Translations under genes and position numbers: made by a program
Notes under the pieces: model-generated
Told to the model about the DNA's origin: nothing
Databases searched by the model: none
What the model saw: only the letters and a program-made list of their open reading frames with translations
In this document: positions 1 through 64,000 of the stretch, in pieces
Position numbering within the stretch: the first letter of the stretch is position 1
Layout of the letters: each line of letters starts with the position of its first letter
Assembly: GCF_001542905.1 (NCBI RefSeq)
Contig: NZ_LOAJ01000001.1
Coordinates: forward strand, 1,860,001 to 1,924,000
Origin: Halorubrum aethiopicum
Lineage (GTDB): Archaea > Halobacteriota > Halobacteria > Halobacteriales > Haloferacaceae
Reading direction: 5' to 3'
Length of the DNA stretch: 64,000 nt

Positions 1-357
1 GTCGGCGTTGGTGATACAGTTCCGGTTGGGACACGAGAGGACGCCGACGACGCGGTCGGGCCGAGTCACGCGGTTCTTCTCTACGACCTCGAACTCGCGG
101 ATGATGTTGATCGTCGCCTCGGGCGCGATGAGCGACAGGACGTCGACCTCCGACTGGGAGAGCTCCCGTCCCTCGACCTTGACGAGGTCCTTCCGGCCGA
201 GCCGGTCGGAGGGGACGTTCATCCCGACGGAGACGCCGAGCCCCTCGGAGCCGTCGATGCCGAGGATCGCGAGGACGTTGAGCGCCTGCCCGCCCTCGAC
301 GTGGTCGATCACGGTGCCGTCGCGGATCTTCGAGACGCGAAGCTCGTGGTCGCTCAT
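1..357 (-). CDS. pyrI: aspartate carbamoyltransferase regulatory subunit PyrI (partial, 3' end off window)
   Basis: Regulatory chain of aspartate transcarbamoylase, which binds nucleotide effectors and docks the catalytic PyrB trimers through a C-terminal zinc domain. The start is the ATG at 357, and its first bases overlap the pyrB stop codon (ATGA), so the two genes are translationally coupled in one operon. The 119 visible residues cover the allosteric domain ([11 protein letters not shown] start, [15 protein letters not shown]) and the beginning of the zinc domain. The first two zinc cysteines are seen in CPNRNC near the cut edge, and the second cysteine pair lies outside the window. The identification is secure from the motifs and the gene order. 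Confidence 0.93.
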
Positions 358-1295
358 CGGTCCACCTCCATCCCCTCGTCCGCCTCGGCGTTCTCCAGTA
401 AGGTATCGAGAAGCGCCATCCGGACCGGGATCCCGTTGTGCGCCTGTTCGAAGTAGCGGGCGTGCTCGGTGTCGTCGACGTCGGGGGCGATCTCGTCGAC
501 GCGGGGGAGCGGATGCATGACGGTGAGGTCGTCGGGGGCGGCGTCGAGCGTGTCGGCGTCGATCCGGTACTCGCCGGCGACGCGGTGGTACTCGTTCTCG
601 TCGGGGAACCGCTCCTTCTGGATGCGGGTGACGTACAGCACGTCGAGCTCGGGGAGGACCGCCTCCAGGTCGTCGTGTTCGCGCACCTGCGCGCCCGTCT
701 CGTGGAGGTCGAACCGGACGGATCGGGGCAGCCGCAGCGACTCCGGGCTGATGAAGTGCTGGCGGGCGTCGAAGTTGGTCAGCGCGGTCGCGAGCGAGTG
801 GACCGTCCGCCCGTACTTCAGGTCGCCCATGATCCCGACGGTGAGGTCGTCGAGCCCGTGGTTCTCCCGGATCGTGTGGAGGTCGAGCAGGGTCTGGGAG
901 GGGTGTTGGCCCGCGCCGTCGCCGGCGTTGATCACGGGGACGTCGACGAACTCCGCGGCGAGCGTCGCCGCGCCCTCGCTCGGGTGTCGCAACACGATCG
1001 AGTCGGCGTACCCCTCGATGACGCGGACGGTGTCCGCGAGCGACTCGCCCTTCGAGACCGACGAGGAGTCGACGTCGCCCATGTCTATCGTGTCGATCCC
1101 GAGCCGCTGGGCGGCGGAGTCGAAGCTCATCCGCGTGCGCGTGCTCGGCTCGAAGAAACAGAGCGCGAGCATCGTCCCCGCGTGTCGGCCCGCGTACGCT
1201 TCGGGGTCGGCGGCGACCTCGCGGGCCCGATCGAGCACCGCCTCGATGTCATCCCGCGAGAGCTGGGTCGCGGTGATGAGGTGGTCCTGACGCAT
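354..1295 (-). CDS. pyrB: aspartate carbamoyltransferase catalytic subunit PyrB
   Basis: Transfers the carbamoyl group from carbamoyl phosphate to aspartate in de novo pyrimidine synthesis (cytoplasmic). It has 313 residues, the usual family length. The carbamoyl-phosphate loop [12 protein letters not shown] is near residue 50, and the aspartate-side [10 protein letters not shown] is near residue 260. I chose the ATG at 1295, which begins [13 protein letters not shown], because the upstream extension of the frame has no family character. An AT-richer TTCAAGATA stretch about 20-28 bases upstream may be the TATA element. It overlaps pyrI by four bases downstream. Confidence 0.95.
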
Positions 1296-1447
1296 CGTCG
1301 GAGTAGGCGTTCGGCAGTATCTTGAATCCCTCGGGTCACGGAGGCGAGAGGGTGTCCATCCCCGTGGATCGCCGACGGACGGAACGTTTCGAGATCCGCA
1401 ACGCCTCCGCCACAACCGCCTTACCGACGGGGACCCTACCCCCGCTC

Positions 1448-1873
1448 ATGAGCGACACCGACGCGGCGTCGACCGACGCGGACGATCCCGCCGATCTGAC
1501 CGACGAGGAGTGGCGCGAACGACTCTCCGAGGAGGAGTACCGCGTGCTTCGCGAGAGCGGCACCGAGGCGCGCTTCTCGGGCGAGTACGTCGACCACCTC
1601 CCCGAGGACGGCGAGTACCGCTGTGCGGCCTGCGGCGAGGTCCTCTTCGACGCCGAGACGAAGTACGAGTCCGGCTGCGGCTGGCCGGCCTTCTACGCCG
1701 CCGAGGAGGACTCCGTGACGACGACGCTCGACACCAGCCACGGGATGCGCCGCACCGAGGTCCGCTGTGCCTCGTGCGACTCCCACCTCGGGCACGTCTT
1801 CGACGACGGGCCGGAGCCGACCGGCAAGCGGTTCTGTATCAACTCCGTCGCGATGGAGTACGGGGAGGAGTGA
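1448..1873 (+). CDS. msrB: peptide-methionine (R)-S-oxide reductase MsrB
   Basis: Reduces methionine-R-sulfoxide in oxidised proteins. It has 141 residues. The zinc site is formed by two CxxC pairs (C59/C62 and C107/C110), the substrate pocket carries GCGWPAF near residue 78, and the catalytic cysteine is C130 in RFCINS. The start at 1448 gives MSDTDAAS with a short acidic leader. The frame is open upstream but runs into the divergent pyrB promoter region. No recycling partner (thioredoxin) is adjacent. It is a single-gene unit, divergent from pyrB. Confidence 0.94.
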   Translation: MSDTDAASTDADDPADLTDEEWRERLSEEEYRVLRESGTEARFSGEYVDHLPEDGEYRCAACGEVLFDAETKYESGCGWPAFYAAEEDSVTTTLDTSHGMRRTEVRCASCDSHLGHVFDDGPEPTGKRFCINSVAMEYGEE

Positions 1874-1916
1874 CCGACGCGACCGACGCGACCGGCGATC
1901 GACGGACCCGCGCCGA

Positions 1917-2642
1917 TCACGCCGCAAGGCGGAGTTCGACGACGAAGACTGCCCCCTTCGGCTCGTTGTCCTCGACCCAGACGTCCCCGCCGTAGCTCTC
2001 GACGAGCGACCGGACGAGGTAGAGGCCGATCCCCGCGCCCGGACTGTCGAGACCCTTCTCGCCTTTCCCGAATATCTCCTCGCGCTGGCCCTCGGGGATC
2101 CCCGGCCCGTTGTCGGCGACGCGCACCTCCACGTGCTCGTCACCGTTGCCGCCGTCGCCGTCGCCGACGACGGCCGCGGAGACCTCGACCTTCGGCGGCG
2201 TCTCGTCGTTGTGTTGGACCGCGTTCCGCAGGAGGTTCCGGAAGACGGAACTCAACATCTCGTCGGCGACGACCTCCACGCTCGGGAACGACCCCTCGAC
2301 GGTGAACACCGCCGTCGAGTACGCCGAACGGACCTCCTCGACCTGTTGAGAGAGGATCCGGTCGAGGGGGACGCGACCGGTCTCCACCTCGTCCCTGAGC
2401 ATGACCTCCGCGAGGTCCCGCACCGTCGCGGTCAGGTCGACCGCGCTCTGCGTGTTCTCTCTGATGATGTCGAGATACGCCTCCCCCTCCTCGTCGACGT
2501 GCTCCTCGAGGAGCTCCGCGTACGCGCCGATCAGCTGGAGGTCGTTGCGGATGTCGTGACGCATCACCTGATTCAGTAGCCGGAGATCGTTCCGCTGTCG
2601 TTTGAGCCGCTCTTCGGCGTCGTCGCCGGCGTCGTCGTCCAT
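1917..2642 (-). CDS. histidine kinase without sensor domain
   Basis: Two-component histidine kinase of 241 residues made almost entirely of the transmitter module. The H-box MRHDIRNDLQLIGAY puts the phosphoacceptor at His29. The N-box NLLRNAVQHND, G1 VADNGPGIP and G2 GAGIGLYLV of the ATP lid follow. There is no PAS, GAF or membrane segment, so the input must come from another protein. The start at 2642 is supported by a TATA-like CCTAAAAAC about 25-32 bases upstream, consistent with a leaderless mRNA. The longer frame would begin upstream of that promoter. No response regulator is next to it. Confidence 0.9.
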   Translation of the reverse strand: MDDDAGDDAEERLKRQRNDLRLLNQVMRHDIRNDLQLIGAYAELLEEHVDEEGEAYLDIIRENTQSAVDLTATVRDLAEVMLRDEVETGRVPLDRILSQQVEEVRSAYSTAVFTVEGSFPSVEVVADEMLSSVFRNLLRNAVQHNDETPPKVEVSAAVVGDGDGGNGDEHVEVRVADNGPGIPEGQREEIFGKGEKGLDSPGAGIGLYLVRSLVESYGGDVWVEDNEPKGAVFVVELRLAA

Positions 2643-2666
2643 CGTGACTGCCCACGTCGCCCCGAA

Positions 2667-2675
2667 GTTTTTAGG
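2667..2675 (-). promoter_or_regulatory. TATA element of the histidine kinase at 1917-2642
   Basis: CCTAAAAAC on the minus strand, centred about 28 bases before the ATG at 2642. This spacing fits leaderless archaeal transcription and decides the start of the kinase. Confidence 0.7.
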
Positions 2676-2739
2676 TACCGATCCGGGACCGCCGTCGGAG
2701 GTGGGGAAGGGATTCGGCACCGTCGGTCGGAGGGACGCC

Positions 2740-3894
2740 TCAGAACCCCTCGTCGAGCAGTTCGCGGGCGACGATGTTCTTCTGGATCTCCGTGGTTCCC
2801 TCGTATATCTGGGTGATCTTCGCGTCGCGGTAGAGCCGCTCGACGTCGTGGTCGTTGACGAAGCCGGCCCCGCCGTGGATCTGGACCGCCTCGTCGGCGG
2901 CGTCGACGGCCACGCGCGAGGCGAACTCCTTGGCCATCGACGCGAGCGCGGTCAACTCGCCGGCCTCGTTGTCGACCGCCCACGCCGAGCGGTAGGTGAG
3001 CCAGCGGGCGGCCTCGGCGTTCGTGTGTATCTCCGCGAGCTTGTGTTTGATCGCCTGGAAGTCGGAGATGGGGCGGCCGAACTGCTCGCGCTCCTCGGCG
3101 TACGCCAGGGCGCGCTCGGCCGCGCCGCGGGCGATCCCGACGCCCTGCGCGGCGACCGCGGTGCGAGTCTCGTCGAAGAACTGCATGAGCTGGAGGAATC
3201 CCATCCCGCGCTGGCCGACCAGGTTCTCCTCCGGGACACGCACGTCGTCGAAGCGGAGCTCGGCGGTGTCGCTCGCGCGGATGCCGAGTTTCCCGGTGAT
3301 CTTCTCGCGAGTGAGCCCGTCGCGGTCGGCCTCGACGAGGATCTGCGAGTACCCCGCGTACCGGTCGTCGACCTCCGGATCGGTCTCGCAGACGACGACG
3401 AAGTAGTCCGCGACGGTGCCGTTCGTGATCCACATCTTCGAACCGTTTATCACCCACTCGTCGCCGTCCTTTCGAGCGCGGGTCGCGACCGCCGTGACGT
3501 CCGAACCCGCCTGCGGCTCCGAGATGGCCGACCCCATCACCGCGTCGCCGGCGGTCACCTCGGGGAGGACGCGCTCCTTCTGTTCGTCCGTGCCGAACTC
3601 CATCAGCGCCTCCGCGCCGAACCCGGCGCTGGAGACGCAGAGGCCGATACCGGGGTCGGCGGCGAACAGCTCCTCGGTGAGGATCGCGTTCTCCAGCGCG
3701 GAGTAGCCGACGCCGCCGTACTCGACGGGGACGTGCGGCGCGAGAAGCCCCATCTCCGCGGCCTTCTCCATCACCTCGTGAGGGTACGACTCCTCGACGT
3801 CGTGCTCCGTCGCGACCGGCCGGATCTCCTCGTCCGCGAACCGACGAACCTCCTCCCGAAGCTGCCGTTGCTCGTCCGTCAGCCGAAACTCCAT
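2740..3894 (-). CDS. acyl-CoA dehydrogenase
   Basis: FAD-dependent enzyme that introduces the alpha-beta double bond into an acyl-CoA. Its 384 residues contain the three usual parts: an N-terminal helical domain (MEFRLTDEQRQLREEV), a middle beta domain with the flavin/substrate motifs SAISEPQAGSDV and MWITNG, and a C-terminal helical domain with QIHGGAGFVNDHDVERLYRD and the end signature QIYEGTTEIQ. The ATG at 3894 matches the family N terminus, while the frame upstream does not. A second family member lies at 6837-7979. The actual acyl chain cannot be read from the sequence, and the electron acceptor ETF is not in the window. Confidence 0.93.
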   Translation of the reverse strand: MEFRLTDEQRQLREEVRRFADEEIRPVATEHDVEESYPHEVMEKAAEMGLLAPHVPVEYGGVGYSALENAILTEELFAADPGIGLCVSSAGFGAEALMEFGTDEQKERVLPEVTAGDAVMGSAISEPQAGSDVTAVATRARKDGDEWVINGSKMWITNGTVADYFVVVCETDPEVDDRYAGYSQILVEADRDGLTREKITGKLGIRASDTAELRFDDVRVPEENLVGQRGMGFLQLMQFFDETRTAVAAQGVGIARGAAERALAYAEEREQFGRPISDFQAIKHKLAEIHTNAEAARWLTYRSAWAVDNEAGELTALASMAKEFASRVAVDAADEAVQIHGGAGFVNDHDVERLYRDAKITQIYEGTTEIQKNIVARELLDEGF

Positions 3895-4082
3895 GTCCGG
3901 CGGTTCCGTCGGATCCGTGATAGACGTTCGCAAACTCTCGGGAATTCGAACGCCGTTTGTCGTTCACCGCGTTCCGCCCCTCCCGGTCCCTTATGCCGGC
4001 GACCCGAACAGTTCGGTCCGCCGCCCCAGCTCGCGGGAACGTTCACGGGGGGTATCTCCCCGCAACTCCTACCCGGGACCGC

Positions 4083-4664
4083 ATGACCCGAGACAGACTC
4101 GACCGGCGGACGTTCATCGGAACCACCGCGGCGATCGGCGTCTCGACGCTTCTCGCGGGCTGTTCCGGCGGCGGAGCCACCAGCGATTCCGGCGGAGACG
4201 GCGGAGGTGACGGGGGCGACGGGGCTGGCGGTGACGGCGGGAGCGGCTCGGAGGGAAGCGGCGGCTCCGGCGGTGACGGCGGGGGCGACTCCGGCGGCGG
4301 GGACGCCGAGTACCTCTCGGAGGAGCCGAACTACGACGGCTGGTTCGACGGGGTGAGCAACTACGAGGGCACCGTGGACCGGACCGGCGCCGACGAGGTG
4401 ACCGTCGAGGTCGGGGCGGCGGACGGCCTCTCGTTCGGTCCGGCCGCGGTGGCGGTCGCGCCCGGCACGACCGTGGTCTGGGAGTGGACCGGCGAGGGCG
4501 GCGGGCACAACGTCTCACACGCCGACGGTGCCTTCGAGAGCGAGACAGTCAGCGAGTCCGGCCACACCTTCGAGTACACCTTCGAGGAGTCCGGCGTCCA
4601 CACGTACGTCTGTACGCCCCACGAGGCGGTGGGGATGAAGGGCGCCGTCTACGTCCAGGGGTAG
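4083..4664 (+). CDS. halocyanin (Tat-exported blue copper lipoprotein)
   Basis: Small membrane-anchored copper protein proposed to carry electrons on the outer face of the membrane in haloarchaea. It has 193 residues. It begins with a twin-arginine signal (DRRTFIG) and a lipobox LAGC with the lipidated Cys27. A roughly 60-residue Gly/Ser/Asp linker follows, then one plastocyanin-like domain. The type 1 copper ligands are visible as His in GGGHNVSH and Cys-His-Met in VCTPHEAVGMKG. The ATG at 4083 is the only start that gives a sensible signal peptide. It is one of three halocyanin genes in this window (also 8810 and 35450). Confidence 0.93.
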   Translation: MTRDRLDRRTFIGTTAAIGVSTLLAGCSGGGATSDSGGDGGGDGGDGAGGDGGSGSEGSGGSGGDGGGDSGGGDAEYLSEEPNYDGWFDGVSNYEGTVDRTGADEVTVEVGAADGLSFGPAAVAVAPGTTVVWEWTGEGGGHNVSHADGAFESETVSESGHTFEYTFEESGVHTYVCTPHEAVGMKGAVYVQG

Positions 4665-4670
4665 CGGCGT

Positions 4671-4776
4671 CGGCGCGACTCCCCGAACCGCTGTGACCCT
4701 CCGAACCGCCGCGACTCCCCGAACGGTCGCGATTCCCCACACCACCACGATCCCCCACATCGCCGGATCCCCGCAC
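4671..4776. repeat. degenerate 18-bp tandem repeat (about 6 units)
   Basis: Five full 18-bp units and a partial sixth, starting cggcgcgactccccgaac, fill most of the gap between the halocyanin stop and the promoter of the next gene. Units diverge progressively toward the 3' side. No open frame of its own is convincing, and I assign no function. Confidence 0.75.
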
Positions 4777-4812
4777 CGCCGCGTTTAATCCGGCCGCCGC
4801 GAACCGTGGGCC

Positions 4813-5703
4813 ATGCCCTCCGACCCGGCGATCCCGATCGCGGACGGGTCGCTGTCGATCGGGTCGTTCGCGGACCCCCTGCTCGTCGATCCCGAACCGC
4901 CGCTGCTCTCCGCGGTCGTCGAGGCGTATCGCGAGGCGGCTCCGGCCCTCGTCGACCCGGACCTCCCCGCGCTCCGCTCCGTCGCCGACGGATCGAGCGA
5001 TCGCGACCCGGAAGCGGCCGCGGCGGCGACCGATCTCCCCCCGATCTCCGTGCTCGCCACCTCCGCCGCGTTCGAGTCGGTCGCGAGCGGGTTCCGCCCC
5101 GCGAGCCGTCTCGCGGCGCTCTGCGACGCGGACGTGTTCGATCTCCTGACGCTCGCGGAGCCCCAGCCGAACGCGCTCCTCGCCGGCGACGGGGCCGGCT
5201 GCGTCCTCGTGGGCGTCGCCGGCGAGGGGGACGCGCGGTGGCGTCGCGTCGGCGACGACCCGACGCTCCGGGAGCGGTACGAGGGGATCGTCGCGAGCGC
5301 CGATCCCTATCGGATCCGCACGCCGAGCCGGCGTCGCGTGTACGCCGCCTTCGAGGAGCGGTTCGGGGAGGCGGTCGCCGCCGACGTCGTCCGCCTGCTC
5401 GATCCGGGCCCCGCTCTCGCCGCGAGCGATCCGGTCGGCCCGCGGATCCGCGCGTACGCCGTCGGCGCGCGCCACGGCGCGCAGGACCGCATCCTCAGGC
5501 GCGCCTGCGAGGACGCCGGCCTGGGGAGCCCCTCGACGTTCACCCGGATCAAGCGCCGGCTGATCGACGCCGGTCTCGTCGAGACCGAGCGGGTCGCCCG
5601 GCCGATCGGTCGCCCGCGCGAGCGGGTCGTCGCCGCCTCCCCGCTGAGCGGTCCGCCGCTCGAGCGCGTCGCGGACGCGGTGCGGGAGTCGCTCGAGGGG
5701 TGA
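4813..5703 (+). CDS. TbsP-like haloarchaeal transcriptional regulator
   Basis: A 296-residue protein that resembles the haloarchaeal TbsP (formerly DUF5821) family, reported to take part in central carbon metabolism regulation. This is my recognition by overall pattern rather than by a single motif. The visible architecture is an N-terminal alpha/beta part (residues 1-170) and a C-terminal helix-turn-helix (about 215-270) with QDRILRRACEDAGLGSPSTF and the following IKRRLIDAGLVETERV. A GCGTTTAATCC TATA element lies about 25 bases before the ATG. It is a single gene, convergent with the kinase gene downstream. The specific name could be wrong, but the wHTH at the C terminus is clear. Confidence 0.65.
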   Translation: MPSDPAIPIADGSLSIGSFADPLLVDPEPPLLSAVVEAYREAAPALVDPDLPALRSVADGSSDRDPEAAAAATDLPPISVLATSAAFESVASGFRPASRLAALCDADVFDLLTLAEPQPNALLAGDGAGCVLVGVAGEGDARWRRVGDDPTLRERYEGIVASADPYRIRTPSRRRVYAAFEERFGEAVAADVVRLLDPGPALAASDPVGPRIRAYAVGARHGAQDRILRRACEDAGLGSPSTFTRIKRRLIDAGLVETERVARPIGRPRERVVAASPLSGPPLERVADAVRESLEG

Positions 5704-5766
5704 CCGTCGTCGACGTCGGGTGCCGGGCGACCGCCGCGTCGACGACCCGGTCGGCGCGCCCTCCGA

Positions 5767-6645
5767 CTACGTCGACCCGTCGGCCCCGGAGGGGATCTCC
5801 CCCTCGGAGTCCGCCGTGCCGCTCCGCGTCCGCCCGGTCTCGCGGTGCGCGGTAGCGCGCTTTTCGATCTCGCCTTTGAGCTCGGCGGCGTCGAAGTCGT
5901 GGTCCGGCCGGATCGCGACGAAGTCCAGAAAGCGGCGGGCCGCGAGCAGTTCCACGGGGTCGTAGCTCGCGAGCGCGGCGTCGATCGCCGCCGGCGCGCC
6001 GATGAGGGGTTCCAGCGCGGCGAGCGTACTCGCGAGGTCGTACGAGCGGGCGTCCTCCCGGCCGTCCTCGCTCACGTTCGTCGCGTCGATCACGTATATC
6101 TCCCCGTCGAGCACCAGGACGTTCTCCGCGCGCACGTCGCCGTGTGCGAGCCCGGCGTCGTGGATCCGCCGCAGGGTGGCGAAGAGCTCCGGCGCGAGCT
6201 CGCGCTCCCGCTCGTGGTCGACCTCGTCCAGCGTGCGGAACTCGGGGAGGTACTCCAACACGAGGACGCCGAACTCGTCCACCTCGAACGCCTCGATCGG
6301 CTCGGGCGCGTTCACGCCGATCTCCCGGACCCTCCGGGTGGCCTCGAGCTCGTGACGGGCCATCTCGTAGGGCGTCTCGTGGCGCTCGAAGAAGCCCTCG
6401 GTGCCGGCGGAGAAGGCCCCGAGGTTGCGTCCGGTGGTGAAGAGCGTGTGGACGAGCGTGTTCTGTCTCGTGATCACCTTCACGAAGAGGTCGTCGTCGA
6501 GCACGAACGGGATCGACAGCCAGTTGTCGGCGTCGAGGAACTCGACGCGCACGCTCTCGCGGTCGTAGCGGTCCGCCAACTCGCGGACGACCCGCTCCAG
6601 CTCGGGCCAGCTCGCGGTCCCACGGACGAGTCGGCGGAACTCCAT
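5767..6645 (-). CDS. RIO-type serine/threonine protein kinase
   Basis: Atypical protein kinase of the RIO superfamily, 292 residues. The N-terminal 80 residues are a haloarchaeal addition. The kinase fold follows with a lysine-bearing FVKVITRQN strand, a hinge at VLEYLPEF, the catalytic loop AHGDVRAENVLV and the metal-binding Asp in VIDATN. The tail from about residue 265 is charged and low in complexity. The start at 6645 is set by TCCTTTATCA about 26-35 bases upstream (leaderless). The canonical Rio1/Rio2 winged helix is not evident, so a role in ribosome assembly is only possible. The substrate is unknown. Confidence 0.8.
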   Translation of the reverse strand: MEFRRLVRGTASWPELERVVRELADRYDRESVRVEFLDADNWLSIPFVLDDDLFVKVITRQNTLVHTLFTTGRNLGAFSAGTEGFFERHETPYEMARHELEATRRVREIGVNAPEPIEAFEVDEFGVLVLEYLPEFRTLDEVDHERERELAPELFATLRRIHDAGLAHGDVRAENVLVLDGEIYVIDATNVSEDGREDARSYDLASTLAALEPLIGAPAAIDAALASYDPVELLAARRFLDFVAIRPDHDFDAAELKGEIEKRATAHRETGRTRSGTADSEGEIPSGADGST

Positions 6646-6671
6646 ACGCTTCGGTCCACGCGCCCGCGGCT

Positions 6672-6811
6672 GATAAAGGATCGCGAGCACGAGCATCACG
6701 GATCGCGAGCACGGGATCGCGAGGGATCCCGAACCGGTCCGAAACCGAACCGGCCCGAAACCGAACCGGCCCGAAACGAGTCGATCGATCGTGACCGTCG
6801 TGTCGTTTATG
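6672..6811. promoter_or_regulatory. divergent promoter pair (RIO kinase / acyl-CoA dehydrogenase)
   Basis: Two TATA elements face away from each other: TCCTTTATCA on the minus strand (6671-6680) for the kinase and cgtttatg on the plus strand (6804-6811) for the dehydrogenase. Each is 25-35 bases before its ATG. Short tandem repeats fill the spacer between them. Confidence 0.65.
6678..6778. repeat. short tandem repeats in a divergent promoter spacer
   Basis: A ggatcgcgagcacg motif occurs twice with a 22-base period (from 6678 and 6700) and is echoed once more. It is followed by three 16-bp units of gaaccggcccgaaacc at 6731-6778, the first and last with one mismatch each. They lie upstream of both TATA elements. 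Confidence 0.75.
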
Positions 6812-6836
6812 CTCGCGGCGGGAGAACTCCCCCGTC

Positions 6837-7979
6837 ATGGAGTTCGAGCCGTCCCCGGAACATCGGATGATCAGGGACACCGTCAGGGAGTTCTGCGAGT
6901 CCGAGATCCGTCCGATCGCCCAGGAGATCGAGGACGAGCACCGGTTCCCCGAGGAGGTGTTCGCGTCGCTCGCCGACCTCGACGTGATGGGGGTTCCCGT
7001 GAGCGAGGCGTACGGCGGGCTCGGCGGCGACCAGCTCACGTACGCGCTGGTGACCGAGGAGCTGGGCCGCGTCTCCGGCGGGATCGGGCTCTCCTACGCG
7101 GCGCACACCTCCCTCGGCGCGAAGCCGATCGAGGCGTTCGGGACCGAGGCCCAGAAGGAGGAGTGGCTGCGCCCGCTGGCGGAGGGCGACGGGATCGGCG
7201 CGTGGGCGCTGACGGAGCCGGAGAGCGGTTCTGACGCCTCGAACATGCGGACGACCGCCGAGTACGACCCCGACGCGGACGAGTACGTCCTGAACGGGAC
7301 GAAACAGTTCATCACGAACGCGAGCGTCGCGAACTCGGTGTTAGTGAAGGCGGTCACCGACCCCGACGCCGGCTACGACGGCATCTCCACGTTCATCGTC
7401 GACCCCGACGACGGCTTCGAGGTGACGACCGTCTGGGAGAAGATGGGGCTGAACTGCTCGCCCACCTGCGAGATCCGGTTCGACGACCTCCGCCTCCCGG
7501 CCGACCGCCTGCTCGGCGAGGAGGGCGAGGGGTGGGCACAGACGATGAAGACCCTCGACGGCGGGCGGATCTCCATCGCTGCGCTGTCGGTCGGGCTCGC
7601 GCAGGGGGCCTACGAGGCCGCCAAGGAGTACGCGGGCGAGCGCGAGCAGTTCGGGAAGCCGATCGCGGAGTTCGACGCGATCCGCGACAAGATCGTCCAC
7701 ATGTACCGCCAGATCGAGCGCGCGCGGCTGTTGACCCACAAGGCGGCGACGCGGTACGACGCGGGCGACCCCGTCACGAAGGCGTCCGCGCTCGCGAAGC
7801 TCGACGCCAGCGAGGCCGCCCGCGAGGTCGCGGAGGAGGCGGTCCAGACGCTCGGCGGCTACGGCTACACCACCGACTTCGCGCCCCAGCGGTTCTACCG
7901 GGACGCGAAGCTGATGGAGATCGGCGAGGGAACGAGCGAGATCCAACACGTCGTGCTCGGTCGGGAGCTCGGCCTCTAG
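6837..7979 (+). CDS. acyl-CoA dehydrogenase
   Basis: Second acyl-CoA dehydrogenase of the window, 380 residues, with full-length family architecture. FAD and substrate contacts are in WALTEPESGSDASNM and KQFITNAS. The C-terminal domain carries REQFGKPIAEFDAIRDKI, TLGGYGYTTDF and the closing EIGEGTSEIQ. The TATA element cgtttatg sits 26-33 bases before the ATG, so the mRNA is probably leaderless. The similarity to the gene at 2740-3894 is that of distant paralogues. Whether it acts on short, branched or aryl acyl-CoA cannot be told here. Confidence 0.93.
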   Translation: MEFEPSPEHRMIRDTVREFCESEIRPIAQEIEDEHRFPEEVFASLADLDVMGVPVSEAYGGLGGDQLTYALVTEELGRVSGGIGLSYAAHTSLGAKPIEAFGTEAQKEEWLRPLAEGDGIGAWALTEPESGSDASNMRTTAEYDPDADEYVLNGTKQFITNASVANSVLVKAVTDPDAGYDGISTFIVDPDDGFEVTTVWEKMGLNCSPTCEIRFDDLRLPADRLLGEEGEGWAQTMKTLDGGRISIAALSVGLAQGAYEAAKEYAGEREQFGKPIAEFDAIRDKIVHMYRQIERARLLTHKAATRYDAGDPVTKASALAKLDASEAAREVAEEAVQTLGGYGYTTDFAPQRFYRDAKLMEIGEGTSEIQHVVLGRELGL

Positions 7980-8006
7980 GCCCGGACCGACGCTCCGCCG
8001 ACGGCG

Positions 8007-8618
8007 TCAGTCGTCGGTATCCGACCCGTCCCCGAAGGCGACGACGTCGTCGTCGACGGCACGCAGGCTCTCGGCGAGCCGCGATCCCTCCGGGACCGAC
8101 GCGAGGAACGCCGGGGAGCCGAACGACGCCTCGCCGTTGACGGAGAGGTATCCCAGGTCGGCCGGGTCGCCGTCGAGGCCGGTGAGAAAGCCGACGGTTC
8201 GGGCGGTCGGCACGTCGCCGACGCTCCCGGTCGGTTCGACGGAGGCGTACAGGGTGCGGTGGGTCGCGACGTGGTGGACGCAGGTCGGCGTCGGCGCGAA
8301 AAACAGGAGGTAGCACGCGCCCGGACCGGACCGGCCGAGCTTCGGGCGGAGCCGGTGGGCCTCGTCCGCGTGGAAGTACCGCTCCATCCGACGGTACTGC
8401 CTGAGGACCTCGTTCGCCCCGGTGGCGCGGCGGACGGCGGCGTCGGATTTGAGCTCGATGGCGTGGTCGACCGGTTCGGGCGTTCGCAGCCGGACGTGGA
8501 CGTCGACGACCCCGCGACGCCCCTCCGCGTCGTACGGCTCCTCGAGCCGGATCTCCGGGTCGTCGTGGGCGGCCTCGTAGTGGTCGACGATCCGCGCCGC
8601 CAGGTCGTTCTCCCGCAT
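8007..8618 (-). CDS. hypothetical protein with a possible PD-(D/E)xK nuclease-like core
   Basis: A 203-residue protein with no name I recognise. The segment GVVDVHVRL followed about 15 residues later by AIELKSD has the order D...ExK of the restriction-endonuclease-like fold, flanked by helices rich in Arg (LRQYRRMERYFHADE). The rest has alternating strands and a Gly/Ser-poor middle, without membrane segments. The ATG at 8618 is preceded at 24-31 bases by GCTTAAGC, a good TATA element, so I prefer it over the longer frame. It is convergent with the upstream dehydrogenase. The nuclease idea is inference from one motif. Confidence 0.7.
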   Translation of the reverse strand: MRENDLAARIVDHYEAAHDDPEIRLEEPYDAEGRRGVVDVHVRLRTPEPVDHAIELKSDAAVRRATGANEVLRQYRRMERYFHADEAHRLRPKLGRSGPGACYLLFFAPTPTCVHHVATHRTLYASVEPTGSVGDVPTARTVGFLTGLDGDPADLGYLSVNGEASFGSPAFLASVPEGSRLAESLRAVDDDVVAFGDGSDTDD

Positions 8619-8809
8619 GGATCGGCTCAGGGGGCGGCGACGCTTAAGCGTCCGCTTCGGTTCGCGGACGACCGCGTTCGCGGGCGGAGTCGGTCGATCC
8701 CTCCGTTCGCGATACATATTACAATCATGTGATAGATGTCGAGGAGTGCGTTCTCACGAAGTGGGGGGTATCAAGGGGTTTGTATGTCCTCGGGCCCTAC
8801 GATCGGCCG

Positions 8810-9334
8810 ATGACACGAAGACTGTCCAGACGGCGGTACGTCGTCGGAACCGGTGCGGCCCTGACCACCGGCGCGCTCGCGGGCTGTTCGGGCGGTGGCG
8901 GCGGGAGCGGAGGGGACGGCGGCAGCGGCGGCGGAGACGGCTCCGCCGGCGAACCGGCCGACGACGTGCCGAGCGCGATCGACGACTACCTCACCGAGAA
9001 CGAGGCGCGCCTGTACGAGGGGACGATCGCCGACTACACCGGCGAGGACGAGGTCGTCGTCGACGTGGGTGCCGGCGACGTGGGGTTCGCGTTCGACCCC
9101 GCCGCGATCCGGATCGACGCCGGAACGACGGTCGTCTGGGAGTGGACCGGGGAGGGCGGCGCACACAACGTCGCCTCCGCGGAGAGCTCCGACGCCTCCT
9201 TCGACAGCGGCGACGCGGTCGCCGAGGAGGGCACGACCTTCGAGCAGACGTTCGAGGAGGCGGGGATCCAGCTGTACTACTGTACTCCACACCAGGCCAA
9301 CGGGATGCACGGCGCGGTCGAGGTCGTCGAGTAA
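8810..9334 (+). CDS. halocyanin (Tat-exported blue copper lipoprotein)
   Basis: Second halocyanin, 174 residues. The Tat signal SRRRYVVG leads to a lipobox LAGC with Cys26, then a Gly/Ser linker of about 30 residues and one cupredoxin domain. Copper ligands are His in GGAHNVAS and the Cys-His-Met group in YYCTPHQANGMHG. The start at 8810 gives a normal signal peptide, whereas the frame opens 27 codons earlier without one. A 24-bp direct duplication overlaps its stop codon. It may share transcription with the VOC protein 91 bases downstream. Confidence 0.93.
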   Translation: MTRRLSRRRYVVGTGAALTTGALAGCSGGGGGSGGDGGSGGGDGSAGEPADDVPSAIDDYLTENEARLYEGTIADYTGEDEVVVDVGAGDVGFAFDPAAIRIDAGTTVVWEWTGEGGAHNVASAESSDASFDSGDAVAEEGTTFEQTFEEAGIQLYYCTPHQANGMHGAVEVVE

Positions 9335-9368
9335 CACCGGCGTCAGGTCGTCGAGTAACACCGGCGTC
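9321..9368. repeat. 24-bp perfect tandem duplication spanning a stop codon
   Basis: The unit aggtcgtcgagtaacaccgg plus cgtc occurs twice head to tail. The first copy holds the halocyanin stop TAA, and the second repeats the last codons and the stop in the 3' region. It looks like a recent slippage event that leaves the protein unchanged. Confidence 0.9.
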
Positions 9369-9425
9369 AGCCGGTTCCCCGCCCGTCCGCGCGTGTACAA
9401 GTACCTCGGGCGCGTACCCTCGGGC

Positions 9426-10379
9426 ATGAGTCAACACCTCGAGACGCCCGGGATCCACCACGTGACCGCGATCGCCGGCGACCCGAACGCCAACCACGCC
9501 TTCTACACCGAGACGCTCGGACTCCGACTCGTCAAGCGGAGCGTCAACCAGGACGACGTGGGCGTGTATCACCTGTTCTACGCCGACGACGCCGGTTCGC
9601 CGGGGACGAGCATGACCTTCTTTCCGTACGTCGGGGCCCGGCCCGGCCGCGTCGGGACCGGCCAGGCCTCGACGGTGTCGTTCACGGTGCCGGCGGACTC
9701 CGTCGACTACTGGGCCGAGCGGCTCGCGGAGCGCGGCGTGGACGTCGAGAGGCGAGAGCGGTTCGGCGACGCGGTCGTCGCCTTCGCCGACCCCGACGGG
9801 CTCCCGTTCGAGATCGTCGGCCGCGAGGACGCTCCGGCCGGGGATCCGCCGGCGGGTCCCGTTCCCGCCGAACACGCGATCCGCGGGTTCTTCTCGGTCG
9901 AACTCTCGCTCTCCGACGCCGACGCCACCGTGGACCTCCTGGAGGCGATGGGGTACGAGGAGACCGACGGCGACGAAGCGGGCCACCGACGCCGGTTCGA
10001 GGCCGACGGCAACCGCGGCTTCGTCGTCGACGTGGTGACGGACCCGGCGACCCCGCAGGGGACTCCGGGCGCGGGGACCGTCCACCACGTCGCGTACCGC
10101 GTCACGGACGCGGAACAGGAGGCGTGGCGGACGCTCCTCCGGGAACACGGGCTCCGCCCGAGCCAGGTGATCGACCGCAAGTGGTTCCGGTCGGTGTACG
10201 CCCGCACCCGCGGCGGCGTGCTCTTCGAGTTCGCGACGGCCGAGCCCGGCTACGACGTCGACGAGCCGCGCTCGTCGCTCGGCGAGCGGCTCGTCTTGCC
10301 CGACTGGCTGGAGGACCGCCGCGAGGAGATCGAGGCGGGGCTTCCGGAGCTCGAGACGGGCGTGCCGACGCCGGAGTAG
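9426..10379 (+). CDS. VOC-family ring-cleaving dioxygenase-like protein
   Basis: Vicinal-oxygen-chelate metalloprotein, 317 residues, made of two beta-alpha-beta3 halves. Probable metal ligands are His in GIHHVTAI near residue 10, His in TVHHVAYR near residue 220, and Glu in LFEFATAEPG near residue 270. This order matches the MhqO/PcpA-like group that opens hydroquinone-type rings, but the substrate is not readable. The ATG at 9426 follows a gtacaag element 25-30 bases upstream. The C-terminal residues after 290 are helical (LPDWLEDRREEIEAGL), typical of this group. Confidence 0.85.
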   Translation: MSQHLETPGIHHVTAIAGDPNANHAFYTETLGLRLVKRSVNQDDVGVYHLFYADDAGSPGTSMTFFPYVGARPGRVGTGQASTVSFTVPADSVDYWAERLAERGVDVERRERFGDAVVAFADPDGLPFEIVGREDAPAGDPPAGPVPAEHAIRGFFSVELSLSDADATVDLLEAMGYEETDGDEAGHRRRFEADGNRGFVVDVVTDPATPQGTPGAGTVHHVAYRVTDAEQEAWRTLLREHGLRPSQVIDRKWFRSVYARTRGGVLFEFATAEPGYDVDEPRSSLGERLVLPDWLEDRREEIEAGLPELETGVPTPE

Positions 10380-10398
10380 ACGTCGTTCTTTCGGACAC

Positions 10399-10917
10399 CT
10401 ACCGCAGGAACGCCCACCGCACGTCGACGAGCTGGTCGCGCTCCCCGCTTATCGTCGGCCGCGCGAGGTGGTCGTTGGCGTCGACGCCGCGGTCCGCGAG
10501 CTCTCGGAGGGCCTCCTCGAGCGAGCGGTCCGACCGCTCGACGCTGGCGTCGCGGACGTACGGCACGTCCCGCGGCTCCGCCGCCGAGTTCGCGGTCTCG
10601 ATCCGGTCCGTGAGGTCGCTCCCGAACGCGTAGGGGGGCTGGTGGAACTCCCACCCGTTCACCGTGACGAGCAGCCAGACGTCGCCGTGGACCGCGTGGT
10701 ACTCGCCGGTCACGGCCTCCGGGTCGCCGGCGACGATCCGGTTCAGCACCTCCGTTTTCGTCCGGTACAGCGCGTCCTTGCGGGCGGAAGCGACGTTGCT
10801 CTCGGTGACGTCGCCGCGGTCGTAGGCGGCGGTCGCCTCGTCGGCGAGCCGCTTCGCGACCTTGTTCACCACGTAGAGCGATTCGAGCAGGTCGTCGTCG
10901 GGGTCGAGCGGGTCCAC
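10399..10917 (-). CDS. conserved-looking haloarchaeal hypothetical protein
   Basis: I do not recognise this protein. From the GTG at 10917 it has 172 residues: an N-terminal helical pair (LLESLYVVNKVAKRLADEA, DALYRTKTEVLNRIV), then a beta-rich centre with VWLLVTVNGWEFHQPPYAF, then a charged C-terminal helix. The frame is open 42 codons further to a GTG at 11043. That start would lie on top of the TATA element at 11034-11040 and the extra residues look random, so I prefer 10917. The start remains uncertain, because the implied leader is about 90 bases. Confidence 0.6.
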   Translation of the reverse strand: MDPLDPDDDLLESLYVVNKVAKRLADEATAAYDRGDVTESNVASARKDALYRTKTEVLNRIVAGDPEAVTGEYHAVHGDVWLLVTVNGWEFHQPPYAFGSDLTDRIETANSAAEPRDVPYVRDASVERSDRSLEEALRELADRGVDANDHLARPTISGERDQLVDVRWAFLR

Positions 10918-11033
10918 GGTGTTCCTCGGCGGATCGACGGAGGATCCGCGCGTCGCGGGGAAATGCGTTTCGGGCCGTCGGCCCGGCCGGTCGTCGCCGA
11001 CGACGCCGACCGTGCCCCCCCAGATGGTTAGTT

Positions 11034-11040
11034 CTTTAAG
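11034..11040. promoter_or_regulatory. shared symmetric TATA element
   Basis: CTTTAAG reads almost the same on both strands. On the plus strand it is 27-33 bases before the subunit IV ATG at 11067, which fits leaderless transcription. On the minus strand it could drive the hypothetical gene ending at 10399. Confidence 0.6.
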
Positions 11041-11066
11041 CACGCGGACGAAGGTCCTCTCAAGAA

Positions 11067-11342
11067 ATGTCGTCCGACTCCGTCAAACTGTACTCGGCGA
11101 TATACGTCGCGCTCCTGGTCGCGGCGATCCTGAACTTCGTTCTCTTCGAGGTCGAGCTCTTCGGCTTCACGTACTGGGAGGCGTTCGCCGGAACCATGCT
11201 CCTCTCGGTCATCAAGACGGTCCTCATCGTCGCGTACTTCCAGCACCTGCGCTGGGAGAACCCCTCGCTGACGTACCTGATGGGGCTCGCGCTCGCGTTG
11301 ACCATGCTGCTCATGGCCGCAGCCGCCTACTCGATCTCGTGA
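11067..11342 (+). CDS. cytochrome c oxidase subunit IV family protein
   Basis: Small membrane protein of 91 residues with three transmembrane helices (about 11-28, 39-58, 66-88), the layout of the prokaryotic subunit IV (COX4_pro/CyoD-like) family. The conserved TVLIVAYFQHLRWENPS loop between helices 2 and 3 is the best marker. In other genomes it accompanies haem-copper oxidase subunits I-III. None are adjacent here, so it is an orphan in this window. It has its own promoter. The downstream gene encodes an unrelated acetyltransferase. Confidence 0.85.
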   Translation: MSSDSVKLYSAIYVALLVAAILNFVLFEVELFGFTYWEAFAGTMLLSVIKTVLIVAYFQHLRWENPSLTYLMGLALALTMLLMAAAAYSIS

Positions 11343-11438
11343 GGACGGCGCGGGAACGGCGAGGGCGACGCCCGTGAGTCGGACGCCGGGCCTCGTTCCG
11401 GCGCGGAGCTTTTTGTAGTCGCGGAGACACGCTTCGGT

Positions 11439-12188
11439 ATGGACCTGCGAGCCGCAACCGCCGAGGACGTCGAGTCGATCCGCGATGTAGCGCTAGCGTC
11501 GCTCACCGCCTCCTACGGCCACGCCGTCGACGAGGCGCTGCTGTCGGAGGCCGTCGAGAACTGGTACGGGGCCGACGACGTGGACGACGCGGTCACCGAT
11601 CCGGACACCGTCTTCCCGGTCGCCGTCGTCGACGGCGCGGTCGTCGCGTTCGCGGAGAGCTACGTCGTCGACCGCCGCGAGCGCGTCGGCGAGATCGACT
11701 GGCTCCACGTCCACCCGGACCACCGCGAGTCGGGGATCGGCTCGGCGCTGCTCGAGCGCGTCGAGACCGAACTGCGCGAGCGCGACGTCGACAGCATCGA
11801 GGGGAAGGTCCTCGTCGACAACGAGGCCGGCACCGCCTTCTACGAGCGCGAGGGGTACGAGCTCTCGGGCGAGCGCGTCGTCGATATCGGCGGCGAGCGC
11901 TTCGAGGAGCGGCTCTACCGCAAGCGGATCGGCCGCGAGGGGGGCCTTCGGGAGGGGATCTACGAGACGGCCGACGGCGAGACGGTGTACGTCGCCTTCG
12001 ACGAGGGCGACCGCGGCTCGAAAGCGCCCTTCTACGTCGCGTACGCCGACGCAGACCACGAGACGCGGTACGGCTACTTCTGCGGGAACTGCGAGGGGAC
12101 GAACGTCGCGATCGACACCATGGACGCCGTGGAGTGTCTCGACTGCGAGAACCGCCGGAAGGCGGCGCGGTGGGACGCGGCGTACTGA
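11439..12188 (+). CDS. GNAT acetyltransferase fused to a C-terminal zinc-ribbon domain
   Basis: N-terminal acetyl-CoA-dependent N-acetyltransferase (residues 1-165), with the acetyl-CoA loop HRESGIGSALL near residue 95 and DNEAGTAFYEREGYEL closing the fold. It is followed by a separate domain of about 80 residues carrying FCGNCEGTN and VECLDCENR, two CxxC pairs that can hold zinc. This fusion is a haloarchaeal arrangement, and the C-terminal domain may recognise the target. Total length is 249 residues. A GCTTTTTGTAG element lies 21-30 bases before the ATG. The acceptor substrate is unknown. Confidence 0.85.
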   Translation: MDLRAATAEDVESIRDVALASLTASYGHAVDEALLSEAVENWYGADDVDDAVTDPDTVFPVAVVDGAVVAFAESYVVDRRERVGEIDWLHVHPDHRESGIGSALLERVETELRERDVDSIEGKVLVDNEAGTAFYEREGYELSGERVVDIGGERFEERLYRKRIGREGGLREGIYETADGETVYVAFDEGDRGSKAPFYVAYADADHETRYGYFCGNCEGTNVAIDTMDAVECLDCENRRKAARWDAAY

Positions 12189-12215
12189 CGACCCGACGCC
12201 GTCCCGGTTTCTTCC

Positions 12216-12507
12216 GTGGTTGTCGGCGCGGTGAACATCGCCAAAGCCCCAGCCACGTGCCCCCCGTCGTTCGCGCGGCAGCGAGGCGTTACGCGCCTCT
12301 GGCAGCCGGCGGCAACGCCGCCGGCGACTGCCCCGTTGAGTCCCACCCGACCGCAACCGCCCCGCCCGGCCCGCACCTCACGCCTCCCCAGCCTCGCGGC
12401 TCACGCTCTTCGAGCGCTCGCCGCGTCCCTCGCGGTCGGGTTCGCGGTCACCTTCGGCGACCGCTCACCGGCGCGCCACGGCTCGGAGGAGCGCTCGCTG
12501 CTTCGCC
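12216..12507 (-). repeat. dispersed structured intergenic element, copy 1
   Basis: Nearly full copy, read on the minus strand directly after the stop of the CoA-binding gene and convergent with the GNAT gene. Shared blocks, in minus-strand order, are GTGGCGCGCCGGTGAG, a first hairpin (CGGTCGCC/GGTGACCG), CCGCGAGGGACG, a second hairpin (CGCGGC/GCCGCG outside, GCGCTC/GAGCGT inside), GAGGCTGGGGAGG, GTGAGGTGCGG, GGGACTCAACGGGGCAG and CTGGGGCTTTGGCGATGTTCA. It also carries private hairpins at 12305-12325 (9-bp arms) and 12283-12299. Confidence 0.8.
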
Positions 12508-12930
12508 TCACCCGATCAGCCGCCCGTGTTCCACCTTCATACACCGGTCCTGGATCACGTCGACCCCGTCGGCCTCCGCGGCGGCGGCCGCCTCGTCGTG
12601 GCTGATCCCGAGTTGGAGCCACGCGGTCCCCGCGTCGCCCCGCTCGGCGTGTCGCTCGCGGACCGCCTCGAGGATCCCCGGCACCTCCTCGCTCGGCCGG
12701 AACACGTTCACCACGTCGACCGCCTCCTCGACGTCCGCGAGGTCGTCGTAGGCCGGCTCGCCGAGCACCTCGTCCGCGAACGGGTTCACCGGGATCACCC
12801 GGTAGCCGTGTCGCTGGAGGTACGCCGGCACGTCGTGGGCCGCCTTCCCCTCGGTCGTCGAACAGCCGATCACGGCGATCGTGTCGGCCGAGAGCGCGCG
12901 CTCGAGTCCCGCGTCGTCGGTGATGGGCAT
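12508..12930 (-). CDS. CoA-binding domain protein
   Basis: A 140-residue single-domain protein of the CoA_binding_2 type, a Rossmann fold like the first domain of succinyl-CoA synthetase alpha. The nucleotide loop is IAVIGCSTTEGKAAHDVPAYL near residue 17, followed by YRVIPVNPFADEVLGEPAYDDL and the end signature DRCMKVEHGRL, which is characteristic of the family. It has no ligase partner domain, so it probably binds CoA or a derivative rather than catalysing ligation. The start at 12930 has a TTTACTAT promoter element about 20 bases upstream. Copy 1 of the dispersed element begins right at its stop. Confidence 0.88.
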   Translation of the reverse strand: MPITDDAGLERALSADTIAVIGCSTTEGKAAHDVPAYLQRHGYRVIPVNPFADEVLGEPAYDDLADVEEAVDVVNVFRPSEEVPGILEAVRERHAERGDAGTAWLQLGISHDEAAAAAEADGVDVIQDRCMKVEHGRLIG

Positions 12931-12971
12931 ACGCGAAGGTCGGTCGACGAGGATAGTAAACCCTGGCGGCG

Positions 12972-13571
12972 TCAGGCCAGCCGGATCTCGATCTCCTCGT
13001 CCTCGGAGACCGTCACGATCCCGTCGAACAGCTGTTTGAGGGTGTTCAGGCTCTGGTCGTCGTGGGCCGTCGAGTCGATACTGAACAGCCCGAGACCGTC
13101 GACGCTCTGGACGCGGCCGGTGAACACGTGGAGAAACCGGAAGACCGTCTGGAGGTCCGAGTACATCAGAAGCGTCGACAGCGAGTGGACCATGATCCGG
13201 TTCCGGTCGAACCCGCGGTCGCCGAACGCCTGGAGGAACTCTGAGAGCTTGATCCCGATCCCCGTCATGTCGACCGGCGAGGACGCGTACTTGATCCGGT
13301 CGGACTCGCGGACGTCGGCTCCCTGCTGGCGGGTGACGCAGTCGACGACGGCGACGGGCTTTCCTTCGTAGGGCGTCCGCTTCGCGTAGTCTTTCAACAC
13401 TCGATCCGCCCCGTCCTTCGTCGTGACGACGATCGCACCGTCGCCCCGCTCGGTCCCGTCGGCGAGAACGTCCATCGCGAGCGACCGCTTCCCGGTGAGC
13501 GGAGGCCCGGTGAGAAGCAGGTTCGTCCCCGGCTCCACCTCCGCGTCGAGGTGGGGAGTCAGATCATACAT
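12972..13571 (-). CDS. RecA-superfamily ATPase (KaiC/GvpD-like, haloarchaeal)
   Basis: A 199-residue RecA-like ATPase with Walker A GPPLTGKRS at residues 22-30 and a hydrophobic Walker B-like strand around RIMVHSLSTLLMY. The core strand VVDCVTRQQG is typical of a group of small haloarchaeal RecA-like proteins often found near signalling genes. It lacks the tandem duplication and autokinase residues of KaiC, so a DNA recombinase role is unlikely. It is separated from the CoA-binding gene by 41 bases on the same strand and may be cotranscribed. A TATA-like AAGAATATTAT lies about 100 bases upstream of the start. Confidence 0.75.
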   Translation of the reverse strand: MYDLTPHLDAEVEPGTNLLLTGPPLTGKRSLAMDVLADGTERGDGAIVVTTKDGADRVLKDYAKRTPYEGKPVAVVDCVTRQQGADVRESDRIKYASSPVDMTGIGIKLSEFLQAFGDRGFDRNRIMVHSLSTLLMYSDLQTVFRFLHVFTGRVQSVDGLGLFSIDSTAHDDQSLNTLKQLFDGIVTVSEDEEIEIRLA

Positions 13572-13803
13572 GAGTGTACCTCGATCGCGGGGGGATCGAC
13601 ACGGGCCGCTCGTTCGACGACCGTCTCCGACCGGGATACATCGACTACGGAAAACATCTCCAGTCCCGATAATATTCTTTTTGATCGGTGGCCGCTCCGT
13701 CGGGGGCCCGAGTCAGATCGGTCGAGACGACGGACCCGTCGAGGAGGGGCGAACGCGACGTTCCACGACGACGGCCTCGGAGCCGATCGGTTCGGATCGC
13801 GGG

Positions 13804-13812
13804 ACTTAAAAC
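13804..13812 (+). promoter_or_regulatory. box A promoter of tRNA-Arg
   Basis: acttaaaac about 25-33 bases before the first tRNA base, the usual distance for archaeal stable RNA promoters. Confidence 0.7.
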
Positions 13813-13836
13813 CGTCAGCGAGGTAGCGAGGAGTAC

Positions 13837-13911
13837 GGGCGCTTAGCTCAGTCTGGATAGAGTGCTTGGCTTCGGACCAAGTTGTCGCGGGTTCAAATCC
13901 TGCAGCGCCCA
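13837..13911 (+). tRNA. tRNA-Arg (TCG anticodon)
   Basis: 75-base cloverleaf. The acceptor stem pairs GGGCGCT with AGCGCCC, followed by the discriminator base A. The D arm GCTC...GAGT, the anticodon stem CTTGG/CCAAG with loop CTTCGGA (anticodon TCG, reading CGA), and the T arm GCGGG-TTCAAAT-CCTGC are all present. No intron is seen and CCA is not encoded. Antisense frames here give the well-known false peptide GFEPATTW and are not genes. Confidence 0.96.
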
Positions 13912-14225
13912 TCTGAAAATTGCTTGAAGCGCAGCCAAACAAAACCAGCCGCTAGGGCCGCCCACGGCGGTCGATTCGGCACTTCCGCGTTTCTCGAACT
14001 CCCGAAAACTCCTGCGACCAATCAGTTCCGAGAACGACCCCTCGCAGTCTAGCGATTCGCTCCGCAAACGGGGTTTCCCGGCGGGATTCGGTCGCCAGCG
14101 AAGACGCGGAGGACCGGGATCACCGATGAACGCGGCGTTCTCGGTGGTCGACTGCGACGGCCGAAGCGAACGCGGAACTCCGCGATCCGTGTCGACCGTC
14201 GTAGGACTCGACGGCCCGGGGCCGT
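13912..14225. other. gene-free stretch after tRNA-Arg
   Basis: 314 bases between the tRNA and the Lrp gene. Base composition is lower in GC than the surroundings near the tRNA. I find no convincing frame, no direct repeat of the tRNA 3' end that would mark an integration site, and no clear hairpin. Confidence 0.5.
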
Positions 14226-14708
14226 TCACTCGGTCAACTCCTCGATCAGCGTGTCGAGATCGTAGGTCGCCGGGGCGCGCGACTCGTCGCGCAGGGTCGA
14301 GATGGTGAACGTCGAGTTGGTGCGCTCGACCCCGTCTATCGCCTCGAACTCGCTGATCAGCCGTTCGACCGTGTCCGACGAGGAGAGCCGCGCGATGACG
14401 ACGAAGTCGGTCTCGCCCATCGTGAAGAACGCCTCCGTGACGCCCTCGATGTCGAGGAGTCGCTGCGCGAACGCCTCGTGGGAGTCGTCGTAGTCGGCGA
14501 GCACCTCCACGATGACGGTGACGCCGAGCCCGAGCGCCTCGTGATCGAAGTCGTAGAGATCGTTCTCGATCACGCCGGCCTCCCGGAGGTTGTTCAGCCG
14601 GTAGTGGATGGTCGACACCGGGATGTCGGTCGCCTCGTGAAGCGCCTCCGGGCTGCCGGTGCCGAGGTCCGCGATCGCCTTCAACAGGCGCACGTCGCGC
14701 TCGTCCAT
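14226..14708 (-). CDS. Lrp/AsnC-family transcriptional regulator
   Basis: A 160-residue regulator with an N-terminal winged helix-turn-helix (residues 1-60, MDERDVRLLKAIADLG, IPVSTIHYRLNNLREAG) and a C-terminal RAM effector domain (about 65-145, VTVIVEVLADYDDSHEAF, MGETDFVVIARL). The RAM domain normally forms dimers or octamers and binds small effectors such as amino acids. The ATG at 14708 is supported by the AAATATATACGG TATA element 24-34 bases upstream. It is divergent from the DMT exporter at 14892, which is therefore a likely target. The 183-base region between them is unusually AT-rich. Confidence 0.92.
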   Translation of the reverse strand: MDERDVRLLKAIADLGTGSPEALHEATDIPVSTIHYRLNNLREAGVIENDLYDFDHEALGLGVTVIVEVLADYDDSHEAFAQRLLDIEGVTEAFFTMGETDFVVIARLSSSDTVERLISEFEAIDGVERTNSTFTISTLRDESRAPATYDLDTLIEELTE

Positions 14709-14731
14709 GTCCCGCGTTCGCGGTAGGGATC

Positions 14732-14867
14732 CGTATATATTTCGCCCTACATACTCGGATTCGACTCCAACATCCACCGGTCTATTCGGATCGATGTTGA
14801 ACCAGCATCATATGCGTGATCCATCATCCAAAATAGCGCGTATTACGAGAGATTAATTTAAATATAT
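14732..14867. promoter_or_regulatory. divergent AT-rich promoter region (Lrp / DMT exporter)
   Basis: Two strong TATA elements face outward: AAATATATACGG on the minus strand (about 14731-14742) and TTTAAATATAT on the plus strand (14857-14867). The spacer contains GATGTTGAACCAGCATC, an interrupted dyad around 14793-14809, and catcatatgcgtgatc. These could be regulator sites, but the assignment is inference. Confidence 0.65.
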
Positions 14868-14891
14868 CCGAGAAAGTCGATACGGTATCCA

Positions 14892-15863
14892 ATGTACTCG
14901 GGATCTCTCCGTTCGTCTCCCATCGCCGCGGTCGGCGCGTTCCTGCTCCTCGCGGCGCTGTGGGGAAGCTCGTTCGTCGCGATCGAGGCCGGCCTGGCGT
15001 ACTTCCCGCCGCTGCTGTTCGCGGGCGTTCGCTACGCGCTCGCCGGGGTCGCCGTGTTGGCGTACGCGACCGTCGTCTCTGACCGCTGGGTCCCCCGCGG
15101 TCGCGACGAGTGGCTCGGCGTCGGGGTCGCCGGCGGCTTCGTGATCGCGGCGTACCACGGCCTGCTGTACGTCGGCGAGCTTCACGTCTCGGGCGCGATC
15201 GCCGCCGTGATCGTCAGCCTCTCGCCGGTGTTGACCGCCGCGTTCGCCGCGCTCCTGTTGCCGAGCGAGCGGCTCGGTCCCTTCGAGATCGCCGGGTTCG
15301 CCCTCGGCGTGGTCGGCGTCGCCGTGATCGCCGATCCCGGCGGCGTAGGAGTCGAGGCCGGAGGCGGATCGGGGGCGTTCGGAGTCCTCTCGCCGGAGCT
15401 TCTGGGCGTCGCGTTCGTGTTCCTCGCGGCGGTCTCCTTCTCGGTCGGGGCCGTCCTCCTGCGCCCGCTTCGGACCGATTTCCCGATCGCCGCGCTTCAG
15501 GGGTGGGCGATGGTGGTCGGCGCGGGGCTGCTCTTCGGCGGGGCGGCCGTCACCGGCGAGTCGCCGGCGGCGGTCGTGTGGAACGCGACCTCGATCGTCT
15601 CGTTGGCGTACCTCACCGTCCTCTCGGGGATCGTCGGGTTCCTGCTTTACTTCGCGCTTCTGGATGCCGTCGGCCCGACGCAGCTCCACCTCGTGAGCTA
15701 CGTCGAGCCCGTCGTCGCCGCCGTCGGGAGCTGGGTCGTGCTCGGGCACCTGATCGGCGGCGAGGCGGTCCTCGGGTTCGTCGCCATCCTCGCCGGCTTC
15801 GCCGCGCTGGAGCGTCGCGAGATCGCCGCCTACGTTGCGACGCACCGCGGGTTCCGGACGTGA
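14892..15863 (+). CDS. DMT-superfamily (EamA) transporter
   Basis: A 323-residue membrane protein with ten hydrophobic segments in two EamA repeats, the layout of drug/metabolite exporters. The N-terminal LAALWGSSFVAIEAGL is the hallmark of repeat 1, and repeat 2 holds LSGIVGFLLYFALLDAVG and HLVSYVEPVVAAVGSWVVLG. Members export amino acids or other small metabolites. Being divergent from an Lrp-type regulator favours an amino-acid related substrate, which is inference. The start at 14892 is fixed by a near-ideal TATA element 25-35 bases upstream. Confidence 0.92.
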   Translation: MYSGSLRSSPIAAVGAFLLLAALWGSSFVAIEAGLAYFPPLLFAGVRYALAGVAVLAYATVVSDRWVPRGRDEWLGVGVAGGFVIAAYHGLLYVGELHVSGAIAAVIVSLSPVLTAAFAALLLPSERLGPFEIAGFALGVVGVAVIADPGGVGVEAGGGSGAFGVLSPELLGVAFVFLAAVSFSVGAVLLRPLRTDFPIAALQGWAMVVGAGLLFGGAAVTGESPAAVVWNATSIVSLAYLTVLSGIVGFLLYFALLDAVGPTQLHLVSYVEPVVAAVGSWVVLGHLIGGEAVLGFVAILAGFAALERREIAAYVATHRGFRT

Positions 15864-15893
15864 GCGAGGCTCCCCGAAACGCGTTCCCCGTAC

Positions 15894-16481
15894 TCACTCC
15901 GGGAGGTCGCCGGTGACGCCGGCCCGGAGGTCGCGCCCGAAGTAGTGGCCGACGAGCCCGCAGAGGAGTCCCACGCCCCCGCCGACCGCGAGAAGCGGGA
16001 GCCCCCACTGCCCGAGGTAGTCGAGCCCGATCGGGAGGAACCCCACGCCGAGCACGCTCGAGACGGCGGAACCGCCGCCCGCGAGCGCGCCGGCGAGGCC
16101 CGTCTCGACGTAGTTGGGCGAGGAGAGAAGCAGGCCGACGAGGAACGTCCCGAGCAGCACGCCCGCCACGGCACCGATCGTCCCGCCGACGAGCGGGACC
16201 AACCCGGCGAGAACGGTGCCGGCCGCGACGGCGACGACGGCGACCGCGAAGGTCTTGAGCGAGAACCAGCGGCCGTCGACGCCGACACGACCCGACCCGC
16301 CGGAGCCGGACGCGGCGGTCGACGCTCCGGCCGCGGTCGCCTCCGCGTCCGCCGAGCCGTCGTCAACGGCGGATCCCCCGCCGGCGAGGTCGTCGTCGAG
16401 GAGGTCGTCGAGGTCCTCGAGCGGGTCGCCGTCCGGCGCGGTTCCGGACTCCTCCGCGTCCCGCTCCTTGGAGGGTTGCAT
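15894..16481 (-). CDS. hypothetical membrane protein
   Basis: A 195-residue protein I do not recognise. The N-terminal 80 residues are acidic and disordered (EDLDDLLDDDLAGGGS). They are followed by about four glycine-rich transmembrane segments (roughly 83-105, 108-125, 130-150, 155-178) and a short cytoplasmic end YFGRDLRAGVTGDLPE. No catalytic motif is seen. The ATG at 16481 is preferred because the upstream part of the frame is rich in Arg/Pro with no family feel. It is convergent with the DMT exporter. Confidence 0.72.
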   Translation of the reverse strand: MQPSKERDAEESGTAPDGDPLEDLDDLLDDDLAGGGSAVDDGSADAEATAAGASTAASGSGGSGRVGVDGRWFSLKTFAVAVVAVAAGTVLAGLVPLVGGTIGAVAGVLLGTFLVGLLLSSPNYVETGLAGALAGGGSAVSSVLGVGFLPIGLDYLGQWGLPLLAVGGGVGLLCGLVGHYFGRDLRAGVTGDLPE

Positions 16482-16658
16482 GGCCACGGATCCGGTCCGC
16501 GGCGTCTTGTGTCTTGTGCTCACACGACCTGACTCCGGTCGAGGCGGACTCACGCCCGGAGATAGCGGCGATCGGCGGGATCGAGTTCATCGGAAACCCG
16601 GTGTTGTCGGGGGTCGGATCGGAGTCCGCTCTCCCCGCTGGCGGCCCGGTCTCGGCGG

Positions 16659-17060
16659 TCACGGGGAGGAGCGTTCGCGACCGCCCCAGATCCGCTTGTC
16701 GACGAGTTCGACGGTCATCGGCCGGTCGACGACCACCCGACAGGAGAGCCGCGGGTAGCCGAACCGGTCCGCGAGCCGGTCGTGCCAGTGGCTCGGCGCG
16801 GGTCCCTCCCGGATCCGCACGCCGCAGGTCGCACAGAGCCCGCGGCCCCCGCAGTTGAGCCGTTCCGTGGCGGCCGCGTACGGCGAGCGGTCCGCCTCGA
16901 GCAGGGCGTCGCGGAGCGTCCGCCCCCGCTTGACCGCGAGCACGGTCCGGTCGCGGCCCTCGCTCGCGTCGCCCGAGTCGTCGGGTCCGATCACGACGAC
17001 CCGGACCGTGTCGTCGCCGGAACCGTCGGGGTCGACCGAACCAGGCTCTCCCTCCGTCAT
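16659..17060 (-). CDS. plant-type [2Fe-2S] ferredoxin
   Basis: A 133-residue ferredoxin-fold protein with cluster cysteines C70, C76 and C79 in NCGGRGLCATC and the fourth at C107 in LSC. The beta-grasp ends with MTVELVDKRIWG. The N-terminal 20 residues are acidic, as in halophilic ferredoxins. It starts five bases after the stop of the cobyrinate synthase gene and is thus probably its operon partner. A reducing role in cobalamin metabolism is plausible but unproven, because the redox partner cannot be read from the sequence. Confidence 0.88.
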   Translation of the reverse strand: MTEGEPGSVDPDGSGDDTVRVVVIGPDDSGDASEGRDRTVLAVKRGRTLRDALLEADRSPYAAATERLNCGGRGLCATCGVRIREGPAPSHWHDRLADRFGYPRLSCRVVVDRPMTVELVDKRIWGGRERSSP

Positions 17061-17065
17061 GGCCG

Positions 17066-18541
17066 CTACGGCCCCCTCGCGTACTCCGCCGCCGCCGCGG
17101 CGAGCCGGTCGAACGCGCCGCTCGCGGGGTGACGGTGCGCGTAGGTCCCGACGGTCCGGTGGGCGACGAGCCCGTCACGGTCGCCGTCGATCCCCTCGCC
17201 GCGCTCGACTTCGAAGGCGAACCGGGCGTCCGCGTCCGGCGAGACGGTCGCGTCGCCGGCCTCGCCGAGCGCGTGGCTCGAGTAGTGGAACTCGTGGCCG
17301 CGGTGGTGCTCGCCCGCGGCCGCGGTGACGCCGTCGCCCGTCGCGCGGAGTTCGACGTGGTCGAGCGCGCGGTACCGGTCGTGCATCCGGACGCCGCCCG
17401 GCAGGATCCCCGCCATCCGGTGCGTCTCGCCGTCGACCGTCGTCAGCGACGCCGACAGCGCCATCAGCCCGCCGCACTCGCCGAGGATCGGGAGCCCGTC
17501 CGCGGCCCGGTCGGCCAGGGTCGACAGCGCCGGCGACGACGAGAGCGCGGCGGCGTGGTTCTCGGGGTAGCCGCCGGGGAGGTAGACGGCGTCGCACTCC
17601 GGGAGGTCGTCGCCCGCCGCCGGGGCGAACGGCTCGACGGTCGCCAGCTCGCGGAGCCGCTCGCGGGTGGCGGGGTAGACGAACCGGAACGCATCGTCCG
17701 CGGCGACCGCGACGGTCGGGCGGTCCCCGTCGTCGCCGACCCCGCCGCGTCCGCCGGGCGTGTCGGTCCCGGCGACTCCGCCACCGCGACCGCTTCCCTC
17801 GGCCGCCGAGGGCGGCGCGACCGGCCGGGCCGCACGCGCCACCGCCTCGCCGTCGATCGTCTCCGCCGCCTCCGCGATCGCCGTCTCGGGGATCGGCGTC
17901 TCGTCGCCCATCTCCAGTCCGAGGTGCCGGTCGGGGACCGCCAGATCGTCCGCCGGCGGGACGTGTCCCAGCCAGGCGATCCCGTCGGGAAGCGCCTCGC
18001 GGATGCCGTCGGCGTGACGCCCCGTGTGCGCCTTCTGGGCGACCACGCCGACCACGTCGACGCGGGGGTCGTCGACGGCGTCCCGCACGTGGGCCGGGAG
18101 GTCGGCGTGGGCCGCGTACTCGCGGAACCCGAGGGCGGTCGCGCCGACGCTCTGCATCCCCGCGCCCGCGTCGACGACGAGGACGACCGGCACGTCGAGC
18201 GCCGCCGCAGTCGCCGCCGTCGATGTCGCGGAGCCGTCGTACAGCCCCATCATCCCCTCGACGACGGCGACGCTATCGGGACTGGAGCCGGACCGGTTTC
18301 GACCGCCACCCTCCGCCCGTAGGAGGTTCCGCCGGACCCCGTCGACCCCCTGCATCCAGGTGTCGAGCGTCCGGGAGGGGCGGCCGAGCGCGGCGGCGTG
18401 GTGGCTCGGGTCGATGTAGTCCGGGCCCGCCTTCGCCGGGATCGGGTCGTGGCCGGCGTCGGAGAGCGCGCGGGAGACGGCGAGCGCCGCCACCGTCTTC
18501 CCGACGCCAGAGGCGGTCCCGCCGAGGACGAGTCCGTACAT
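17066..18541 (-). CDS. cbiA: cobyrinate a,c-diamide synthase
   Basis: ATP- and glutamine-dependent enzyme that amidates the a and c carboxyls of the corrin ring in cobalamin synthesis. Its 491 residues comprise an N-terminal P-loop domain with GTASGVGKT at 8-16 and AGPDYIDPSHH, a Gly/Asp-rich linker about 270-300, and a C-terminal class I glutamine amidotransferase domain with the nucleophile Cys in GECGGLMALS and the His in EFHYSS. The start at 18541 (MYGLVLGGTASG) matches the family. It is followed by the ferredoxin gene. The pairing with a single ferredoxin, away from other cob genes, is notable. The gene is also called cobB in some genomes. Confidence 0.93.
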   Translation of the reverse strand: MYGLVLGGTASGVGKTVAALAVSRALSDAGHDPIPAKAGPDYIDPSHHAAALGRPSRTLDTWMQGVDGVRRNLLRAEGGGRNRSGSSPDSVAVVEGMMGLYDGSATSTAATAAALDVPVVLVVDAGAGMQSVGATALGFREYAAHADLPAHVRDAVDDPRVDVVGVVAQKAHTGRHADGIREALPDGIAWLGHVPPADDLAVPDRHLGLEMGDETPIPETAIAEAAETIDGEAVARAARPVAPPSAAEGSGRGGGVAGTDTPGGRGGVGDDGDRPTVAVAADDAFRFVYPATRERLRELATVEPFAPAAGDDLPECDAVYLPGGYPENHAAALSSSPALSTLADRAADGLPILGECGGLMALSASLTTVDGETHRMAGILPGGVRMHDRYRALDHVELRATGDGVTAAAGEHHRGHEFHYSSHALGEAGDATVSPDADARFAFEVERGEGIDGDRDGLVAHRTVGTYAHRHPASGAFDRLAAAAAEYARGP

Positions 18542-18678
18542 GCGACCCGATAGCGACCGCCCGGAGAAAAGCGGTTCGTCCGGTCGGCTCGGACGTGACT
18601 CCGCGGCGACTCGGCCGCAACTCGGCGGCTCGGGCGCGACTCGGAACGGCTTTCCGGAGCCGACCGCACTTCGGCGAC

Positions 18679-19650
18679 ATGGACACGCGTCGCGCGCTGC
18701 TCGCCGCGCTGGAGTCGGGACCGGTGTCGGGACCGGCGCTCGCCGACGACCTCGGCGTCTCCCGCGCGGCCGTCTGGAAGGCGGTCGAGGCGCTCCGCGA
18801 GGAGGGGTTCGCGGTCGAGTCGGGCGACGACGGCTACGTCGCGCCGGCCGACCCCACGTACTGTGCGGCGGGCATCGAGTTCGGGCTCGACGCCCCGTAC
18901 GCCGTCGAGTACCACGAGACTCTCCCCTCGACGAACGACCGGGCGCGGTCGCTGGCGGCCGACGACGAGGCCGACGTCGCCGTCGTCGCGGACGCACAGA
19001 CCGGCGGACGCGGGCGGCTGGAGCGCGAGTGGGTCGCGCCGAGCGGCGGCGTGTGGGTCTCGGTCCTGACCCGCCCCGCCGTGGCCCCGGCCCGCGCGCC
19101 GCTCTTCACGCTCGCGGCCGCGGTGGCGACGGCCGACGCTTGCCGGGAGGCCGGCGTGGACGCGGCGATCAAGTGGCCGAACGACGTGCTCGTGGCGGGA
19201 GCGGGCGGCGAGAGCGACGACCATCGGGACGGCCGCGGCGGTCGAAAGCTCGCCGGGATCCTCACCGAGATGGAGGGCGAGGCGGACCGCGTCTCCTGGC
19301 TCGTCGTCGGGGTCGGCGTCAACGCGAACCTCGACCCGGAGGCGCTGCCGGCGGGCGCGACCTCGCTGCGAGCCGAGCGCGGCGAGGACGTCGACCGCCG
19401 CCGGTTCCTCGCCCGGCTGCTCGAGCGGTACGCCGAACTGGCCGCCGATCCCGAGGCGATCCTTCCGGCGTGGCGCGAGCGAGCGAGTACGCTCGGACGG
19501 CGAGTCCGCGTCGAGACGCCCGGCGGGACGGTCGTCGGGAGGGCGGTCGACGTCGACTCCCCCGGCGCGCTCGTCGTCGAGACCGACGACGGCCGGAGAC
19601 GGATCCACGCCGGCGACTGCGAGCACCTGCGGGACGCGGACGCCCGGTAG
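18679..19650 (+). CDS. birA: biotin operon repressor / biotin-protein ligase BirA
   Basis: Activates biotin as biotinyl-AMP and attaches it to acyl-CoA carboxylase carrier domains. The N-terminal winged helix (residues 1-60, VSRAAVWKAVEALREEGF) indicates that it can also bind DNA. The catalytic domain has STNDRARSL, the biotin/AMP loop TGGRGRLEREW near residue 108, KWPNDVLV near 172 and GVGVNAN. The C-terminal SH3-like domain follows (LGRRVRVETPGGTVVGRAVDV). It has 323 residues and is divergent from cbiA. Its stop codon directly abuts the stop of the convergent universal stress gene, with no spacer. Confidence 0.95.
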   Translation: MDTRRALLAALESGPVSGPALADDLGVSRAAVWKAVEALREEGFAVESGDDGYVAPADPTYCAAGIEFGLDAPYAVEYHETLPSTNDRARSLAADDEADVAVVADAQTGGRGRLEREWVAPSGGVWVSVLTRPAVAPARAPLFTLAAAVATADACREAGVDAAIKWPNDVLVAGAGGESDDHRDGRGGRKLAGILTEMEGEADRVSWLVVGVGVNANLDPEALPAGATSLRAERGEDVDRRRFLARLLERYAELAADPEAILPAWRERASTLGRRVRVETPGGTVVGRAVDVDSPGALVVETDDGRRRIHAGDCEHLRDADAR

Positions 19651-20208
19651 TCAGGTCTCCGTCGTCCCGGCGTCGTCGGTGGCTCCGGTGTCGTCGGTGG
19701 CTCCGGTGTCGTCGGTGGCTCCGGCGTCGTCGGGCGTTTCGGCCTCCTCGACCGTCGACCCCTCCGCCTCCTCGCCCAGTCGGACCGTCAACACCGGCAC
19801 CGCCGAGCGCCGCACGACGCGCTCGGCGACGCTGCCGAGCAGCAGCCGGTCGATCCCGCCGCGGCCGTGGGTGCCCATCACGATCAGGTCGCAGCCGGCG
19901 TCGGTCGCGTAGCGGACGATCTCGCGGCCCGGCGATCCCTCGACGACGCTCGTCTCGACGGCGACGTCGGTCCCCTCCGCCAGCGCCTCGACCTTGGCGA
20001 CCGCCTCGTCGGCGTCCTCGCGGAGGAGGTCGTCGATCCCCGTCCAGGTGGCCTCCATGCCGGTCCCGGCGTAGCTCGCCGTGTCGACCACGTACAGCGC
20101 GTGGACCTCCGCGTCGTGGATCGCCGCCAGTGCGAGCGCGTGCTCGACGGCGCGGTTCCCCTTCGGGGAGCCGTCGGTCGGAACCAGGAGCCGGTCGTAC
20201 AAGGCCAT
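19651..20208 (-). CDS. universal stress protein (UspA family)
   Basis: A 185-residue UspA protein. The ATP-binding type is indicated by GTHGRGGIDRLLLGSVAERVVRRS near residue 115, preceded by LLVPTDGS at the N terminus. After residue 145 the protein has an acidic tail containing repeats of ATDDTG encoded by an 18-bp tandem repeat. The start at 20208 is set by the TATA element GATATATATC 26-35 bases upstream. A role in stress signalling is family knowledge only. Confidence 0.92.
   Translation of the reverse strand: MALYDRLLVPTDGSPKGNRAVEHALALAAIHDAEVHALYVVDTASYAGTGMEATWTGIDDLLREDADEAVAKVEALAEGTDVAVETSVVEGSPGREIVRYATDAGCDLIVMGTHGRGGIDRLLLGSVAERVVRRSAVPVLTVRLGEEAEGSTVEEAETPDDAGATDDTGATDDTGATDDAGTTET
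19672..19725. repeat. 18-bp tandem repeat inside the UspA tail (3 units)
   Basis: Three head-to-tail copies of gtcgtcggtggctccggt, the third with one change, encode ATDDTG repeats at the acidic C terminus. The near-identity suggests recent copy-number change in a region under little constraint. Confidence 0.9.
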
Positions 20209-20340
20209 GTTACCACGACACACGCGCTTGGGGGATATATATCTCCCCGTGGTTCCGACGACGCGGTCGGCGGGGCACGGCGAGGGTGTCGACGGGAGTC
20301 GACGGCGTGTCGGTGGGCGTCCGCCGGGCGTCGATGGAGG

Positions 20341-21927
20341 TCACGTCGCGCGCGGCAGCGTCACGACGACCTCGTTGCCGCCGCCGTCGCGGACCCGGAA
20401 GTCGATGGTCCCGTCGGCGTTCTCGACGATCCACCGCGCCATCCACAGCCCGAGCCCGGAGCTGTGGTTCAGCTGGTCGATGGGTCTCGTCCCCGTGAGT
20501 ACCTCCCGCTCGTCGATCGGGATCGGCGGACAGCGGTCCAGCACGCGCAGGACCGCCTCGTCGCCGCCGTTCTCCAGGACCACCTCGACGCGCGGATCGG
20601 TCCGTTCCGCGTGGACGACGGCGTTCTCGACCAGTTCGGCGAGGACTCGACCCACGTCGTCGGTCGCGACCGCGGACACGCCGTCGGCGACGTCGGCGCG
20701 GATCGTCGCCGCCCCGTACGTCTCCTCGAGGGCGGCCGTCTCCCGGCGGACGAGCCGCGAGAGGTCGCGCGGCTCAGCCTCGCTCGGCGCGGCGAGCACG
20801 TCGACGACCGCCTGCTGTTTGTCGATCTTGCCGCACAGTTCGTCGGCGATCCGCTGGACGCGGTCGAGGATCCGGCCGGTCGACTCGCCGTCGGCCGGGG
20901 CGTCCGCCCCGGAGTCGCCGTCGTCCTCCCGCAGCATCTCGATCCATCCCGAGATGGCGTTGAGGTCGTTCCGCATCGTGTGTCGGACGAGGTGGTTGAC
21001 CGTCTCGAGCTGGCGCTCGCGGTGCTTCTGAGCGGTTATTTCCTGTGCGACCCCGACGACCCCGACCACCCGTCCGTCGTCGTCGCGGAGGGGCACCTTC
21101 GAGGTGAGGAACCAGCGGTCGCTCGTGGGGTAGTGCTCCTCCTTCTCGAGGATCGGATCGCCCGTTCGAAGCACCGAGAGGTCGTCGAGGTACGGCTCCC
21201 TCCCCTCCTCGATCGGGACGACGCCGTCGACGTCGCGTCTCCCGAGGTACTCGTCGCTGAACCGGTGGATCCGGCGGCCGACGGTCGCCTCGCTCACCAT
21301 CACGTTGCGCGCCGTCCGGTCCTTCACGAACATGTGGAGGGGGATCTCGGTGAACAGCTGGTCGAGGACCCGCGTCTTCCAGTCGTCGAGGCCGAGGCCG
21401 GCGACGGAACCGGACGCGGCGGCGGACTCCGTATCGACGGCAGGGTCGGCGTCTGACTCGCCGTCGGCGTCGCCGGCGAGCCGCCGGGCGAAGGTCGGAT
21501 CGATCCGCGGGGACCGCGGCGGGAGCGTCCGCCGGACCGCCCGGTCGATCCGGTCTGCGACCGCGCCGGAGTCCGCACCGGGTCGTATCGGCACGACCGC
21601 GTCGAAGGCCGATTCGACCGCCTCGACGGGGATCGACCCGTCCTCGACCGGAACGAGGAGCACGACCGGGGGCGGATCGGCGCGCCCCGCGAGCGCGTCG
21701 AGGAGGTCCACGGCGGTCCCGTCGGCGAGCCGGAGGGACGCCACCACGCAGTCGACCGTCGCGATCCCGCGCTCCTCGAGGGCCGCGATCGACCCGAAGG
21801 ACTCGACGCCTCCGACCGAGAGTTCGCCGGGCGACGGCCGCGTCCCCTCGGCTCCGTCGGCGGTGCCAGGGAGGTACGCGACCTCGATCGGGGACTCGTC
21901 CGACGGGTCCGTGGAGGGTTCGCTCAT
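20341..21927 (-). CDS. PAS-domain histidine kinase
   Basis: A 528-residue cytoplasmic sensor kinase. Residues about 15-140 resemble a degenerate receiver-like alpha/beta domain (VDCVVASLRLADGTAVDLL). A PAS domain follows at about 180-300 (LDQLFTEIPLHMFVKDRTAR, VPLRDDDGRVVGVVGVAQEIT). The H-box is VRHTMRNDLNAISGW. The ATPase part has ELVENAVVHAER and SSGLGLWMARWIV. The receiver-like domain appears to lack a clean phosphoacceptor context, so it may be a signal-reading domain. No response regulator is adjacent. It is divergent from dhaK, which might be coincidence. Confidence 0.88.
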   Translation of the reverse strand: MSEPSTDPSDESPIEVAYLPGTADGAEGTRPSPGELSVGGVESFGSIAALEERGIATVDCVVASLRLADGTAVDLLDALAGRADPPPVVLLVPVEDGSIPVEAVESAFDAVVPIRPGADSGAVADRIDRAVRRTLPPRSPRIDPTFARRLAGDADGESDADPAVDTESAAASGSVAGLGLDDWKTRVLDQLFTEIPLHMFVKDRTARNVMVSEATVGRRIHRFSDEYLGRRDVDGVVPIEEGREPYLDDLSVLRTGDPILEKEEHYPTSDRWFLTSKVPLRDDDGRVVGVVGVAQEITAQKHRERQLETVNHLVRHTMRNDLNAISGWIEMLREDDGDSGADAPADGESTGRILDRVQRIADELCGKIDKQQAVVDVLAAPSEAEPRDLSRLVRRETAALEETYGAATIRADVADGVSAVATDDVGRVLAELVENAVVHAERTDPRVEVVLENGGDEAVLRVLDRCPPIPIDEREVLTGTRPIDQLNHSSGLGLWMARWIVENADGTIDFRVRDGGGNEVVVTLPRAT

Positions 21928-22006
21928 ACTGTCACCCGTGTGACGATCGGCGTAGACGGGGATAAAACGCCCGCATACGCCGAGCGAGTCCCGATCTCGC
22001 CACTAT

Positions 22007-22014
22007 CTTTAATT
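22007..22014 (+). promoter_or_regulatory. TATA element of dhaKLM
   Basis: ctttaatt lies 28-35 bases before the dhaK ATG in an AT-rich pocket, consistent with a leaderless dhaKLM mRNA. Confidence 0.7.
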
Positions 22015-22041
22015 GATCACGGAGTAACATTCTAATCGATC

Positions 22042-23040
22042 ATGAAGAAACTCATCAACGATCCCGACGACGTCGTCGACGAGATGCTCGACGGGATGAC
22101 CGCGGCACACCCCGACAGGCTCCGCAGGCTCCCGGACACGCAGGTGCTCGTGCGCGACGACGCGCCGGTGGACGGGAAGGTCGCGATCGTCACCGGCGGC
22201 GGGAGCGGTCACGAGCCCACCCACGCGGGGTACATCGGCGACGGCATGCTCGACGGGGCGGCCGCGGGCGGCGTCTTCTCCTCGCCGACCGCCGACGAGT
22301 TCGAGGAGCTGATCGCGGCCTGCGACGGCGACGCGGGCGTCCTCTGTGTCATCAAGAACTACGAGGGCGACGTGATGAACTTCGAGACGGCCATCGAGCT
22401 CGCCGAGATGGAGGGCGCGACCGTCGACAGCGTCGTCGTCGACGACGACGTCGCCGTCGAGGACTCGCTTTACACCTCCGGGCGGCGCGGCGTCTGCGGG
22501 ACGATCCTCGTCCACAAGGCCGCGGGCGCGAAGGCCGCGGCGGGGGCGGACCTCTCGGAGGTCACGCGGGTCGCGGAGAAGGTCGTCGACAACGTCGCCA
22601 CGATGGGAATGGCGCTCACCTCGTGTGTCACCCCCGAGAAGGGCGAGCCCACCTTCGACCTGGGCGACGACGAGATCGAACTCGGGATCGGGATCCACGG
22701 CGAGCCGGGGACCGAGCGGACCGACGCCATGCCGGCCGACGAGGTGACGGCGGAGCTGACGGAGTCGGTCCTCGCGGACCTCGACCTCGACGCGGGCGCG
22801 GAGGTCGTCACGATCGTCAACGGGATGGGCGGGACCCCGGAGATGGAGCTGTTCGTCGTCAACCGCCGGCTCCAGGTGCTGCTCGGCGAGCGCGACCTGT
22901 CGGTCCACGACGCGTGGGTCGGCGACTACATGACCTCGCTCGACATGGCCGGTGTCTCGATCACCGTCTGCGCCGTCGACGACGAGCTGAAGGAGCTGTT
23001 CGACGCGGCGGCCGACACCCCCGCGCTCACCGTCCGATGA
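22042..23040 (+). CDS. dhaK: dihydroxyacetone kinase subunit DhaK
   Basis: Substrate-binding subunit of the PEP-dependent dihydroxyacetone kinase. The substrate forms a hemiaminal with a His, seen here as H219 in GIGIHGEPG. Other signatures are GGGSGHEPTHAGYIG and CVIKNYEGDVMNF. At 332 residues it is the normal length. The stop overlaps the dhaL start (ATGA). It is the first gene of dhaKLM and faces the ptsH-ptsI pair, which together complete the phosphoryl chain from PEP. In haloarchaea this pathway feeds glycerol-derived dihydroxyacetone into glycolysis, which is family knowledge. Confidence 0.96.
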   Translation: MKKLINDPDDVVDEMLDGMTAAHPDRLRRLPDTQVLVRDDAPVDGKVAIVTGGGSGHEPTHAGYIGDGMLDGAAAGGVFSSPTADEFEELIAACDGDAGVLCVIKNYEGDVMNFETAIELAEMEGATVDSVVVDDDVAVEDSLYTSGRRGVCGTILVHKAAGAKAAAGADLSEVTRVAEKVVDNVATMGMALTSCVTPEKGEPTFDLGDDEIELGIGIHGEPGTERTDAMPADEVTAELTESVLADLDLDAGAEVVTIVNGMGGTPEMELFVVNRRLQVLLGERDLSVHDAWVGDYMTSLDMAGVSITVCAVDDELKELFDAAADTPALTVR

Positions 23041-23807
23041 GCGAGGAGAACGCTGCGAGCGGGGAGGGGGAGGCGGTCGTCGTGGCCGTCGAGGCCGTCG
23101 CCGAGCGGATCGAGGCGGAACGGGACCGCCTGACCGACCTCGACTCCGCCATCGGCGACGCCGACCACGGCGGCAACATGGCCCGCGGGTGGGCGGAGGC
23201 CGCCGAGGCCGCGAGCGACCTCGAGGACCCCGACCCGGAGACGGTCGCGAAGACGGTCGGCAAGACGCTCATGTCCGAGGTCGGCGGCGCGTCGGGGCCG
23301 CTCTTCGGCGGCTCGCTCGTGTTCGCGGGCGCGGAGCTCGCCGACGGGGTCACCCCCGAGACCGCCGTCGCGTTCGCGGAGACGTACCTCGAGAAGGTCC
23401 AAGACCGCGGCGACGCCCGGATCGGGGACGCGACGATGGTCGACGCGTTGACGCCCGCGGTCCACACGTTCAAGAAGTCGATCGAGGTCGACGACCTCCC
23501 GCCACTGGAAGCGCTCGCGAAGGCGGTCGACGCGGCCGAGCGCGGCGTCGCCTTCACGGTCCCCATCCGGGCGCGGAAGGGGCGCGCGTCGTACCTCGGC
23601 TGGCGGTCGGTCGGCCACCAGGACCCCGGCGCGACGAGCGCGCTGTTCATCCTCGAGGAGCTCCTTCGGGTCGCGGCCGACCGGCTCGACCGCGAGATCC
23701 CCGAGGTCGACGCGACCTCGCCGACGATCCCGGACGACGCCGAGGCCGACGACGCGGAGGCGGACGGGGACGACGGAACCGACGCCGACGCGGAGGGGGC
23801 GGCGTGA
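23037..23807 (+). CDS. dhaL: dihydroxyacetone kinase subunit DhaL
   Basis: Subunit carrying a tightly bound ADP that is phosphorylated by DhaM and hands the phosphate to dihydroxyacetone on DhaK. The Mg-ADP aspartates are in SAIGDADHGGNMARGW near residue 40. GGASGPLFGG and KGRASYLGWRSVGHQDPGA are further family signatures. It has 256 residues, somewhat longer than usual owing to an acidic C-terminal tail (EADDAEADGDDG). The start overlaps the dhaK stop by four bases and its stop overlaps dhaM (GTGA). Confidence 0.95.
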   Translation: MSEENAASGEGEAVVVAVEAVAERIEAERDRLTDLDSAIGDADHGGNMARGWAEAAEAASDLEDPDPETVAKTVGKTLMSEVGGASGPLFGGSLVFAGAELADGVTPETAVAFAETYLEKVQDRGDARIGDATMVDALTPAVHTFKKSIEVDDLPPLEALAKAVDAAERGVAFTVPIRARKGRASYLGWRSVGHQDPGATSALFILEELLRVAADRLDREIPEVDATSPTIPDDAEADDAEADGDDGTDADAEGAA

Positions 23808-24196
23808 CGGTCGGACTCGTCGTGGTCTCCCACAGCGAGCGGGCCGCGGAGGGGATAGTCGAGATCGCCGCCGAGATGGCGGGCGAGACGCGGATCGAGG
23901 CGGTCGGCGGCGACGGCCGGGGCGGGATCGGGACCGTTCCCGACGAGATCGAGGGCGCGCTCGCGGCCGCCGCCGGCGACGAGGATGGCGACGGCGTCGT
24001 CGTCCTCGTCGACCTCGGGAGCGCGGTGATGAACGCCGAGGTCGCGATCGACCTCGCCGACGTCGACGCGGTCATCGCGGACGCGCCCGTGCTCGAAGGG
24101 GCGGTCAACGCCGCCGTCGCCGCCACCGACCCGAACGCCACGCTCGAGTCGGTCCGCGAGCAGGCCGAGGCGGCGGCCGAGATCTCGAAGGTGTAG
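23804..24196 (+). CDS. dhaM: PTS-dependent dihydroxyacetone kinase phosphotransferase subunit DhaM
   Basis: EIIA-mannose-like protein that takes phosphate from HPr on His10 (VVVSHSERA) and passes it to DhaL-ADP. It has 130 residues, a single domain without the extra HPr and EI fusions found in the E. coli version. GDGVVVLVDLGSAVMNAEVA is the family signature. It starts with GTG overlapping the dhaL stop and was not recognisable from the longer frames. It needs the HPr and enzyme I encoded opposite, ten bases away at the 3' end. Confidence 0.94.
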   Translation: MTVGLVVVSHSERAAEGIVEIAAEMAGETRIEAVGGDGRGGIGTVPDEIEGALAAAAGDEDGDGVVVLVDLGSAVMNAEVAIDLADVDAVIADAPVLEGAVNAAVAATDPNATLESVREQAEAAAEISKV

Positions 24197-24205
24197 GACG
24201 CCGCG

Positions 24206-25936
24206 TCAGCCGTCGAGCCCGAGGACGTCCCGCACCTCCGCGCGCGTCTCACACGCCAGCGCCTCCGCGGCCAGGTCGCGGGCGGCCGCCGCGTCGATCT
24301 CCCGGACCCGTGTCTTGACCGCCGGGACGGTCACCGCGCTCATGCTGAGTTCGTCGAGCCCGAGCCCGACCAGCAGCTCCGTCAGGGCCGGATCCCCGGC
24401 CATCTCGCCGCACATGCCGACCCAGGCGTCCGTGCCCTCGGCACCCGTCGTCGTCCGGTCTATCGCCCGCAACACCGCGGGGTGGAGCGGGTCGTGGTGG
24501 TCGGCGACCGCGTCGTTCTCGCGGTCGGCGGCCATCACGTACTGGGTCAGATCGTTCGTCCCGACGCTGAGGAAGTCGAGCCGGGCGGCGAGCGCGTCCG
24601 CCACGTACGACGCGGCCGGCGTCTCGACCATCGCGCCGAGCGCCGGGACCGCGTGCTCGACGCCCTCGCTCGCGAGGTCGGCGGCCACCGACTCGACCCG
24701 GTCGAGCGTGGCCTCGACCTCCTCGACCCGCGAGACCATCGGGAACATGACCGCGAGGTCGCCGGCGTCGCGGTCGCCGTCACCTCCTCCCCCGCGGGCG
24801 GCCGCCCGCAACAGCGCGCGGAGCTGCGTCTCGAAGAGGTCCGCGTGTTCCTCCAGCGACAGCCGGATCCCCCGTCGTCCCAGGAACGGGTTCGGCTCGT
24901 CGGGGAGGTCGAGGTACGGGACCCGCTTGTCCCCGCCGACGTCGAGCGTTCTGACGACGACTCGGTCATCGGGAAAGGCCTCGAGCGCGGCGACGACCGC
25001 CTCGTACTGCTCCGTCTCGTCCGGCCGCGACTCGCGGTCGAGGAAGAGGAACTCCGTCCGGAACAGCCCGATCCCGTCCGCGCCGCGGTCGCTCGCGGGC
25101 GACAGCTCCGCCGCGCTCCCGACGTTGGCGGCGACCTCGATCCGCCGGCCGTCCGCGGTCGAGACGGGGTCGGGAACGACGGACGCCTCGTCGCCGGCGA
25201 GCGCCGCACTTCGGCGCTCCCCGTCGGGTTCGACGGCGACCTCGCCGGCCTCGCCGTCGACGAGGATCTCGGTGCCCTCGGGGACCGCCGCGAGCGCGTC
25301 GCCGACGCCGACGACCGCCGGGATCGACAGCGAGCGCGCGATGATGGCGGCGTGGGAGGTCCGCCCGCCCGCGACGGTGGCGATCCCCGCGACCGCCGCG
25401 GGGTCCAGATCCGCCGTGTCGCTCGGCGTGAGCCGCTCGGCCAGCAGGACGGTGCCCGCCGGGAGCGCGGAGAGGTCGACCGTCGCCGGGGCGTCGAGCA
25501 GCGCGCGCAGCAGGCGGTCCCGCACGTCTCTGAGGTCGTCCGCGCGCTCCGCCATCCGCCCGTCCATCCCCTCGAACCGCTCGATCGCGTCGGCGAAGCG
25601 GTCGTCGACGGCGTGTTCGGCCCGCGTCCCGTCGTCGATGTCGCCCTCGACGTCGTCGACGAGGCCCGGATCGTCGAGGAACGCCTCGTGGGCGTCGAAG
25701 ACGGCCGCCTCCTCCTCGCCGACGCGCTCGGCCGCCCGGTCGCGCGCCCGGCGGATCCCCTCGCGGGCCGTCTCGCGCGCGGACGCGAACCGCTCGCGCT
25801 CGGCATCGGGATCGACCGTCGAGGGGTCCGGGCGCTCCGGGAGGGTCACCCCCGACTCCGGCCGGTACCACCGCGCGGTCCCGACCCCGGTTCGGGGAGT
25901 GCTCCCGACCCCGGTCAGCGTCCGCGACCCGGTCAC
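24206..25936 (-). CDS. ptsI: PEP-protein phosphotransferase enzyme I (PtsI)
   Basis: First enzyme of the phosphotransferase chain, autophosphorylated by PEP on His195 (GGRTSHAAIIARSL) and then phosphorylating HPr. It has 576 residues. The C-terminal PEP-binding barrel holds NVGSAAELSPASDRGADG, GIGLFRTEFLFLDR and the metal-site region TNDLTQYVMAADREN. The catalytic Cys-like position occurs in GMCGEMAGDP. The start is GTG at 25936 and overlaps the ptsH stop (GTGA). Transcribed as ptsH-ptsI, convergent with dhaKLM. Confidence 0.95.
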   Translation of the reverse strand: MTGSRTLTGVGSTPRTGVGTARWYRPESGVTLPERPDPSTVDPDAERERFASARETAREGIRRARDRAAERVGEEEAAVFDAHEAFLDDPGLVDDVEGDIDDGTRAEHAVDDRFADAIERFEGMDGRMAERADDLRDVRDRLLRALLDAPATVDLSALPAGTVLLAERLTPSDTADLDPAAVAGIATVAGGRTSHAAIIARSLSIPAVVGVGDALAAVPEGTEILVDGEAGEVAVEPDGERRSAALAGDEASVVPDPVSTADGRRIEVAANVGSAAELSPASDRGADGIGLFRTEFLFLDRESRPDETEQYEAVVAALEAFPDDRVVVRTLDVGGDKRVPYLDLPDEPNPFLGRRGIRLSLEEHADLFETQLRALLRAAARGGGGDGDRDAGDLAVMFPMVSRVEEVEATLDRVESVAADLASEGVEHAVPALGAMVETPAASYVADALAARLDFLSVGTNDLTQYVMAADRENDAVADHHDPLHPAVLRAIDRTTTGAEGTDAWVGMCGEMAGDPALTELLVGLGLDELSMSAVTVPAVKTRVREIDAAAARDLAAEALACETRAEVRDVLGLDG

Positions 25937-26247
25937 TCCCCGTCCACCTCGTTCGGGTCCCCGTTCTCCGCTTCCCCGTCCTCGACCGGGCTCGTCAACA
26001 GCGCCTCGATCGCGTCGAGCGCCGCCGACGCCTCCGACCCCTCGGCGACGATCCGGACGGACTCGCCGTGTTCGACGTTCAGTCCGGTGACGGCGAGCAT
26101 GCTGTCGGCGCGGACCAGTCCGTCGTCGCCGTCGGCGGCGCGGCCGACGGACACGTCGGCGTCGAACCGGTTCGCCGTCTTCACGAGCTTCGAGGCCGGT
26201 CTCGCGTGTAACCCCGCCGCCGGCACCACCTCGACGATCCGTTCCAT
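25933..26247 (-). CDS. ptsH: phosphocarrier protein HPr
   Basis: HPr of 104 residues. The phosphorylated histidine is His14 in AAGLHARPASKLV. The regulatory-site region reads ADSMLAVTGLNVEHG, with a Ser at the usual place, although no HPr kinase is in the window. The acidic tail after residue 88 is typical of halophiles. TATA AGAGTATAAG lies 23-32 bases before the ATG. First gene of the ptsH-ptsI operon that supplies DhaM. Confidence 0.95.
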   Translation of the reverse strand: MERIVEVVPAAGLHARPASKLVKTANRFDADVSVGRAADGDDGLVRADSMLAVTGLNVEHGESVRIVAEGSEASAALDAIEALLTSPVEDGEAENGDPNEVDGE

Positions 26248-26269
26248 ACCGTTCGTGGGTCGGGAGCGG

Positions 26270-26277
26270 TCTTATAC
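26270..26277 (-). promoter_or_regulatory. TATA element of ptsH-ptsI
   Basis: agtataag on the minus strand, 23-30 bases before the ptsH ATG. Confidence 0.65.
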
Positions 26278-26382
26278 TCTGGTCCGGTCGGGTCGCGCCT
26301 CCCGCTCGGGGGATCGCCCGCCGGTTCCGGATGGAACCGCCGGATCTCGGGGGACTTTGCTCCCCGCCCGCCTGGCGGACCC

Positions 26383-27528
26383 ATGAGCGACACGCGGAAC
26401 GGAAACGACCGGTACGACGCGATCGTCGTCGGCGTCGGCGGCGTCGGCAGCGCGACGGCCTACCAGCTGGCGAAGCGCGGGCTCGACGTGCTCGGGATCG
26501 AGCGGTACGACGTGCCCCACGCGATGGGCTCCTCGCACGGCAGCACCCGGATCATCCGGAAGGCCCAACAGGAGGGGCCGGAGTACGTCCCCCTCGTCGA
26601 GCGCGCCTACGAGCGCTGGCGCGAGCTGGAGGAGCGGACCGGCCGCGACCTGCTCACGGTCACCGGGTCGGTCCACGCGGGCGCGCCGGGAACCGACGTG
26701 GTCGCGAACGCCCGCGAGGCGTGTGACGCCCACGGCATCGACTACGAGGAGCTCTCGGCGAGCGAGGTGAACGAGCGGTTCCCCGGCTACGACCTCCCGG
26801 CGGAATACGAGGCGATCTTCCAGCCCGAGGGCGGCTACCTCGACTGCGAGCGCTGCGTGACCGCCCACGTCGAGGCGGCCCACGCCGAGGGCGCGACGGT
26901 CCGCGCCCGCGAGCGCGCCATCGACTGGACGGAGACGGGCGACGGCGTCCGCGTCCGCACGGATAAGGGCCGCTACGAGGCGGACGAGCTCGTCGTGACC
27001 GCGGGGCCGTGGACCGCCGAGCTCCTCCCCTCCGTCGCCGACGACGCGGTCCCGGTCCGTGCGCTCATGGCCTGGCTCCAGCCGGAGGAGCCCGAGCTGT
27101 TCTCGCCCGACCGGTTCCCCGTCTTCGTGCTCCGCGACGAGGAGGGCGGCGGGTACGGCTTCCCGGTCCACGACGTGCCGGGGTTCAAGTTCGGCTACTC
27201 CGGCGACCAGCGGGAGGTCGTCGATCCGGACCGGATGGACCGCGAGCCGACCGCCGCCGAGGAGGAGCTCCACCGCCGGTTCGCGGAGCGGTTCTTCCCG
27301 AAGGGAGCCGGTCCCACCGTCGCGTTGCGCACGTGTCTCCAGTCGTACTCGGGCGACGAGGACTTCGTGCTCGGGCGGGTGCCGGGCTACGACTCCGTCA
27401 CCGTCGGCACCGGCTTCACCGGCCACGGCTTCAAGTTCGCGAGCGCCACCGGCGAGGTCCTCGCCGACTTCGCGACCGAGGGCGAGACCGACATCGACGT
27501 CTCGACGCACTCCATCGACCGGCTCTAA
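26383..27528 (+). CDS. solA: FAD-dependent N-methyl amino acid oxidase (sarcosine oxidase / SolA type)
   Basis: Flavin oxidase of 381 residues in the monomeric sarcosine oxidase / N-methyl-L-tryptophan oxidase group. The dinucleotide loop VVGVGGVGSATAYQLAKRG begins near residue 15. GSSHGSTRIIRKAQQ is the classical second motif of the group. The covalent flavin attachment cysteine is present as C318 in LRTCLQSYS, close to Cys315 of the bacterial enzyme. The C terminus has GTGFTGHGFKFASATGEVLADF. The substrate (sarcosine, N-methyl-tryptophan or another secondary amine) cannot be fixed from the sequence. Confidence 0.88.
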   Translation: MSDTRNGNDRYDAIVVGVGGVGSATAYQLAKRGLDVLGIERYDVPHAMGSSHGSTRIIRKAQQEGPEYVPLVERAYERWRELEERTGRDLLTVTGSVHAGAPGTDVVANAREACDAHGIDYEELSASEVNERFPGYDLPAEYEAIFQPEGGYLDCERCVTAHVEAAHAEGATVRARERAIDWTETGDGVRVRTDKGRYEADELVVTAGPWTAELLPSVADDAVPVRALMAWLQPEEPELFSPDRFPVFVLRDEEGGGYGFPVHDVPGFKFGYSGDQREVVDPDRMDREPTAAEEELHRRFAERFFPKGAGPTVALRTCLQSYSGDEDFVLGRVPGYDSVTVGTGFTGHGFKFASATGEVLADFATEGETDIDVSTHSIDRL

Positions 27529-27598
27529 CGTCCCGCTCCCCGCCGGAAGTGGGAAGTGAACACGGGACATACGATCGGTATCGCATGGAGGTCCACCA

Positions 27599-29287
27599 GT
27601 GACCGGGCCCGCGCCGATCCCGCCCGACGAGTTCGAGACCGCGCTCGACGCCCTCGACTCGGACGACCTGGTGGCGTTCGTCGCAGATCTGTGGGCGGCG
27701 ACCGCCGACGAGGTCGCGGTCGACTCGCCGAGGGTCACGGTTCGCGACGGCGACGCCCGGACCGATCTCGTCGTCGTCCGAGCGGCGTCGGAGACGGAAC
27801 GCGGCGGGTTCGACGCCGTCGACGCCAACGCCGCCGACGCCAACGCCAACGCCGACGGCGACGCGGTCGCGGTCGTGCTCGGCGAGGAGGATCCGGACGC
27901 CGTCGACGACCCGGACCCCGAAGTGCTCGATGTCGAGACCGTCACCGCCGGGGACCTCCGCCGCCGCCTCCTCTACGCCCTTCCCGCGGCGGATGCCGAC
28001 TCGGTGAGCGAGCGGTTCCTCGGGACCGCCGCCCGCTCGGAGTCGTACCCCCGCGACCTGCCGACGGAGGCGGAGACGGAGCCGTCTACGGGGAGGGAGG
28101 AGCCGGCGGCCGAAACGGAGAAGCCGTCTACGGAGAGGGAGTCGCCGGCGGCCGAAACGGGAGGAGCGGCGACCGCGACGCGGCCGCCGACCGCGACGGA
28201 GTCGACAGAAACGCCGCCGACCGGGGAGACCGGAAGTCCCGCGCTCGGTTCCGGATCGTCGCCGTCGCGCTCCGGCTCTCGACCGGGGGTCCCGGCGGGT
28301 CGGACGATCCCGGACGACGCGGCGGGCGGGTCGAACGACGGTACGAATGCGTCCGCCGGAGACGGGTTCGCGGCCGAGGGGTCCGACGGTCGCCTCACGG
28401 CGTCTCGCGGGGACGACCGCGACGCGTCCCGCAACCGGGTCGCGGTCGCGGTCGTCGTCGTGGTCCTGCTCGCGGCGGTCGGGGGTGCCGCGTCGCTGGC
28501 CGGCCCGTCGCTCACCGACGGGGTCGGGGATCGGCTCGATCCGGGCGACGACTCGACGGCGAGCGGCGAGGGACCCGTCGACGGGAGTGAGGAACCGGAC
28601 GCCTCGGGGGACTCGTCCGCGAGCGCGTCGTCCGAGAACGGCCCGGGCGGTTCGGCCGATATGGGCGACTCAGGGGCGTACACCGGGGTTATCGACCCCG
28701 GCGGGTCGATCGAACTCGCGGGGGGTGACGGGAACGAAACCGACCGCAACGGGACGGCGGCCGCGCGGGCGACGGCGCTCGAGCCGACCTGCGAGCGCGC
28801 GCCGCTCCACGTCGTCCAGATACAGATGAACGCGCTGCGGTACAACGACCCGGCGACCAACGACGGGATCCGGACGACGAGGCGGTTCGCGTCGCCGCAG
28901 AACCGCCGGGCCGTGAGCACCTTCCCGCAGTTCGTCGACCTCTTCGAGGGACCGAACTACGCGCCGATGCTGAACCACGACGCCGCGTTGTACGCCCCGC
29001 TCGGGATCGACGGCGACCGCGCCACGGTCCGGGTCGTCACCTACGAGAACGGTTCCGCGACCGGGCACTACGAGTTCCGGATGCGGAAGGTCGACGCGTC
29101 AGACGCGTCGCTCACCGGCTACGGCGGCGGCTACGGCGGCTGCTGGATGACCGACGCGGTCGGCGTGGTGTCGGCGGACGATCCCGACGGCGGCTCGGAC
29201 GACGGTGACTCGAACGGGACCGCGGACGCGTCCGGCGACGCCGGCACGACCGAGGGAACCGACGTCCACGGGCCGCCGGGAAACTGA
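27599..29287 (+). CDS. single-pass membrane protein with exported C-terminal domain
   Basis: I do not recognise the whole protein (562 residues). Residues 1-135 form a compact alpha/beta domain (DEFETALDALDSDDLVAFVADLW, TDLVVVR) that may be restriction-endonuclease-like. Residues about 140-280 are low-complexity Glu/Thr/Ser/Pro. A transmembrane helix is at about 285-305 (RVAVAVVVVVLLAAVGGAAS). After another acidic linker, residues about 395-505 form a folded domain with QIQMNALRYNDP, MLNHDAALYAPLG and ENGSATGHYEFRM, in the style of NTF2-like DUF4864 domains. It starts with GTG preceded by GGAGGT, and a five-codon frame ends on that GTG. Confidence 0.68.
   Translation: MTGPAPIPPDEFETALDALDSDDLVAFVADLWAATADEVAVDSPRVTVRDGDARTDLVVVRAASETERGGFDAVDANAADANANADGDAVAVVLGEEDPDAVDDPDPEVLDVETVTAGDLRRRLLYALPAADADSVSERFLGTAARSESYPRDLPTEAETEPSTGREEPAAETEKPSTERESPAAETGGAATATRPPTATESTETPPTGETGSPALGSGSSPSRSGSRPGVPAGRTIPDDAAGGSNDGTNASAGDGFAAEGSDGRLTASRGDDRDASRNRVAVAVVVVVLLAAVGGAASLAGPSLTDGVGDRLDPGDDSTASGEGPVDGSEEPDASGDSSASASSENGPGGSADMGDSGAYTGVIDPGGSIELAGGDGNETDRNGTAAARATALEPTCERAPLHVVQIQMNALRYNDPATNDGIRTTRRFASPQNRRAVSTFPQFVDLFEGPNYAPMLNHDAALYAPLGIDGDRATVRVVTYENGSATGHYEFRMRKVDASDASLTGYGGGYGGCWMTDAVGVVSADDPDGGSDDGDSNGTADASGDAGTTEGTDVHGPPGN
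28081..28164. repeat. 42-bp direct tandem duplication inside the 27599-29287 gene
   Basis: Two adjacent, slightly diverged 42-bp units encode PSTGREEPAAETEK and PSTERESPAAETGG in the disordered linker. They keep the reading frame. Confidence 0.85.
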
Positions 29288-29354
29288 CGACGCCGGGGTC
29301 GCGAACGCGGGGACGGCGGGGTCGCGAGCCGATCTCCCTACGGCCGCGAACTCG

Positions 29355-30110
29355 CTACTCCACGACCGCGACGACCGCCGGCTCCCGCATTCGCGCGAGG
29401 ACGACGCGGGGCACGTCGGCGCGCTCGCGGATCGCCGCCGCGATCCCGCGGGCGACCGCCTCGTCCGCCTCGTCGTCGACCATGTTGACGAGCGGGATCG
29501 CGGTCGCGTCCGCGGGAACGCCCTTCAGTCCGCCCTCCTCGTGGGCCACGACGCGGCCGACCAGCTCCGGAGTGATCTCGTCGCCGATCTCGACCCCGTC
29601 GACGAGGTCGGCGACGCGCTCGGGGCGGTGGACGACCGTCTCCGAGAGCGGCTCACCCACCGCGTGGGCGCTCGCCACCGGGACGACGGTGTCGGCCCCC
29701 GCGGGAACCTGCGGCTCGCGGTCGTTCGGAGCCTTGAACAGCCGCGTCCGCGCACCGTCGGCTTTCACCAGCACGGGTCCGTCGTGGGCCGCCGAGAGCC
29801 GGTCGACCGTCCCCGGATCGTACCCGCGATACCGGTCGTCGCGCTCCCGCTCCGGGACGAGTCCGAGCGGGAACGGCGCCTCCTCGACGCGTTCGCGGTA
29901 CGCCTCGCGAAGCGCGTCGAGTTCGGCCACGGGGTCTTCCGCCGTCCGCACCGCCGCGACCTGTCGGTCGAAGATCGGTATCCGGACCGTCGCGGTGAGC
30001 ACCGCCCGGTCGAGACGTGCGGCGAGCGCGTACAGCGTCGTCTTCTTCCCGCCGGCCCCGACGAGACAGGTGGTTCCCTCCGCCGCGTCGAGCGCGTCGA
30101 CGACGTTCAT
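29355..30110 (-). CDS. yqeC: YqeC-like putative selenium/molybdenum hydroxylase accessory ATPase
   Basis: A 251-residue P-loop protein of the YqeC family, named for its association with selenium-dependent molybdenum hydroxylases. The P-loop is GAGGKKTT at 18-25. Further signatures are VLVKADGARTRLFKAP and a C-terminal GLKGVPADATAIPLVNMVDD. Start at 30110; the frame upstream lacks family features. It is divergent from the aldehyde:ferredoxin oxidoreductase homologue at 30243, with a shared 132-base promoter region, so it may serve that tungsto/molybdo-enzyme. No molybdenum hydroxylase gene is visible nearby. Confidence 0.85.
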   Translation of the reverse strand: MNVVDALDAAEGTTCLVGAGGKKTTLYALAARLDRAVLTATVRIPIFDRQVAAVRTAEDPVAELDALREAYRERVEEAPFPLGLVPERERDDRYRGYDPGTVDRLSAAHDGPVLVKADGARTRLFKAPNDREPQVPAGADTVVPVASAHAVGEPLSETVVHRPERVADLVDGVEIGDEITPELVGRVVAHEEGGLKGVPADATAIPLVNMVDDEADEAVARGIAAAIRERADVPRVVLARMREPAVVAVVE

Positions 30111-30210
30111 GCTGAGCTCCGTCCCCTCCCTCACGTCCCCGCGTCGAAAGCGCGTCGATCCCGGCAGGTCGGGCCCCACGGGGATTCCCGTCTCTCGCCG
30201 GCACCGTGGG

Positions 30211-30217
30211 GTTTAAT
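30211..30217 (+). promoter_or_regulatory. TATA element of the AOR-family gene
   Basis: gtttaat lies 26-32 bases before the ATG at 30243, supporting a leaderless message and excluding the much longer open frame upstream. Confidence 0.7.
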
Positions 30218-30242
30218 CCCGTTTCGGCGGCTAACGGGGACG

Positions 30243-32240
30243 ATGGCCCCATCGGAGCGGATCCTCCGCGTCGACCTCTCGACCCGCCGGGTCGACAGCG
30301 AGCCGGTCCCCGAGGAGTGGCTCGCGACGTACGTCGGCGGGAAGGGGCTCGGCGCTCGCTACCTCTACGCGGCCGGCGGCGGGATCGACCCGGAGTCGCC
30401 CGCGAACCCCCTCGCGTTCATGACCGGGCCGCTGACCGGCTACACCCCCGGCGAGCAGCGGTACGCGGCGATCACGAAGTCGCCGCTCACGGGCGCGTTC
30501 CTCGACTCCTACGGCGGCGGGACCTTCCCGGCTCGACTCGCCGGCTCGCTCGGCCCGCACCTCGGCGCCATCGTCACCGGCGCGGCCGACGAGCCGGTCG
30601 TCCTCTCGCTTTCGGACGGGGAGGCGACCGTCGAGCCCGCGGGCGACCTGTGGGGGCTCGACGCCGTGGAGACGGACGACCGGTTTCCCGACGCGGCCGT
30701 CGCCTGTATCGGTCCGGCGGGCGAGAACGCGGTGCGGTACGCGACGATCGCCTCCGACGGCGGTGACCACCACGCCGGCCGGGGCGGCGCGGGCGCGGTG
30801 ATGGGCTCGAAGCGGCTGAAGGCGGTCGTCGCCCGTGACCCGCCGCCGGAGCCGTCCGGGCGGCTCGCGGCCCTCAAGGCGCGCGAGGAGGCGGCGTTCG
30901 CCGACAGCGACGCGGGACGCTGGCTGGCTGCGGGTGACACCCTGGAGACGGTCGACTTCGCGAACGAGGCGGGCGTGCTCCCGACCCGCGGCTGGCAGGA
31001 GTCCCGGTTCGACGGCGCGGAGGGGATCGGCGTCGAGCGCGCCGCCGAGCGCGCGACGGGTCGCGAGCGCGAGAACGACCCGGTCCCCGGCGGGTTCCGG
31101 ATCCCCGAGGTCGACGACGAGCCGGCGAACGACGCGATGAGGGACGACGAACCGGCGGACGGCGAGCCCGCGAACGACGCGAGGAGCGCGTCGGACGACG
31201 AACCCGACGGCGACAGCGTCCCGCGCGGCGCGACGCCGATCGTCCTCGGGGCGGGCCTCGGCATCGACGACTTCGACGCGGTCGCGGCGCTGGGCGGGGT
31301 CTGTGACCGCCTCGGGATGGACGTCATCTCCGCGGGCAACGCGGTCGCCTGGGCGGTCCGCGCCGGCGACGAGGGGCTGATCGACCGCGAGGTCGCCTTC
31401 GGCGACGAGGCGGCCGCCCGGTCGACGATCGAGGAGATTGCGGGCCGGGAGACGCCGCTCGGGGACGCGCTCGCCGACGGCGTCGCGGCCGCCGCGTCGC
31501 GGCTCGGGGGCGAGGACCTGATCCCGACGGTGAAGGGGATGGAGCTCTCCTCGTACGACCCCCGCGGGGCGGCGTCGATGGCGCTGGCGTACGCCACGAG
31601 CGACCGCGGCGCGTGTCACCGACGGGCCCGACCGGTGGAGGTGGACGCGATGGCACCGCGCTCGCGCGACCCGGACGAGGTCGCCGCCGCGGTCGCGGCC
31701 GAGCAGGACCGCCGGGCCGCGCTGTGGTGTCTCATCGGCGACGACTTCCTCGAGGACGTGTTCGACCCCGCGGTCGCCGCCGAGTGGCTCGCCGCCCGCG
31801 GGTACGACCACGAGCCCGCGGACCTGGACGGCCTCGGCGAGCGGGTGTGGACGCTCACGCGACTGTACAACGTCCGCGAGGGGTTCGACCGCGAGGACGA
31901 CGCCCTGCCGCCGGCGATCGCGGGGGCGAGAGGCGACGCGGGGAGCGACGAGGGCGGAGGTGAAAGCGGCGGAGGCGACGGAGACGACCCGGCCGACGCG
32001 GCGACCCCCGACACGCTCGACACCGACGCGCTCGACCCCGGCGCGTTCGAGGACCTCCTCGACCGCTACTACGCGGTCCGCGAGTGGGACGAGGACGGGC
32101 TGCCGACCGCCACCCTCCTCGACCGGCTCGGGCTCGCCCACCTCGCCGACGGGACGACGGCGGACGAGACGACGGCGGACGAGAAGACGGCGAATGAGAC
32201 GACGGACGTAGCGACGACCGGCGGGGACGACGGTCACTGA
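30243..32240 (+). CDS. aldehyde:ferredoxin oxidoreductase family protein lacking the Fe-S cysteine cluster
   Basis: A 665-residue member of the tungstopterin AOR family. The N-terminal part is well conserved (VDLSTRRVDSEPVPEEWL, YVGGKGLGARYL, GPLTGYTPGEQRYAAITKSPLTGAF, CIGPAGENAVRYA, RGGAGAVMGSKRLKAVV). So are GLDVIS-like MDVISAGNAVAWAV and ATSDRGACHRRA. Where family members carry CxxCxxxC for the [4Fe-4S] cluster (about residues 278-335), this protein has an acidic insert (PANDAMRDDEPADGEPANDA) without any cysteine. The tail has an acidic stretch and 15-bp tandem repeats (32154-32198). Pterin binding may be intact, but electron transfer must differ. It may use another route or be catalytically altered. 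Confidence 0.85.
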   Translation: MAPSERILRVDLSTRRVDSEPVPEEWLATYVGGKGLGARYLYAAGGGIDPESPANPLAFMTGPLTGYTPGEQRYAAITKSPLTGAFLDSYGGGTFPARLAGSLGPHLGAIVTGAADEPVVLSLSDGEATVEPAGDLWGLDAVETDDRFPDAAVACIGPAGENAVRYATIASDGGDHHAGRGGAGAVMGSKRLKAVVARDPPPEPSGRLAALKAREEAAFADSDAGRWLAAGDTLETVDFANEAGVLPTRGWQESRFDGAEGIGVERAAERATGRERENDPVPGGFRIPEVDDEPANDAMRDDEPADGEPANDARSASDDEPDGDSVPRGATPIVLGAGLGIDDFDAVAALGGVCDRLGMDVISAGNAVAWAVRAGDEGLIDREVAFGDEAAARSTIEEIAGRETPLGDALADGVAAAASRLGGEDLIPTVKGMELSSYDPRGAASMALAYATSDRGACHRRARPVEVDAMAPRSRDPDEVAAAVAAEQDRRAALWCLIGDDFLEDVFDPAVAAEWLAARGYDHEPADLDGLGERVWTLTRLYNVREGFDREDDALPPAIAGARGDAGSDEGGGESGGGDGDDPADAATPDTLDTDALDPGAFEDLLDRYYAVREWDEDGLPTATLLDRLGLAHLADGTTADETTADEKTANETTDVATTGGDDGH

Positions 32241-32264
32241 GCCGGTTCGTGGCGGTTCGAGGAC

Positions 32265-33467
32265 CTAGGGCGCGGCCTGCTTCGTCGAGATCAACTCGAT
32301 CACGTCGCGGTGGGAGAGCTCGTGGTCGGCCCCGACCTGTCGGCCGCTCCGGCAGTCGGTGCCGTGGAGCAGCCCCTCGCCGATGTCGGAGTGGATGTGG
32401 TACGCGAAGTCCTCCGTCGTCGCGCCCTCGGGCAGGAGGAAGCAGTCGCGGAAGACGCCCTTCTCGTCGCTCGACCCGTTCGCGGAGCCCGGAAACACCG
32501 CGATACAGCCGAGCACGTCGAAGACGGCGGCCTCCAGCGCCGCCTGGACCCCGGTGCCGCCGTACTCGCTCACGTGGTCGCGGATCGCCTCGAGGCCCGC
32601 GGCCTGCTCGTCGGAGACGTCGCCGACGACCTCGAAGTCGTCGTCGCCGGCGGTGTAGTCGACGACGCCCGCCTCGTCCGCGTTCTTGAGCGCCTTCTCG
32701 GCGTGGGCGCTCACGGGGACGAACGAGAGGTGGTCGTAGTCGGGGTCGTCGGTTATCTCCGCCCAGTTCTCCCTGGCTTCGGGCGTGTCGGTCTTGTTGG
32801 CCGCGACGACCATCGGCTTGGTGCGCTTTCTGATCTCGCGAGCGAGGGACTCGCGGTCCTCCGCGTCCCACGTCTCGGGGTCGAGCTCGAGCTCCTCTGC
32901 GAGGATGACCTGCTTCATCTCGTCCTTCGTGATCCCGAACGCGGACATCTGTTCCGCAAGCTCCTCCTCGATGGCGGCCTCGGAGCCCTGATAGCGCGTC
33001 GCGTACTTCTCGAGGCCCTTCGAGAGCACGTCGAGGTACCAGGCGTCGAGCTCCTCCTCGAGGAAGTCGATGTCCTCGCGGGGGTCGTGGCCCTCGGTCC
33101 GCTCGCCCTCGATGTCCGTCGTTCCCGAGAAGTCGACGACGTGGACCAGCGCGTCCGTCTCGTTGAGGTCGGTGAGGAACTGGTTGCCGAGCCCGCGCCC
33201 CTCGTGTGCGCCGGGGACCAGCCCGGCCACGTCGACGAGTTCGATCGGGACGAACCGCGTGCCGTCGCGACAGACCCCGACGCTCGGGGTACACGTCTCG
33301 TCGAACTCCGGGGCCGCACACTCGACGCGGACGTAGGCCTCGCCCACGCTCGGATCGATCGTCGTGAAGGGATAGGCTCCCTCGGGCACGTCGTTCATCG
33401 TCGCCGCGTTGAAGAACGTCGATTTGCCCACCGAGGGCTTACCGACGAGGCCGATCCGGTAACTCAT
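32265..33467 (-). CDS. ychF: redox-regulated ATPase YchF (Obg-like, TGS domain)
   Basis: Universal P-loop NTPase associated with the ribosome and protein quality control, with a preference for ATP over GTP. Walker A LVGKPSVGKST is at 7-17, the switch region contains ELVDVAGLVPGAHEGRGLGN, and the G4-like motif is NKTD in VVAANKTDTPEA. A coiled-coil arm is around residues 130-180. The C-terminal TGS domain has CFLLPEGATTEDFAYHIHSDIGEGL. It has 400 residues, the archaeal length. The start at 33467 gives the canonical MSYRIGLVGKPSVG. Confidence 0.95.
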   Translation of the reverse strand: MSYRIGLVGKPSVGKSTFFNAATMNDVPEGAYPFTTIDPSVGEAYVRVECAAPEFDETCTPSVGVCRDGTRFVPIELVDVAGLVPGAHEGRGLGNQFLTDLNETDALVHVVDFSGTTDIEGERTEGHDPREDIDFLEEELDAWYLDVLSKGLEKYATRYQGSEAAIEEELAEQMSAFGITKDEMKQVILAEELELDPETWDAEDRESLAREIRKRTKPMVVAANKTDTPEARENWAEITDDPDYDHLSFVPVSAHAEKALKNADEAGVVDYTAGDDDFEVVGDVSDEQAAGLEAIRDHVSEYGGTGVQAALEAAVFDVLGCIAVFPGSANGSSDEKGVFRDCFLLPEGATTEDFAYHIHSDIGEGLLHGTDCRSGRQVGADHELSHRDVIELISTKQAAP

Positions 33468-33587
33468 TACCCCGATTCCGCCGTCCGAGGTGAAAAGCGA
33501 TGCGAGAGGGGAGAGCGCATGCGAGAGCATCCATCGCACACGGGAAACCAAATGCGGGTCACGAACCCGAGAGCGGCGTCCTGAACC

Positions 33588-33595
33588 GCTTATGT
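33588..33595 (+). promoter_or_regulatory. TATA element of the amidohydrolase gene
   Basis: gcttatgt lies 24-31 bases before the ATG at 33619, which decides that start over the earlier in-frame ATG inside the promoter. Confidence 0.6.
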
Positions 33596-33618
33596 ACCGG
33601 GGCGTCGAACCCCGACCC

Positions 33619-34809
33619 ATGTACGCGCTCGTCGGCGGCACCGTCCACACGGCAACGGAGCGGGGAACGATCGAGGGAACCGTCGTCATCGACCACGGGG
33701 AGATCGTCGCCGTCGGTGACGTCGAACCGCCCGAGGAGGCGACCGTCCTCGACGTCGAGGGGCTCCACGTCACGCCGGGGCTCGTCGACGCCCACAGCCA
33801 CGCCGGGGTGGCCGAGTGGGGCGAGCCCGAGGACCGCGACTACAACGAGGGGACCGACGCGGTCACCCCGCACGTCACCGCGCTCGACGGCTTTCACCCC
33901 CGCGACGAGGAGCTGAAACACGCGTTCCAGAACGGCGTGACCTCCGTCTCGGCGCGGATGGGCTCCGGCAACGTGATCGGCGGGATCATCTGCTCGATGA
34001 AGACGCACGGGCTGACCGCCGACGACATGCTGATCCGCGAGGACGGGATGAAGGCCGCGATGGGCGAGAACCCCAAGCGCTTCCACGGCGAGGAGCAGGG
34101 CCGTCAGCCGTCGACGCGTCCCGGCGTGGCGGCCACCCTCCGCTCGGCGCTGATGGAGGCGGAGGACTACGTCGACCGGCGCGAGCACGCCCGCAACGAG
34201 GGCGAGCCGTTCGAGCGCGACCTCGGCATGGAGAACCTCTCGCGCGTGCTCACCGAGGGGCTTCCGCTCCGGGTCCACGCCCACCGCGCAGACGACATCA
34301 TGACGGTGTTCCGGATCGCGGAGGAGTTCGGGATCGAGAATCTCTCCATCGAGCACGCGACCGAGGGGCACCTGATCGCGGAGGAGTTCGCGAAGCGGGA
34401 CGTGCCCGCGGTCGTCGGCCCGTCGCTGTACTCCGGCGCGAAGTACGAACTGCGCAACATCACCTTCGAGACGCCGGGTATCCTCCACGAGGCCGGCGTG
34501 AAGGTCGCGATCCAGACCGACGCGCCCGTGTTGCCCCAACAGCACCTCGACGTCTGCGTCGGGCTCGCGGTCCGCGAGGGGTTCCCCGAGGAGGAGGCGC
34601 TGGAGGCGGTCACGCGCTACCCCGCCGAGATCCTCGGGATCGACGACCGCGTCGGCACCCTGGAGGTCGGCACCGACGCCGACGTGGCGGTCTGGGACGG
34701 CGTCTTCCACGAGAACGGGACCCGCACGCGACACGTCTTCGTCGACGGCGAGCACGTCTTCGACCGCGAGCGCGACTCGGTCGACCCCCGCGAGGAGTAC
34801 GACTGGTAG
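33619..34809 (+). CDS. amidohydrolase (imidazolonepropionase-like)
   Basis: Metal-dependent hydrolase of 396 residues. Metal and active-site motifs of the superfamily are present: DAHSHAG near residue 59, HAHRADDI near 220, IEHATEGH near 245 and QTDAPVLP near 300. The ends pair as the usual small beta domain (N-terminal YALVGGTVHTATERG, C-terminal VGTDADVAVWDGVFHENG). The substrate is not evident, since no histidine-degradation genes are nearby. Copy 2 of the dispersed element follows the stop by about 80 bases. Confidence 0.88.
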   Translation: MYALVGGTVHTATERGTIEGTVVIDHGEIVAVGDVEPPEEATVLDVEGLHVTPGLVDAHSHAGVAEWGEPEDRDYNEGTDAVTPHVTALDGFHPRDEELKHAFQNGVTSVSARMGSGNVIGGIICSMKTHGLTADDMLIREDGMKAAMGENPKRFHGEEQGRQPSTRPGVAATLRSALMEAEDYVDRREHARNEGEPFERDLGMENLSRVLTEGLPLRVHAHRADDIMTVFRIAEEFGIENLSIEHATEGHLIAEEFAKRDVPAVVGPSLYSGAKYELRNITFETPGILHEAGVKVAIQTDAPVLPQQHLDVCVGLAVREGFPEEEALEAVTRYPAEILGIDDRVGTLEVGTDADVAVWDGVFHENGTRTRHVFVDGEHVFDRERDSVDPREEYDW

Positions 34810-34888
34810 GAGAGCGTCGTCGAACCGTTCACAGACCGTGTGGTGCCATTAGTGAACCAGTCAGTAGCGATCAGTCCCTATCCGATCA

Positions 34889-35003
34889 GTGCGGTGGCGC
34901 GCCTCCGAGCGCCCCTTGGGCGCGAGGAGTCCGCGAGGGAGTCGCTGGCGCGGAACCGCGCCAGCGACGAGGCTGGGGAGGTGTGAGGTGCGTTGCGGTC
35001 GCG
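34889..35003 (+). repeat. dispersed structured intergenic element, copy 2 (3' truncated)
   Basis: Begins with GTGCGGTGGCGCGCC, then the first hairpin GCGCCC-CTT-GGGCGC, TCCGCGAGGGA, the second hairpin with a perfect 13-bp stem (GTCGCTGGCGCGG / CCGCGCCAGCGAC), then GAGGCTGGGGAGG and TGTGAGGTGCG. The later CTTTGGAG block is missing. It lies in sense orientation downstream of the amidohydrolase and is convergent with a halocyanin gene. Confidence 0.8.
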
Positions 35004-35039
35004 TACGTCGATCACCGCCGGTTCACCGCCCCGTCAGCT

Positions 35040-35450
35040 TCACTCCACGACCCTGACGACCCCGCGCATCCCCTGCGTCTGGTGTGGCGTACAGACGTAC
35101 TCGTGGATTCCCGGCTCCTCGAACGTGTGCTCGAAGGTGTGGCCGGCCTCGTTGGTCAACTCGGACTCGAACACGCCGTCGACGTGGACGACGTTGTGCC
35201 CGCCGCCCTCGCCGGTCCACTCCCAGACCACGGTCGTGCCGGGGTCGATCCGGACGTTCGACGGATCGAAGGAGAGCCCGTTTCCGGCCCCGACGGCGAC
35301 CTCGACCGTCCCCTGACCGGTCCGGTCGACCGGCTCCGCGTCGCTTCCGCCCCCGCCCGATCCGCCGGTCAGCCCGGCACAGCCGGCGAGGAGGGCGATC
35401 GAGGCGGCACTACAGGACCCGACGAGCGCACGACGACTGCGTTCGACCAT
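35040..35450 (-). CDS. halocyanin (blue copper lipoprotein)
   Basis: Third halocyanin, 136 residues, the most compact. The signal MVERSRRALVGS carries the RR pair, and the lipobox LAGC puts the lipidated cysteine at Cys24. The Gly/Ser linker is only about 10 residues, and the cupredoxin domain follows. Copper ligands are His in GGGHNVVH and the Cys-His-Met group in YVCTPHQTQGMRG. The start at 35450 is supported by a TATA-like CGTTTTACC about 25-32 bases upstream. The open frame extends 50 codons further but would begin upstream of the promoter. Confidence 0.93.
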   Translation of the reverse strand: MVERSRRALVGSCSAASIALLAGCAGLTGGSGGGGSDAEPVDRTGQGTVEVAVGAGNGLSFDPSNVRIDPGTTVVWEWTGEGGGHNVVHVDGVFESELTNEAGHTFEHTFEEPGIHEYVCTPHQTQGMRGVVRVVE

Positions 35451-35541
35451 GCGTCGGGAAGGGCGGCGATCGGGTAAAACGTCTCGACCGCTCCCCGGCG
35501 ATGGGAACGGGTTTTTCACCGACAGCGCCGAAAGAGCGGAC

Positions 35542-36027
35542 ATGAGCGAATGGACCGACGCGATCGTCGGCGAGCGGATGACCGTCGACAACGAGTTCAA
35601 CGACCGCGTGATGGCCTCGCGGTTCTCCAGTCAGGAGTGGGGACTGATCATGACCGCGGCGGAGTTCGAGATCGAGGACTCCGAGGACCCCGAGGCGGCG
35701 CGGATCGTCGCCGACACCTCGAACCTGCCCGCGATCATGCCCGAACTGGAGAACGTCCGGTCGCAGGTCGCCGCGATGGGCGGCAGGGGCGGTCCCGGCG
35801 ACGCGGGAGGCGGGGCCGGCGGATCCGGAAGCGGCGGCGGAGGCGGCGGGATCCTCGACTCGATCAAGGGCGCGCTCGGCCTCGGCGGAAGCGGCGGCGG
35901 CGGCGGCACGAGCGACGAGGAGCTGGAGGCGGCGGAACGGCTCCTCGAGGAGTACGCCGAGGAGCTTCAAGCGCACCTCGAGAGCGTCGGCAAGTGGGAG
36001 CAGGTGCGGGTCGCCTACCAGGAGTGA
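35542..36027 (+). CDS. haloarchaeal DUF5799-like protein
   Basis: A 161-residue protein of a haloarchaea-specific family that I recall as DUF5799, with no known function. The N-terminal domain (residues 1-75) has VGERMTVDNEFNDRV and SQEWGLIMTAAEFEIED. A central glycine-rich stretch (about 85-125) contains the short hydrophobic ILDSIKGALGLGG. A C-terminal helix (SDEELEAAERLLEEYAEELQ) follows. TATA GGTTTTTCACC is 25-35 bases before the ATG. It is divergent from the halocyanin. Confidence 0.7.
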   Translation: MSEWTDAIVGERMTVDNEFNDRVMASRFSSQEWGLIMTAAEFEIEDSEDPEAARIVADTSNLPAIMPELENVRSQVAAMGGRGGPGDAGGGAGGSGSGGGGGGILDSIKGALGLGGSGGGGGTSDEELEAAERLLEEYAEELQAHLESVGKWEQVRVAYQE

Positions 36028-36091
36028 CCGTTTTCCGCGGCCCGCTGCCGCGGTCGACGGATACAACCGCCGAGCCGGCGAACCCCTCCAC

Positions 36092-36745
36092 ATGACGGAG
36101 ATCCCGCTCGAACACGTTCACGTCGCTCCCGACCACGACGCCGGTTCCGCTCCGGCGGTCTTCGTGCTCCACGGCCGCGGTGCCGACGAGGAGGACCTCC
36201 TGCCCGTCGCGGAGTCGCTTCCCGACGACCTCCACGTGATCAGCCTCCGCGCGCCCGACCCGCTACAGGGCGGCTACACGTGGTACGAGCTCGACCTCTC
36301 CGGCGGCGGGCTCCACGAGAGCCAGCCGCACGCCGCGGACTTCCGGCGGAGCCTCGATCTGATCGACGAGAGCGTCGCGGCCGCGACCGAGGTCTACGAC
36401 CTCGACGCCGACCGGATCGGGCTGCTCGGGTTCAGCCAGGGCGCGATCACGAGCCTCTCGCTCCTCCTCGAGAACCCCGACACCTACGACTGGGTCGTCG
36501 GGCTCCACGGCTACCTCCCCGACTCACACGCGGATCTGGCCCCCGACGGGATCGAGGGGAAACCCGTCTTCGTCGGTGCCGGCACGGGCGACCGGGTGAT
36601 CCCGGACTCGCGGAGCGAGGCGGCCGCCGATCGGCTCGCGGAGCTCGGCGCGGACGTGACCTACGAGACGTACGCCACCGGTCACGGGATCGGCCGGGAG
36701 GAGCTCGCCGACGTGGTGGCGTTCGTCGAGGCGCGGCTCGCGTGA
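36092..36745 (+). CDS. carboxylesterase/phospholipase (alpha/beta hydrolase)
   Basis: A 217-residue alpha/beta hydrolase of the bacterial carboxylesterase/lysophospholipase family. The catalytic triad can be read: Ser115 in GFSQGA, Asp167 in GTGDRVIP and His198 in ATGHGIG. The oxyanion region is VFVLHGRGADEEDLL. It is soluble, with no signal. Natural substrates are probably short-chain esters or lysolipids, which is family knowledge. It lies 64 bases after the DUF5799-like gene on the same strand. Confidence 0.9.
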   Translation: MTEIPLEHVHVAPDHDAGSAPAVFVLHGRGADEEDLLPVAESLPDDLHVISLRAPDPLQGGYTWYELDLSGGGLHESQPHAADFRRSLDLIDESVAAATEVYDLDADRIGLLGFSQGAITSLSLLLENPDTYDWVVGLHGYLPDSHADLAPDGIEGKPVFVGAGTGDRVIPDSRSEAAADRLAELGADVTYETYATGHGIGREELADVVAFVEARLA

Positions 36746-36859
36746 GGCGAGGACGCGACGACGTCGAGTGGGGGGACGGATGTCCGGCGAGAGCGTGACG
36801 GACCGTGGATCCGGGTCGCTCATCGCGCGGATCCGGGTCGCTCGCGACGACGGATCGAG

Positions 36860-37435
36860 TCACTCGGCAGGTCCGCCCGCGGCGTCGAGCGGCTCGGTAC
36901 ACCAGTGACAGAAATCGAGGTCCGCGTCGGTGTCGCGGCCGCAGTGGGGACACTCGATCGTCGACGGGACCGCCCCCGGCGGCTTCGCCCCGGCGTCGGA
37001 ACCGGTTCGCCTCGCCCTCCCCTCGTTTTCGCGACCCGCGGCCCCGGCGGACCCGTCGGCCGCGTTGCCGTCACCCCCGGTCCGCTCGACCGTGCCGGTT
37101 CCCGTCTCCCCGGTACCCGTCGCGCCCGTGGTCGCGCCGCCGGCTCCCCGTTGTCGGTCGTAGCGCCGGTTGTTCCGGACCGCGAGGACGTAGGCGTCGA
37201 CGACGCTGGCGAGCACCGCGAGCAGGCCGGGTGCGACGTCGGCGACCGGCGGCGTCTCGCGGGCCAGCAGCTGGTCGACGGCCGCGTCCGGCACGAGGAA
37301 CACGAGCGTCGCCGTGATCACGGCGTACCAGCCGAACGCGCGGGCCCACCGTCGGAGGTACGCGTGGCCGAGCCCGGATATCAACAGCGCTAACAGCACG
37401 GCGAGCCACGGTCGCCGTCGACGGATCTCGCTCAT
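36860..37435 (-). CDS. membrane protein with C-terminal zinc ribbon
   Basis: A 191-residue protein. Three hydrophobic segments (about 9-25, 33-50, 67-87) form a small membrane domain with LISGLGHAYLRRWARAFGWY, a pattern seen in TM2-like haloarchaeal proteins. They are followed by a long Gly/Thr/Asp-rich linker and a zinc ribbon with IECPHCGRDTDADLDFCHWC. The function is unknown, and the two cysteine pairs make zinc binding likely. It is convergent with the esterase. Confidence 0.8.
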   Translation of the reverse strand: MSEIRRRRPWLAVLLALLISGLGHAYLRRWARAFGWYAVITATLVFLVPDAAVDQLLARETPPVADVAPGLLAVLASVVDAYVLAVRNNRRYDRQRGAGGATTGATGTGETGTGTVERTGGDGNAADGSAGAAGRENEGRARRTGSDAGAKPPGAVPSTIECPHCGRDTDADLDFCHWCTEPLDAAGGPAE

Positions 37436-37515
37436 GTCCCGGCGGTACGGACTCCGGAGCCGTGTAGTTGTCCCTCCCTCGGAGCGTTTATCCCTCCGAG
37501 ACGCCGAGTCGGCGT

Positions 37516-37671
37516 ATGTTCGGGATCCCGACGGCGGAGCTCCTCACGGGGCTCCGGATCGCCCTCCTCGCGGTCGCCTACTGGGGGGCCGGGTTCGTGG
37601 TTGCGTACCTCCTGTACAGGCGATGGCGCGGCGACGGCCCGCGAGACTCCGACGGCGAGGCGGAGAACTAG
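37516..37671 (+). CDS. small single-pass membrane protein (51 aa)
   Basis: A 51-residue protein with one transmembrane helix (about 8-31, LLTGLRIALLAVAYWGAGFV) and a basic then acidic cytoplasmic end RRWRGDGPRDSDGEAEN. The ATG at 37516 has GCGTTTATCCC 25-32 bases upstream, a good leaderless promoter, so I regard it as a real gene. It is divergent from the zinc-ribbon membrane protein. Function unknown. Confidence 0.72.
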   Translation: MFGIPTAELLTGLRIALLAVAYWGAGFVVAYLLYRRWRGDGPRDSDGEAEN

Positions 37672-37784
37672 CCTCGACGCGGCGCGGGCCGGGGAACGAC
37701 CCCCGCGACCCCCGGATTCCGCTTCCCACCACCCCCGGCTTCCGCTTCGACCACGCTTTTGCCGCCGCCCGCCGGAGGACGGGT

Positions 37785-38777
37785 ATGACCGACACGGCGC
37801 TCGTGGTCGGCGGCACGCGGTTCATCGGCCGGCACGCGGTCGCGGACCTCACCGAGAACGGCTACCGGGTCACGACGCTGACCCGCGGGAACCGCGAGGA
37901 CCCGTTCGCGGACGACGACCGGGTCGACCACATCGAGGGGGATCGCACGAACGACCGCGACCTGGAAGCCGCGAGGCTGTCCGCGGATCCCGATATCGTG
38001 ATCGACTGCGTGGCGTACCGCCCCGCCGACGTCGCGGCCGCGACCGAGATCTTCGCCGACGTCGACGGCTACGTGTACGTCTCCTCCGGCGCGGCCTACG
38101 CGGCCGAGCACGTGCCGAAACGCGAGGGCGAGACGCCGCTCGAGGCGTGTACGCCGGAACAGGCGACCGACGATAGCGACGCCACCTACGGCAACCGGAA
38201 GGCCGCGGGCGACCGGGAGGTCTTCGCCGCGGCCGCCGAGGGCGTCAACGCGACGTCCGTCAGGCCGTGTATCGTGTACGGCCCGCACGACTACACCGAG
38301 CGGCTCGACTACTGGATCGATCGCGTCCTCACCTACGACCGCGTGGTCGTCCCCGGCGACGGGGACAACCTCTGGCACCGGGCGTACGTCGAGGACGTGG
38401 CGAGCGCGCTCCGGATCGTCGCGGAGCGCGGCGAGCCGGGGGCCGCCTACAACGTCGGCGACCGCCGGGCGCTCACGCTCGAGGAGACGCTCGAGACGAT
38501 CGCCGCCGTCGCCGACACGACGTGTACGGTCGTGCCCGCGGACGCGGACGCCCTCGCGGCCGGCGGGCTCGAGCCGACCGACTTCACGCTCTACCGGGAG
38601 TACCCGCACCTGCTCGACACCTGCGCGCTCGCCGACCTCGGCTGGGAGTCGACGCCCGTCGAGGAGGCGATGGCGCGGAGCGTCGCCGACCACCGCGACT
38701 CGGATCGCGACGGGAACGAGTGGGACCCCGGTCGCGACGCCGAAGAGCGGGTACTCGGCGTGAAAGAGACGTTATAG
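37785..38777 (+). CDS. NAD-dependent epimerase/dehydratase family protein
   Basis: A 330-residue extended short-chain dehydrogenase. The NAD loop is VVGGTRFIGRHAVADL at the N terminus. The active-site region has VYVSSGAAYA, and the Tyr-x-x-x-Lys motif appears as YGNRK around residue 134. Then VRPCIVYGPHDYTERLDYW and the C-terminal substrate domain. This type acts on nucleotide sugars or as an mRNA-binding-like RNA-associated group, and the substrate cannot be called. The start at 37785 is 25-32 bases after CGCTTTTGCC. Confidence 0.88.
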   Translation: MTDTALVVGGTRFIGRHAVADLTENGYRVTTLTRGNREDPFADDDRVDHIEGDRTNDRDLEAARLSADPDIVIDCVAYRPADVAAATEIFADVDGYVYVSSGAAYAAEHVPKREGETPLEACTPEQATDDSDATYGNRKAAGDREVFAAAAEGVNATSVRPCIVYGPHDYTERLDYWIDRVLTYDRVVVPGDGDNLWHRAYVEDVASALRIVAERGEPGAAYNVGDRRALTLEETLETIAAVADTTCTVVPADADALAAGGLEPTDFTLYREYPHLLDTCALADLGWESTPVEEAMARSVADHRDSDRDGNEWDPGRDAEERVLGVKETL

Positions 38778-38781
38778 CCCT

Positions 38782-38912
38782 GCCGTGGCGCGCCTGCGAG
38801 CGCCCGGAAGGGCGCGAGGAGGGAGAGATCGGAGGTCGCTCTGACAGCCCGCGAGTCCTCGCGACTGGAACTTTGGATGTGTTCACCACACCAACGACCA
38901 TCTCGCATTGGC
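38782..38912 (+). repeat. dispersed structured intergenic element, copy 3 (internally deleted)
   Basis: Starts six bases after the epimerase stop: CCGTGGCGCGCC, the first hairpin GCGCCC-GGAA-GGGCGC, then a short non-matching stretch replacing the second hairpin and the GAGGCTGGGG block, then CTCGCGACTGGAACTTTGG, TGTGTTCACC and ACGACCATCTCG at the 3' end. Convergent with the cysteine synthase gene. Confidence 0.75.
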
Positions 38913-39075
38913 CATCCCGATCGTCATCGAAATAAGCGTTCTACACGCGCCCTTCAACGACCGGCCGTTTCGTTCTGAGTGATGTCTGAACGATCGAACG
39001 GTGGAGCAGGGGAAGTTCGGGATCGGATCGCGTCCGATCTGAGCCGGAGCGTCTCGAATCGAAGGAGGTTCTCCG

Positions 39076-40056
39076 CTACCCCTCCCACTCCTCGAAGTCG
39101 CGGTAGACGCCCTTCGAGAGGTAGCGCTCCGAGGAGTCGGGGAAGACGGTCACGACGCTCTCGTGGGGGGCGTCGACCTCGCCGTCGCGGATCTCGCGGG
39201 CGACCCGCTTGGCGGCGAGCGCGTTCGCGGCCGACGAGGAGGCGACGAGGTGACCCTCCTCGGCGGCGAGCCGGCCCATCTCCTCGTGGACCTCGCGGTC
39301 GGGGATCGCGTGGATCTCGTCGACGAGATCGGGGTCGAACAGCTCGTTGGTCTCGATGTCGTGGGTGCCGATCCCCTCAGTCTTGTACTCCTCGTGGTCG
39401 ACGTCCTCGCCGAAGAACTCGCGGTACGCGGAGCCGGCGGGCTCGACGGCGACGACGCGGGTGTCGGAGTCGCGCTCGCGGAAGTAGCGGGCCATGCCCA
39501 TCAGCGTGCCGGCGGTGCCGCAGCCGGCGACGACCGCGCCCACCTCGCCGTCGAGCGCCTCGGCGATCTCCGGGCCGGTCGTCTCGTAGTGGGCCTCGGC
39601 GTTGAGCGGGTTCGAGAACTGCTGGGGGACCACCGCGCCGTCCAGCTCCTCCGCGATCTCGTGGGCGCGCTCGATCGCGAACCCCATCCCGTCGTCCGTC
39701 GGCGTGTTGATCACGTCCGCGCCGAGCGCCCGCATCAGCTGCTGTTTCTCCACGGAGAACCGTTCGGGGACGACGAAGACGGCGTTCACGTCGAGCTGCT
39801 CGGCGGCGACCGCGATCCCGATTCCCGTGTTGCCCGCGGTCGGCTCGATGACCGTCCCACCGGGCTCCAGATCGCCGCGCTCGAGCATCGCCTCGAGCAT
39901 GTATTTCCCGATGCGGTCCTTGACGCTCGCGCCGGGGTTGAACGACTCCAGCTTCGCGTACACCGGCACCGCGTCCGGCGAGTCGTGAACCCGGACGAGC
40001 GGCGTCTCGCCGATCGTCTCCAACACGGAGTCGAGGGGCTCGCGATGCGTGGTCAT
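39076..40056 (-). CDS. cysK: PLP-dependent cysteine synthase
   Basis: Fold-type II PLP enzyme of 326 residues that makes cysteine (or a related amino acid) from an activated serine and sulfide. The Schiff-base lysine is K46 in [12 protein letters not shown]. The phosphate loop is in [15 protein letters not shown], and the PLP-anchoring loop [15 protein letters not shown]. The asparagine and serine contacts are typical of CysK/CysM. The ATG at 40056 is preferred because the upstream frame is Arg/Pro-rich and has no promoter. Whether the donor is O-acetylserine or O-phosphoserine is not decided. Confidence 0.9.
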
Positions 40057-40202
40057 GTAGAGGCAAGGGTTGCCGCCCGGTTTGTGTGTTTCCATCCCCG
40101 GGGCGGCCGGTCGACGGCGCCCGGTCGACGACGCCCGGTTCGCTCTCGACCCGGCTCGTCCCGCTCGGCCCGGCTCGCCCCGTTCGGGCGGATCGAACAA
40201 CA

Positions 40203-40208
40203 CTTATG
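40203..40208 (+). promoter_or_regulatory. TATA element of thrS
   Basis: cttatg lies 25-30 bases before the ATG at 40233 and excludes the in-frame ATG that it overlaps. Confidence 0.6.
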
Positions 40209-40232
40209 CCGCTCGTCCGGCTTTCCGAGGGT

Positions 40233-42185
40233 ATGAGCGAGACGGACGCGTGCGCCGACGTGACGGTCGTCCTCCCGGACGGGTCAGAGCTCTCCGTGCC
40301 GGCCGGATCGACGGTCGAGGACGTCGCCTACGAGATCGGTCCCGGACTCGGGAGCGACACGGTCGCCGGCAAGATCGACGGCGAGCTCGTCGAGAAGCAC
40401 GCCGAGGTCGGCGACGGCGACCGGATCGAGATCGTCACGGACCAGTCGGACGAGTACCTGACGGTCCTGCGCCACACGGCCGCGCACGTGTTCGCGCAGG
40501 CGCTCCAGCGGCTCCACCCCGAGGCGACGCTCACGATCGGCCCGCCGACCGACGAGGGGTTCTACTACGACGTGACCGACGTCGACCTCGACGAGGACGA
40601 CCTCGACGCCATCGAAGCGGAGATGGACGAGATCATCGCGGCCGACTACGACGTCGAGCGCGTCGTCCGATCGCGTGAGGACGCGATGGAGATCTACGCC
40701 GACAACGAGTACAAACGCCAGATACTCGAGGAGGAGGCCGACGACGACGAGGTGACCTTCTACGTCCAGGACGGCTGGCAGGACCTCTGTCGGGGCCCGC
40801 ACGTCGAGTCGACCGGCGAGGTCGGGGCGGCGGCGCTGCTCGAGGTGTCGGCGGCGTACTGGCGCGGCGACGAGGACAACGACACGCTCACCCGGGTATA
40901 CGGGACGGCGTTCGCCTCCGAGTCCGACCTCGAGGAGCACCTCGAGCTGCGCGAGCAGGCCAAGGAGCGCGACCACCGCAAGATCGGCCAGGAGATGAAC
41001 CTCTTCTCGATCCCGACGGTGACGGGGCCGGGCCTCCCGCTGTATCACCCGCCGGGCAAGACCGTCCTGAACGAGCTCTCCGCGTTCGCGAACGGGCTCA
41101 ACCGCGAGAACGGCTACGAGGAGGTCGAGACGCCGCACGTGTTCCGGACGGAGCTGTGGAAGAAGTCGGGCCACTACGAGAACTACAAGGAGGACATGTT
41201 CCTCCTCGACGTCAACGACGAGGAGTACGGGCTCAAGCCGATGAACTGCCCGGGCCACGCGACGATCTTCGACCAGCAGAACTGGTCGTACCGCGACCTC
41301 CCGAAGCGCTACTTCGAGAACGGGAAGGTGTACCGCAAGGAGCAGCGCGGCGAGCTCTCGGGGCTCTCCCGGGTGTGGTCGTTCACCATCGACGACGGCC
41401 ACCTGTTCGTCCGCCCGGACCAGATCCGGGGGGAGATCGAGTCCGTCATCGAGATGATCTTCGAGGTCGTCGAGACGCTCGATCTCGAGGTCGAGGTCGC
41501 GTTGGCGACCCGACCCGACAAATCCGTCGGCGGCGACGAGATCTGGGAGTCGGCGGAGGAACAGCTCCGCGACGTGCTCGAGTCCGGCGGCTACGACTAC
41601 GACGTCGAGCCCGGCGACGGGGCCTTCTACGGCCCGAAGATCGACTTCGGCTTCGAGGACGCGCTGGGCCGCGTCTGGGACGGGCCGACGGTCCAGCTCG
41701 ATTTCAACATGCCCGAGCGCTTCGGGCTGACCTACACCGGCGAGGACAACGAGGAGCACCGCCCGGTGATGATCCACCGCGCGCTGTACGGGAGCTACGA
41801 GCGCTTCTTCATGGTGCTCATCGAGCACTTCGACGGCGACTTCCCGCTGTGGCTCGCGCCCGAACAGGTGCGGATCCTCCCCGTCTCCGACGAGACGCTC
41901 GGCTACGCCCACCGCGTGAAGAACGCGCTCGCCGACGCCGGGATCCGCGTCGAGGTCGAGGACCGCGACTGGACGGTCGGCCGCAAGATCCGCCAGGGCC
42001 ACGACGACCGGCTCCCGTACATGGTCGTCGTCGGCGACGACGAGGCCGAGGCCGGTACCGTCTCCGTGCGCGACCGCTTCGAGAACCAGCGCGGCGACGT
42101 CGACCTCGACGTCTTCGTCGACCACCTCGTCGAGGAGTACGAGGAGAAACGCGTCGAGCCGGACTTCGTGACGGGCGCGGAGTAG
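40233..42185 (+). CDS. thrS: threonyl-tRNA synthetase, bacterial type
   Basis: Charges tRNA-Thr. Its 650 residues have the bacterial architecture: TGS domain (about 10-70, [20 protein letters not shown]), the SAD editing domain with [11 protein letters not shown] and the Zn-site region, the class II catalytic core with Zn Cys in MNCPGH, motif 2 [18 protein letters not shown], motif 3 [13 protein letters not shown], and the anticodon domain (from about 550). The typical archaeal N-terminal D-aminoacyl-deacylase-like editing domain is absent, so the gene was acquired from bacteria. This is established for haloarchaea. Confidence 0.96.
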
Positions 42186-42237
42186 ACGCTCGGTCCGGAC
42201 CCGCGTGCGTTCCGATGCTCGGTCCCGCCCTCCCCTC

Positions 42238-43806
42238 TCACTCCCCGCCGAACTCGTCGCCGTCGGCCACGAACTCGACCCCGTCGACCTCGAACCGCGC
42301 CCCGCCGCTCCCGCTCTCGCCGACCGTGACCGTCCAGTCGTGTGCGGCGGCTATCTCCTCGACGATGCTCAGCCCGAACCCGGTCCCCTCGTCGCTCGTC
42401 GTGTAGCCGGTCTCGAACACCTGATCGCGTTCGTCCTCGGGGATGCCCGGGCCGTCGTCCTCGACGAAGAACCCGCTCGCGGCGTCGAGCCGTCCGACCC
42501 GCACCGCCACGTCGCTCCCGCCGTGATCGACCGCGTTGCGGAAGAGGTTCTCGAGGAGCTGTCGGAGCCGGGACTCGTCCGCCCGGATCCGGGTCCGATC
42601 GAGTTCGACGGTCAGCTCGGCGGCCGCCGTCTCGGCGGTCGACCACCCGTCGCGAGCCGTCTCCGCGAGGTCGACGGTCTCGAGCTCCTCGACGCGGACG
42701 CCGTCGCGCGCCAGCGTCAACAGGTCCTCGATGAGGGTCTCCATCCGCGCGAGCGACCGCTGGACCGGATCGATACGCTCGCTGTCGCTCTCCTCCGCGA
42801 GCAGTTCGAGGTGGCCGACCGCGGTGTTCAGCGGGTTCCGGAGGTCGTGGCTCACGACGCTCGCGAACTCCTCGAACCGGTCGCGCTCGTGTTGGAGCTG
42901 CGCTCGCGCTCGCTCGCGCTCCAGCTCGTAGCTCACCCAGCGGGTCAACAGCTCGACGAACGTCTTCTGGAGGTCGGAGAACGACTCCCCCCGCGCGTCC
43001 GTGTCGGCGAAACAGAGGGTCCCGTACAGCTCCGCGTCGATCTCGACGCGGCCGCCGATGTACGTTCCGAGCCCGAACCGCTCGTAGGCCGGTTCCCCCT
43101 CCCATCCCTCGTTCGCCGCGTCGACCACCGTCAACAGCCGGTCGAGTTCGACCGTCCGTTTACAGTACGCCTCCTCGAGCGGGCAGGCCTCCCCCTGTTC
43201 GAGCGCCGAATGCGTCGCCCGTGACGCCTCGATGTGTTGTGTCCCGTTCTCGATACGGGTGAGGAAGCCGTTCGGCAGGTCGAGATACTCACAGCCCAGC
43301 TCGAATATCTCCTCGAGTTTCGCCTCGAAGGACCGGTCCCCGTCGGAGGAGACCGCGTACAGCCGCTGGATCGCGTGGAGGTTCCGTTGCCGCTGGCGCT
43401 CGAGCTCCCGCCGTTCGGTGATGTCGCGGAGGTGTATCGAGAGTCCGGACTCCGAGGGGAACGCTCGCACGTCGAACCAGGTGTCGAGCGGCCGGTAGTA
43501 GGCGTCGAACGACGCCGGCTCCTGCGTGCGCATCGCCTGGTGGTACCGGTCGTAGAACTCGGTGTCGGTGGCCTCGGGGATCGCCTCCCACAGGTGTGCT
43601 CCCTCGACCGCGGCGTCGTCGTCGGCCATCGCCCCGCGGAGTATCTCGGTGGCCCGATCGTTCGCGTACGTGATCCGCCAATCGGCGTCGACGGCGAAGA
43701 ACCCGTCCGCCATCCGATCGAGGACGTTCCGGAGGTCGGCGTCGGGATCCGAAACCGATGGCGGTTCGCTCATGGCTGGATCCACACCCGCGAGCACTTC
43801 AGTCAT
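42238..43806 (-). CDS. PAS-GAF histidine kinase
   Basis: A soluble sensor kinase of 522 residues. Residues about 25-125 are a PAS domain (VLDRMADGFFAVDADWRITYAN, WFDVRAFPSESGLSIHLRDIT). Residues about 150-300 are GAF (AVSSDGDRSFEAKLEEIFELG, YGTLCFADTDARGE), with Cys residues around ACPLEEAYC. The H-box is VVSHDLRNPLNTAVGHLEL and the ATPase part has NLFRNAVDHGG, EDDGPGIPEDERDQVFETGYT and GTGFGLSIVEEIAAAH. The start is uncertain between ATG 43806 and ATG 43773. No cognate regulator is adjacent. Confidence 0.9.
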   Translation of the reverse strand: MTEVLAGVDPAMSEPPSVSDPDADLRNVLDRMADGFFAVDADWRITYANDRATEILRGAMADDDAAVEGAHLWEAIPEATDTEFYDRYHQAMRTQEPASFDAYYRPLDTWFDVRAFPSESGLSIHLRDITERRELERQRQRNLHAIQRLYAVSSDGDRSFEAKLEEIFELGCEYLDLPNGFLTRIENGTQHIEASRATHSALEQGEACPLEEAYCKRTVELDRLLTVVDAANEGWEGEPAYERFGLGTYIGGRVEIDAELYGTLCFADTDARGESFSDLQKTFVELLTRWVSYELERERARAQLQHERDRFEEFASVVSHDLRNPLNTAVGHLELLAEESDSERIDPVQRSLARMETLIEDLLTLARDGVRVEELETVDLAETARDGWSTAETAAAELTVELDRTRIRADESRLRQLLENLFRNAVDHGGSDVAVRVGRLDAASGFFVEDDGPGIPEDERDQVFETGYTTSDEGTGFGLSIVEEIAAAHDWTVTVGESGSGGARFEVDGVEFVADGDEFGGE

Positions 43807-43881
43807 TGGGGATCCCGCCCGTCTCCGCGGCTCCCCCGACGGGAGACGACCCGCGTCGCGCCGCCGCTCCGGTTCCGTCGC

Positions 43882-43891
43882 GTTTTTTATA
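43882..43891. promoter_or_regulatory. AT-rich element between the histidine kinase and the aminotransferase
   Basis: GTTTTTTATATTC is 22-31 bases before the aminotransferase ATG at 43913. Read on the other strand it gives AATATAAAAAAC, about 75 bases before the kinase, so it may serve both directions. Confidence 0.55.
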
Positions 43892-43912
43892 TTCGCCGTG
43901 AGAACGCCCTGT

Positions 43913-45085
43913 ATGTCCGATCGATCGTTGGAGACTGTCGCGGACGACGAAGCGCCCGAAGTCGGGGAACTCTCGCCGCCGGATCGGACCCTGATGGGGC
44001 CGGGACCGAGCGAGGTTCACCCGCGGGTACTGCGCGGAATGAGCACGCCGCTCGTCGGCCACCTCGACCCCTCGTTCGTCGAGATCATGGACGAAGTTCA
44101 GGAGCTGTTGCGGTACACGTTCCGGACCGACAATCAGTGGACGATCCCCGTCTCGGGGACGGGGTCGGCGTCGATGGAGGCCGCGATCGGCAATCTCGTC
44201 GAGCCGGGCGACACGATGCTCGTCCCGACGAACGGCTACTTCGGCGGGCGGATGGCCTCGATGGCCGAGCGCGCCGGCGGCGAGGTCGTCGAGGTCGACG
44301 CGCCGTGGGGCGAGCCGCTCGACCCCGCGGACGTCGAGGCGGCGTTCGACGCCCACCAGCCGGACGTGTTCGGGTTCGTCCACGCGGAGACCTCCACGGG
44401 CGTCCTCCAGCCGCACGTCCCGGAGCTGACGGACATCGCGCACGCCCACGACGCGTACGTGATCGCCGACTGCGTCACGTCGCTCGGCGGCGTCGAGATG
44501 CGCGTCGACGAGTGGGACGTCGACGTGGCGTACTCGGGCCCACAGAAGTGTCTCTCCTGTCCGCCGGGCGCGAGCCCGCTCACGCTCAACGACCGGGCGA
44601 TGGACAAGGTGCTCGACCGCGACGAGCAGCCCCGGTCGTGGTACCTCGACCTCGCGCTGCTGGAGGGATACTGGGGCGACGAGCGCGCCTACCATCACAC
44701 CGCGCCGATCACCAACGTGTACGCGATCCGCGAGGCCCTCCGGCTCGTCGCCGAGGAGGGCATCGAGAGCCGGTGGGAGCGGCACCGCGCGGTCGCCGGC
44801 GACCTGAAGGCCGGGCTCCAGGACCTCGGACTCGAGATGAACGCACCCGACGAGTACTGGCTGCCCAGCCTCAACGCGGTCCGCGTGCCCGACGGGGTCG
44901 ACGACGGCGCGGTCATCGACCACCTCCTCGAGGAGTACGACATCGAGATCGCCTCCGGGCTCGGCGACCTCGCGGGCGACATCTGGCGTATCGGCTGTAT
45001 GGGCTACTCCGCGCGCCCGCAGAACGTCGAGTTCCTGCTCGCGGCGCTCGAGGACGCGCTCGCCGAGCAGGGATTCGAGGGCTGA
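43913..45085 (+). CDS. alanine-glyoxylate type aminotransferase (class V, PLP)
   Basis: A 390-residue class V aminotransferase. PLP-lysine is K212 in YSGPQKCLSCPPGASP. The group signatures are TLMGPGPSEVHPRVL at the N terminus, VSGTGSASMEAAIGNLVEPGD and HAETSTGVLQPHVPELTD. This subgroup includes alanine-glyoxylate, serine-glyoxylate and serine-pyruvate transaminases. The amino donor is not fixed. It is divergent from the PAS-GAF kinase. Confidence 0.92.
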   Translation: MSDRSLETVADDEAPEVGELSPPDRTLMGPGPSEVHPRVLRGMSTPLVGHLDPSFVEIMDEVQELLRYTFRTDNQWTIPVSGTGSASMEAAIGNLVEPGDTMLVPTNGYFGGRMASMAERAGGEVVEVDAPWGEPLDPADVEAAFDAHQPDVFGFVHAETSTGVLQPHVPELTDIAHAHDAYVIADCVTSLGGVEMRVDEWDVDVAYSGPQKCLSCPPGASPLTLNDRAMDKVLDRDEQPRSWYLDLALLEGYWGDERAYHHTAPITNVYAIREALRLVAEEGIESRWERHRAVAGDLKAGLQDLGLEMNAPDEYWLPSLNAVRVPDGVDDGAVIDHLLEEYDIEIASGLGDLAGDIWRIGCMGYSARPQNVEFLLAALEDALAEQGFEG

Positions 45086-45120
45086 TCGACCGCTCCTCCC
45101 CGATCACGCCCCCGACTCGG

Positions 45121-46344
45121 TCACGGCTCCGGCGAGCGGATCGGTGCGGTGACCAACCCTTTCGGGACGTCGTCGCTGTCATCGTTAGCGTCGCCCTCGA
45201 ACTCCACGCGCATCGTCCAGCCGTCGTCGGTCGGCTCGACCCGCGTTCCGGTCGGCCGGCGTTCCGGGGACCGCCGGATGAACTCGACGACGATCGGCAA
45301 CACCGGGAGCGACCCGTTCCGCGGCGAGAGCGCGTAGCCGGTAATCCGGGCGGTCTCCGCGAACGACCCGGTGCCGTCGTCGAGGTCGAGAGGCTCCGTG
45401 GCCGCCGGCACGCGATCGAAACCCGCGAGGAGCCCGTGATCGCGGAGGTCCCCGAGCGTCGCGGATAACGGATCGGCCGCGTCCTCGTCGTCGGGAGTGT
45501 CGGCGGGACCGCCCGCACCGTCGGCGGGACGGACGACGTCGATCCCCGCTGTTCCACGGTCCGCGTCGTCGAATCCGTCGACGGACGACCGCTCGAGGCG
45601 GTCCGCGGCCCGCGAGAGGATGTCGGTCAGGTCCTCGGCCGCGAGCCGGTCGGCGAGTTCCGCCGCCATTCCCTCGAGCAGGCAGAGACAGAGGGCGTCG
45701 GGGTCCGGCACGCGCTCGGCGAGATCGAAGTACCGGTCCATCACCGCAGTCTCCACCTCCCGGCAGCCGGCCTCCGAGAGCGCCTCGAAGACGGCGGCCG
45801 CGATCCGGTGACAGAACTCCACCAGCCGCCGCCGGCGTTCGTTCCGCCGGGATCGGCCGTTGATCACGGGCTCCGAGAGCGCCCATCGGTCCTCGTCGTC
45901 CTCGTCGGATCCGCCGCGTCCGCTCGCGGCGTCGTGCTCGTCGATCCCGCCGTGTCTGCCGCCCCCGCCGTGTCCGCCGCACCCGCCGGTTCGGGACTCG
46001 CTCCGTCCGGAGCCCCGATCGGAACGGCGGTCGGGGTGATCGGGGCGGTCGGAGCGTTCGGGGCGGTCGGGGAGATCGAGGCGGTCGGGGCGTTCGGGGG
46101 GCTCGCACAGCTGCGAGACGATGACGTCGTAGCGCGGGACGCCCGGGTCGTACCGGCGGAGCGCGGCCCGGTACTGCTCGGTCGCCCGAGCGGCCGCCCG
46201 CGCCGTGGGTCGGTCCGCGAACCGGAGTCCCGCCGCGGGAACCGGACGGTCGCCGTAGCGCGCACAGACGAGGTAGTAGTCGCCGTCGTCGGTCGCGAGG
46301 CGTTCGACGTGGTCGCGGATGTCCTCGAGCGTGGTTCCGATCAT
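45121..46344 (-). CDS. haloarchaeal hypothetical protein with two folded ends
   Basis: A 407-residue protein of a haloarchaeal family of unknown function. The N-terminal domain (1-85) has IGTTLEDIRDHVERLATDDGDYYLVCARYG and FADRPTARAAARATEQYRAALRRYDP. A low-complexity linker of Arg/Pro/Asp heptads (PERPDRLDLPDRPERSDRPD) and Gly/His follows. A helical domain at about 165-260 and a C-terminal beta domain (GYALSPRNGSLPVLPIVVEFIRR) complete it. It sits downstream of the iron-island flavoprotein on the same strand, but I see no link in function. Confidence 0.65.
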   Translation of the reverse strand: MIGTTLEDIRDHVERLATDDGDYYLVCARYGDRPVPAAGLRFADRPTARAAARATEQYRAALRRYDPGVPRYDVIVSQLCEPPERPDRLDLPDRPERSDRPDHPDRRSDRGSGRSESRTGGCGGHGGGGRHGGIDEHDAASGRGGSDEDDEDRWALSEPVINGRSRRNERRRRLVEFCHRIAAAVFEALSEAGCREVETAVMDRYFDLAERVPDPDALCLCLLEGMAAELADRLAAEDLTDILSRAADRLERSSVDGFDDADRGTAGIDVVRPADGAGGPADTPDDEDAADPLSATLGDLRDHGLLAGFDRVPAATEPLDLDDGTGSFAETARITGYALSPRNGSLPVLPIVVEFIRRSPERRPTGTRVEPTDDGWTMRVEFEGDANDDSDDVPKGLVTAPIRSPEP

Positions 46345-46384
46345 TCACTCACCGTTCGAACGTGCTGACGTTCCGCTCACCCGA

Positions 46385-47146
46385 TCACTCCTCCCGGAGG
46401 CTCGGGTGCGTCTCCTGGTCGTCCGGGTGCGGTTCGGCGAACCGCTCGCGCATCGTCTCGAGCGACCGGCCCTCGCGTCGTCGCCGCTCCGCCCCGCCGA
46501 TCTCCTCACAGCCGGGCGGGATCGGTCGACCGCGGTCGGAGAAGTACCCCTCCGGGGCGACCCAGTCGTGGTAGAAGGGGCCGTCGTCGTCCTCCAACAG
46601 CGTGACCGCGACCTCCGCGCCGTGGCCGGCACACACCGCCGCCTGATGGGGCTTCTCCGCGAGCCGGCCCGCGGCGTACAGCCCGTCGACGCCGGTCCGA
46701 CCGCGCTCGTCCGTGTCGACGAACGTCTTTCCGCGGTCGAGGAGGCCGACGCCGTCGACGCCCTCGAGGTAGCCGACCTCGTTTTTCGTCGCCGCGACGA
46801 CGTAGTCGGCGGCGATCCGGTCGCCGTCCGCCGTCTCGATCCGGAACCGGGCCGGATCGTCGCCCCCGGGACCGTCTTCGGCCGCGGGTTCGACCGCCGT
46901 CACTCGGGCGTCGAGGCGGTCGGTGCCGGCGTTCTCGGCCTGTTCTTCGAGGAGGTCGAGCAGGCGGCGCGCGTTGACGCCGACGGGGAAGCCGGGGAAG
47001 TTATCCAGGTGGGCGTTCCGGCGAAGGATCGATCCGCCCGCGTCACAGACGAGCGTGTCGAGGCCGTGACGGGCCGTGAAGACGGCCGCCGACAGCCCCG
47101 CGACTCCGCCACCGACGACGACGATGTCGTACTCCATGTCGCCCAT
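46385..47146 (-). CDS. thioredoxin-reductase-like FAD protein without redox cysteines
   Basis: A 253-residue flavoprotein. The FAD loop is IVVVGGGVAGLSAAVFTARHG. The conserved NAHLDNFPGFPVG and the second dinucleotide part VDGVGLLDRG, GLYAAGRLAEK follow. It lacks the CxxC redox pair and the full NADPH domain of thioredoxin reductase. It is the last gene behind three iron-type binding lipoproteins: its ATG directly follows the stop of the third. A reductive release of iron from a chelate is a possible role (inference). A paralogue of this type is at 53131-54186. Confidence 0.82.
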   Translation of the reverse strand: MGDMEYDIVVVGGGVAGLSAAVFTARHGLDTLVCDAGGSILRRNAHLDNFPGFPVGVNARRLLDLLEEQAENAGTDRLDARVTAVEPAAEDGPGGDDPARFRIETADGDRIAADYVVAATKNEVGYLEGVDGVGLLDRGKTFVDTDERGRTGVDGLYAAGRLAEKPHQAAVCAGHGAEVAVTLLEDDDGPFYHDWVAPEGYFSDRGRPIPPGCEEIGGAERRRREGRSLETMRERFAEPHPDDQETHPSLREE

Positions 47147-48445
47147 CTACGCGCCCTCGTTGATGATACCCGCGACTCGCTCGCGGTCGAACAGGCGTTC
47201 GTCCTCGGGGAGATCGGGGTAGCCGTCGCCGTCCTCGTGACGGGGCCACTCGCCGAACGTCTCGGGGTACAGCTGTTTCGCGGTCATCTCGATCTGGAAC
47301 AGGTTCATGATCGGCCCCTGATAGCGCATCCCCTGCGCGTGGAGCCGGTCGTTCTCGACCGCGGCCAGGTCCGCGCCGACGGGGTGGTCCCGGAGCGTCG
47401 ACCGGAACTCGGCCATGCTGCGCGAGGGGGTGAACCCCCAGAGGTGGAGGATGGCGTCCGGGTCGGCCTCCGCCATCGCCTCGAAGTCGACCTGCCCCCA
47501 CAGACCGTCCCAGTCCGCGTCGGCGAAGGCGTCGACGGCTCCGAGCGGCCGGGTGTCCGCGAGCCAGTACCCCGGCTCGTTCAGGTGGTAGGTGTAAAAC
47601 GACTCGCCGTCGGCCGCCATCGAGACGCGCACCGCGGTGGGGCGCTCGCCCGCCGGCGGCAGGTCGCCTCGAACCGTCTCGAGGAGGTCGTCGTGGACCG
47701 CGGCGAGCGCCTCGTAGCGCTCGCGCTCGTCGAAGACGTCGGCGACGCCGCCGAACAGCTCCCACAGGTCGTAGTACTCGTAACCGTCGTATCCCGACGG
47801 CGGCTCGGCCCGCGTCCCGCTGTAGAAGTTCCCGAACCAGGGGGCGACCCGCGATCCGATCTCCTCGACGTCGCTCCGGTCCCAGTTCTCCTGCGTCGAC
47901 GCCCACGCCGGGTCCGCGAGGTGAACGTCGGCGTCGAGCTCGTAGAGCCGCTCCTTCGCGATCCCCTCGCTCAGCGGGTCGAAGAGGCCCTCCCACTCGA
48001 AGGAGACGCCCTCCAGGTCGCCGTAGTAGCGGTTCATCGTCGTCCCCGACATCTCGGGGACGTAGACGGAGGCGACCGCGTCGCCGTGGCCCAACGCCAC
48101 CGCCATGTCGGCGTACTGTGGGAAGACCGTGAAGACGCGCTCGGGGACCGAGTCGAACTCGACGGTGCCCACCGGTGAGAGCGTCGCCGAGTGTCCCGTC
48201 TCGCTCCCGCCCGTTCCCGAGGAGCCGTCCCCGCCGTCGTCGGTCCCGTTCGCGCCACCCGTCGTGGACGAGCCGTCTCCGGTCGGATCGACCGTCGACT
48301 CGCCGCCGGTACAGCCGGCGAGCAGCCCGCCGACGGCGACCGAGCCGCCGTACCTGATCGCGTCTCGTCGCGTCGGCCCGTCGATCGCGTCCGGATCGGT
48401 CGGATCCGCTTCGTGTGCCTCGGGTGTCCCGCGTGTGCCGCCCAT
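47147..48445 (-). CDS. iron-siderophore type ABC substrate-binding lipoprotein (copy C)
   Basis: Tat-exported lipoprotein of 432 residues that should bind a ferric chelate and deliver it to the FecCD-type permease encoded upstream. The signal has TRRDAIRYGGS and the lipobox LAGC. A 40-residue disordered linker follows, then the two-lobed FepB/BtuF-like fold (AVALGHGDAVASVYVPEM, LYELDADVHLADPAWAS, AEADPDAILHLWGF). Its C terminus LFDRERVAGIINEGA is shared with its paralogues. It follows copy B with one base between. The exact ligand is unknown. Confidence 0.9.
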   Translation of the reverse strand: MGGTRGTPEAHEADPTDPDAIDGPTRRDAIRYGGSVAVGGLLAGCTGGESTVDPTGDGSSTTGGANGTDDGGDGSSGTGGSETGHSATLSPVGTVEFDSVPERVFTVFPQYADMAVALGHGDAVASVYVPEMSGTTMNRYYGDLEGVSFEWEGLFDPLSEGIAKERLYELDADVHLADPAWASTQENWDRSDVEEIGSRVAPWFGNFYSGTRAEPPSGYDGYEYYDLWELFGGVADVFDERERYEALAAVHDDLLETVRGDLPPAGERPTAVRVSMAADGESFYTYHLNEPGYWLADTRPLGAVDAFADADWDGLWGQVDFEAMAEADPDAILHLWGFTPSRSMAEFRSTLRDHPVGADLAAVENDRLHAQGMRYQGPIMNLFQIEMTAKQLYPETFGEWPRHEDGDGYPDLPEDERLFDRERVAGIINEGA

Positions 48446-48446
48446 G

Positions 48447-49715
48447 TCAGAACTCCCCGTTGATCGCGTCCGCGACGCGCTGACGGTCGAACAGCCGTTC
48501 GTTCTCGGGGATCTCCGGGTACGGCCCCTCCTCGTAGCGAGGCCACTCGCCGAACGCCTCCGGGTAGAGCTGTTTCGCGGTCATCTCCAGCTGGAAGAGG
48601 TTGAGGATCGGGCCCTGGTATCGAGCACCCTGCGGGTGGATGCGGTCGTTTCGAACCGCCGTGACCTCCGAGCCGACGGGGTCGTCCTCGAAGGCGGCCC
48701 GCCGCCCGGCCATGTCCGTTCCCGGTTCGAAGCCGCCGAGGTAGAGGATCACGTCGGGATCGGCCTCGAGTATCGTCTCGAAGTCGACGACCGTGCCGGA
48801 CTCGACGCTCCCCTCGAACGCGTCTCGCGGGCCGAGCGGGCGCGTGTGCGACGTGAGGAAGCCGGGGTTGCTCAGGGTGTACGCGTAGATCTCCTCGATG
48901 TCGGCGGCGGCGATCATGACCGCGGTCGGACGCTCTCCTTCCGGCGGCAACCCCGACTCGATCGTCGACAGGAGCTCCTCGCGGACGCTCGCGAGCTCGG
49001 CGTATCGCTCGCGCTCGTCGAACGCCTCGGCGACGCGCTCGAACTGCTCCCAGAGCCCGTAGTACTCGTAGTCGTCGGCCCACTCCGGCGTCGGCTCCTG
49101 ATGGCGGTCGCTGAGGGAGTTGCCGAACCACGGCGAGACGCGCTCGGCGATCTCGTCGACGTCCTCGCGGCCCCAGCTGTCGAGTTGCGTTATCCACGCC
49201 GGATCCGCCAGGTGGACGTCGCTGTCCAGTTCGTACAGCTTCTCCTTGTCCGGCTGCCACGAGGAGTAGAGCCCCGACCAGTCGAGCGAGACGCCCGGCA
49301 GCCGCTCGACGAACTGGTTCCAGAGCCCGTCGTAGTAGTCGGGCGCGTGCATCGCGGTGATCCCGTCGCCGCGACCCAGCGCGAACGCCATGTCGGCGTG
49401 GTGCGTGAGCCGCGTGAACACCGTCTCCGGCGGCGACTCGAACGTCACCTCGCCCATCGGCGCGATCGACGCGGTGTAGCTCCCGTCGCCGGCGTCGTTT
49501 CCTTCCGTCGCGGAGCCGTCCGAGTCCCCCGACCCGCCGTCCGTCGAGTCGGTTTCGTTCCCGTCGGAGCCCGACGGAGTGGACTCGGCGTTTCCGCCGG
49601 TACAGCCGGCGAGCAGGCCGCCGAGAGCGACCGCGCCGCCGTACGTCAGGTAGTCGCGCCGCGTCCGTTTCGTCGCCGATTCGTCCGGTTCGATGGCGTC
49701 GGTGTTGCTCGTCAT
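48447..49715 (-). CDS. iron-siderophore type ABC substrate-binding lipoprotein (copy B)
   Basis: Second of three tandem paralogues, 422 residues. The Tat signal TRRDYLTYGGA is followed by lipobox LAGC and a Ser/Asp-rich linker. Fold signatures correspond to copy C (ALGRGDGITAMHAP, LYELDSDVHLADPAW, LEADPDVILYLGGFEPG, QGPILNLFQLEMTAKQLYP). The C terminus is LFDRQRVADAINGEF. Similar lobes but different pocket residues suggest that the three bind different chelates (inference). The start at 49715 is three bases after the stop of copy A. Confidence 0.9.
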   Translation of the reverse strand: MTSNTDAIEPDESATKRTRRDYLTYGGAVALGGLLAGCTGGNAESTPSGSDGNETDSTDGGSGDSDGSATEGNDAGDGSYTASIAPMGEVTFESPPETVFTRLTHHADMAFALGRGDGITAMHAPDYYDGLWNQFVERLPGVSLDWSGLYSSWQPDKEKLYELDSDVHLADPAWITQLDSWGREDVDEIAERVSPWFGNSLSDRHQEPTPEWADDYEYYGLWEQFERVAEAFDERERYAELASVREELLSTIESGLPPEGERPTAVMIAAADIEEIYAYTLSNPGFLTSHTRPLGPRDAFEGSVESGTVVDFETILEADPDVILYLGGFEPGTDMAGRRAAFEDDPVGSEVTAVRNDRIHPQGARYQGPILNLFQLEMTAKQLYPEAFGEWPRYEEGPYPEIPENERLFDRQRVADAINGEF

Positions 49716-49718
49716 GGT

Positions 49719-50927
49719 TCAGAACTCTCCGTTGATGATATCCGCGACGTGCTGGCGGTCGAACAGTCGCTCGTCCGCCGGCGTGTCTCCGATCCCGTGC
49801 CACTCGCCGAACGCGTCCGGGTAGAACTGCTTGGCGGCCGCCTCAGTCTGGAACAGGTTGACGATCGGTCCCTGATACGACGAGCCGCCGCGGTAGAGGC
49901 GGCCGTTCCGGACGGCCGTCAGTTGGCCTCCGACGGGATCCTCCCGGAGCGCGTCCATCCGGTTCTCGAACTCCGCCGCCGAGACGTGTGAGAAGCCGTA
50001 CTGGAACAGGAGGGCGTCGGGGTCGACGTCCAGGAGCCGCTCGTAGTCCCACTGCGCGTAGCCGCCGTCGATGTGGTCGTCGAACGCGCCGTTCATCTCG
50101 AGGTCGCGGTACTGCTTGTGGTTGTTCCCGTCCTGTACCGGATACACGTAGAACGAACCGTCCTCGAAGTCGGAGTTCACCGAGACGAGCCCGATCGACG
50201 GGCGATCCTCGCTCTCGGGCAGCGACGCCCGGACCGTCGACAGCAGGTCGTCGTGGATCGCCGCGAACGCCTCGTACCGCTCGGGCTCGCCGAACGCGTC
50301 CGCGACGATCCCGAACGCCTCGTATAGCGAGTAATACCGGTAGTCGTGCCAGTCGTCGCCCCGTCGTCGGATGTAGTTCCCGAGGAACGGACCGACTCGG
50401 TCCGCTATCTCCTCCGTGTCGGACTCCGTCCACTCGTCGGCGATCACCCCGAGCCAGTTCGGGTCCAACAGGTGGAGGTCGCAGTCCACCTGATAGAGCG
50501 TCTCCTTGTCGAGCCCCTCGATCGCGGCCACGTCGTCGAACGAGACGTCGACACCCGGGAGCTGATCGTAGAACTCTGTCGGGACGGTAGCGGGGTCCCA
50601 GATCCCCCGGAGCCCGTCCGCTTGCCCGAGGGCGATCCCCATGTCCCCGTACGTGCTCAGGAACGCGAGCCAGGTCCCCGGCGGCGAGTCGAACGTGACC
50701 TCGCCCATCGGAGCCATCGTGACCGAGTACGACTCGTCCTCCGTCGGTTCCTCGCCTTCCGGAGTCTCATCCGTCGAGTCGGTTCCGTTCCCGTCGGACC
50801 CCGACGGAGCCGATTCGGCGTCGCCGCCGGTACAGCCGGCGAGCAGGCCGCCGAGGCCCACCGTACCGCCGTACTTCGCGAACGCTCTGCGAGTCGGTCC
50901 GCCGGGTGTGTCGTCGCCGTTGGGCAT
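49719..50927 (-). CDS. iron-siderophore type ABC substrate-binding lipoprotein (copy A)
   Basis: First gene of the operon, 402 residues. Tat signal TRRAFAKYGGT, lipobox LAGC and a Ser/Thr/Glu linker lead to the binding fold (ALGQADGLRGIWDPA, LYQVDCDLHLLDPNWLG, LDVDPDALLFQYGF). The C terminus is LFDRQHVADIINGEF. It is the most diverged of the three. The ATG at 50927 is preceded at about 21-30 bases by a GGTTTTACTT element, and two palindromic iron-box sites flank it. The message is thus probably leaderless and metal-regulated. Confidence 0.9.
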   Translation of the reverse strand: MPNGDDTPGGPTRRAFAKYGGTVGLGGLLAGCTGGDAESAPSGSDGNGTDSTDETPEGEEPTEDESYSVTMAPMGEVTFDSPPGTWLAFLSTYGDMGIALGQADGLRGIWDPATVPTEFYDQLPGVDVSFDDVAAIEGLDKETLYQVDCDLHLLDPNWLGVIADEWTESDTEEIADRVGPFLGNYIRRRGDDWHDYRYYSLYEAFGIVADAFGEPERYEAFAAIHDDLLSTVRASLPESEDRPSIGLVSVNSDFEDGSFYVYPVQDGNNHKQYRDLEMNGAFDDHIDGGYAQWDYERLLDVDPDALLFQYGFSHVSAAEFENRMDALREDPVGGQLTAVRNGRLYRGGSSYQGPIVNLFQTEAAAKQFYPDAFGEWHGIGDTPADERLFDRQHVADIINGEF

Positions 50928-50930
50928 GCT

Positions 50931-50946
50931 TTTAGGCTAGCCTAAA
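50931..50946. promoter_or_regulatory. iron box 1, SBP operon promoter
   Basis: Perfect palindrome TTTAGGCTAGCCTAAA, three bases before the ATG at 50927, between the TATA element and the expected transcript start. It resembles the half-sites of DtxR/IdeR operators, and a repressor here would block initiation. Confidence 0.8.
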
Positions 50947-50966
50947 GAAGTAAAACCGTTCCGATT

Positions 50967-50982
50967 TTTAGGCCTACCTAAA
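50967..50982. promoter_or_regulatory. iron box 2, SBP operon promoter
   Basis: TTTAGGCCTACCTAAA, upstream of the TATA element, with its left edge 36 bases from that of box 1, so the two sites bracket the promoter core. Confidence 0.8.
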
Positions 50983-51016
50983 TAGTGCGTCACCCGATCG
51001 CCGCCCGGAGCGGGAC

Positions 51017-51916
51017 CTACTCCTCGTGACGCGCGCGGATCGGCGTCACTCGCGGTCCGCGATCGGTGGCCACGACCTCGGCGTCGATCCTGAACACGTC
51101 CGCGAGCAACTCCTCGGTGACGACCTCCTCGGGCGGGCCACGGGCGCGGATCTCGCCGTCCTTGAGCGCCACCATGCGGTCCGCGAGCCGCGCCGCCTGC
51201 TCGATGTCGTGGAGGACGACGACCACCGTGACGTCGCTCTCGTCGCGCAGGGTCTCGATGATCTCCATCACCTCCATCTGGTGGTGGAGGTCGAGGAACG
51301 TCGTGGGCTCGTCGAGGAGGAGCACGTCGGTATCCTGTGCGAGCACCATCGCGATCCACGCCAGCTGTTTCTGCCCCCCGCTGAGGCTGCCGACCTCGCG
51401 GTCGCGCAGGTGGTCACAGCCGGCCAGTTCGACGGCGCGCTCGACGGCGCTCACGTCCTCCTCGGTCGTCCGCTCGAAAAAGCCACGGTGGGGATACCGT
51501 CCGTGATACACCAGGTCCTCGACCGTGATGCCGTTCGGCGAGGTGCTCTCCTGTGAGAGCAGCCCCAGCTTCCGGGCGAGCGCTTTCGTGTCCATCGAGT
51601 GGACGTCCCGCCCGTCGAGCACCACCGAGCCGGCCTCGGGCGCGAGCTGGTTCGCGAGCCCCTTCAACAGGGTGCTCTTGCCCGACCCGTTCGGCCCGAC
51701 CAAGGCGGTGACCGCGCCGGGCTCCGCGGCGATCGACTCGCCGTCGACCACCGGCTCCTCCCCGTTCGGGTACCCCAACACGAGTCCCTCGCCGCCGAGG
51801 TCGCTCGCGTCGCCGGTCCCACCGTCGCCGTCGTCGACGCGTCCGGCGGCAGCCGACTCGTCGCTCTCGTCGATCGATCCGTCCGTTCGCGTCGGTTCGA
51901 CTCCGTCCATCGACAT
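51017..51916 (-). CDS. iron-chelate ABC transporter ATP-binding protein
   Basis: ATPase of the FecE/BtuD group, 299 residues. An acidic N-terminal extension (1-40) precedes the nucleotide-binding domain. Walker A GPNGSGKST is at about 74-82, the signature LSGGQKQLAWIA, and Walker B DVLLLDEPTTFLDLHHQ. The switch His is in VVLHDIEQAA. It directly follows the permease gene (ATG three bases from its stop). Alternative start ATG at 51910. It energises uptake for the three binding lipoproteins. Confidence 0.93.
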   Translation of the reverse strand: MSMDGVEPTRTDGSIDESDESAAAGRVDDGDGGTGDASDLGGEGLVLGYPNGEEPVVDGESIAAEPGAVTALVGPNGSGKSTLLKGLANQLAPEAGSVVLDGRDVHSMDTKALARKLGLLSQESTSPNGITVEDLVYHGRYPHRGFFERTTEEDVSAVERAVELAGCDHLRDREVGSLSGGQKQLAWIAMVLAQDTDVLLLDEPTTFLDLHHQMEVMEIIETLRDESDVTVVVVLHDIEQAARLADRMVALKDGEIRARGPPEEVVTEELLADVFRIDAEVVATDRGPRVTPIRARHEE

Positions 51917-53131
51917 TCAGATCTCACCCATGTGCTGTTGTTTCCGCATCAGGTACAGGAAGTACGGGCCGCCGACCAGTCCCGTCACGATCCCGACCGG
52001 GACCTGCGCGTCCGCCCCGGTGATCACGCTCATGCCGAGGCGCGCGCCCACGTCGGCACCGACCATCAGCGCCGGGCCGACGAAGAGACAGCCGACGATC
52101 AGCCGCTTGTAGTCGCTGCCGACGAGGTTGCGGACCATGTGGGGGACGATGAGGCCCACGAAGCCGACGATCCCCGCCACCGCGATGCTGGCGGCCGCCG
52201 CGAGCACCGCGACGCCCGACAGCGCGAACCGTACCTTCTCGATGGACATCCCGAGCGCCTTCGCGGTCCCCTCGCCGAGCAGCAGGAGGTTCAGCTGTCG
52301 CGATCCCGCGACGGAGAGCGTCACCGCGACGAGCGTCCACGGGAGCGCCAGCCGGACCTGCTCCCAGTCGGTTCCGGTGAGCGAGCCCGTGGTCCAGGCG
52401 ATCGCCGACTGGACGACGCCGATGTCGTCGGCGAAGAAGAACAGCCCCGTCTGGAGGCTGTTGAAGACGGTCCCGACGATCACCCCCGCGAGCACGAGCC
52501 GCACGGGACTGGTCCCGTTCTTCCACGCGATCGCGTATACGATCAGGAAGGCGATAGACCCACCGAGCGCCGCGATCAGCGGCAGGAACGCCGAGAGGCT
52601 CCCGAACACGACGAGCGTGAGCAGGATGGTCAGTCCCGCGCCCGAGGAGACCCCGAGGATGAACGGGCTCGCGAGCTCGTTCCGCGTCACCGCCTGGAAG
52701 ATCGCCCCGGAGACCGCGAGGTTCGCGCCGACGAGGACGCCGACGAGCACCCGCGGCAGCCGGATGTTCCAGACGATGAGCGTCTCGCGGGCCAGCTCGG
52801 GGAGCTCTCCCCGGAACCCGGTCAGCATCCGCATCAGCTCCTCGCCGACGAGGAAGTTGAGCAGCCACCGCGAATCGAGCAGGACGGCGGGGTCGAGGAC
52901 GGCGCGCCACGCCTGGCCGACCGTCATCGAGTAGGCCCCGAAGCTCACCTGGACGAGCCCGGCAACGACGATCACCGCGAGACTGGAGAGCGCGACGGCG
53001 ACGAGCCTCGCGTCGAGGAGCCACCCGATCGGGCTCCGGTCGGTCGTCCGCCTCCCCGAGGTCTCGCCGTCGACCCGCGATCCGCCGTCGACCGAGGATC
53101 CGCCCCCGACCGTCGACCCCTCGCCGCTCAT
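51917..53131 (-). CDS. iron-chelate ABC transporter permease (FecCD family)
   Basis: Membrane subunit of 404 residues with about ten transmembrane helices. Family signatures are IRLPRVLVGVLVGANLAVSGA, ELASPFILGVSSGAGL and IVGFVGLIVPHMVRNLVG, the last being the coupling-helix region that contacts the ATPase. A disordered Gly/Ser N terminus of 35 residues is typical of haloarchaea. The start shares its first base with the stop of the upstream flavoprotein gene. A single permease gene implies a homodimer. Confidence 0.94.
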   Translation of the reverse strand: MSGEGSTVGGGSSVDGGSRVDGETSGRRTTDRSPIGWLLDARLVAVALSSLAVIVVAGLVQVSFGAYSMTVGQAWRAVLDPAVLLDSRWLLNFLVGEELMRMLTGFRGELPELARETLIVWNIRLPRVLVGVLVGANLAVSGAIFQAVTRNELASPFILGVSSGAGLTILLTLVVFGSLSAFLPLIAALGGSIAFLIVYAIAWKNGTSPVRLVLAGVIVGTVFNSLQTGLFFFADDIGVVQSAIAWTTGSLTGTDWEQVRLALPWTLVAVTLSVAGSRQLNLLLLGEGTAKALGMSIEKVRFALSGVAVLAAAASIAVAGIVGFVGLIVPHMVRNLVGSDYKRLIVGCLFVGPALMVGADVGARLGMSVITGADAQVPVGIVTGLVGGPYFLYLMRKQQHMGEI

Positions 53132-54186
53132 CAGGTCTCCCCCTCGGCGGGTTCGGGAGCGGTCTCCCGGCTCTCCTCGTCGACCTCGCCGTCTTCGTCG
53201 ACCTCGCCGCCGATCTTCCCGGTCGCGTACGCGGCGATCGCGTCGTCGTCCATCGCCTCGAGCAGCGCCTCGGTCCCGTGCGCGTCGACGACGGCGGCCG
53301 GGTCCAGGCGCTCGGCCACGGCGCGCTCGCCGGCCGCCGCCCGCGACTCGATCTCGCCGGCGTCGACGTACGCCGACAGGGCGTCGTCGATCGCCGCCTC
53401 CCGGACCCGCGCGTACCGCTCGGAGTCCGGATCGACCGGCGCGTCGGCGTGGTGCGCGTCGAACCACTCGACCCAGCGGTCGCGATCCGTCCACTCGTCG
53501 TCGAGTTCGGTCTCGCGGCGGAGCCAGTCGACCCCTTCAGCGGCCGCGGGCCACCACCCGTCGGCGATCCGGGCGTCGGCGACGACCCGTTTACCGACGC
53601 GGGCTCCGCGCGCGGCGGCCGTGATCGCCTGTCGGTCGGCCTCGGACGGGGTGGCGACGTAGAGCCCGTCTATCGGCGTCGTTCCGTCGCGGTCGGCGTA
53701 CCCGCGGTCGAAGCGCTCGGTCGTCTCCCCGCCGTGTTCGTGGATCTCGAACATCGCGTCGTCGCCGAGCGGCCGCAGGTACTCGCCGCCGTACCGCGTG
53801 GCCGCGACGACGCGCCGGGTCGTGATCGGGTCGCCCTCCTGGGGCGTGACGCGGAAGCCGCCGGAGGTGTCGTCGTCGCCCTCCGTGCCCCGGTCGGCGA
53901 CCGAGTCGCTTCCCTCCGCTCGCCGTTCGACCGACTCGACGAGGTCCGCGATCACGGAACAGCCCGCCTCACGGAGGTGGTCGCGTGCGAGGTCGGCGAA
54001 CGTCCCGACGTCGATCCCCGCCGGGAAGCCGAGGTAGTTCTCCAGGTGGGCACACCGGGCGAGCGAGGACCGGCCGCGGTCGAACACCGTCACGTCGAGT
54101 CCCCCGCGAGCGAGGAAGACGCCGGCGGACGAGCCGGCCGGCCCGCCGCCCACCACGACGACGTCGCGGTCGAACGGGGCGGTCAC
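53131..54186 (-). CDS. thioredoxin-reductase-like FAD protein with a C-terminal helical extension
   Basis: A 351-residue paralogue of the protein at 46385-47146. FAD loop VVVVGGGPAGSSAGVFLARGG, CAHLENYLGFPAGIDVG in the place of NAHLDNFPGFPVG, and GLYVATPSEADRQAITAA. No CxxC is present. About 120 extra residues form a helical, acidic C-terminal region (EWTDRDRWVEWFDAHHADAP). The start is GTG at 54186, overlapping the stop of a 46-codon gene (GTGA). Encoded in the same operon as the permease and ATPase, so a role in iron handling is likely (inference). Confidence 0.82.
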   Translation of the reverse strand: MTAPFDRDVVVVGGGPAGSSAGVFLARGGLDVTVFDRGRSSLARCAHLENYLGFPAGIDVGTFADLARDHLREAGCSVIADLVESVERRAEGSDSVADRGTEGDDDTSGGFRVTPQEGDPITTRRVVAATRYGGEYLRPLGDDAMFEIHEHGGETTERFDRGYADRDGTTPIDGLYVATPSEADRQAITAAARGARVGKRVVADARIADGWWPAAAEGVDWLRRETELDDEWTDRDRWVEWFDAHHADAPVDPDSERYARVREAAIDDALSAYVDAGEIESRAAAGERAVAERLDPAAVVDAHGTEALLEAMDDDAIAAYATGKIGGEVDEDGEVDEESRETAPEPAEGET

Positions 54187-54323
54187 TCCTCGCCCCCGTT
54201 CACGGTCCTCGCGAGTCCCTCGCGGTCGAACGGCTCCTCGCCGGCGCGGCCTCTGGGGATTCCGACTTCGACGACCCCGCCGTCGTGCCGGGTCGTCTCC
54301 TCCTCGTCCGTCCGTCTCATCAT
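54183..54323 (-). CDS. 46-residue protein at the head of the iron operon
   Basis: Small gene too short for ordinary gene calls. Start ATG at 54323 (or 54320), stop overlapping the GTG of the flavoprotein. The promoter is tight: iron box 4 bases upstream, TATA GATTTAATCC next, then a second box. The protein is MMRRTDEEETTRHDGGVVEV onward, with an end EEPFDREGLARTVNG that resembles the last residues of the binding lipoproteins (ERLFDRQHVADIINGEF). It may be a remnant of a fourth such gene that kept its promoter, or a true small protein. Confidence 0.6.
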   Translation of the reverse strand: MMRRTDEEETTRHDGGVVEVGIPRGRAGEEPFDREGLARTVNGGEE

Positions 54324-54327
54324 GTGT

Positions 54328-54343
54328 TTTAGGCTTCCCTAAA
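54328..54343. promoter_or_regulatory. iron box 1, permease operon promoter
   Basis: TTTAGGCTTCCCTAAA, four bases before the small gene's ATG, on the transcript-start side of the TATA element GCGATTTAATCC. Confidence 0.8.
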
Positions 54344-54363
54344 GGATTAAATCGCTTTCGGAT

Positions 54364-54379
54364 CTTAGGTCACCCTAAA
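54364..54379. promoter_or_regulatory. iron box 2, permease operon promoter
   Basis: CTTAGGTCACCCTAAA, with one mismatch to the palindrome, upstream of the TATA element and exactly 36 bases from box 1, as in the SBP operon. Confidence 0.75.
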
Positions 54380-54463
54380 CCGATCGCGGCGGGACGTCCC
54401 GTGGCCGTTCGACGTACCAACCAGCGCGCATCGAACTAGTCGCCAACGGATCGGTCAATACAG

Positions 54464-54765
54464 CCGAAGCAACGAGCGATCGCTTGAGCGGTGGCGCGCC
54501 GGTGAGTGCCGCGGAGCGGCACGAACCGCCCGCGAGGGACGCCACGAGCGCTTGAAAAGCGCGAGTGGCGAGGCTGGGGAGGCGTGAGGTGCGGTCGCGG
54601 GGCGGGCGGGACTCAAAGGGGCAGTCGCGAGGGCGACGGCGGCCGCAGTAAGCACCGCAGGAGCGAACGAAGTGAGCGACGAGGAGCACAGCAAGGCCCC
54701 CGAGCCGTCGCGACTGGGGCTTTGGAGATGTTCATTGTCCCAGCAACGATCTCGTTCTCATCAAC
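54464..54765 (+). repeat. dispersed structured intergenic element, copy 4 (full length)
   Basis: Longest copy. In order: GAAGCAACGAGCG, GTGGCGCGCCGGTGAG, hairpin I GTGCCGC-GGA-GCGGCAC, CCGCGAGGGACG, hairpin II CGCCAC-GA-GCGCTT-GAA-AAGCGC-GA-GTGGCG, GAGGCTGGGGAGG, GTGAGGTGCGG, GGGACTCAAAGGGGCAG, a purine-rich middle, then CGCGACTGGGGCTTTGGAG, ATGTTCATTG and AACGATCTCG. It lies between the divergent iron operon and dpsA. Short frames inside it are not believed. Confidence 0.82.
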
Positions 54766-54960
54766 TCGATCTCCATCGAAACACCCGCACCACTAGCCAT
54801 GGAATTCTATCGGAAAATTCGGGTATTCGTCGGTGAAACGATCCTCGGTGATCGGTTCCATCGCGGTCGTCTCCCTTTCAGACGATTGACCGGTTTCACC
54901 GGGGCGAACTCGACGAAAATCGAGTTTTAGGCCGTACGAAAAGTGTTTGGATGTTGATAA
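54766..54960. other. AT-rich intergenic stretch before dpsA
   Basis: Between the dispersed element and the dpsA TATA box, with lower GC than the rest of the window. It holds one degenerate iron-box-like site (54926-54941). I see no gene. Confidence 0.5.
54926..54941. promoter_or_regulatory. degenerate iron-box-like site upstream of dpsA
   Basis: TTTAGGCCGTACGAAA has one intact TTTAGG half-site and a poor second half. It lies about 20 bases upstream of the dpsA TATA element. Only suggestive. Confidence 0.4.
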
Positions 54961-54968
54961 GATATAAG
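54961..54968 (+). promoter_or_regulatory. TATA element of dpsA
   Basis: gatataag lies 28-35 bases before the ATG at 54996 in a pronounced AT-rich pocket. Confidence 0.7.
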
Positions 54969-54995
54969 TAGGTACGGGTCGTACGTTGAACCGTC

Positions 54996-55541
54996 ATGAG
55001 CACGCAGAAAGAGACGCGACAGCGCGCGGGCACAGTCGAGGAGAACGCCCTCAGACTCGAGACGGAGAAGGCCGAACAGATCATCGAGGCGCTGAACTCG
55101 GATCTCGCGGACGCGTACGTCCTCTATCACCAGCTCCACAAGCACCACTGGAACGTCGAGGGCGCGGAGTTCCTCGACATCCACGTGTTCTTACAGGAGG
55201 TGTACGAGGACGTCGAGGCGGCCGCCGACGAACTGGCCGAGCGGCTCCAGGCGCTCGGCGGCGTCCCGCACGCCAGCATGACGACGCTCGCGGAGAACGC
55301 GACCGTCGAGGCGGAGGACGAGGACGTCTACGACGTCCGCACCTCCCTCGCGAACGACCTCGAGATGATGGGCGACATCATCGAGAGCTACCGCCAGCAC
55401 ATCGAACTCGCGGACGGGCTCGGCGACTACGCCACGAGCGAGATGCTCCGCGAACAGCTGGAGACGATCGAGGAACACGCCCACCACATCGAACACTACC
55501 TCGAGGACGACACCCTCGTCACCGACTCCGCGACGCACTAA
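54996..55541 (+). CDS. dpsA: Dps-type ferritin DpsA
   Basis: Mini-ferritin of 181 residues that oxidises and stores iron in a dodecameric cage and protects DNA. The four-helix bundle is seen with the ferroxidase region HKHHWNVEGAEFLDIHVFLQE (about 48-68) and its partner in VEAAADELAERLQALGG. The C-terminal helix has EMLREQLETIEEHAHHIEHYL, rich in His/Glu. An N-terminal 30-residue tail is typical of haloarchaeal DpsA. Its place beside the iron-uptake operons and the metal regulator fits an iron-stress role. Confidence 0.95.
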   Translation: MSTQKETRQRAGTVEENALRLETEKAEQIIEALNSDLADAYVLYHQLHKHHWNVEGAEFLDIHVFLQEVYEDVEAAADELAERLQALGGVPHASMTTLAENATVEAEDEDVYDVRTSLANDLEMMGDIIESYRQHIELADGLGDYATSEMLREQLETIEEHAHHIEHYLEDDTLVTDSATH

Positions 55542-55571
55542 ACCGACCGTCGACTCCGGAGCCGGAACCGC

Positions 55572-56021
55572 TCACCTGACGTCCGGCGCGGTGTCGTCGG
55601 TTCGGCCGGGCAGCTCCACTTCTATCTCCAGGCTCGGCTCGCCGGTTCCCTCGAAGTCGATCTCGAGTTCGACGGGCTCGCCGAACGCGAAGGGTAACTC
55701 CCACTCGTCGGTCGCGAGGCGGAGTTCGTCGCCGTCTCGGAGCTTCTCGCCGAACTCGACCAGGAACGCCCCCGCCTCGCTCGCGTCGAGCCGGTACTCG
55801 CGCTCGAAGTTCCGGCCGGAACGGATGAGCGTCGGGTCCGACCCCGTCTCCGAGGACGGATCGCCTCCGTCGTCCGGGTCCGAGCCGGACGGATCGGCGG
55901 GGTCGCCCGCGGACGGGCTATCGCTCGCGGGCGAGTCGTCGATGTCGGGCGAATCGTCGGCGTCGGGCGAATCGTCGGCGGGCGCTTCGTCCTCCGCGAC
56001 GGCGTCGTCGGGATCGGTCAT
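55572..56021 (-). CDS. amphi-Trp domain protein
   Basis: A 149-residue protein with a long acidic N-terminal region (Ser-Pro-Asp repeats such as ADDSPDADDSPDIDDSPASD) and a C-terminal amphi-Trp domain (about 75-145, REYRLDASEAGAFLVEFGEKL, WELPFAFGEPVELEIDFEG). The domain is widespread in haloarchaea and of unknown function. It is co-transcribed with the 59-residue gene upstream (ATGA overlap) behind a single iron box, so it belongs to the metal-responsive set. Confidence 0.78.
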   Translation of the reverse strand: MTDPDDAVAEDEAPADDSPDADDSPDIDDSPASDSPSAGDPADPSGSDPDDGGDPSSETGSDPTLIRSGRNFEREYRLDASEAGAFLVEFGEKLRDGDELRLATDEWELPFAFGEPVELEIDFEGTGEPSLEIEVELPGRTDDTAPDVR

Positions 56022-56197
56022 CGACGGATATCGACGGGGTCGTCCACCGCGATCCACCCGTCCGTGTTGTCGGATTCGATGAACACCGATCGACCGGGAC
56101 CGCCTTCACAGACCGTCACCTCCGGCCTCCGGGCCGACTCGGGTTCGCGATCCGATCCGTGGCGGGGCTCGCTTCGGGACTGCGCTCCTGTTGGCAT
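56018..56197 (-). CDS. 59-residue protein, possibly DUF7331-like
   Basis: Small gene from ATG 56197 to a stop that overlaps the amphi-Trp start (ATGA). The protein is mostly charged, with a hydrophobic-ended core SVFIESDNTDGWIAVDDPVD near the C terminus, in the style of small haloarchaeal proteins of the DUF7331 type (unsure). An iron box is 9 bases upstream, and a TATA-like CCTTTTTTGTTTT lies 22-34 bases upstream, so it looks transcribed and leaderless. Function unknown. Confidence 0.62.
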   Translation of the reverse strand: MPTGAQSRSEPRHGSDREPESARRPEVTVCEGGPGRSVFIESDNTDGWIAVDDPVDIRR

Positions 56198-56205
56198 CGA
56201 CTCTC

Positions 56206-56221
56206 TTTAGGCATACCTAAA
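56206..56221. promoter_or_regulatory. iron box, amphi-Trp operon promoter
   Basis: TTTAGGCATACCTAAA, nine bases before the small gene's ATG. Only one box is seen here. The TATA element overlaps its distal edge. Confidence 0.75.
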
Positions 56222-56280
56222 ACAAAAAAGGTGCGGTCGTCGGCGACGTTCCCCGCGTCTCGAACGCGGCGACGCTCCGC

Positions 56281-56694
56281 TCACTCCGGCGACGGCGAGG
56301 GAGACGGCACCTCGGAGGGGACGTTCGCGTCGCGGCCGTCGTCGTCGACGAGGAGCGTGGCGAGGCGGTCGGCGACCTTGGGGCTCAACAACCCGGCCAT
56401 CTCCATCGCCTCGCGCTCGTGTGCCTCGAGATCGAGGATGTCCCGGAAGAACCACGAGAGCGCGACGTACGTCTCGTGGAGGTCGCTCGCGCGTTCGCGG
56501 CCGGCCTCGGTCAGCGTCGCGCCGCGGTACGGCTCGCGGTCGACGAGGCCGTCCGCCTCGAGCCGCTGGAGCATCTCCGTCGCCGCGGCCGGGGACCGGT
56601 CGACCAGCTCCGCGACGCGCCCGGAGGACACCGGCGGCGACGAGCGGTGTTCCGCGATGTACAACGCGAGGAGGTACCGCGCGGTCCGCGTCAC
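56281..56694 (-). CDS. DtxR-family metal-dependent transcriptional regulator
   Basis: A 137-residue regulator. The winged helix (VSSGRVAELVDRSPAAATEMLQRLEADGLVD) and the dimerisation helices (TEAGRERASDLHETYVALSWFFRDIL, HEREAMEMAGLLSPKVADRL) match the DtxR/IdeR/MntR group. The usual metal-ligand motif with Cys or Glu followed by Glu-His is replaced by MEMAGLL. The C-terminal SH3 domain is absent. The start is a GTG at 56694, and a 20-25 codon frame upstream ends on it (GTGA). It is the natural candidate to bind the iron boxes, including its own. Confidence 0.82.
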   Translation of the reverse strand: MTRTARYLLALYIAEHRSSPPVSSGRVAELVDRSPAAATEMLQRLEADGLVDREPYRGATLTEAGRERASDLHETYVALSWFFRDILDLEAHEREAMEMAGLLSPKVADRLATLLVDDDGRDANVPSEVPSPSPSPE

Positions 56695-56768
56695 GGCCGC
56701 TCGCCCCCTCGCGAGCGCCGAATCGGGCGATCCGCGTCGACCTCGAGCGGCATCGAGTCCCTCGGCAC
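56695..56768 (-). CDS. possible leader peptide of the DtxR-family gene
   Basis: A reading frame from GTG 56768 or ATG 56753 (MPLEVDADRPIRRSRGGERP) ends with a TGA at 56693-56691, overlapping the regulator's GTG at 56694. Codon use looks coding. The promoter position predicts that the transcript starts near 56768, so it may be translated first and coupled to the regulator. Alternatively, a frameshift splits one longer N terminus. Confidence 0.4.
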
Positions 56769-56772
56769 ACGA

Positions 56773-56788
56773 TTTAGGCCAACCTAAA
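56773..56788. promoter_or_regulatory. iron box 1, DtxR-family gene promoter
   Basis: TTTAGGCCAACCTAAA, just upstream of the expected transcript start, beside an AT-rich CCGTTTTGTGTG element. Confidence 0.8.
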
Positions 56789-56809
56789 CACACAAAACGG
56801 TTCCGGTTT

Positions 56810-56825
56810 TTTAGGCTGACCGAAA
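56810..56825. promoter_or_regulatory. iron box 2, DtxR-family gene promoter
   Basis: TTTAGGCTGACCGAAA, one half-site degenerate, 37 bases from box 1. The pair suggests autoregulation with the same architecture as the transport operons. Confidence 0.7.
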
Positions 56826-56950
56826 CCGGTCGATCGCGGGGCGCGAGTCGGGATCGGTGTCGGAGTCGGTGTCGGGATCGGTGTCGTCGTTCGCACCGCG
56901 GTACCGAGCCTCAACGGGGATTTTTGCCGGGTCGCGTCGTGTCACTTACC

Positions 56951-57742
56951 ATGGGTGACGCCGACTCAGGTTCGGATCCCGACGCCGACCCCCCGATCGC
57001 CGACTCGTCGCGCGTCGACTCCCCCGCCGGTCCCGACGCCTTCGGCCGGGCGATCCGGGACCACCACCGCGGCGAGCGGACCGAACCCCTCCTCCACTCG
57101 GACGGCGCGGAGACCGTCGAACACCCCGTCGAGTCGTTCTACTTCACGCCGTTCGACCCCGAGGTGGGAACGAACGGCTGGCTCGGGTCCCACCTCCAGG
57201 GGCCGCTTCTCGACGTGGGCGCCGGGACCGGCCGACACGCCCTGTACTTTCAAGACCGGTTCGAGACCGTCGCCGTCGAGCCGAGTCCCGCGCTCGTGGA
57301 GACGATGCGCGAACGCGGCGTCGCCGACGCCCGCCGGGGAAGCATGTTCGACCTCGCCGAGGACTTCGATCGCGACCGGTTCGGCTCCGCGCTGTTGAAC
57401 GGGACCCACCTCGGACTCGTCGGCTCGATGCGGGGACTCTCCGCGTTCCTCGACGACCTCGCGTTCGTGGTCCGACCGGACGGAACCGCCGTCGTGGACT
57501 GTTACGACCCGGACCACCCCGCCACGAGCGACGTGATCGGGTACCGCGAGGACCCGACGCCCGGGCTCGCCCACCGCGTGATGTTCTTCGAGTACGAGGG
57601 CGAGCGGGACCCGATCCTCCAGCTCCGCCTGTTCAGCCCCGACCGGCTCCGGGAGGCCGCCGTCGGAACCGGCTGGGAGGTCGTCGACGTCGCCCGCGGC
57701 GAGGACGGGTACCACTACCGGGCGGCGCTCTCGAAGCGGTAG
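56951..57742 (+). CDS. class I SAM-dependent methyltransferase
   Basis: A 263-residue methyltransferase with the SAM loop LLDVGAGTGRHALYF near residue 95 and the acidic second-strand position in VAVEPSPALVETM. Later strands include AVVDCYDPDHPATSDV. The N-terminal 50 residues are acidic and disordered. The frame is open far upstream without a start, but GATTTTTGCC lies 25-34 bases before the ATG at 56951 and decides it. The substrate is not readable. It is convergent with an MFS transporter. Confidence 0.87.
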   Translation: MGDADSGSDPDADPPIADSSRVDSPAGPDAFGRAIRDHHRGERTEPLLHSDGAETVEHPVESFYFTPFDPEVGTNGWLGSHLQGPLLDVGAGTGRHALYFQDRFETVAVEPSPALVETMRERGVADARRGSMFDLAEDFDRDRFGSALLNGTHLGLVGSMRGLSAFLDDLAFVVRPDGTAVVDCYDPDHPATSDVIGYREDPTPGLAHRVMFFEYEGERDPILQLRLFSPDRLREAAVGTGWEVVDVARGEDGYHYRAALSKR

Positions 57743-57768
57743 CCGTCTCTCCGGTCCTTTCCGGCGTC

Positions 57769-58977
57769 TCAGTAGTCGACGTACACGAGCGCGAACGCCA
57801 CGACGACGGCGCTCACCGCCGCGATCCCGAGAAAGCCCTCGTCGAAGTAGCCGCGGTCGGCGACCGCCCCGAAGGCGACGGGGCTCAACGCCCCGACCAT
57901 GATGTACACCGTCCGCAGCGCGCCGAGCTTGCTCCCTCGCGAGCCGTCCGGGAGCCGGTCGGTCAGGTTGGAGATGACGACGGTCTCGTAGCCGAGGATG
58001 GCGCTTGCGAGCACCGTGAGCGCGACGAACGACGGGAGCCCGCTCGCGAACGGGAGCGCGGCGAGCGTCAGGGCGGTTATCCCCATCATGACCGCCAGCG
58101 GCGTTCGGACGCCGACGCGGTCGTACGCCCGCCCCGCGACCGGCTTGATCAGGCTCCCGAGCGCGAAGAAGAAGCCGAACAGGACGGTCGCGGTCGTCGA
58201 GGAGAACCCCTTCACGTCGATCAGGTACGTCGGGTAGAAGCCGATGAACGCCTGGACGACCGTCGCCCACAGGACGAGCAGGACCATCGAGTGACGGACG
58301 ACCGGCCGCCGGAACAGCGGCGCGAGGTCGTCGACCGAGAACGCCTCGCGGATCGGGACGGTCCCGGAGGCGTCGGACGGGACCGTGACCCACAGCGCGA
58401 CCGCCGCGACGACGAAAAACGGGATCACGACCCCGAAGCCGTACTGCCAGGCGACCGCGCCCGCGAGCACGCCCGCCACCGGCGGCATCACCGCGTTGCC
58501 CACGTCGCCCGCGGCCATCGTCACCCCGGTCGCCGTGCCGAGACGGTCCGGGTAGATGTCCTTGAGGACGGTGAAACGCGAGACGCCGTACGTCGCCGTC
58601 CCGAGCCCGAAGAGCGCGGTCCCGGCGAACAGCACCGCCGGCGAGTCGGCGAGCACGACCAGCGCGAGCATCGCGGCCGCCAGCAGCGAACTGGCGACGA
58701 GCAGCGTCCGCTCGCCCGCCCAGTCGGCGAGCATCCCGCCGGGAAGCTGACCCATCCCGTAGGCGACCCACAGCACGGTCAACAGCAGACCCGCGGTCGT
58801 GAGCGTGAGCCCGTAGCTCGACCGGATCGAGGGAAGCAGCGCCGGGTAGATCATCCGGGTGCTGATCGAGAGGAACCAGCCGAACGCGACGGCCGAGAGC
58901 GCCCTTCCGCGGCCGTCACCCTGGAGGTCGGAGATCACCCGTCTCGGAACGGAAACGTAACGTGTGAGGGAGACCAC
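57769..58977 (-). CDS. MFS transporter
   Basis: A 402-residue major facilitator with about 12 transmembrane helices. The loop between helices 2 and 3 reads GMGQLPGGMLADWAGERTLL, the classical GxLaDrxGrr signature. The start is a GTG at 58977 (MVSLTRYVSV), supported by a TTGAAAC element 25-31 bases upstream. A GTG 39 bases later is an alternative. The substrate is unknown. It is not clearly related to its MFS neighbour, 109 bases upstream. Confidence 0.88.
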   Translation of the reverse strand: MVSLTRYVSVPRRVISDLQGDGRGRALSAVAFGWFLSISTRMIYPALLPSIRSSYGLTLTTAGLLLTVLWVAYGMGQLPGGMLADWAGERTLLVASSLLAAAMLALVVLADSPAVLFAGTALFGLGTATYGVSRFTVLKDIYPDRLGTATGVTMAAGDVGNAVMPPVAGVLAGAVAWQYGFGVVIPFFVVAAVALWVTVPSDASGTVPIREAFSVDDLAPLFRRPVVRHSMVLLVLWATVVQAFIGFYPTYLIDVKGFSSTTATVLFGFFFALGSLIKPVAGRAYDRVGVRTPLAVMMGITALTLAALPFASGLPSFVALTVLASAILGYETVVISNLTDRLPDGSRGSKLGALRTVYIMVGALSPVAFGAVADRGYFDEGFLGIAAVSAVVVAFALVYVDY

Positions 58978-59086
58978 TACCTGATACTCCGCCGTTCGGG
59001 GTTTCAATCTTCCACTCCCTGAAAGGATCGCCGGGGATCGTGGCCGACCGTCCATCGCCGGCTCCGCGACGCAGCGGGACCCGGCC

Positions 59087-60370
59087 TCACCACGTCGTCA
59101 GCGCGGCCCGGCCGTGGTCGCGGGCCAGGAGCGCGAGGAACGCGAGCACGCCCGTGATCGCGAACGCGCCGCCGACGAGGAACACCGAGGCCATGCTCAC
59201 CTCGACCATCAGCCACCCGGCGACGAGCGGCCCCGCGACCGATCCGGGCCGCCAGACGAGCTCGCGGATGCCGAAGCTGGAGGCGACGCCCCCCTCGTCG
59301 GTCCCCTCGTCCGCGAACAGCGCCATGCTCGCGGGCTCGCGGAAGGAGTCGGCGACGCCGAGCAGCCCGGAGAACGCGACGAGCGGGAGGTACGCCGGCG
59401 GGAGCGCGCCGAGGAACGGGAGCGTCACGTCGGCTCCGAGGGCGGTCCCGATCGCGGGCGCGAAGGGGATACAGACCGCGACGAGTCCGTAGGCACCGCC
59501 GCCCGCGAAGACGAACAGCGACCGGCCGTAGCCGTCGGAGAGCCGGCCGGTGAACAGCTGGCCGACCATGTTGGTCGCCTTCTCTATCGTGACGGTGACC
59601 GCGACCGCGGTCGCGCCGACGGCGAGCCCGCCCGCGGCCAGCTCCGTTCCCGCGTAGATCGGCACCCACGTCCGGACCATCGTCACGGCGAAGGCGTACT
59701 GCGCGCGGAACGCCGTGATCGAGACGATCTTGCGGTTGACCGCGAGATCGGTGAACGGGAACCCCTCGGTGCGGGTGGGATCGGGATCGAGAACGCCCCA
59801 GATCACCGCCCACGCGAGGACCATGAGCGCGACGATCACCGTGAAGATGGGGCCGAAGCCGACGGCGTCGTAGATCACGCCCGCCGACAGCGCCCCGACG
59901 ATCGAGGCCGCAAAGGAGGCCGCGTTCGCCTTCCCGATCTTGTCGGCACGGGTGCCCGTCTCGGCGATCTGGCCGACGAGCGAGAGCGTCATCAGCGACG
60001 CGCCGGTCACCGCGACCCCCTGGAGTCCGCGGATCAGGACGAACGACGCGGAGGAGTCCACGACCGGGAACAGCGCGTAGACGGCCGCCCCGACCGCGAG
60101 GACGGCGAGGAGAACGCGCCGCTTGTCGAACCGGTCGCCCGCCCACGCGAGCGGCACCACCGCGACCGTCTGCGCCAGCGTGAACCCGGTGGTGTACATC
60201 CCGATGATGAATCCCGCCGAGACGGTCACGCCGAGCACGGTCGTCGCCTGCGGGTCCAGCGTGTTGATGTACGTCGGGAGAAGCGTCAAGAGCGTGATGA
60301 AGCCGAACCCTTCCGCGAACCGCGTGAGATAGAGCGCCCAGAACTGTGACCGGCTGTCGGCGTTGCTCAC
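59087..60370 (-). CDS. MFS transporter
   Basis: A 427-residue major facilitator with 12 predicted helices. The signature loop is AVVPLAWAGDRFDKRRVLL, and helix 4 region has LIRGLQGVAVTGASLMTLSLVGQIAE. The C-terminal half has a second loop GQLFTGRLSDGYGRSL. It starts with GTG at 60370, with a CTTTTGAAG element about 20-30 bases upstream. A multidrug or metabolite exporter role is only a family expectation. Confidence 0.88.
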   Translation of the reverse strand: MSNADSRSQFWALYLTRFAEGFGFITLLTLLPTYINTLDPQATTVLGVTVSAGFIIGMYTTGFTLAQTVAVVPLAWAGDRFDKRRVLLAVLAVGAAVYALFPVVDSSASFVLIRGLQGVAVTGASLMTLSLVGQIAETGTRADKIGKANAASFAASIVGALSAGVIYDAVGFGPIFTVIVALMVLAWAVIWGVLDPDPTRTEGFPFTDLAVNRKIVSITAFRAQYAFAVTMVRTWVPIYAGTELAAGGLAVGATAVAVTVTIEKATNMVGQLFTGRLSDGYGRSLFVFAGGGAYGLVAVCIPFAPAIGTALGADVTLPFLGALPPAYLPLVAFSGLLGVADSFREPASMALFADEGTDEGGVASSFGIRELVWRPGSVAGPLVAGWLMVEVSMASVFLVGGAFAITGVLAFLALLARDHGRAALTTW

Positions 60371-60459
60371 ACCGACACGGAGATGACGGCTTCAAAAGGG
60401 GTTACGGTTCGCGGCCGGACGCGCCGGGATTTTTGTCGCTCGCCGGTCTCGGACCGGAC

Positions 60460-60573
60460 ATGGGTGATCCAGCCTGTGACCGTCGGTTCTGTCCGGAGTG
60501 CGACCTCGCGGTCTCGCGCGCCGACGACGCCTGTCCCGACTGTGGCGCGCCGATCGACGCCGACGCCGGCTGA
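60460..60573 (+). CDS. 37-residue zinc-ribbon protein
   Basis: A very small protein with two CxxC pairs, CPEC at about 11-14 and CPDC at about 25-28, forming a double zinc knuckle, and a short acidic end. The ATG at 60460 has GGGATTTTTGTC 25-35 bases upstream, so it has its own leaderless promoter, divergent from the MFS gene. Many such micro zinc-finger proteins are known in haloarchaea, some linked to biofilm or motility. This one cannot be assigned. Confidence 0.75.
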   Translation: MGDPACDRRFCPECDLAVSRADDACPDCGAPIDADAG

Positions 60574-60630
60574 ACGACATCGACACTGACGCCGGCTGAA
60601 CGACCCACCTCTCGATCCGTCCCCGTCGAC

Positions 60631-61395
60631 TCAGAACGTGTCGGCGAACTTGTCGCGCCGGAACAGGTCGATCTCCTGGGCCGTCGATCCCGGCCGCGTC
60701 GCCGCGAACGCGATCGCCTCGGCGACCTCCTCGGGTTCGGTGACGCTGCCGGGCTCGAACCGCTCCTCGAACGGCTCCCCTTCCTCGCTGCCGAACTCGG
60801 TGCGGACCTCCGAGGGATTGATCACGGAGACCGCCACGTCGTCGTCGCCGACCTGCGCGGCGACGCTTCGGGCGAACCCCCGAACCCACCACTTGCTCGC
60901 GGCGTACACCGGGTTGAACGGGCGCGGGAACTTCCCGGCGAAGCTCCCGACGACGACGAGCGTCCCCGCGGACTCCCGGAGGTGCGGGAGCGCCTCGCGG
61001 GTGAGAAAGAAAGTCCCGTCGACGTTGGTCTCCTGCATCGCGAAGTACTCCTCGTCGGTCATCGTCTCCACGTCGCCGCCGCGGCCCAGTCCCGCGTTGG
61101 CGACGACCACGTCGAGCCCGCCGAGCCGGTCGACGGCCGTCTCGACCGCCGCCGTCGACGTCTCCGGCTCGCGAACGTCGCCGTCGACGACGACCGCCTC
61201 CACGTCGTACTCGGATTCGACGGTCTCGGCGATCGCCTCGAGCCGCTCCCGTCGCCGCGCCAGAAGCGCGACGTCCGCGCCGCGGGCGGCGAGCGCGCCG
61301 GCGGTCGCCTCGCCGATCCCGGAGCTCGCGCCCGTGATCAGGGCCGTGGCGTTCTCCAGCGTGGCCTCCTCGAGTCCCGCGTCGTGTTCGGTCAT
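60631..61395 (-). CDS. short-chain dehydrogenase/reductase
   Basis: A 254-residue classical SDR. NAD(P) loop TGASSGIG at 21-28, NAG at 100-102, and the catalytic triad Ser151, Tyr164 and Lys168 (VYAASKWW). The acidic/basic switch after the second strand (LLARRRERL) favours NADP. Substrate unknown. A GGTTATGG element is 20-27 bases before the ATG. It is divergent from the Lrp gene. Confidence 0.92.
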   Translation of the reverse strand: MTEHDAGLEEATLENATALITGASSGIGEATAGALAARGADVALLARRRERLEAIAETVESEYDVEAVVVDGDVREPETSTAAVETAVDRLGGLDVVVANAGLGRGGDVETMTDEEYFAMQETNVDGTFFLTREALPHLRESAGTLVVVGSFAGKFPRPFNPVYAASKWWVRGFARSVAAQVGDDDVAVSVINPSEVRTEFGSEEGEPFEERFEPGSVTEPEEVAEAIAFAATRPGSTAQEIDLFRRDKFADTF

Positions 61396-61562
61396 GAACG
61401 GGTCCCGGTTCGAACGGCGGGGCCATAACCGTCGGGTGCGGCGGGGCGGGTCGTACTCGCGGGTGTGGTGGGGCGACCGCGGCGACGGTCGCCGTGCCCC
61501 GCCTTCGCGGGGACGCTTGCGTGCGCCGCCATATTCAAACCGTCACCCGCCGACGTGTCCGT

Positions 61563-62051
61563 ATGGAAGCCGAGCGCGAGGTACTCGACGTGTTGGCGCG
61601 GAACGCTCGCGAGGACATCGAGGACATCGCGGCCCAGACGGGCCTCGACGCGGAACGGGTCGAAGAGGCCATCGCGTCGCTGGAGGCGGACGGCGTGGTC
61701 CACGGCTACCAGGCCGTCGTCGACTGGGACCGCACGGAGGAGGGGAAGATCCGCGCGATAGTCGAGATCAACGTGGAACTCGACCGCGAGACCGGCTACG
61801 AGCAGGTCGCCGACCGGATCGCGAAGTTCCCCGCGGTCGACGCGCTCCACCTCGTCTCCGGCGACTACGACTTCGCGGTCGAGGTGCTCGGCGGCTCGAT
61901 GAACGACGTCTCGCGATTCATCTCCGAGCAGGTCGCGCCGATGCCGGAGGTCACCCAGACGGTCACCCACTACATCATGGAGACGTACAAGGACGGCGGG
62001 GTCCGCTTCGCCGACGGCGACGACGACGACCGGCTCTCCGTCTCGCCATGA
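61563..62051 (+). CDS. Lrp/AsnC-family transcriptional regulator
   Basis: A 162-residue regulator with winged helix (1-55, REVLDVLARNAREDIEDIAAQTGLD) and RAM domain (about 65-150, KIRAIVEINVEL, GDYDFAVEVLGGSMNDVSRF). It overlaps the downstream aminotransferase by four bases (ATGA), so the two are translationally coupled, a common arrangement in haloarchaea in which the regulator controls amino-acid metabolism. TATA CATATTCAAACC is 21-33 bases before the ATG. Confidence 0.92.
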   Translation: MEAEREVLDVLARNAREDIEDIAAQTGLDAERVEEAIASLEADGVVHGYQAVVDWDRTEEGKIRAIVEINVELDRETGYEQVADRIAKFPAVDALHLVSGDYDFAVEVLGGSMNDVSRFISEQVAPMPEVTQTVTHYIMETYKDGGVRFADGDDDDRLSVSP

Positions 62052-63190
62052 GGACGGCCGACCGCGCCCGCGAGCTCCCCGAGTCGGGGATCCGGAAGTT
62101 CTTCGAGCTGGCGGAGGCGCGCGACGACGTCATCTCGCTCGGCGTCGGCGAGCCCGACTTCTCCGCGCCGTGGGCCGCGCGCAACGCCGCGATCGGCGGG
62201 CTCGAGCGGGGCCGGACCTCCTACACCGCCAACCGCGGCACCGCGGAGCTCCGCGAGGCGATCGCCGCCCACCACGAGCGATACGACCAGTCGTACGATC
62301 CGGGCGAGGAGGTCCTCGTCACCACGGGCGCGAGCGAGGCGGTCGACCTGGCGTTCCGGACGCTCGTCGACCCCGGCGACGTCGTCGCGATCCACGAGCC
62401 CTCCTACATCTCGTACGCGCCGGGCGTCGAGCTCGCCGGCGGCGAGCCGCTGTCGGTCCCGACGCGCGCCGCGGACGACTTCGCGCTCACCCCCGAGCGG
62501 CTCGAGGCGGCCGGGGCGGCGGAGGCCGACCTGCTCGTCCTCTGTTACCCGAACAACCCCACCGGCGCGACGATGACCGACGAGCAGTTGGCCGAGGTGG
62601 CGGCGTTCTGTCGCGAGAACGACCTCCGCGTCGTCGCCGACGAGATCTACTCGGCGCTCACCTACGGGGCCGACCACGCCTCGATCGCCACCCAGCCGGG
62701 GATGCGCGAGCGCACGATCGTCGTCAACGGCTTCTCGAAGGCGTACGCGATGACCGGGCTCCGGCTCGGCTACGCGCTCGGCCCGGCCGACGCGATCGAC
62801 GCGATGAACCGGATCCACCAGTACACCATGCTCTCCGCGCCGACGACCGCCCAGATCGCCGCCCTGGAGGCGCTCCGGAGCTGCGACGACGAGGTGACCG
62901 AGATGGTCGAGGAGTACAACCGCCGACGGCGGCTCGTCGTCTCCCGGTTCAACGCGATGGGGCTCGACACGTTCGAGCCCGGCGGGGCGTTCTACGCGTT
63001 CCCCGAGTGCGGCGGCGACGACGAGGCGTTCGCCGAGGCGCTTCTGGAGGCGGAGGGCGTCGCGGTCGTGCCCGGCTCCGTCTTCGGCGCGGGCGGCGAG
63101 GGCCACCTCCGCGTCTCGTACGCGACCTCGATGCGCGAACTGAAGGAGGCGACGGACCGGATCGCGCGGTTCCTCGCGGAGCGGGACTGA
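62048..63190 (+). CDS. class I/II PLP-dependent aminotransferase
   Basis: A 380-residue aspartate-aminotransferase-fold enzyme. PLP-lysine is K231 in VNGFSKAYAMTG. YPNNPTGATM and the arginine near the C terminus (HLRVSYATSM) bind PLP and the carboxylate. GVGEPDFSAPWAARNAAI and YTANRGTAELREAIA are typical of the archaeal ValC/AspC-like group. The substrate could be aspartate, an aromatic or a branched-chain amino acid. It is coupled to the Lrp regulator upstream, which probably controls it. Confidence 0.92.
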   Translation: MRTADRARELPESGIRKFFELAEARDDVISLGVGEPDFSAPWAARNAAIGGLERGRTSYTANRGTAELREAIAAHHERYDQSYDPGEEVLVTTGASEAVDLAFRTLVDPGDVVAIHEPSYISYAPGVELAGGEPLSVPTRAADDFALTPERLEAAGAAEADLLVLCYPNNPTGATMTDEQLAEVAAFCRENDLRVVADEIYSALTYGADHASIATQPGMRERTIVVNGFSKAYAMTGLRLGYALGPADAIDAMNRIHQYTMLSAPTTAQIAALEALRSCDDEVTEMVEEYNRRRRLVVSRFNAMGLDTFEPGGAFYAFPECGGDDEAFAEALLEAEGVAVVPGSVFGAGGEGHLRVSYATSMRELKEATDRIARFLAERD

Positions 63191-63202
63191 CGGGCGGTTT
63201 CG

Positions 63203-64000
63203 TCAAACCCGCTTCCGTCGGAGCGCGACCGCGGCGACGACGCCGGCGGCCGCGACCCACGCGAGCAGCGACGCGAGGAGGAGCCCGGTCGAGAGGCCGC
63301 TGCCGTCGAGCGCGGCCGCGAGGCCGGCGCTCGCGGCGTCGGTGGGCGCGAGCGCGAGCAGGCGGTACGTCGCGACCGGGTTCGAGACGATCATGGCGGC
63401 GACGAACTCGCCCGCCCCCTCGAACGCCGAGAGCACGCCGAGCGCGAGCAGGTCGTGGACGAGCGCGGTCCACACCCAGACGAGCAGCGCCCCCGCCAGC
63501 GCGAACGTCGACGTCGGCGCGAGCGCGGAGATCGCCACGCCGACCCCGAGGAGCGCGACCGCGACCGCGACGGTCGCAAGCAGGAACCCCGCGAACGTCG
63601 GCCACCCCCCCAGCCCGAACTCGCGCAACAGGAGCAGCCCGGGGCCGCCGAAACCGAGGACGACGGCGCTCGCGAGGACGGCCGCCCGCCCGGCGAGGAT
63701 CCCGAGGGCCGTCTCCGCCCGCGAGACCGGCAGCGTCAGGAGCACGCCGAGCCGCCCACGCTCGGCCGCACCCACGACCGCGCCGTGGCCGAACGCCAGC
63801 GCGGCGAGCGGCACGAGGTACGTCGCCAGCTCGACGTAGCTCGCGACCACGGGGTCGTACCCGCTCGGCGCGACGCTCGACCCGCTGAACGTCGCCAGGA
63901 GGAGCGCGAACACCGCGAACAGGAGCGTCAGCCCGAGCGCCCAGCCCCGGCGGACCGTCAGGCGGGCCTCCCGCCGGGCGAGGCGGGCGACGATCCCCGG
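63203..64000 (-). CDS. ABC-2 type transporter permease (partial, 5' end off window)
   Basis: Membrane protein of the NosY/ABC-2 type. The visible 265 residues begin in the N-terminal cytoplasmic helix (RLARREARLTVRRGWALG, read in frame beyond the internal GTG at 63913 to the window edge) and continue through six hydrophobic segments. FGHGAVVGAAERGRLGVLLTLPVSR between helices 2 and 3 is the family signature. The ATPase partner should lie just outside the window. The upstream start is not seen, and the frame ends at 63203 just after the aminotransferase stop. Confidence 0.8.
   Translation of the reverse strand, partial: PGIVARLARREARLTVRRGWALGLTLLFAVFALLLATFSGSSVAPSGYDPVVASYVELATYLVPLAALAFGHGAVVGAAERGRLGVLLTLPVSRAETALGILAGRAAVLASAVVLGFGGPGLLLLREFGLGGWPTFAGFLLATVAVAVALLGVGVAISALAPTSTFALAGALLVWVWTALVHDLLALGVLSAFEGAGEFVAAMIVSNPVATYRLLALAPTDAASAGLAAALDGSGLSTGLLLASLLAWVAAAGVVAAVALRRKRV

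What the first reader, a model, noticed from the sequence alone, without database searches (positions are those of the whole stretch)
50931..50982. Two iron boxes at a fixed 36-bp step bracketing a leaderless promoter
TTTAGG-N4-CCTAAA sites occur 3 bases before the ATG and again upstream of the TATA element. The same layout with the same 36-bp step is in the permease operon (54328 and 54364), and a 37-bp step in the DtxR-family gene promoter (56773 and 56810). A fixed distance over about 3.5 helical turns suggests cooperative binding of two dimers enclosing the pre-initiation complex.
Basis: partly seen in the sequence, partly recalled or inferred. Interest (0 to 1): 0.65.

Follow-up and report, generated by a model that had tools for sequence, protein, structure and literature searches.

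The report
Paired iron-repressor sites flanking archaeal promoters
In salt-loving archaea, iron-uptake genes carry two copies of a DtxR-type iron-repressor site clamped on either side of the core promoter at a nearly fixed distance (usually 36 bp); the layout is real and recurs across the whole class, but the distance seems to be set by the size of the promoter rather than by the two repressors touching.

Summary
Boxes TTTAGG-N4-CCTAAA lie at 50931/50967 (step 36), 54328/54364 (36, one mismatch) and 56773/56810 (37, one mismatch). A fourth pair elsewhere in this Halorubrum genome has step 36. Across Halobacteria, 361 of 391 genomes carry such pairs. In a 126-genome sample the step peaks at 36 (190 of 435 pairs), with 34-35 common, 37 rare and almost nothing from 38 to 85. 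A step-26 class sits at another promoter. The boxes do bracket BRE/TATA, and the start codon follows a few bases later. However, distal-to-BRE and BRE-to-proximal distances vary almost independently, and single boxes keep the proximal position without a partner. The step therefore mainly reflects core-promoter geometry, not dimer-dimer contact. Each box is a single-dimer half of the bacterial DtxR/IdeR site (second site in 0 of 168). The window's DtxR-like protein lacks the canonical metal ligands and close relatives occur in only 43 of 126 genomes, so it is not the general binder; a ligand-bearing TroR/IdeR-like paralogue is present in all 126. Best explanation: metal-dependent dual-operator repression. 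Binding, metal response and start sites were not tested.

The parts
49719..50927 (-). gene for iron/siderophore-type ABC substrate-binding lipoprotein (402 aa)
   Evidence: ORF; Pfam PF01497 Peripla_BP_2, 47.3 bits against cut-off 27.5
50931..50946 (-). proximal box TTTAGGCTAGCCTAAA, spanning about -19 to -4 from the ATG
50950..50955 (-). TATA element (TTTTAC), about -28 to -23 from the ATG
   Evidence: sequence; matches the class-wide linker consensus
50958..50963 (-). BRE (CGGAAC)
   Evidence: sequence; CGRAA is the strongest part of the linker consensus
50967..50982 (-). distal box TTTAGGTAGGCCTAAA, directly upstream of BRE
51017..51916 (-). ABC transporter ATPase, FecE-like
51917..53131 (-). 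FecCD-family permease
   Evidence: PF01032 3.6e-83
53131..54186 (-). FAD/NAD(P)-dependent oxidoreductase (GTG start)
54183..54323 (-). 46-codon ORF at the box-adjacent ATG, overlapping the oxidoreductase gene by GTGA
   Evidence: and sequence
54328..54343 (-). proximal box
54364..54379 (-). distal box (one mismatch), step 36
56281..56694 (-). DtxR-family regulator (137 aa, GTG start) lacking the canonical metal-ligand residues
56691..56768 (-). 25-codon ORF at a box-adjacent GTG, overlapping the regulator gene by GTGA; kept in five relatives
56773..56788 (-). proximal box
56810..56825 (-). distal box (one mismatch), step 37 here, 36 in relatives
56206..56221 (-). single box (proximal type, BRE distance y=15) before a 59-codon ORF starting at 56197 and an Amphi-Trp-like gene (weak match, below cut-off)

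Best explanation
The paired boxes are two single-dimer operators for a metal-loaded DtxR/IdeR-type repressor, placed at fixed positions on either side of the BRE-TATA core of iron-uptake promoters whose start codon lies about 28 nt after TATA (leaderless). The proximal box fills the stretch between TATA and the start codon, so a bound dimer would block RNA polymerase loading and melting. The distal box abuts BRE, so a bound dimer would hinder TFB and tighten repression. The 34-37 bp step (mode 36) exists mainly because each box is fixed relative to BRE/TATA. The most likely general binder is the TroR/IdeR-like paralogue present in every genome sampled; the window's own DtxR-like protein is at most an accessory regulator. 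Shown here: the layout, its conservation, the anchoring to BRE, the single-dimer site form, and the distribution of paralogues. Inferred: binding, metal dependence, repression, leaderlessness and which paralogue acts.
For: Class-wide recurrence: 361/391 genomes with pairs at steps 24-54 and 259/391 with step exactly 36 (63 of 86 genera); the reversed-pattern control is near zero. In 126 genomes the counts are 34: 55, 36: 190, 37: 16, 24-33: 90, 38-54: 12, 55-85: 14, with 35: 72 by subtraction (sums). In oriented loci the order is distal box, CGRAA BRE, TATA, proximal box, then usually 3-6 nt to the start. Decomposition: step 34 is mainly x=2, 35 is x=3 or y=17, 36 is x=4,y=18 (43 of 49), 37 is mostly y=19; weak correlation r=-0.14. 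Single boxes at y=18 with no partner. Proximal box nearly invariant, distal degenerate. Targets are mostly Peripla_BP_2 lipoproteins. 14-bp TTAGGNNNNCCTAA is reported to bind one IdeR dimer (PMC8464063); no second overlapping site in 168 cores. TroR-like paralogue in 126/126 genomes, including two that have a step-36 pair but no short-type paralogue at 1e-15; it keeps IdeR/MntR-type ligand residues.
Against: No binding, expression or start-site data. The negative x-y correlation, though small and biased by limiting the steps to 34-38, leaves room for some direct spacing preference. In some genomes step 34 dominates, so the geometry is not universal. From memory, not checked here: a Haloferax volcanii study places the TroR motif about 100 nt upstream of start codons, which does not obviously match these positions. 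Other DtxR paralogues could bind the same box.
Confidence: 0.6

Rival explanations
1. Cooperative clamp: two dimers bound 36 bp apart contact each other across TBP-bent DNA and enclose or trap the pre-initiation complex, and this contact fixes the spacing.
For: Sharp mode at 36 and near absence of 38-54; the secondary class at 26 is about one helical turn shorter; the distal box is weaker than the proximal one, as expected if it is filled cooperatively; slight negative x-y correlation.
Against: Steps 34 and 35 together make 127 of 435 pairs; x and y vary almost independently; the proximal position is kept without a distal box; a 36-bp step puts dimers on roughly opposite faces, awkward for contact without strong bending.
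Confidence: 0.2
2. Dual-mode control: the proximal box represses, while the distal box, just upstream of BRE, serves for activation (for example by another DtxR paralogue recruiting TFB) under another metal state.
For: Activators are known directly upstream of BRE in archaea (CopR, PMC7830388); five DtxR-family proteins occur in this genome; the distal box is looser than the proximal.
Against: Both boxes share one consensus; the genes are mainly uptake genes, expected to be repressed by iron (inference); no functional data.
Confidence: 0.12
3. Inheritance: the layout was copied with duplicated binding-protein genes and has no functional constraint on spacing.
For: Most targets are paralogous Peripla_BP_2 genes.
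Against: Also found before DUF5059 genes and DtxR-family genes; linker sequence between BRE and TATA varies while positions stay.
Confidence: 0.05

Closest known systems
Bacterial DtxR/IdeR iron box
   Same: Core TTAGGNNNNCCTAA is identical to the 14-bp single-dimer IdeR site (PMC8464063); iron-uptake targets; DtxR-family genes in the genome.
   Different: Bacterial sites are usually a 19-bp palindrome binding two dimers on opposite faces (PMC8464063), the two dimer sites being 5 bp apart; here the second overlapping site is absent (0/168) and a second single-dimer site lies 34-37 bp away.
Archaeoglobus MDR1 (metal-dependent DtxR-family repressor; Bell et al. 1999, cited in PMC5569661; details from memory)
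   Same: DtxR-family repressor acting at the core promoter of a metal-transport operon.
   Different: From memory, its operators lie downstream of TATA and block polymerase; here there is an additional box upstream of BRE.
Haloarchaeal Idr/SirR/TroR iron network (Halobacterium, Haloferax; cited in PMC11349517)
   Same: Same class of organisms, regulators and target genes; this window is very probably part of that kind of network.
   Different: I could not read the primary papers (not held), so I cannot say whether the paired layout is already described there or in Leyn and Rodionov 2015.

Membership tests
DtxR/IdeR-type operator | 14-bp palindrome TTAGGNNNNCCTAA (single-dimer site) | tested here: met
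DtxR/IdeR-type operator | 19-bp form with a second overlapping dimer site | tested here: not met
   0 of 168 distinct perfect cores has a 5-bp shifted second site
DtxR/IdeR-type operator | metal-dependent binding of a DtxR-family protein | not testable with these tools
   needs gel shift or ChIP
DtxR family (window protein 56281-56694) | DtxR-type DNA-binding domain | tested here: met
   PF01325 47.5 bits, cut-off 26
DtxR family (window protein 56281-56694) | metal-binding/dimerisation domain with conserved ligands | tested here: not met
   PF02742 23.5 bits, below cut-off 27; the positions that carry metal-ligand residues in the TroR-like paralogue and in DtxR are replaced
TroR/IdeR-like (paralogue at C1:1582891) | both DtxR domains, SH3/FeoA-like tail and ligand residues | tested here: met
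   near full-length match to IdeR, 3e-31, with ligand positions kept or substituted as in MntR; ligand roles from established DtxR/MntR knowledge
Leaderless promoter | transcription start at or next to the start codon | not testable with these tools
   only the TATA-start distance (about 28 nt) supports it

The most novel reading that the evidence does not exclude
A class-wide operator sandwich: haloarchaea split the bacterial two-dimer iron box into two single-dimer sites that flank BRE-TATA, so that the metal-loaded repressor closes over (and perhaps traps) TBP/TFB on leaderless promoters, giving a switch with the general factors held in place.
Probability: 0.15. Interest if true: 0.6.

Novelty: new variant of a known kind. 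Interest (0 to 1): 0.42.

Why it matters
It gives a precise, testable promoter grammar for iron control in a whole class of archaea (two single-dimer sites at fixed places relative to BRE, TATA and start codon), allows regulon prediction from sequence, and points to a different paralogue than the neighbouring gene as the likely iron sensor. It also shows how a bacterial-type repressor is fitted to a eukaryote-like core promoter.

Tried and rejected
The key primary papers were not held. A sigma-70 promoter scan gave nothing, as expected for an archaeon. Idea that the window's DtxR-like protein is the general regulator: rejected, because close relatives (E <= 1e-25) occur in only 43 of 126 genomes and Halorubrum genomes such as G010, G026, G064, G102 and G110 have step-36 pairs without one. 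The first orthologue search returned only 20 loci, mostly Halorubrum. My first start-codon call for the regulator gene (GTG at 56770) and the oxidoreductase 5' end used were wrong and were corrected. Counts by step use the loose pattern TTNGGNNNNCCNAA; step 35 was obtained by subtraction. An earlier count said 46 of 126 genomes have a close relative of the window regulator; the recount is 43.

Full report
Observation. Allowing three mismatches there are nine matches in the window against a mean of 1.15 in shuffles. In the whole genome only four close pairs exist, with steps 36, 36, 37 and 36; the fourth precedes another Peripla_BP_2 lipoprotein. About ten further boxes are single.

Class-wide spacing. 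Pairs of TTNGGNNNNCCNAA at steps 24-54 occur in 361 of 391 Halobacteria genomes and 80 of 86 genera, while the reversed control pattern gives almost none. Step exactly 36 occurs in 259 of 391 genomes and 63 of 86 genera. In the common 126-genome sample the counts are: steps 24-33, 90; 34, 55; 36, 190; 37, 16; 38-54, 12; 55-85, 14. The total for 24-54 is 435, which leaves 72 for step 35. Among the 24-33 pairs listed, about half have step 26, and these are mostly one promoter type in which BRE lies inside the distal box. Thus 36 is a true mode inside a window of 34-37 with a sharp upper edge. Within Halorubrum the binding-protein promoter and the permease-side promoter keep step 36 in most genomes. 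Named plasmid loci of Haloarcula, Halostagnicola and Haloferax show steps 36, 35/36 and 34 before or near similar binding-protein genes.

Anatomy. In loci where a downstream start codon could be found, the order is distal box, CGRAA (BRE), TATA, proximal box, then usually 3-6 nt to ATG/GTG; the 22-nt linker consensus shows BRE and TATA clearly. Measuring from the BRE cytosine, x (distal core to BRE) is 4 and y (BRE to proximal core) is 18 in 43 of 49 scored step-36 pairs. Step 34 is mainly x=2, step 35 either x=3 or y=17, step 37 mainly y=19. Weighted by class-wide counts the correlation of x and y is -0.14 (bootstrap -0.23 to -0.03), and part of that follows from limiting the steps to 34-38. 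The proximal box is nearly invariant at the two positions left open in the pattern (103 and 102 of about 106), the distal box is not (70 and 81 of 105). Single boxes in the fetched loci lie mostly at the proximal place, y=18 or 15. These facts indicate that each box is placed relative to the core promoter. They do not show cooperation and do not exclude it.

What the box is. The core TTAGGNNNNCCTAA is the 14-bp sequence that a study of Saccharopolyspora IdeR found to bind one dimer, as opposed to the 19-bp two-dimer site (PMC8464063). None of 168 distinct perfect haloarchaeal cores has the overlapping second site. So each box should hold one dimer, and the pair separates two dimers by about 36 bp instead of 5 (inference).

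Which protein. The genome has five DtxR-family genes over the Pfam cut-off that align as such. The one in the window is the only one whose promoter has these boxes, but its canonical ligand positions are replaced, its metal-domain match is below cut-off, and close relatives exist in only 43 of 126 genomes, so Halorubrum genomes without it still keep pairs. A TroR/IdeR-like paralogue (C1:1582891) is found in 126 of 126 genomes, keeps ligand positions, and has counterparts in G001 and G007, which have a step-36 pair but no short-type paralogue at 1e-15. It is therefore the best candidate for the general binder. This is co-occurrence, not proof.

Targets. Genes behind pairs are mostly Peripla_BP_2 iron/siderophore-type lipoproteins, with DUF5059 proteins and DtxR-family genes as others. 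In the window the 54328 promoter opens a 46-codon ORF that overlaps the oxidoreductase gene by GTGA, followed by a FecCD permease and a FecE-like ATPase. The regulator promoter opens a 25-codon ORF overlapping the regulator gene by GTGA; the ORF keeps 25 or 30 codons in five relatives that also have the paired boxes at step 36, while relatives with a single proximal box start the regulator directly at an ATG 4-5 nt after the box core.

Mechanism and verdict. Most likely a metal-loaded DtxR/IdeR-type dimer on the proximal box blocks polymerase between TATA and start, and a second dimer on the distal box abuts BRE and strengthens shut-off; the spacing follows from the promoter core. Archaeal repressors are known to act either by occluding TBP/TFB or by blocking polymerase recruitment, MDR1 being cited among them (PMC5569661). 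Whether the paired layout has been described in the haloarchaeal iron papers could not be checked, as they were not held.

Noticed in passing
window 56691-56768 and 54183-54323 (minus strand): Box-adjacent short ORFs (25 and 46 codons) each overlap the next gene's GTG start by GTGA, suggesting translational coupling; the 25-codon one is kept at 25 or 30 codons in five relatives.
   Followed up: partly
window 56206-56221: Single box at the proximal place but with a 15-nt BRE distance, before a 59-codon ORF and an Amphi-Trp-like gene; the same arrangement recurs in many Halorubrum loci.
   Followed up: partly
window 54926-54941: Weak box (two mismatches) about 55 bp upstream of dpsA (54996-55541), upstream of its TATA-like stretch; could mark iron-dependent activation of storage.
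   Followed up: no
L024 1501-1540 and similar loci: Step-26 pairs at one promoter type in many haloarchaea, with BRE inside the distal box; in L024 a dpsA-like gene lies nearby on the other strand.
   Followed up: partly
L091 around 1694, L095 around 1464: Two contig-3 DtxR paralogues have a different palindrome (ATTAGAC...CTAAA type) near their starts, possibly a separate metal regulon.
   Followed up: no
L005 (genome C1:594000-608500): Five perfect single boxes within about 10 kb, mostly at proximal position, marking another probable iron-related cluster.
   Followed up: no
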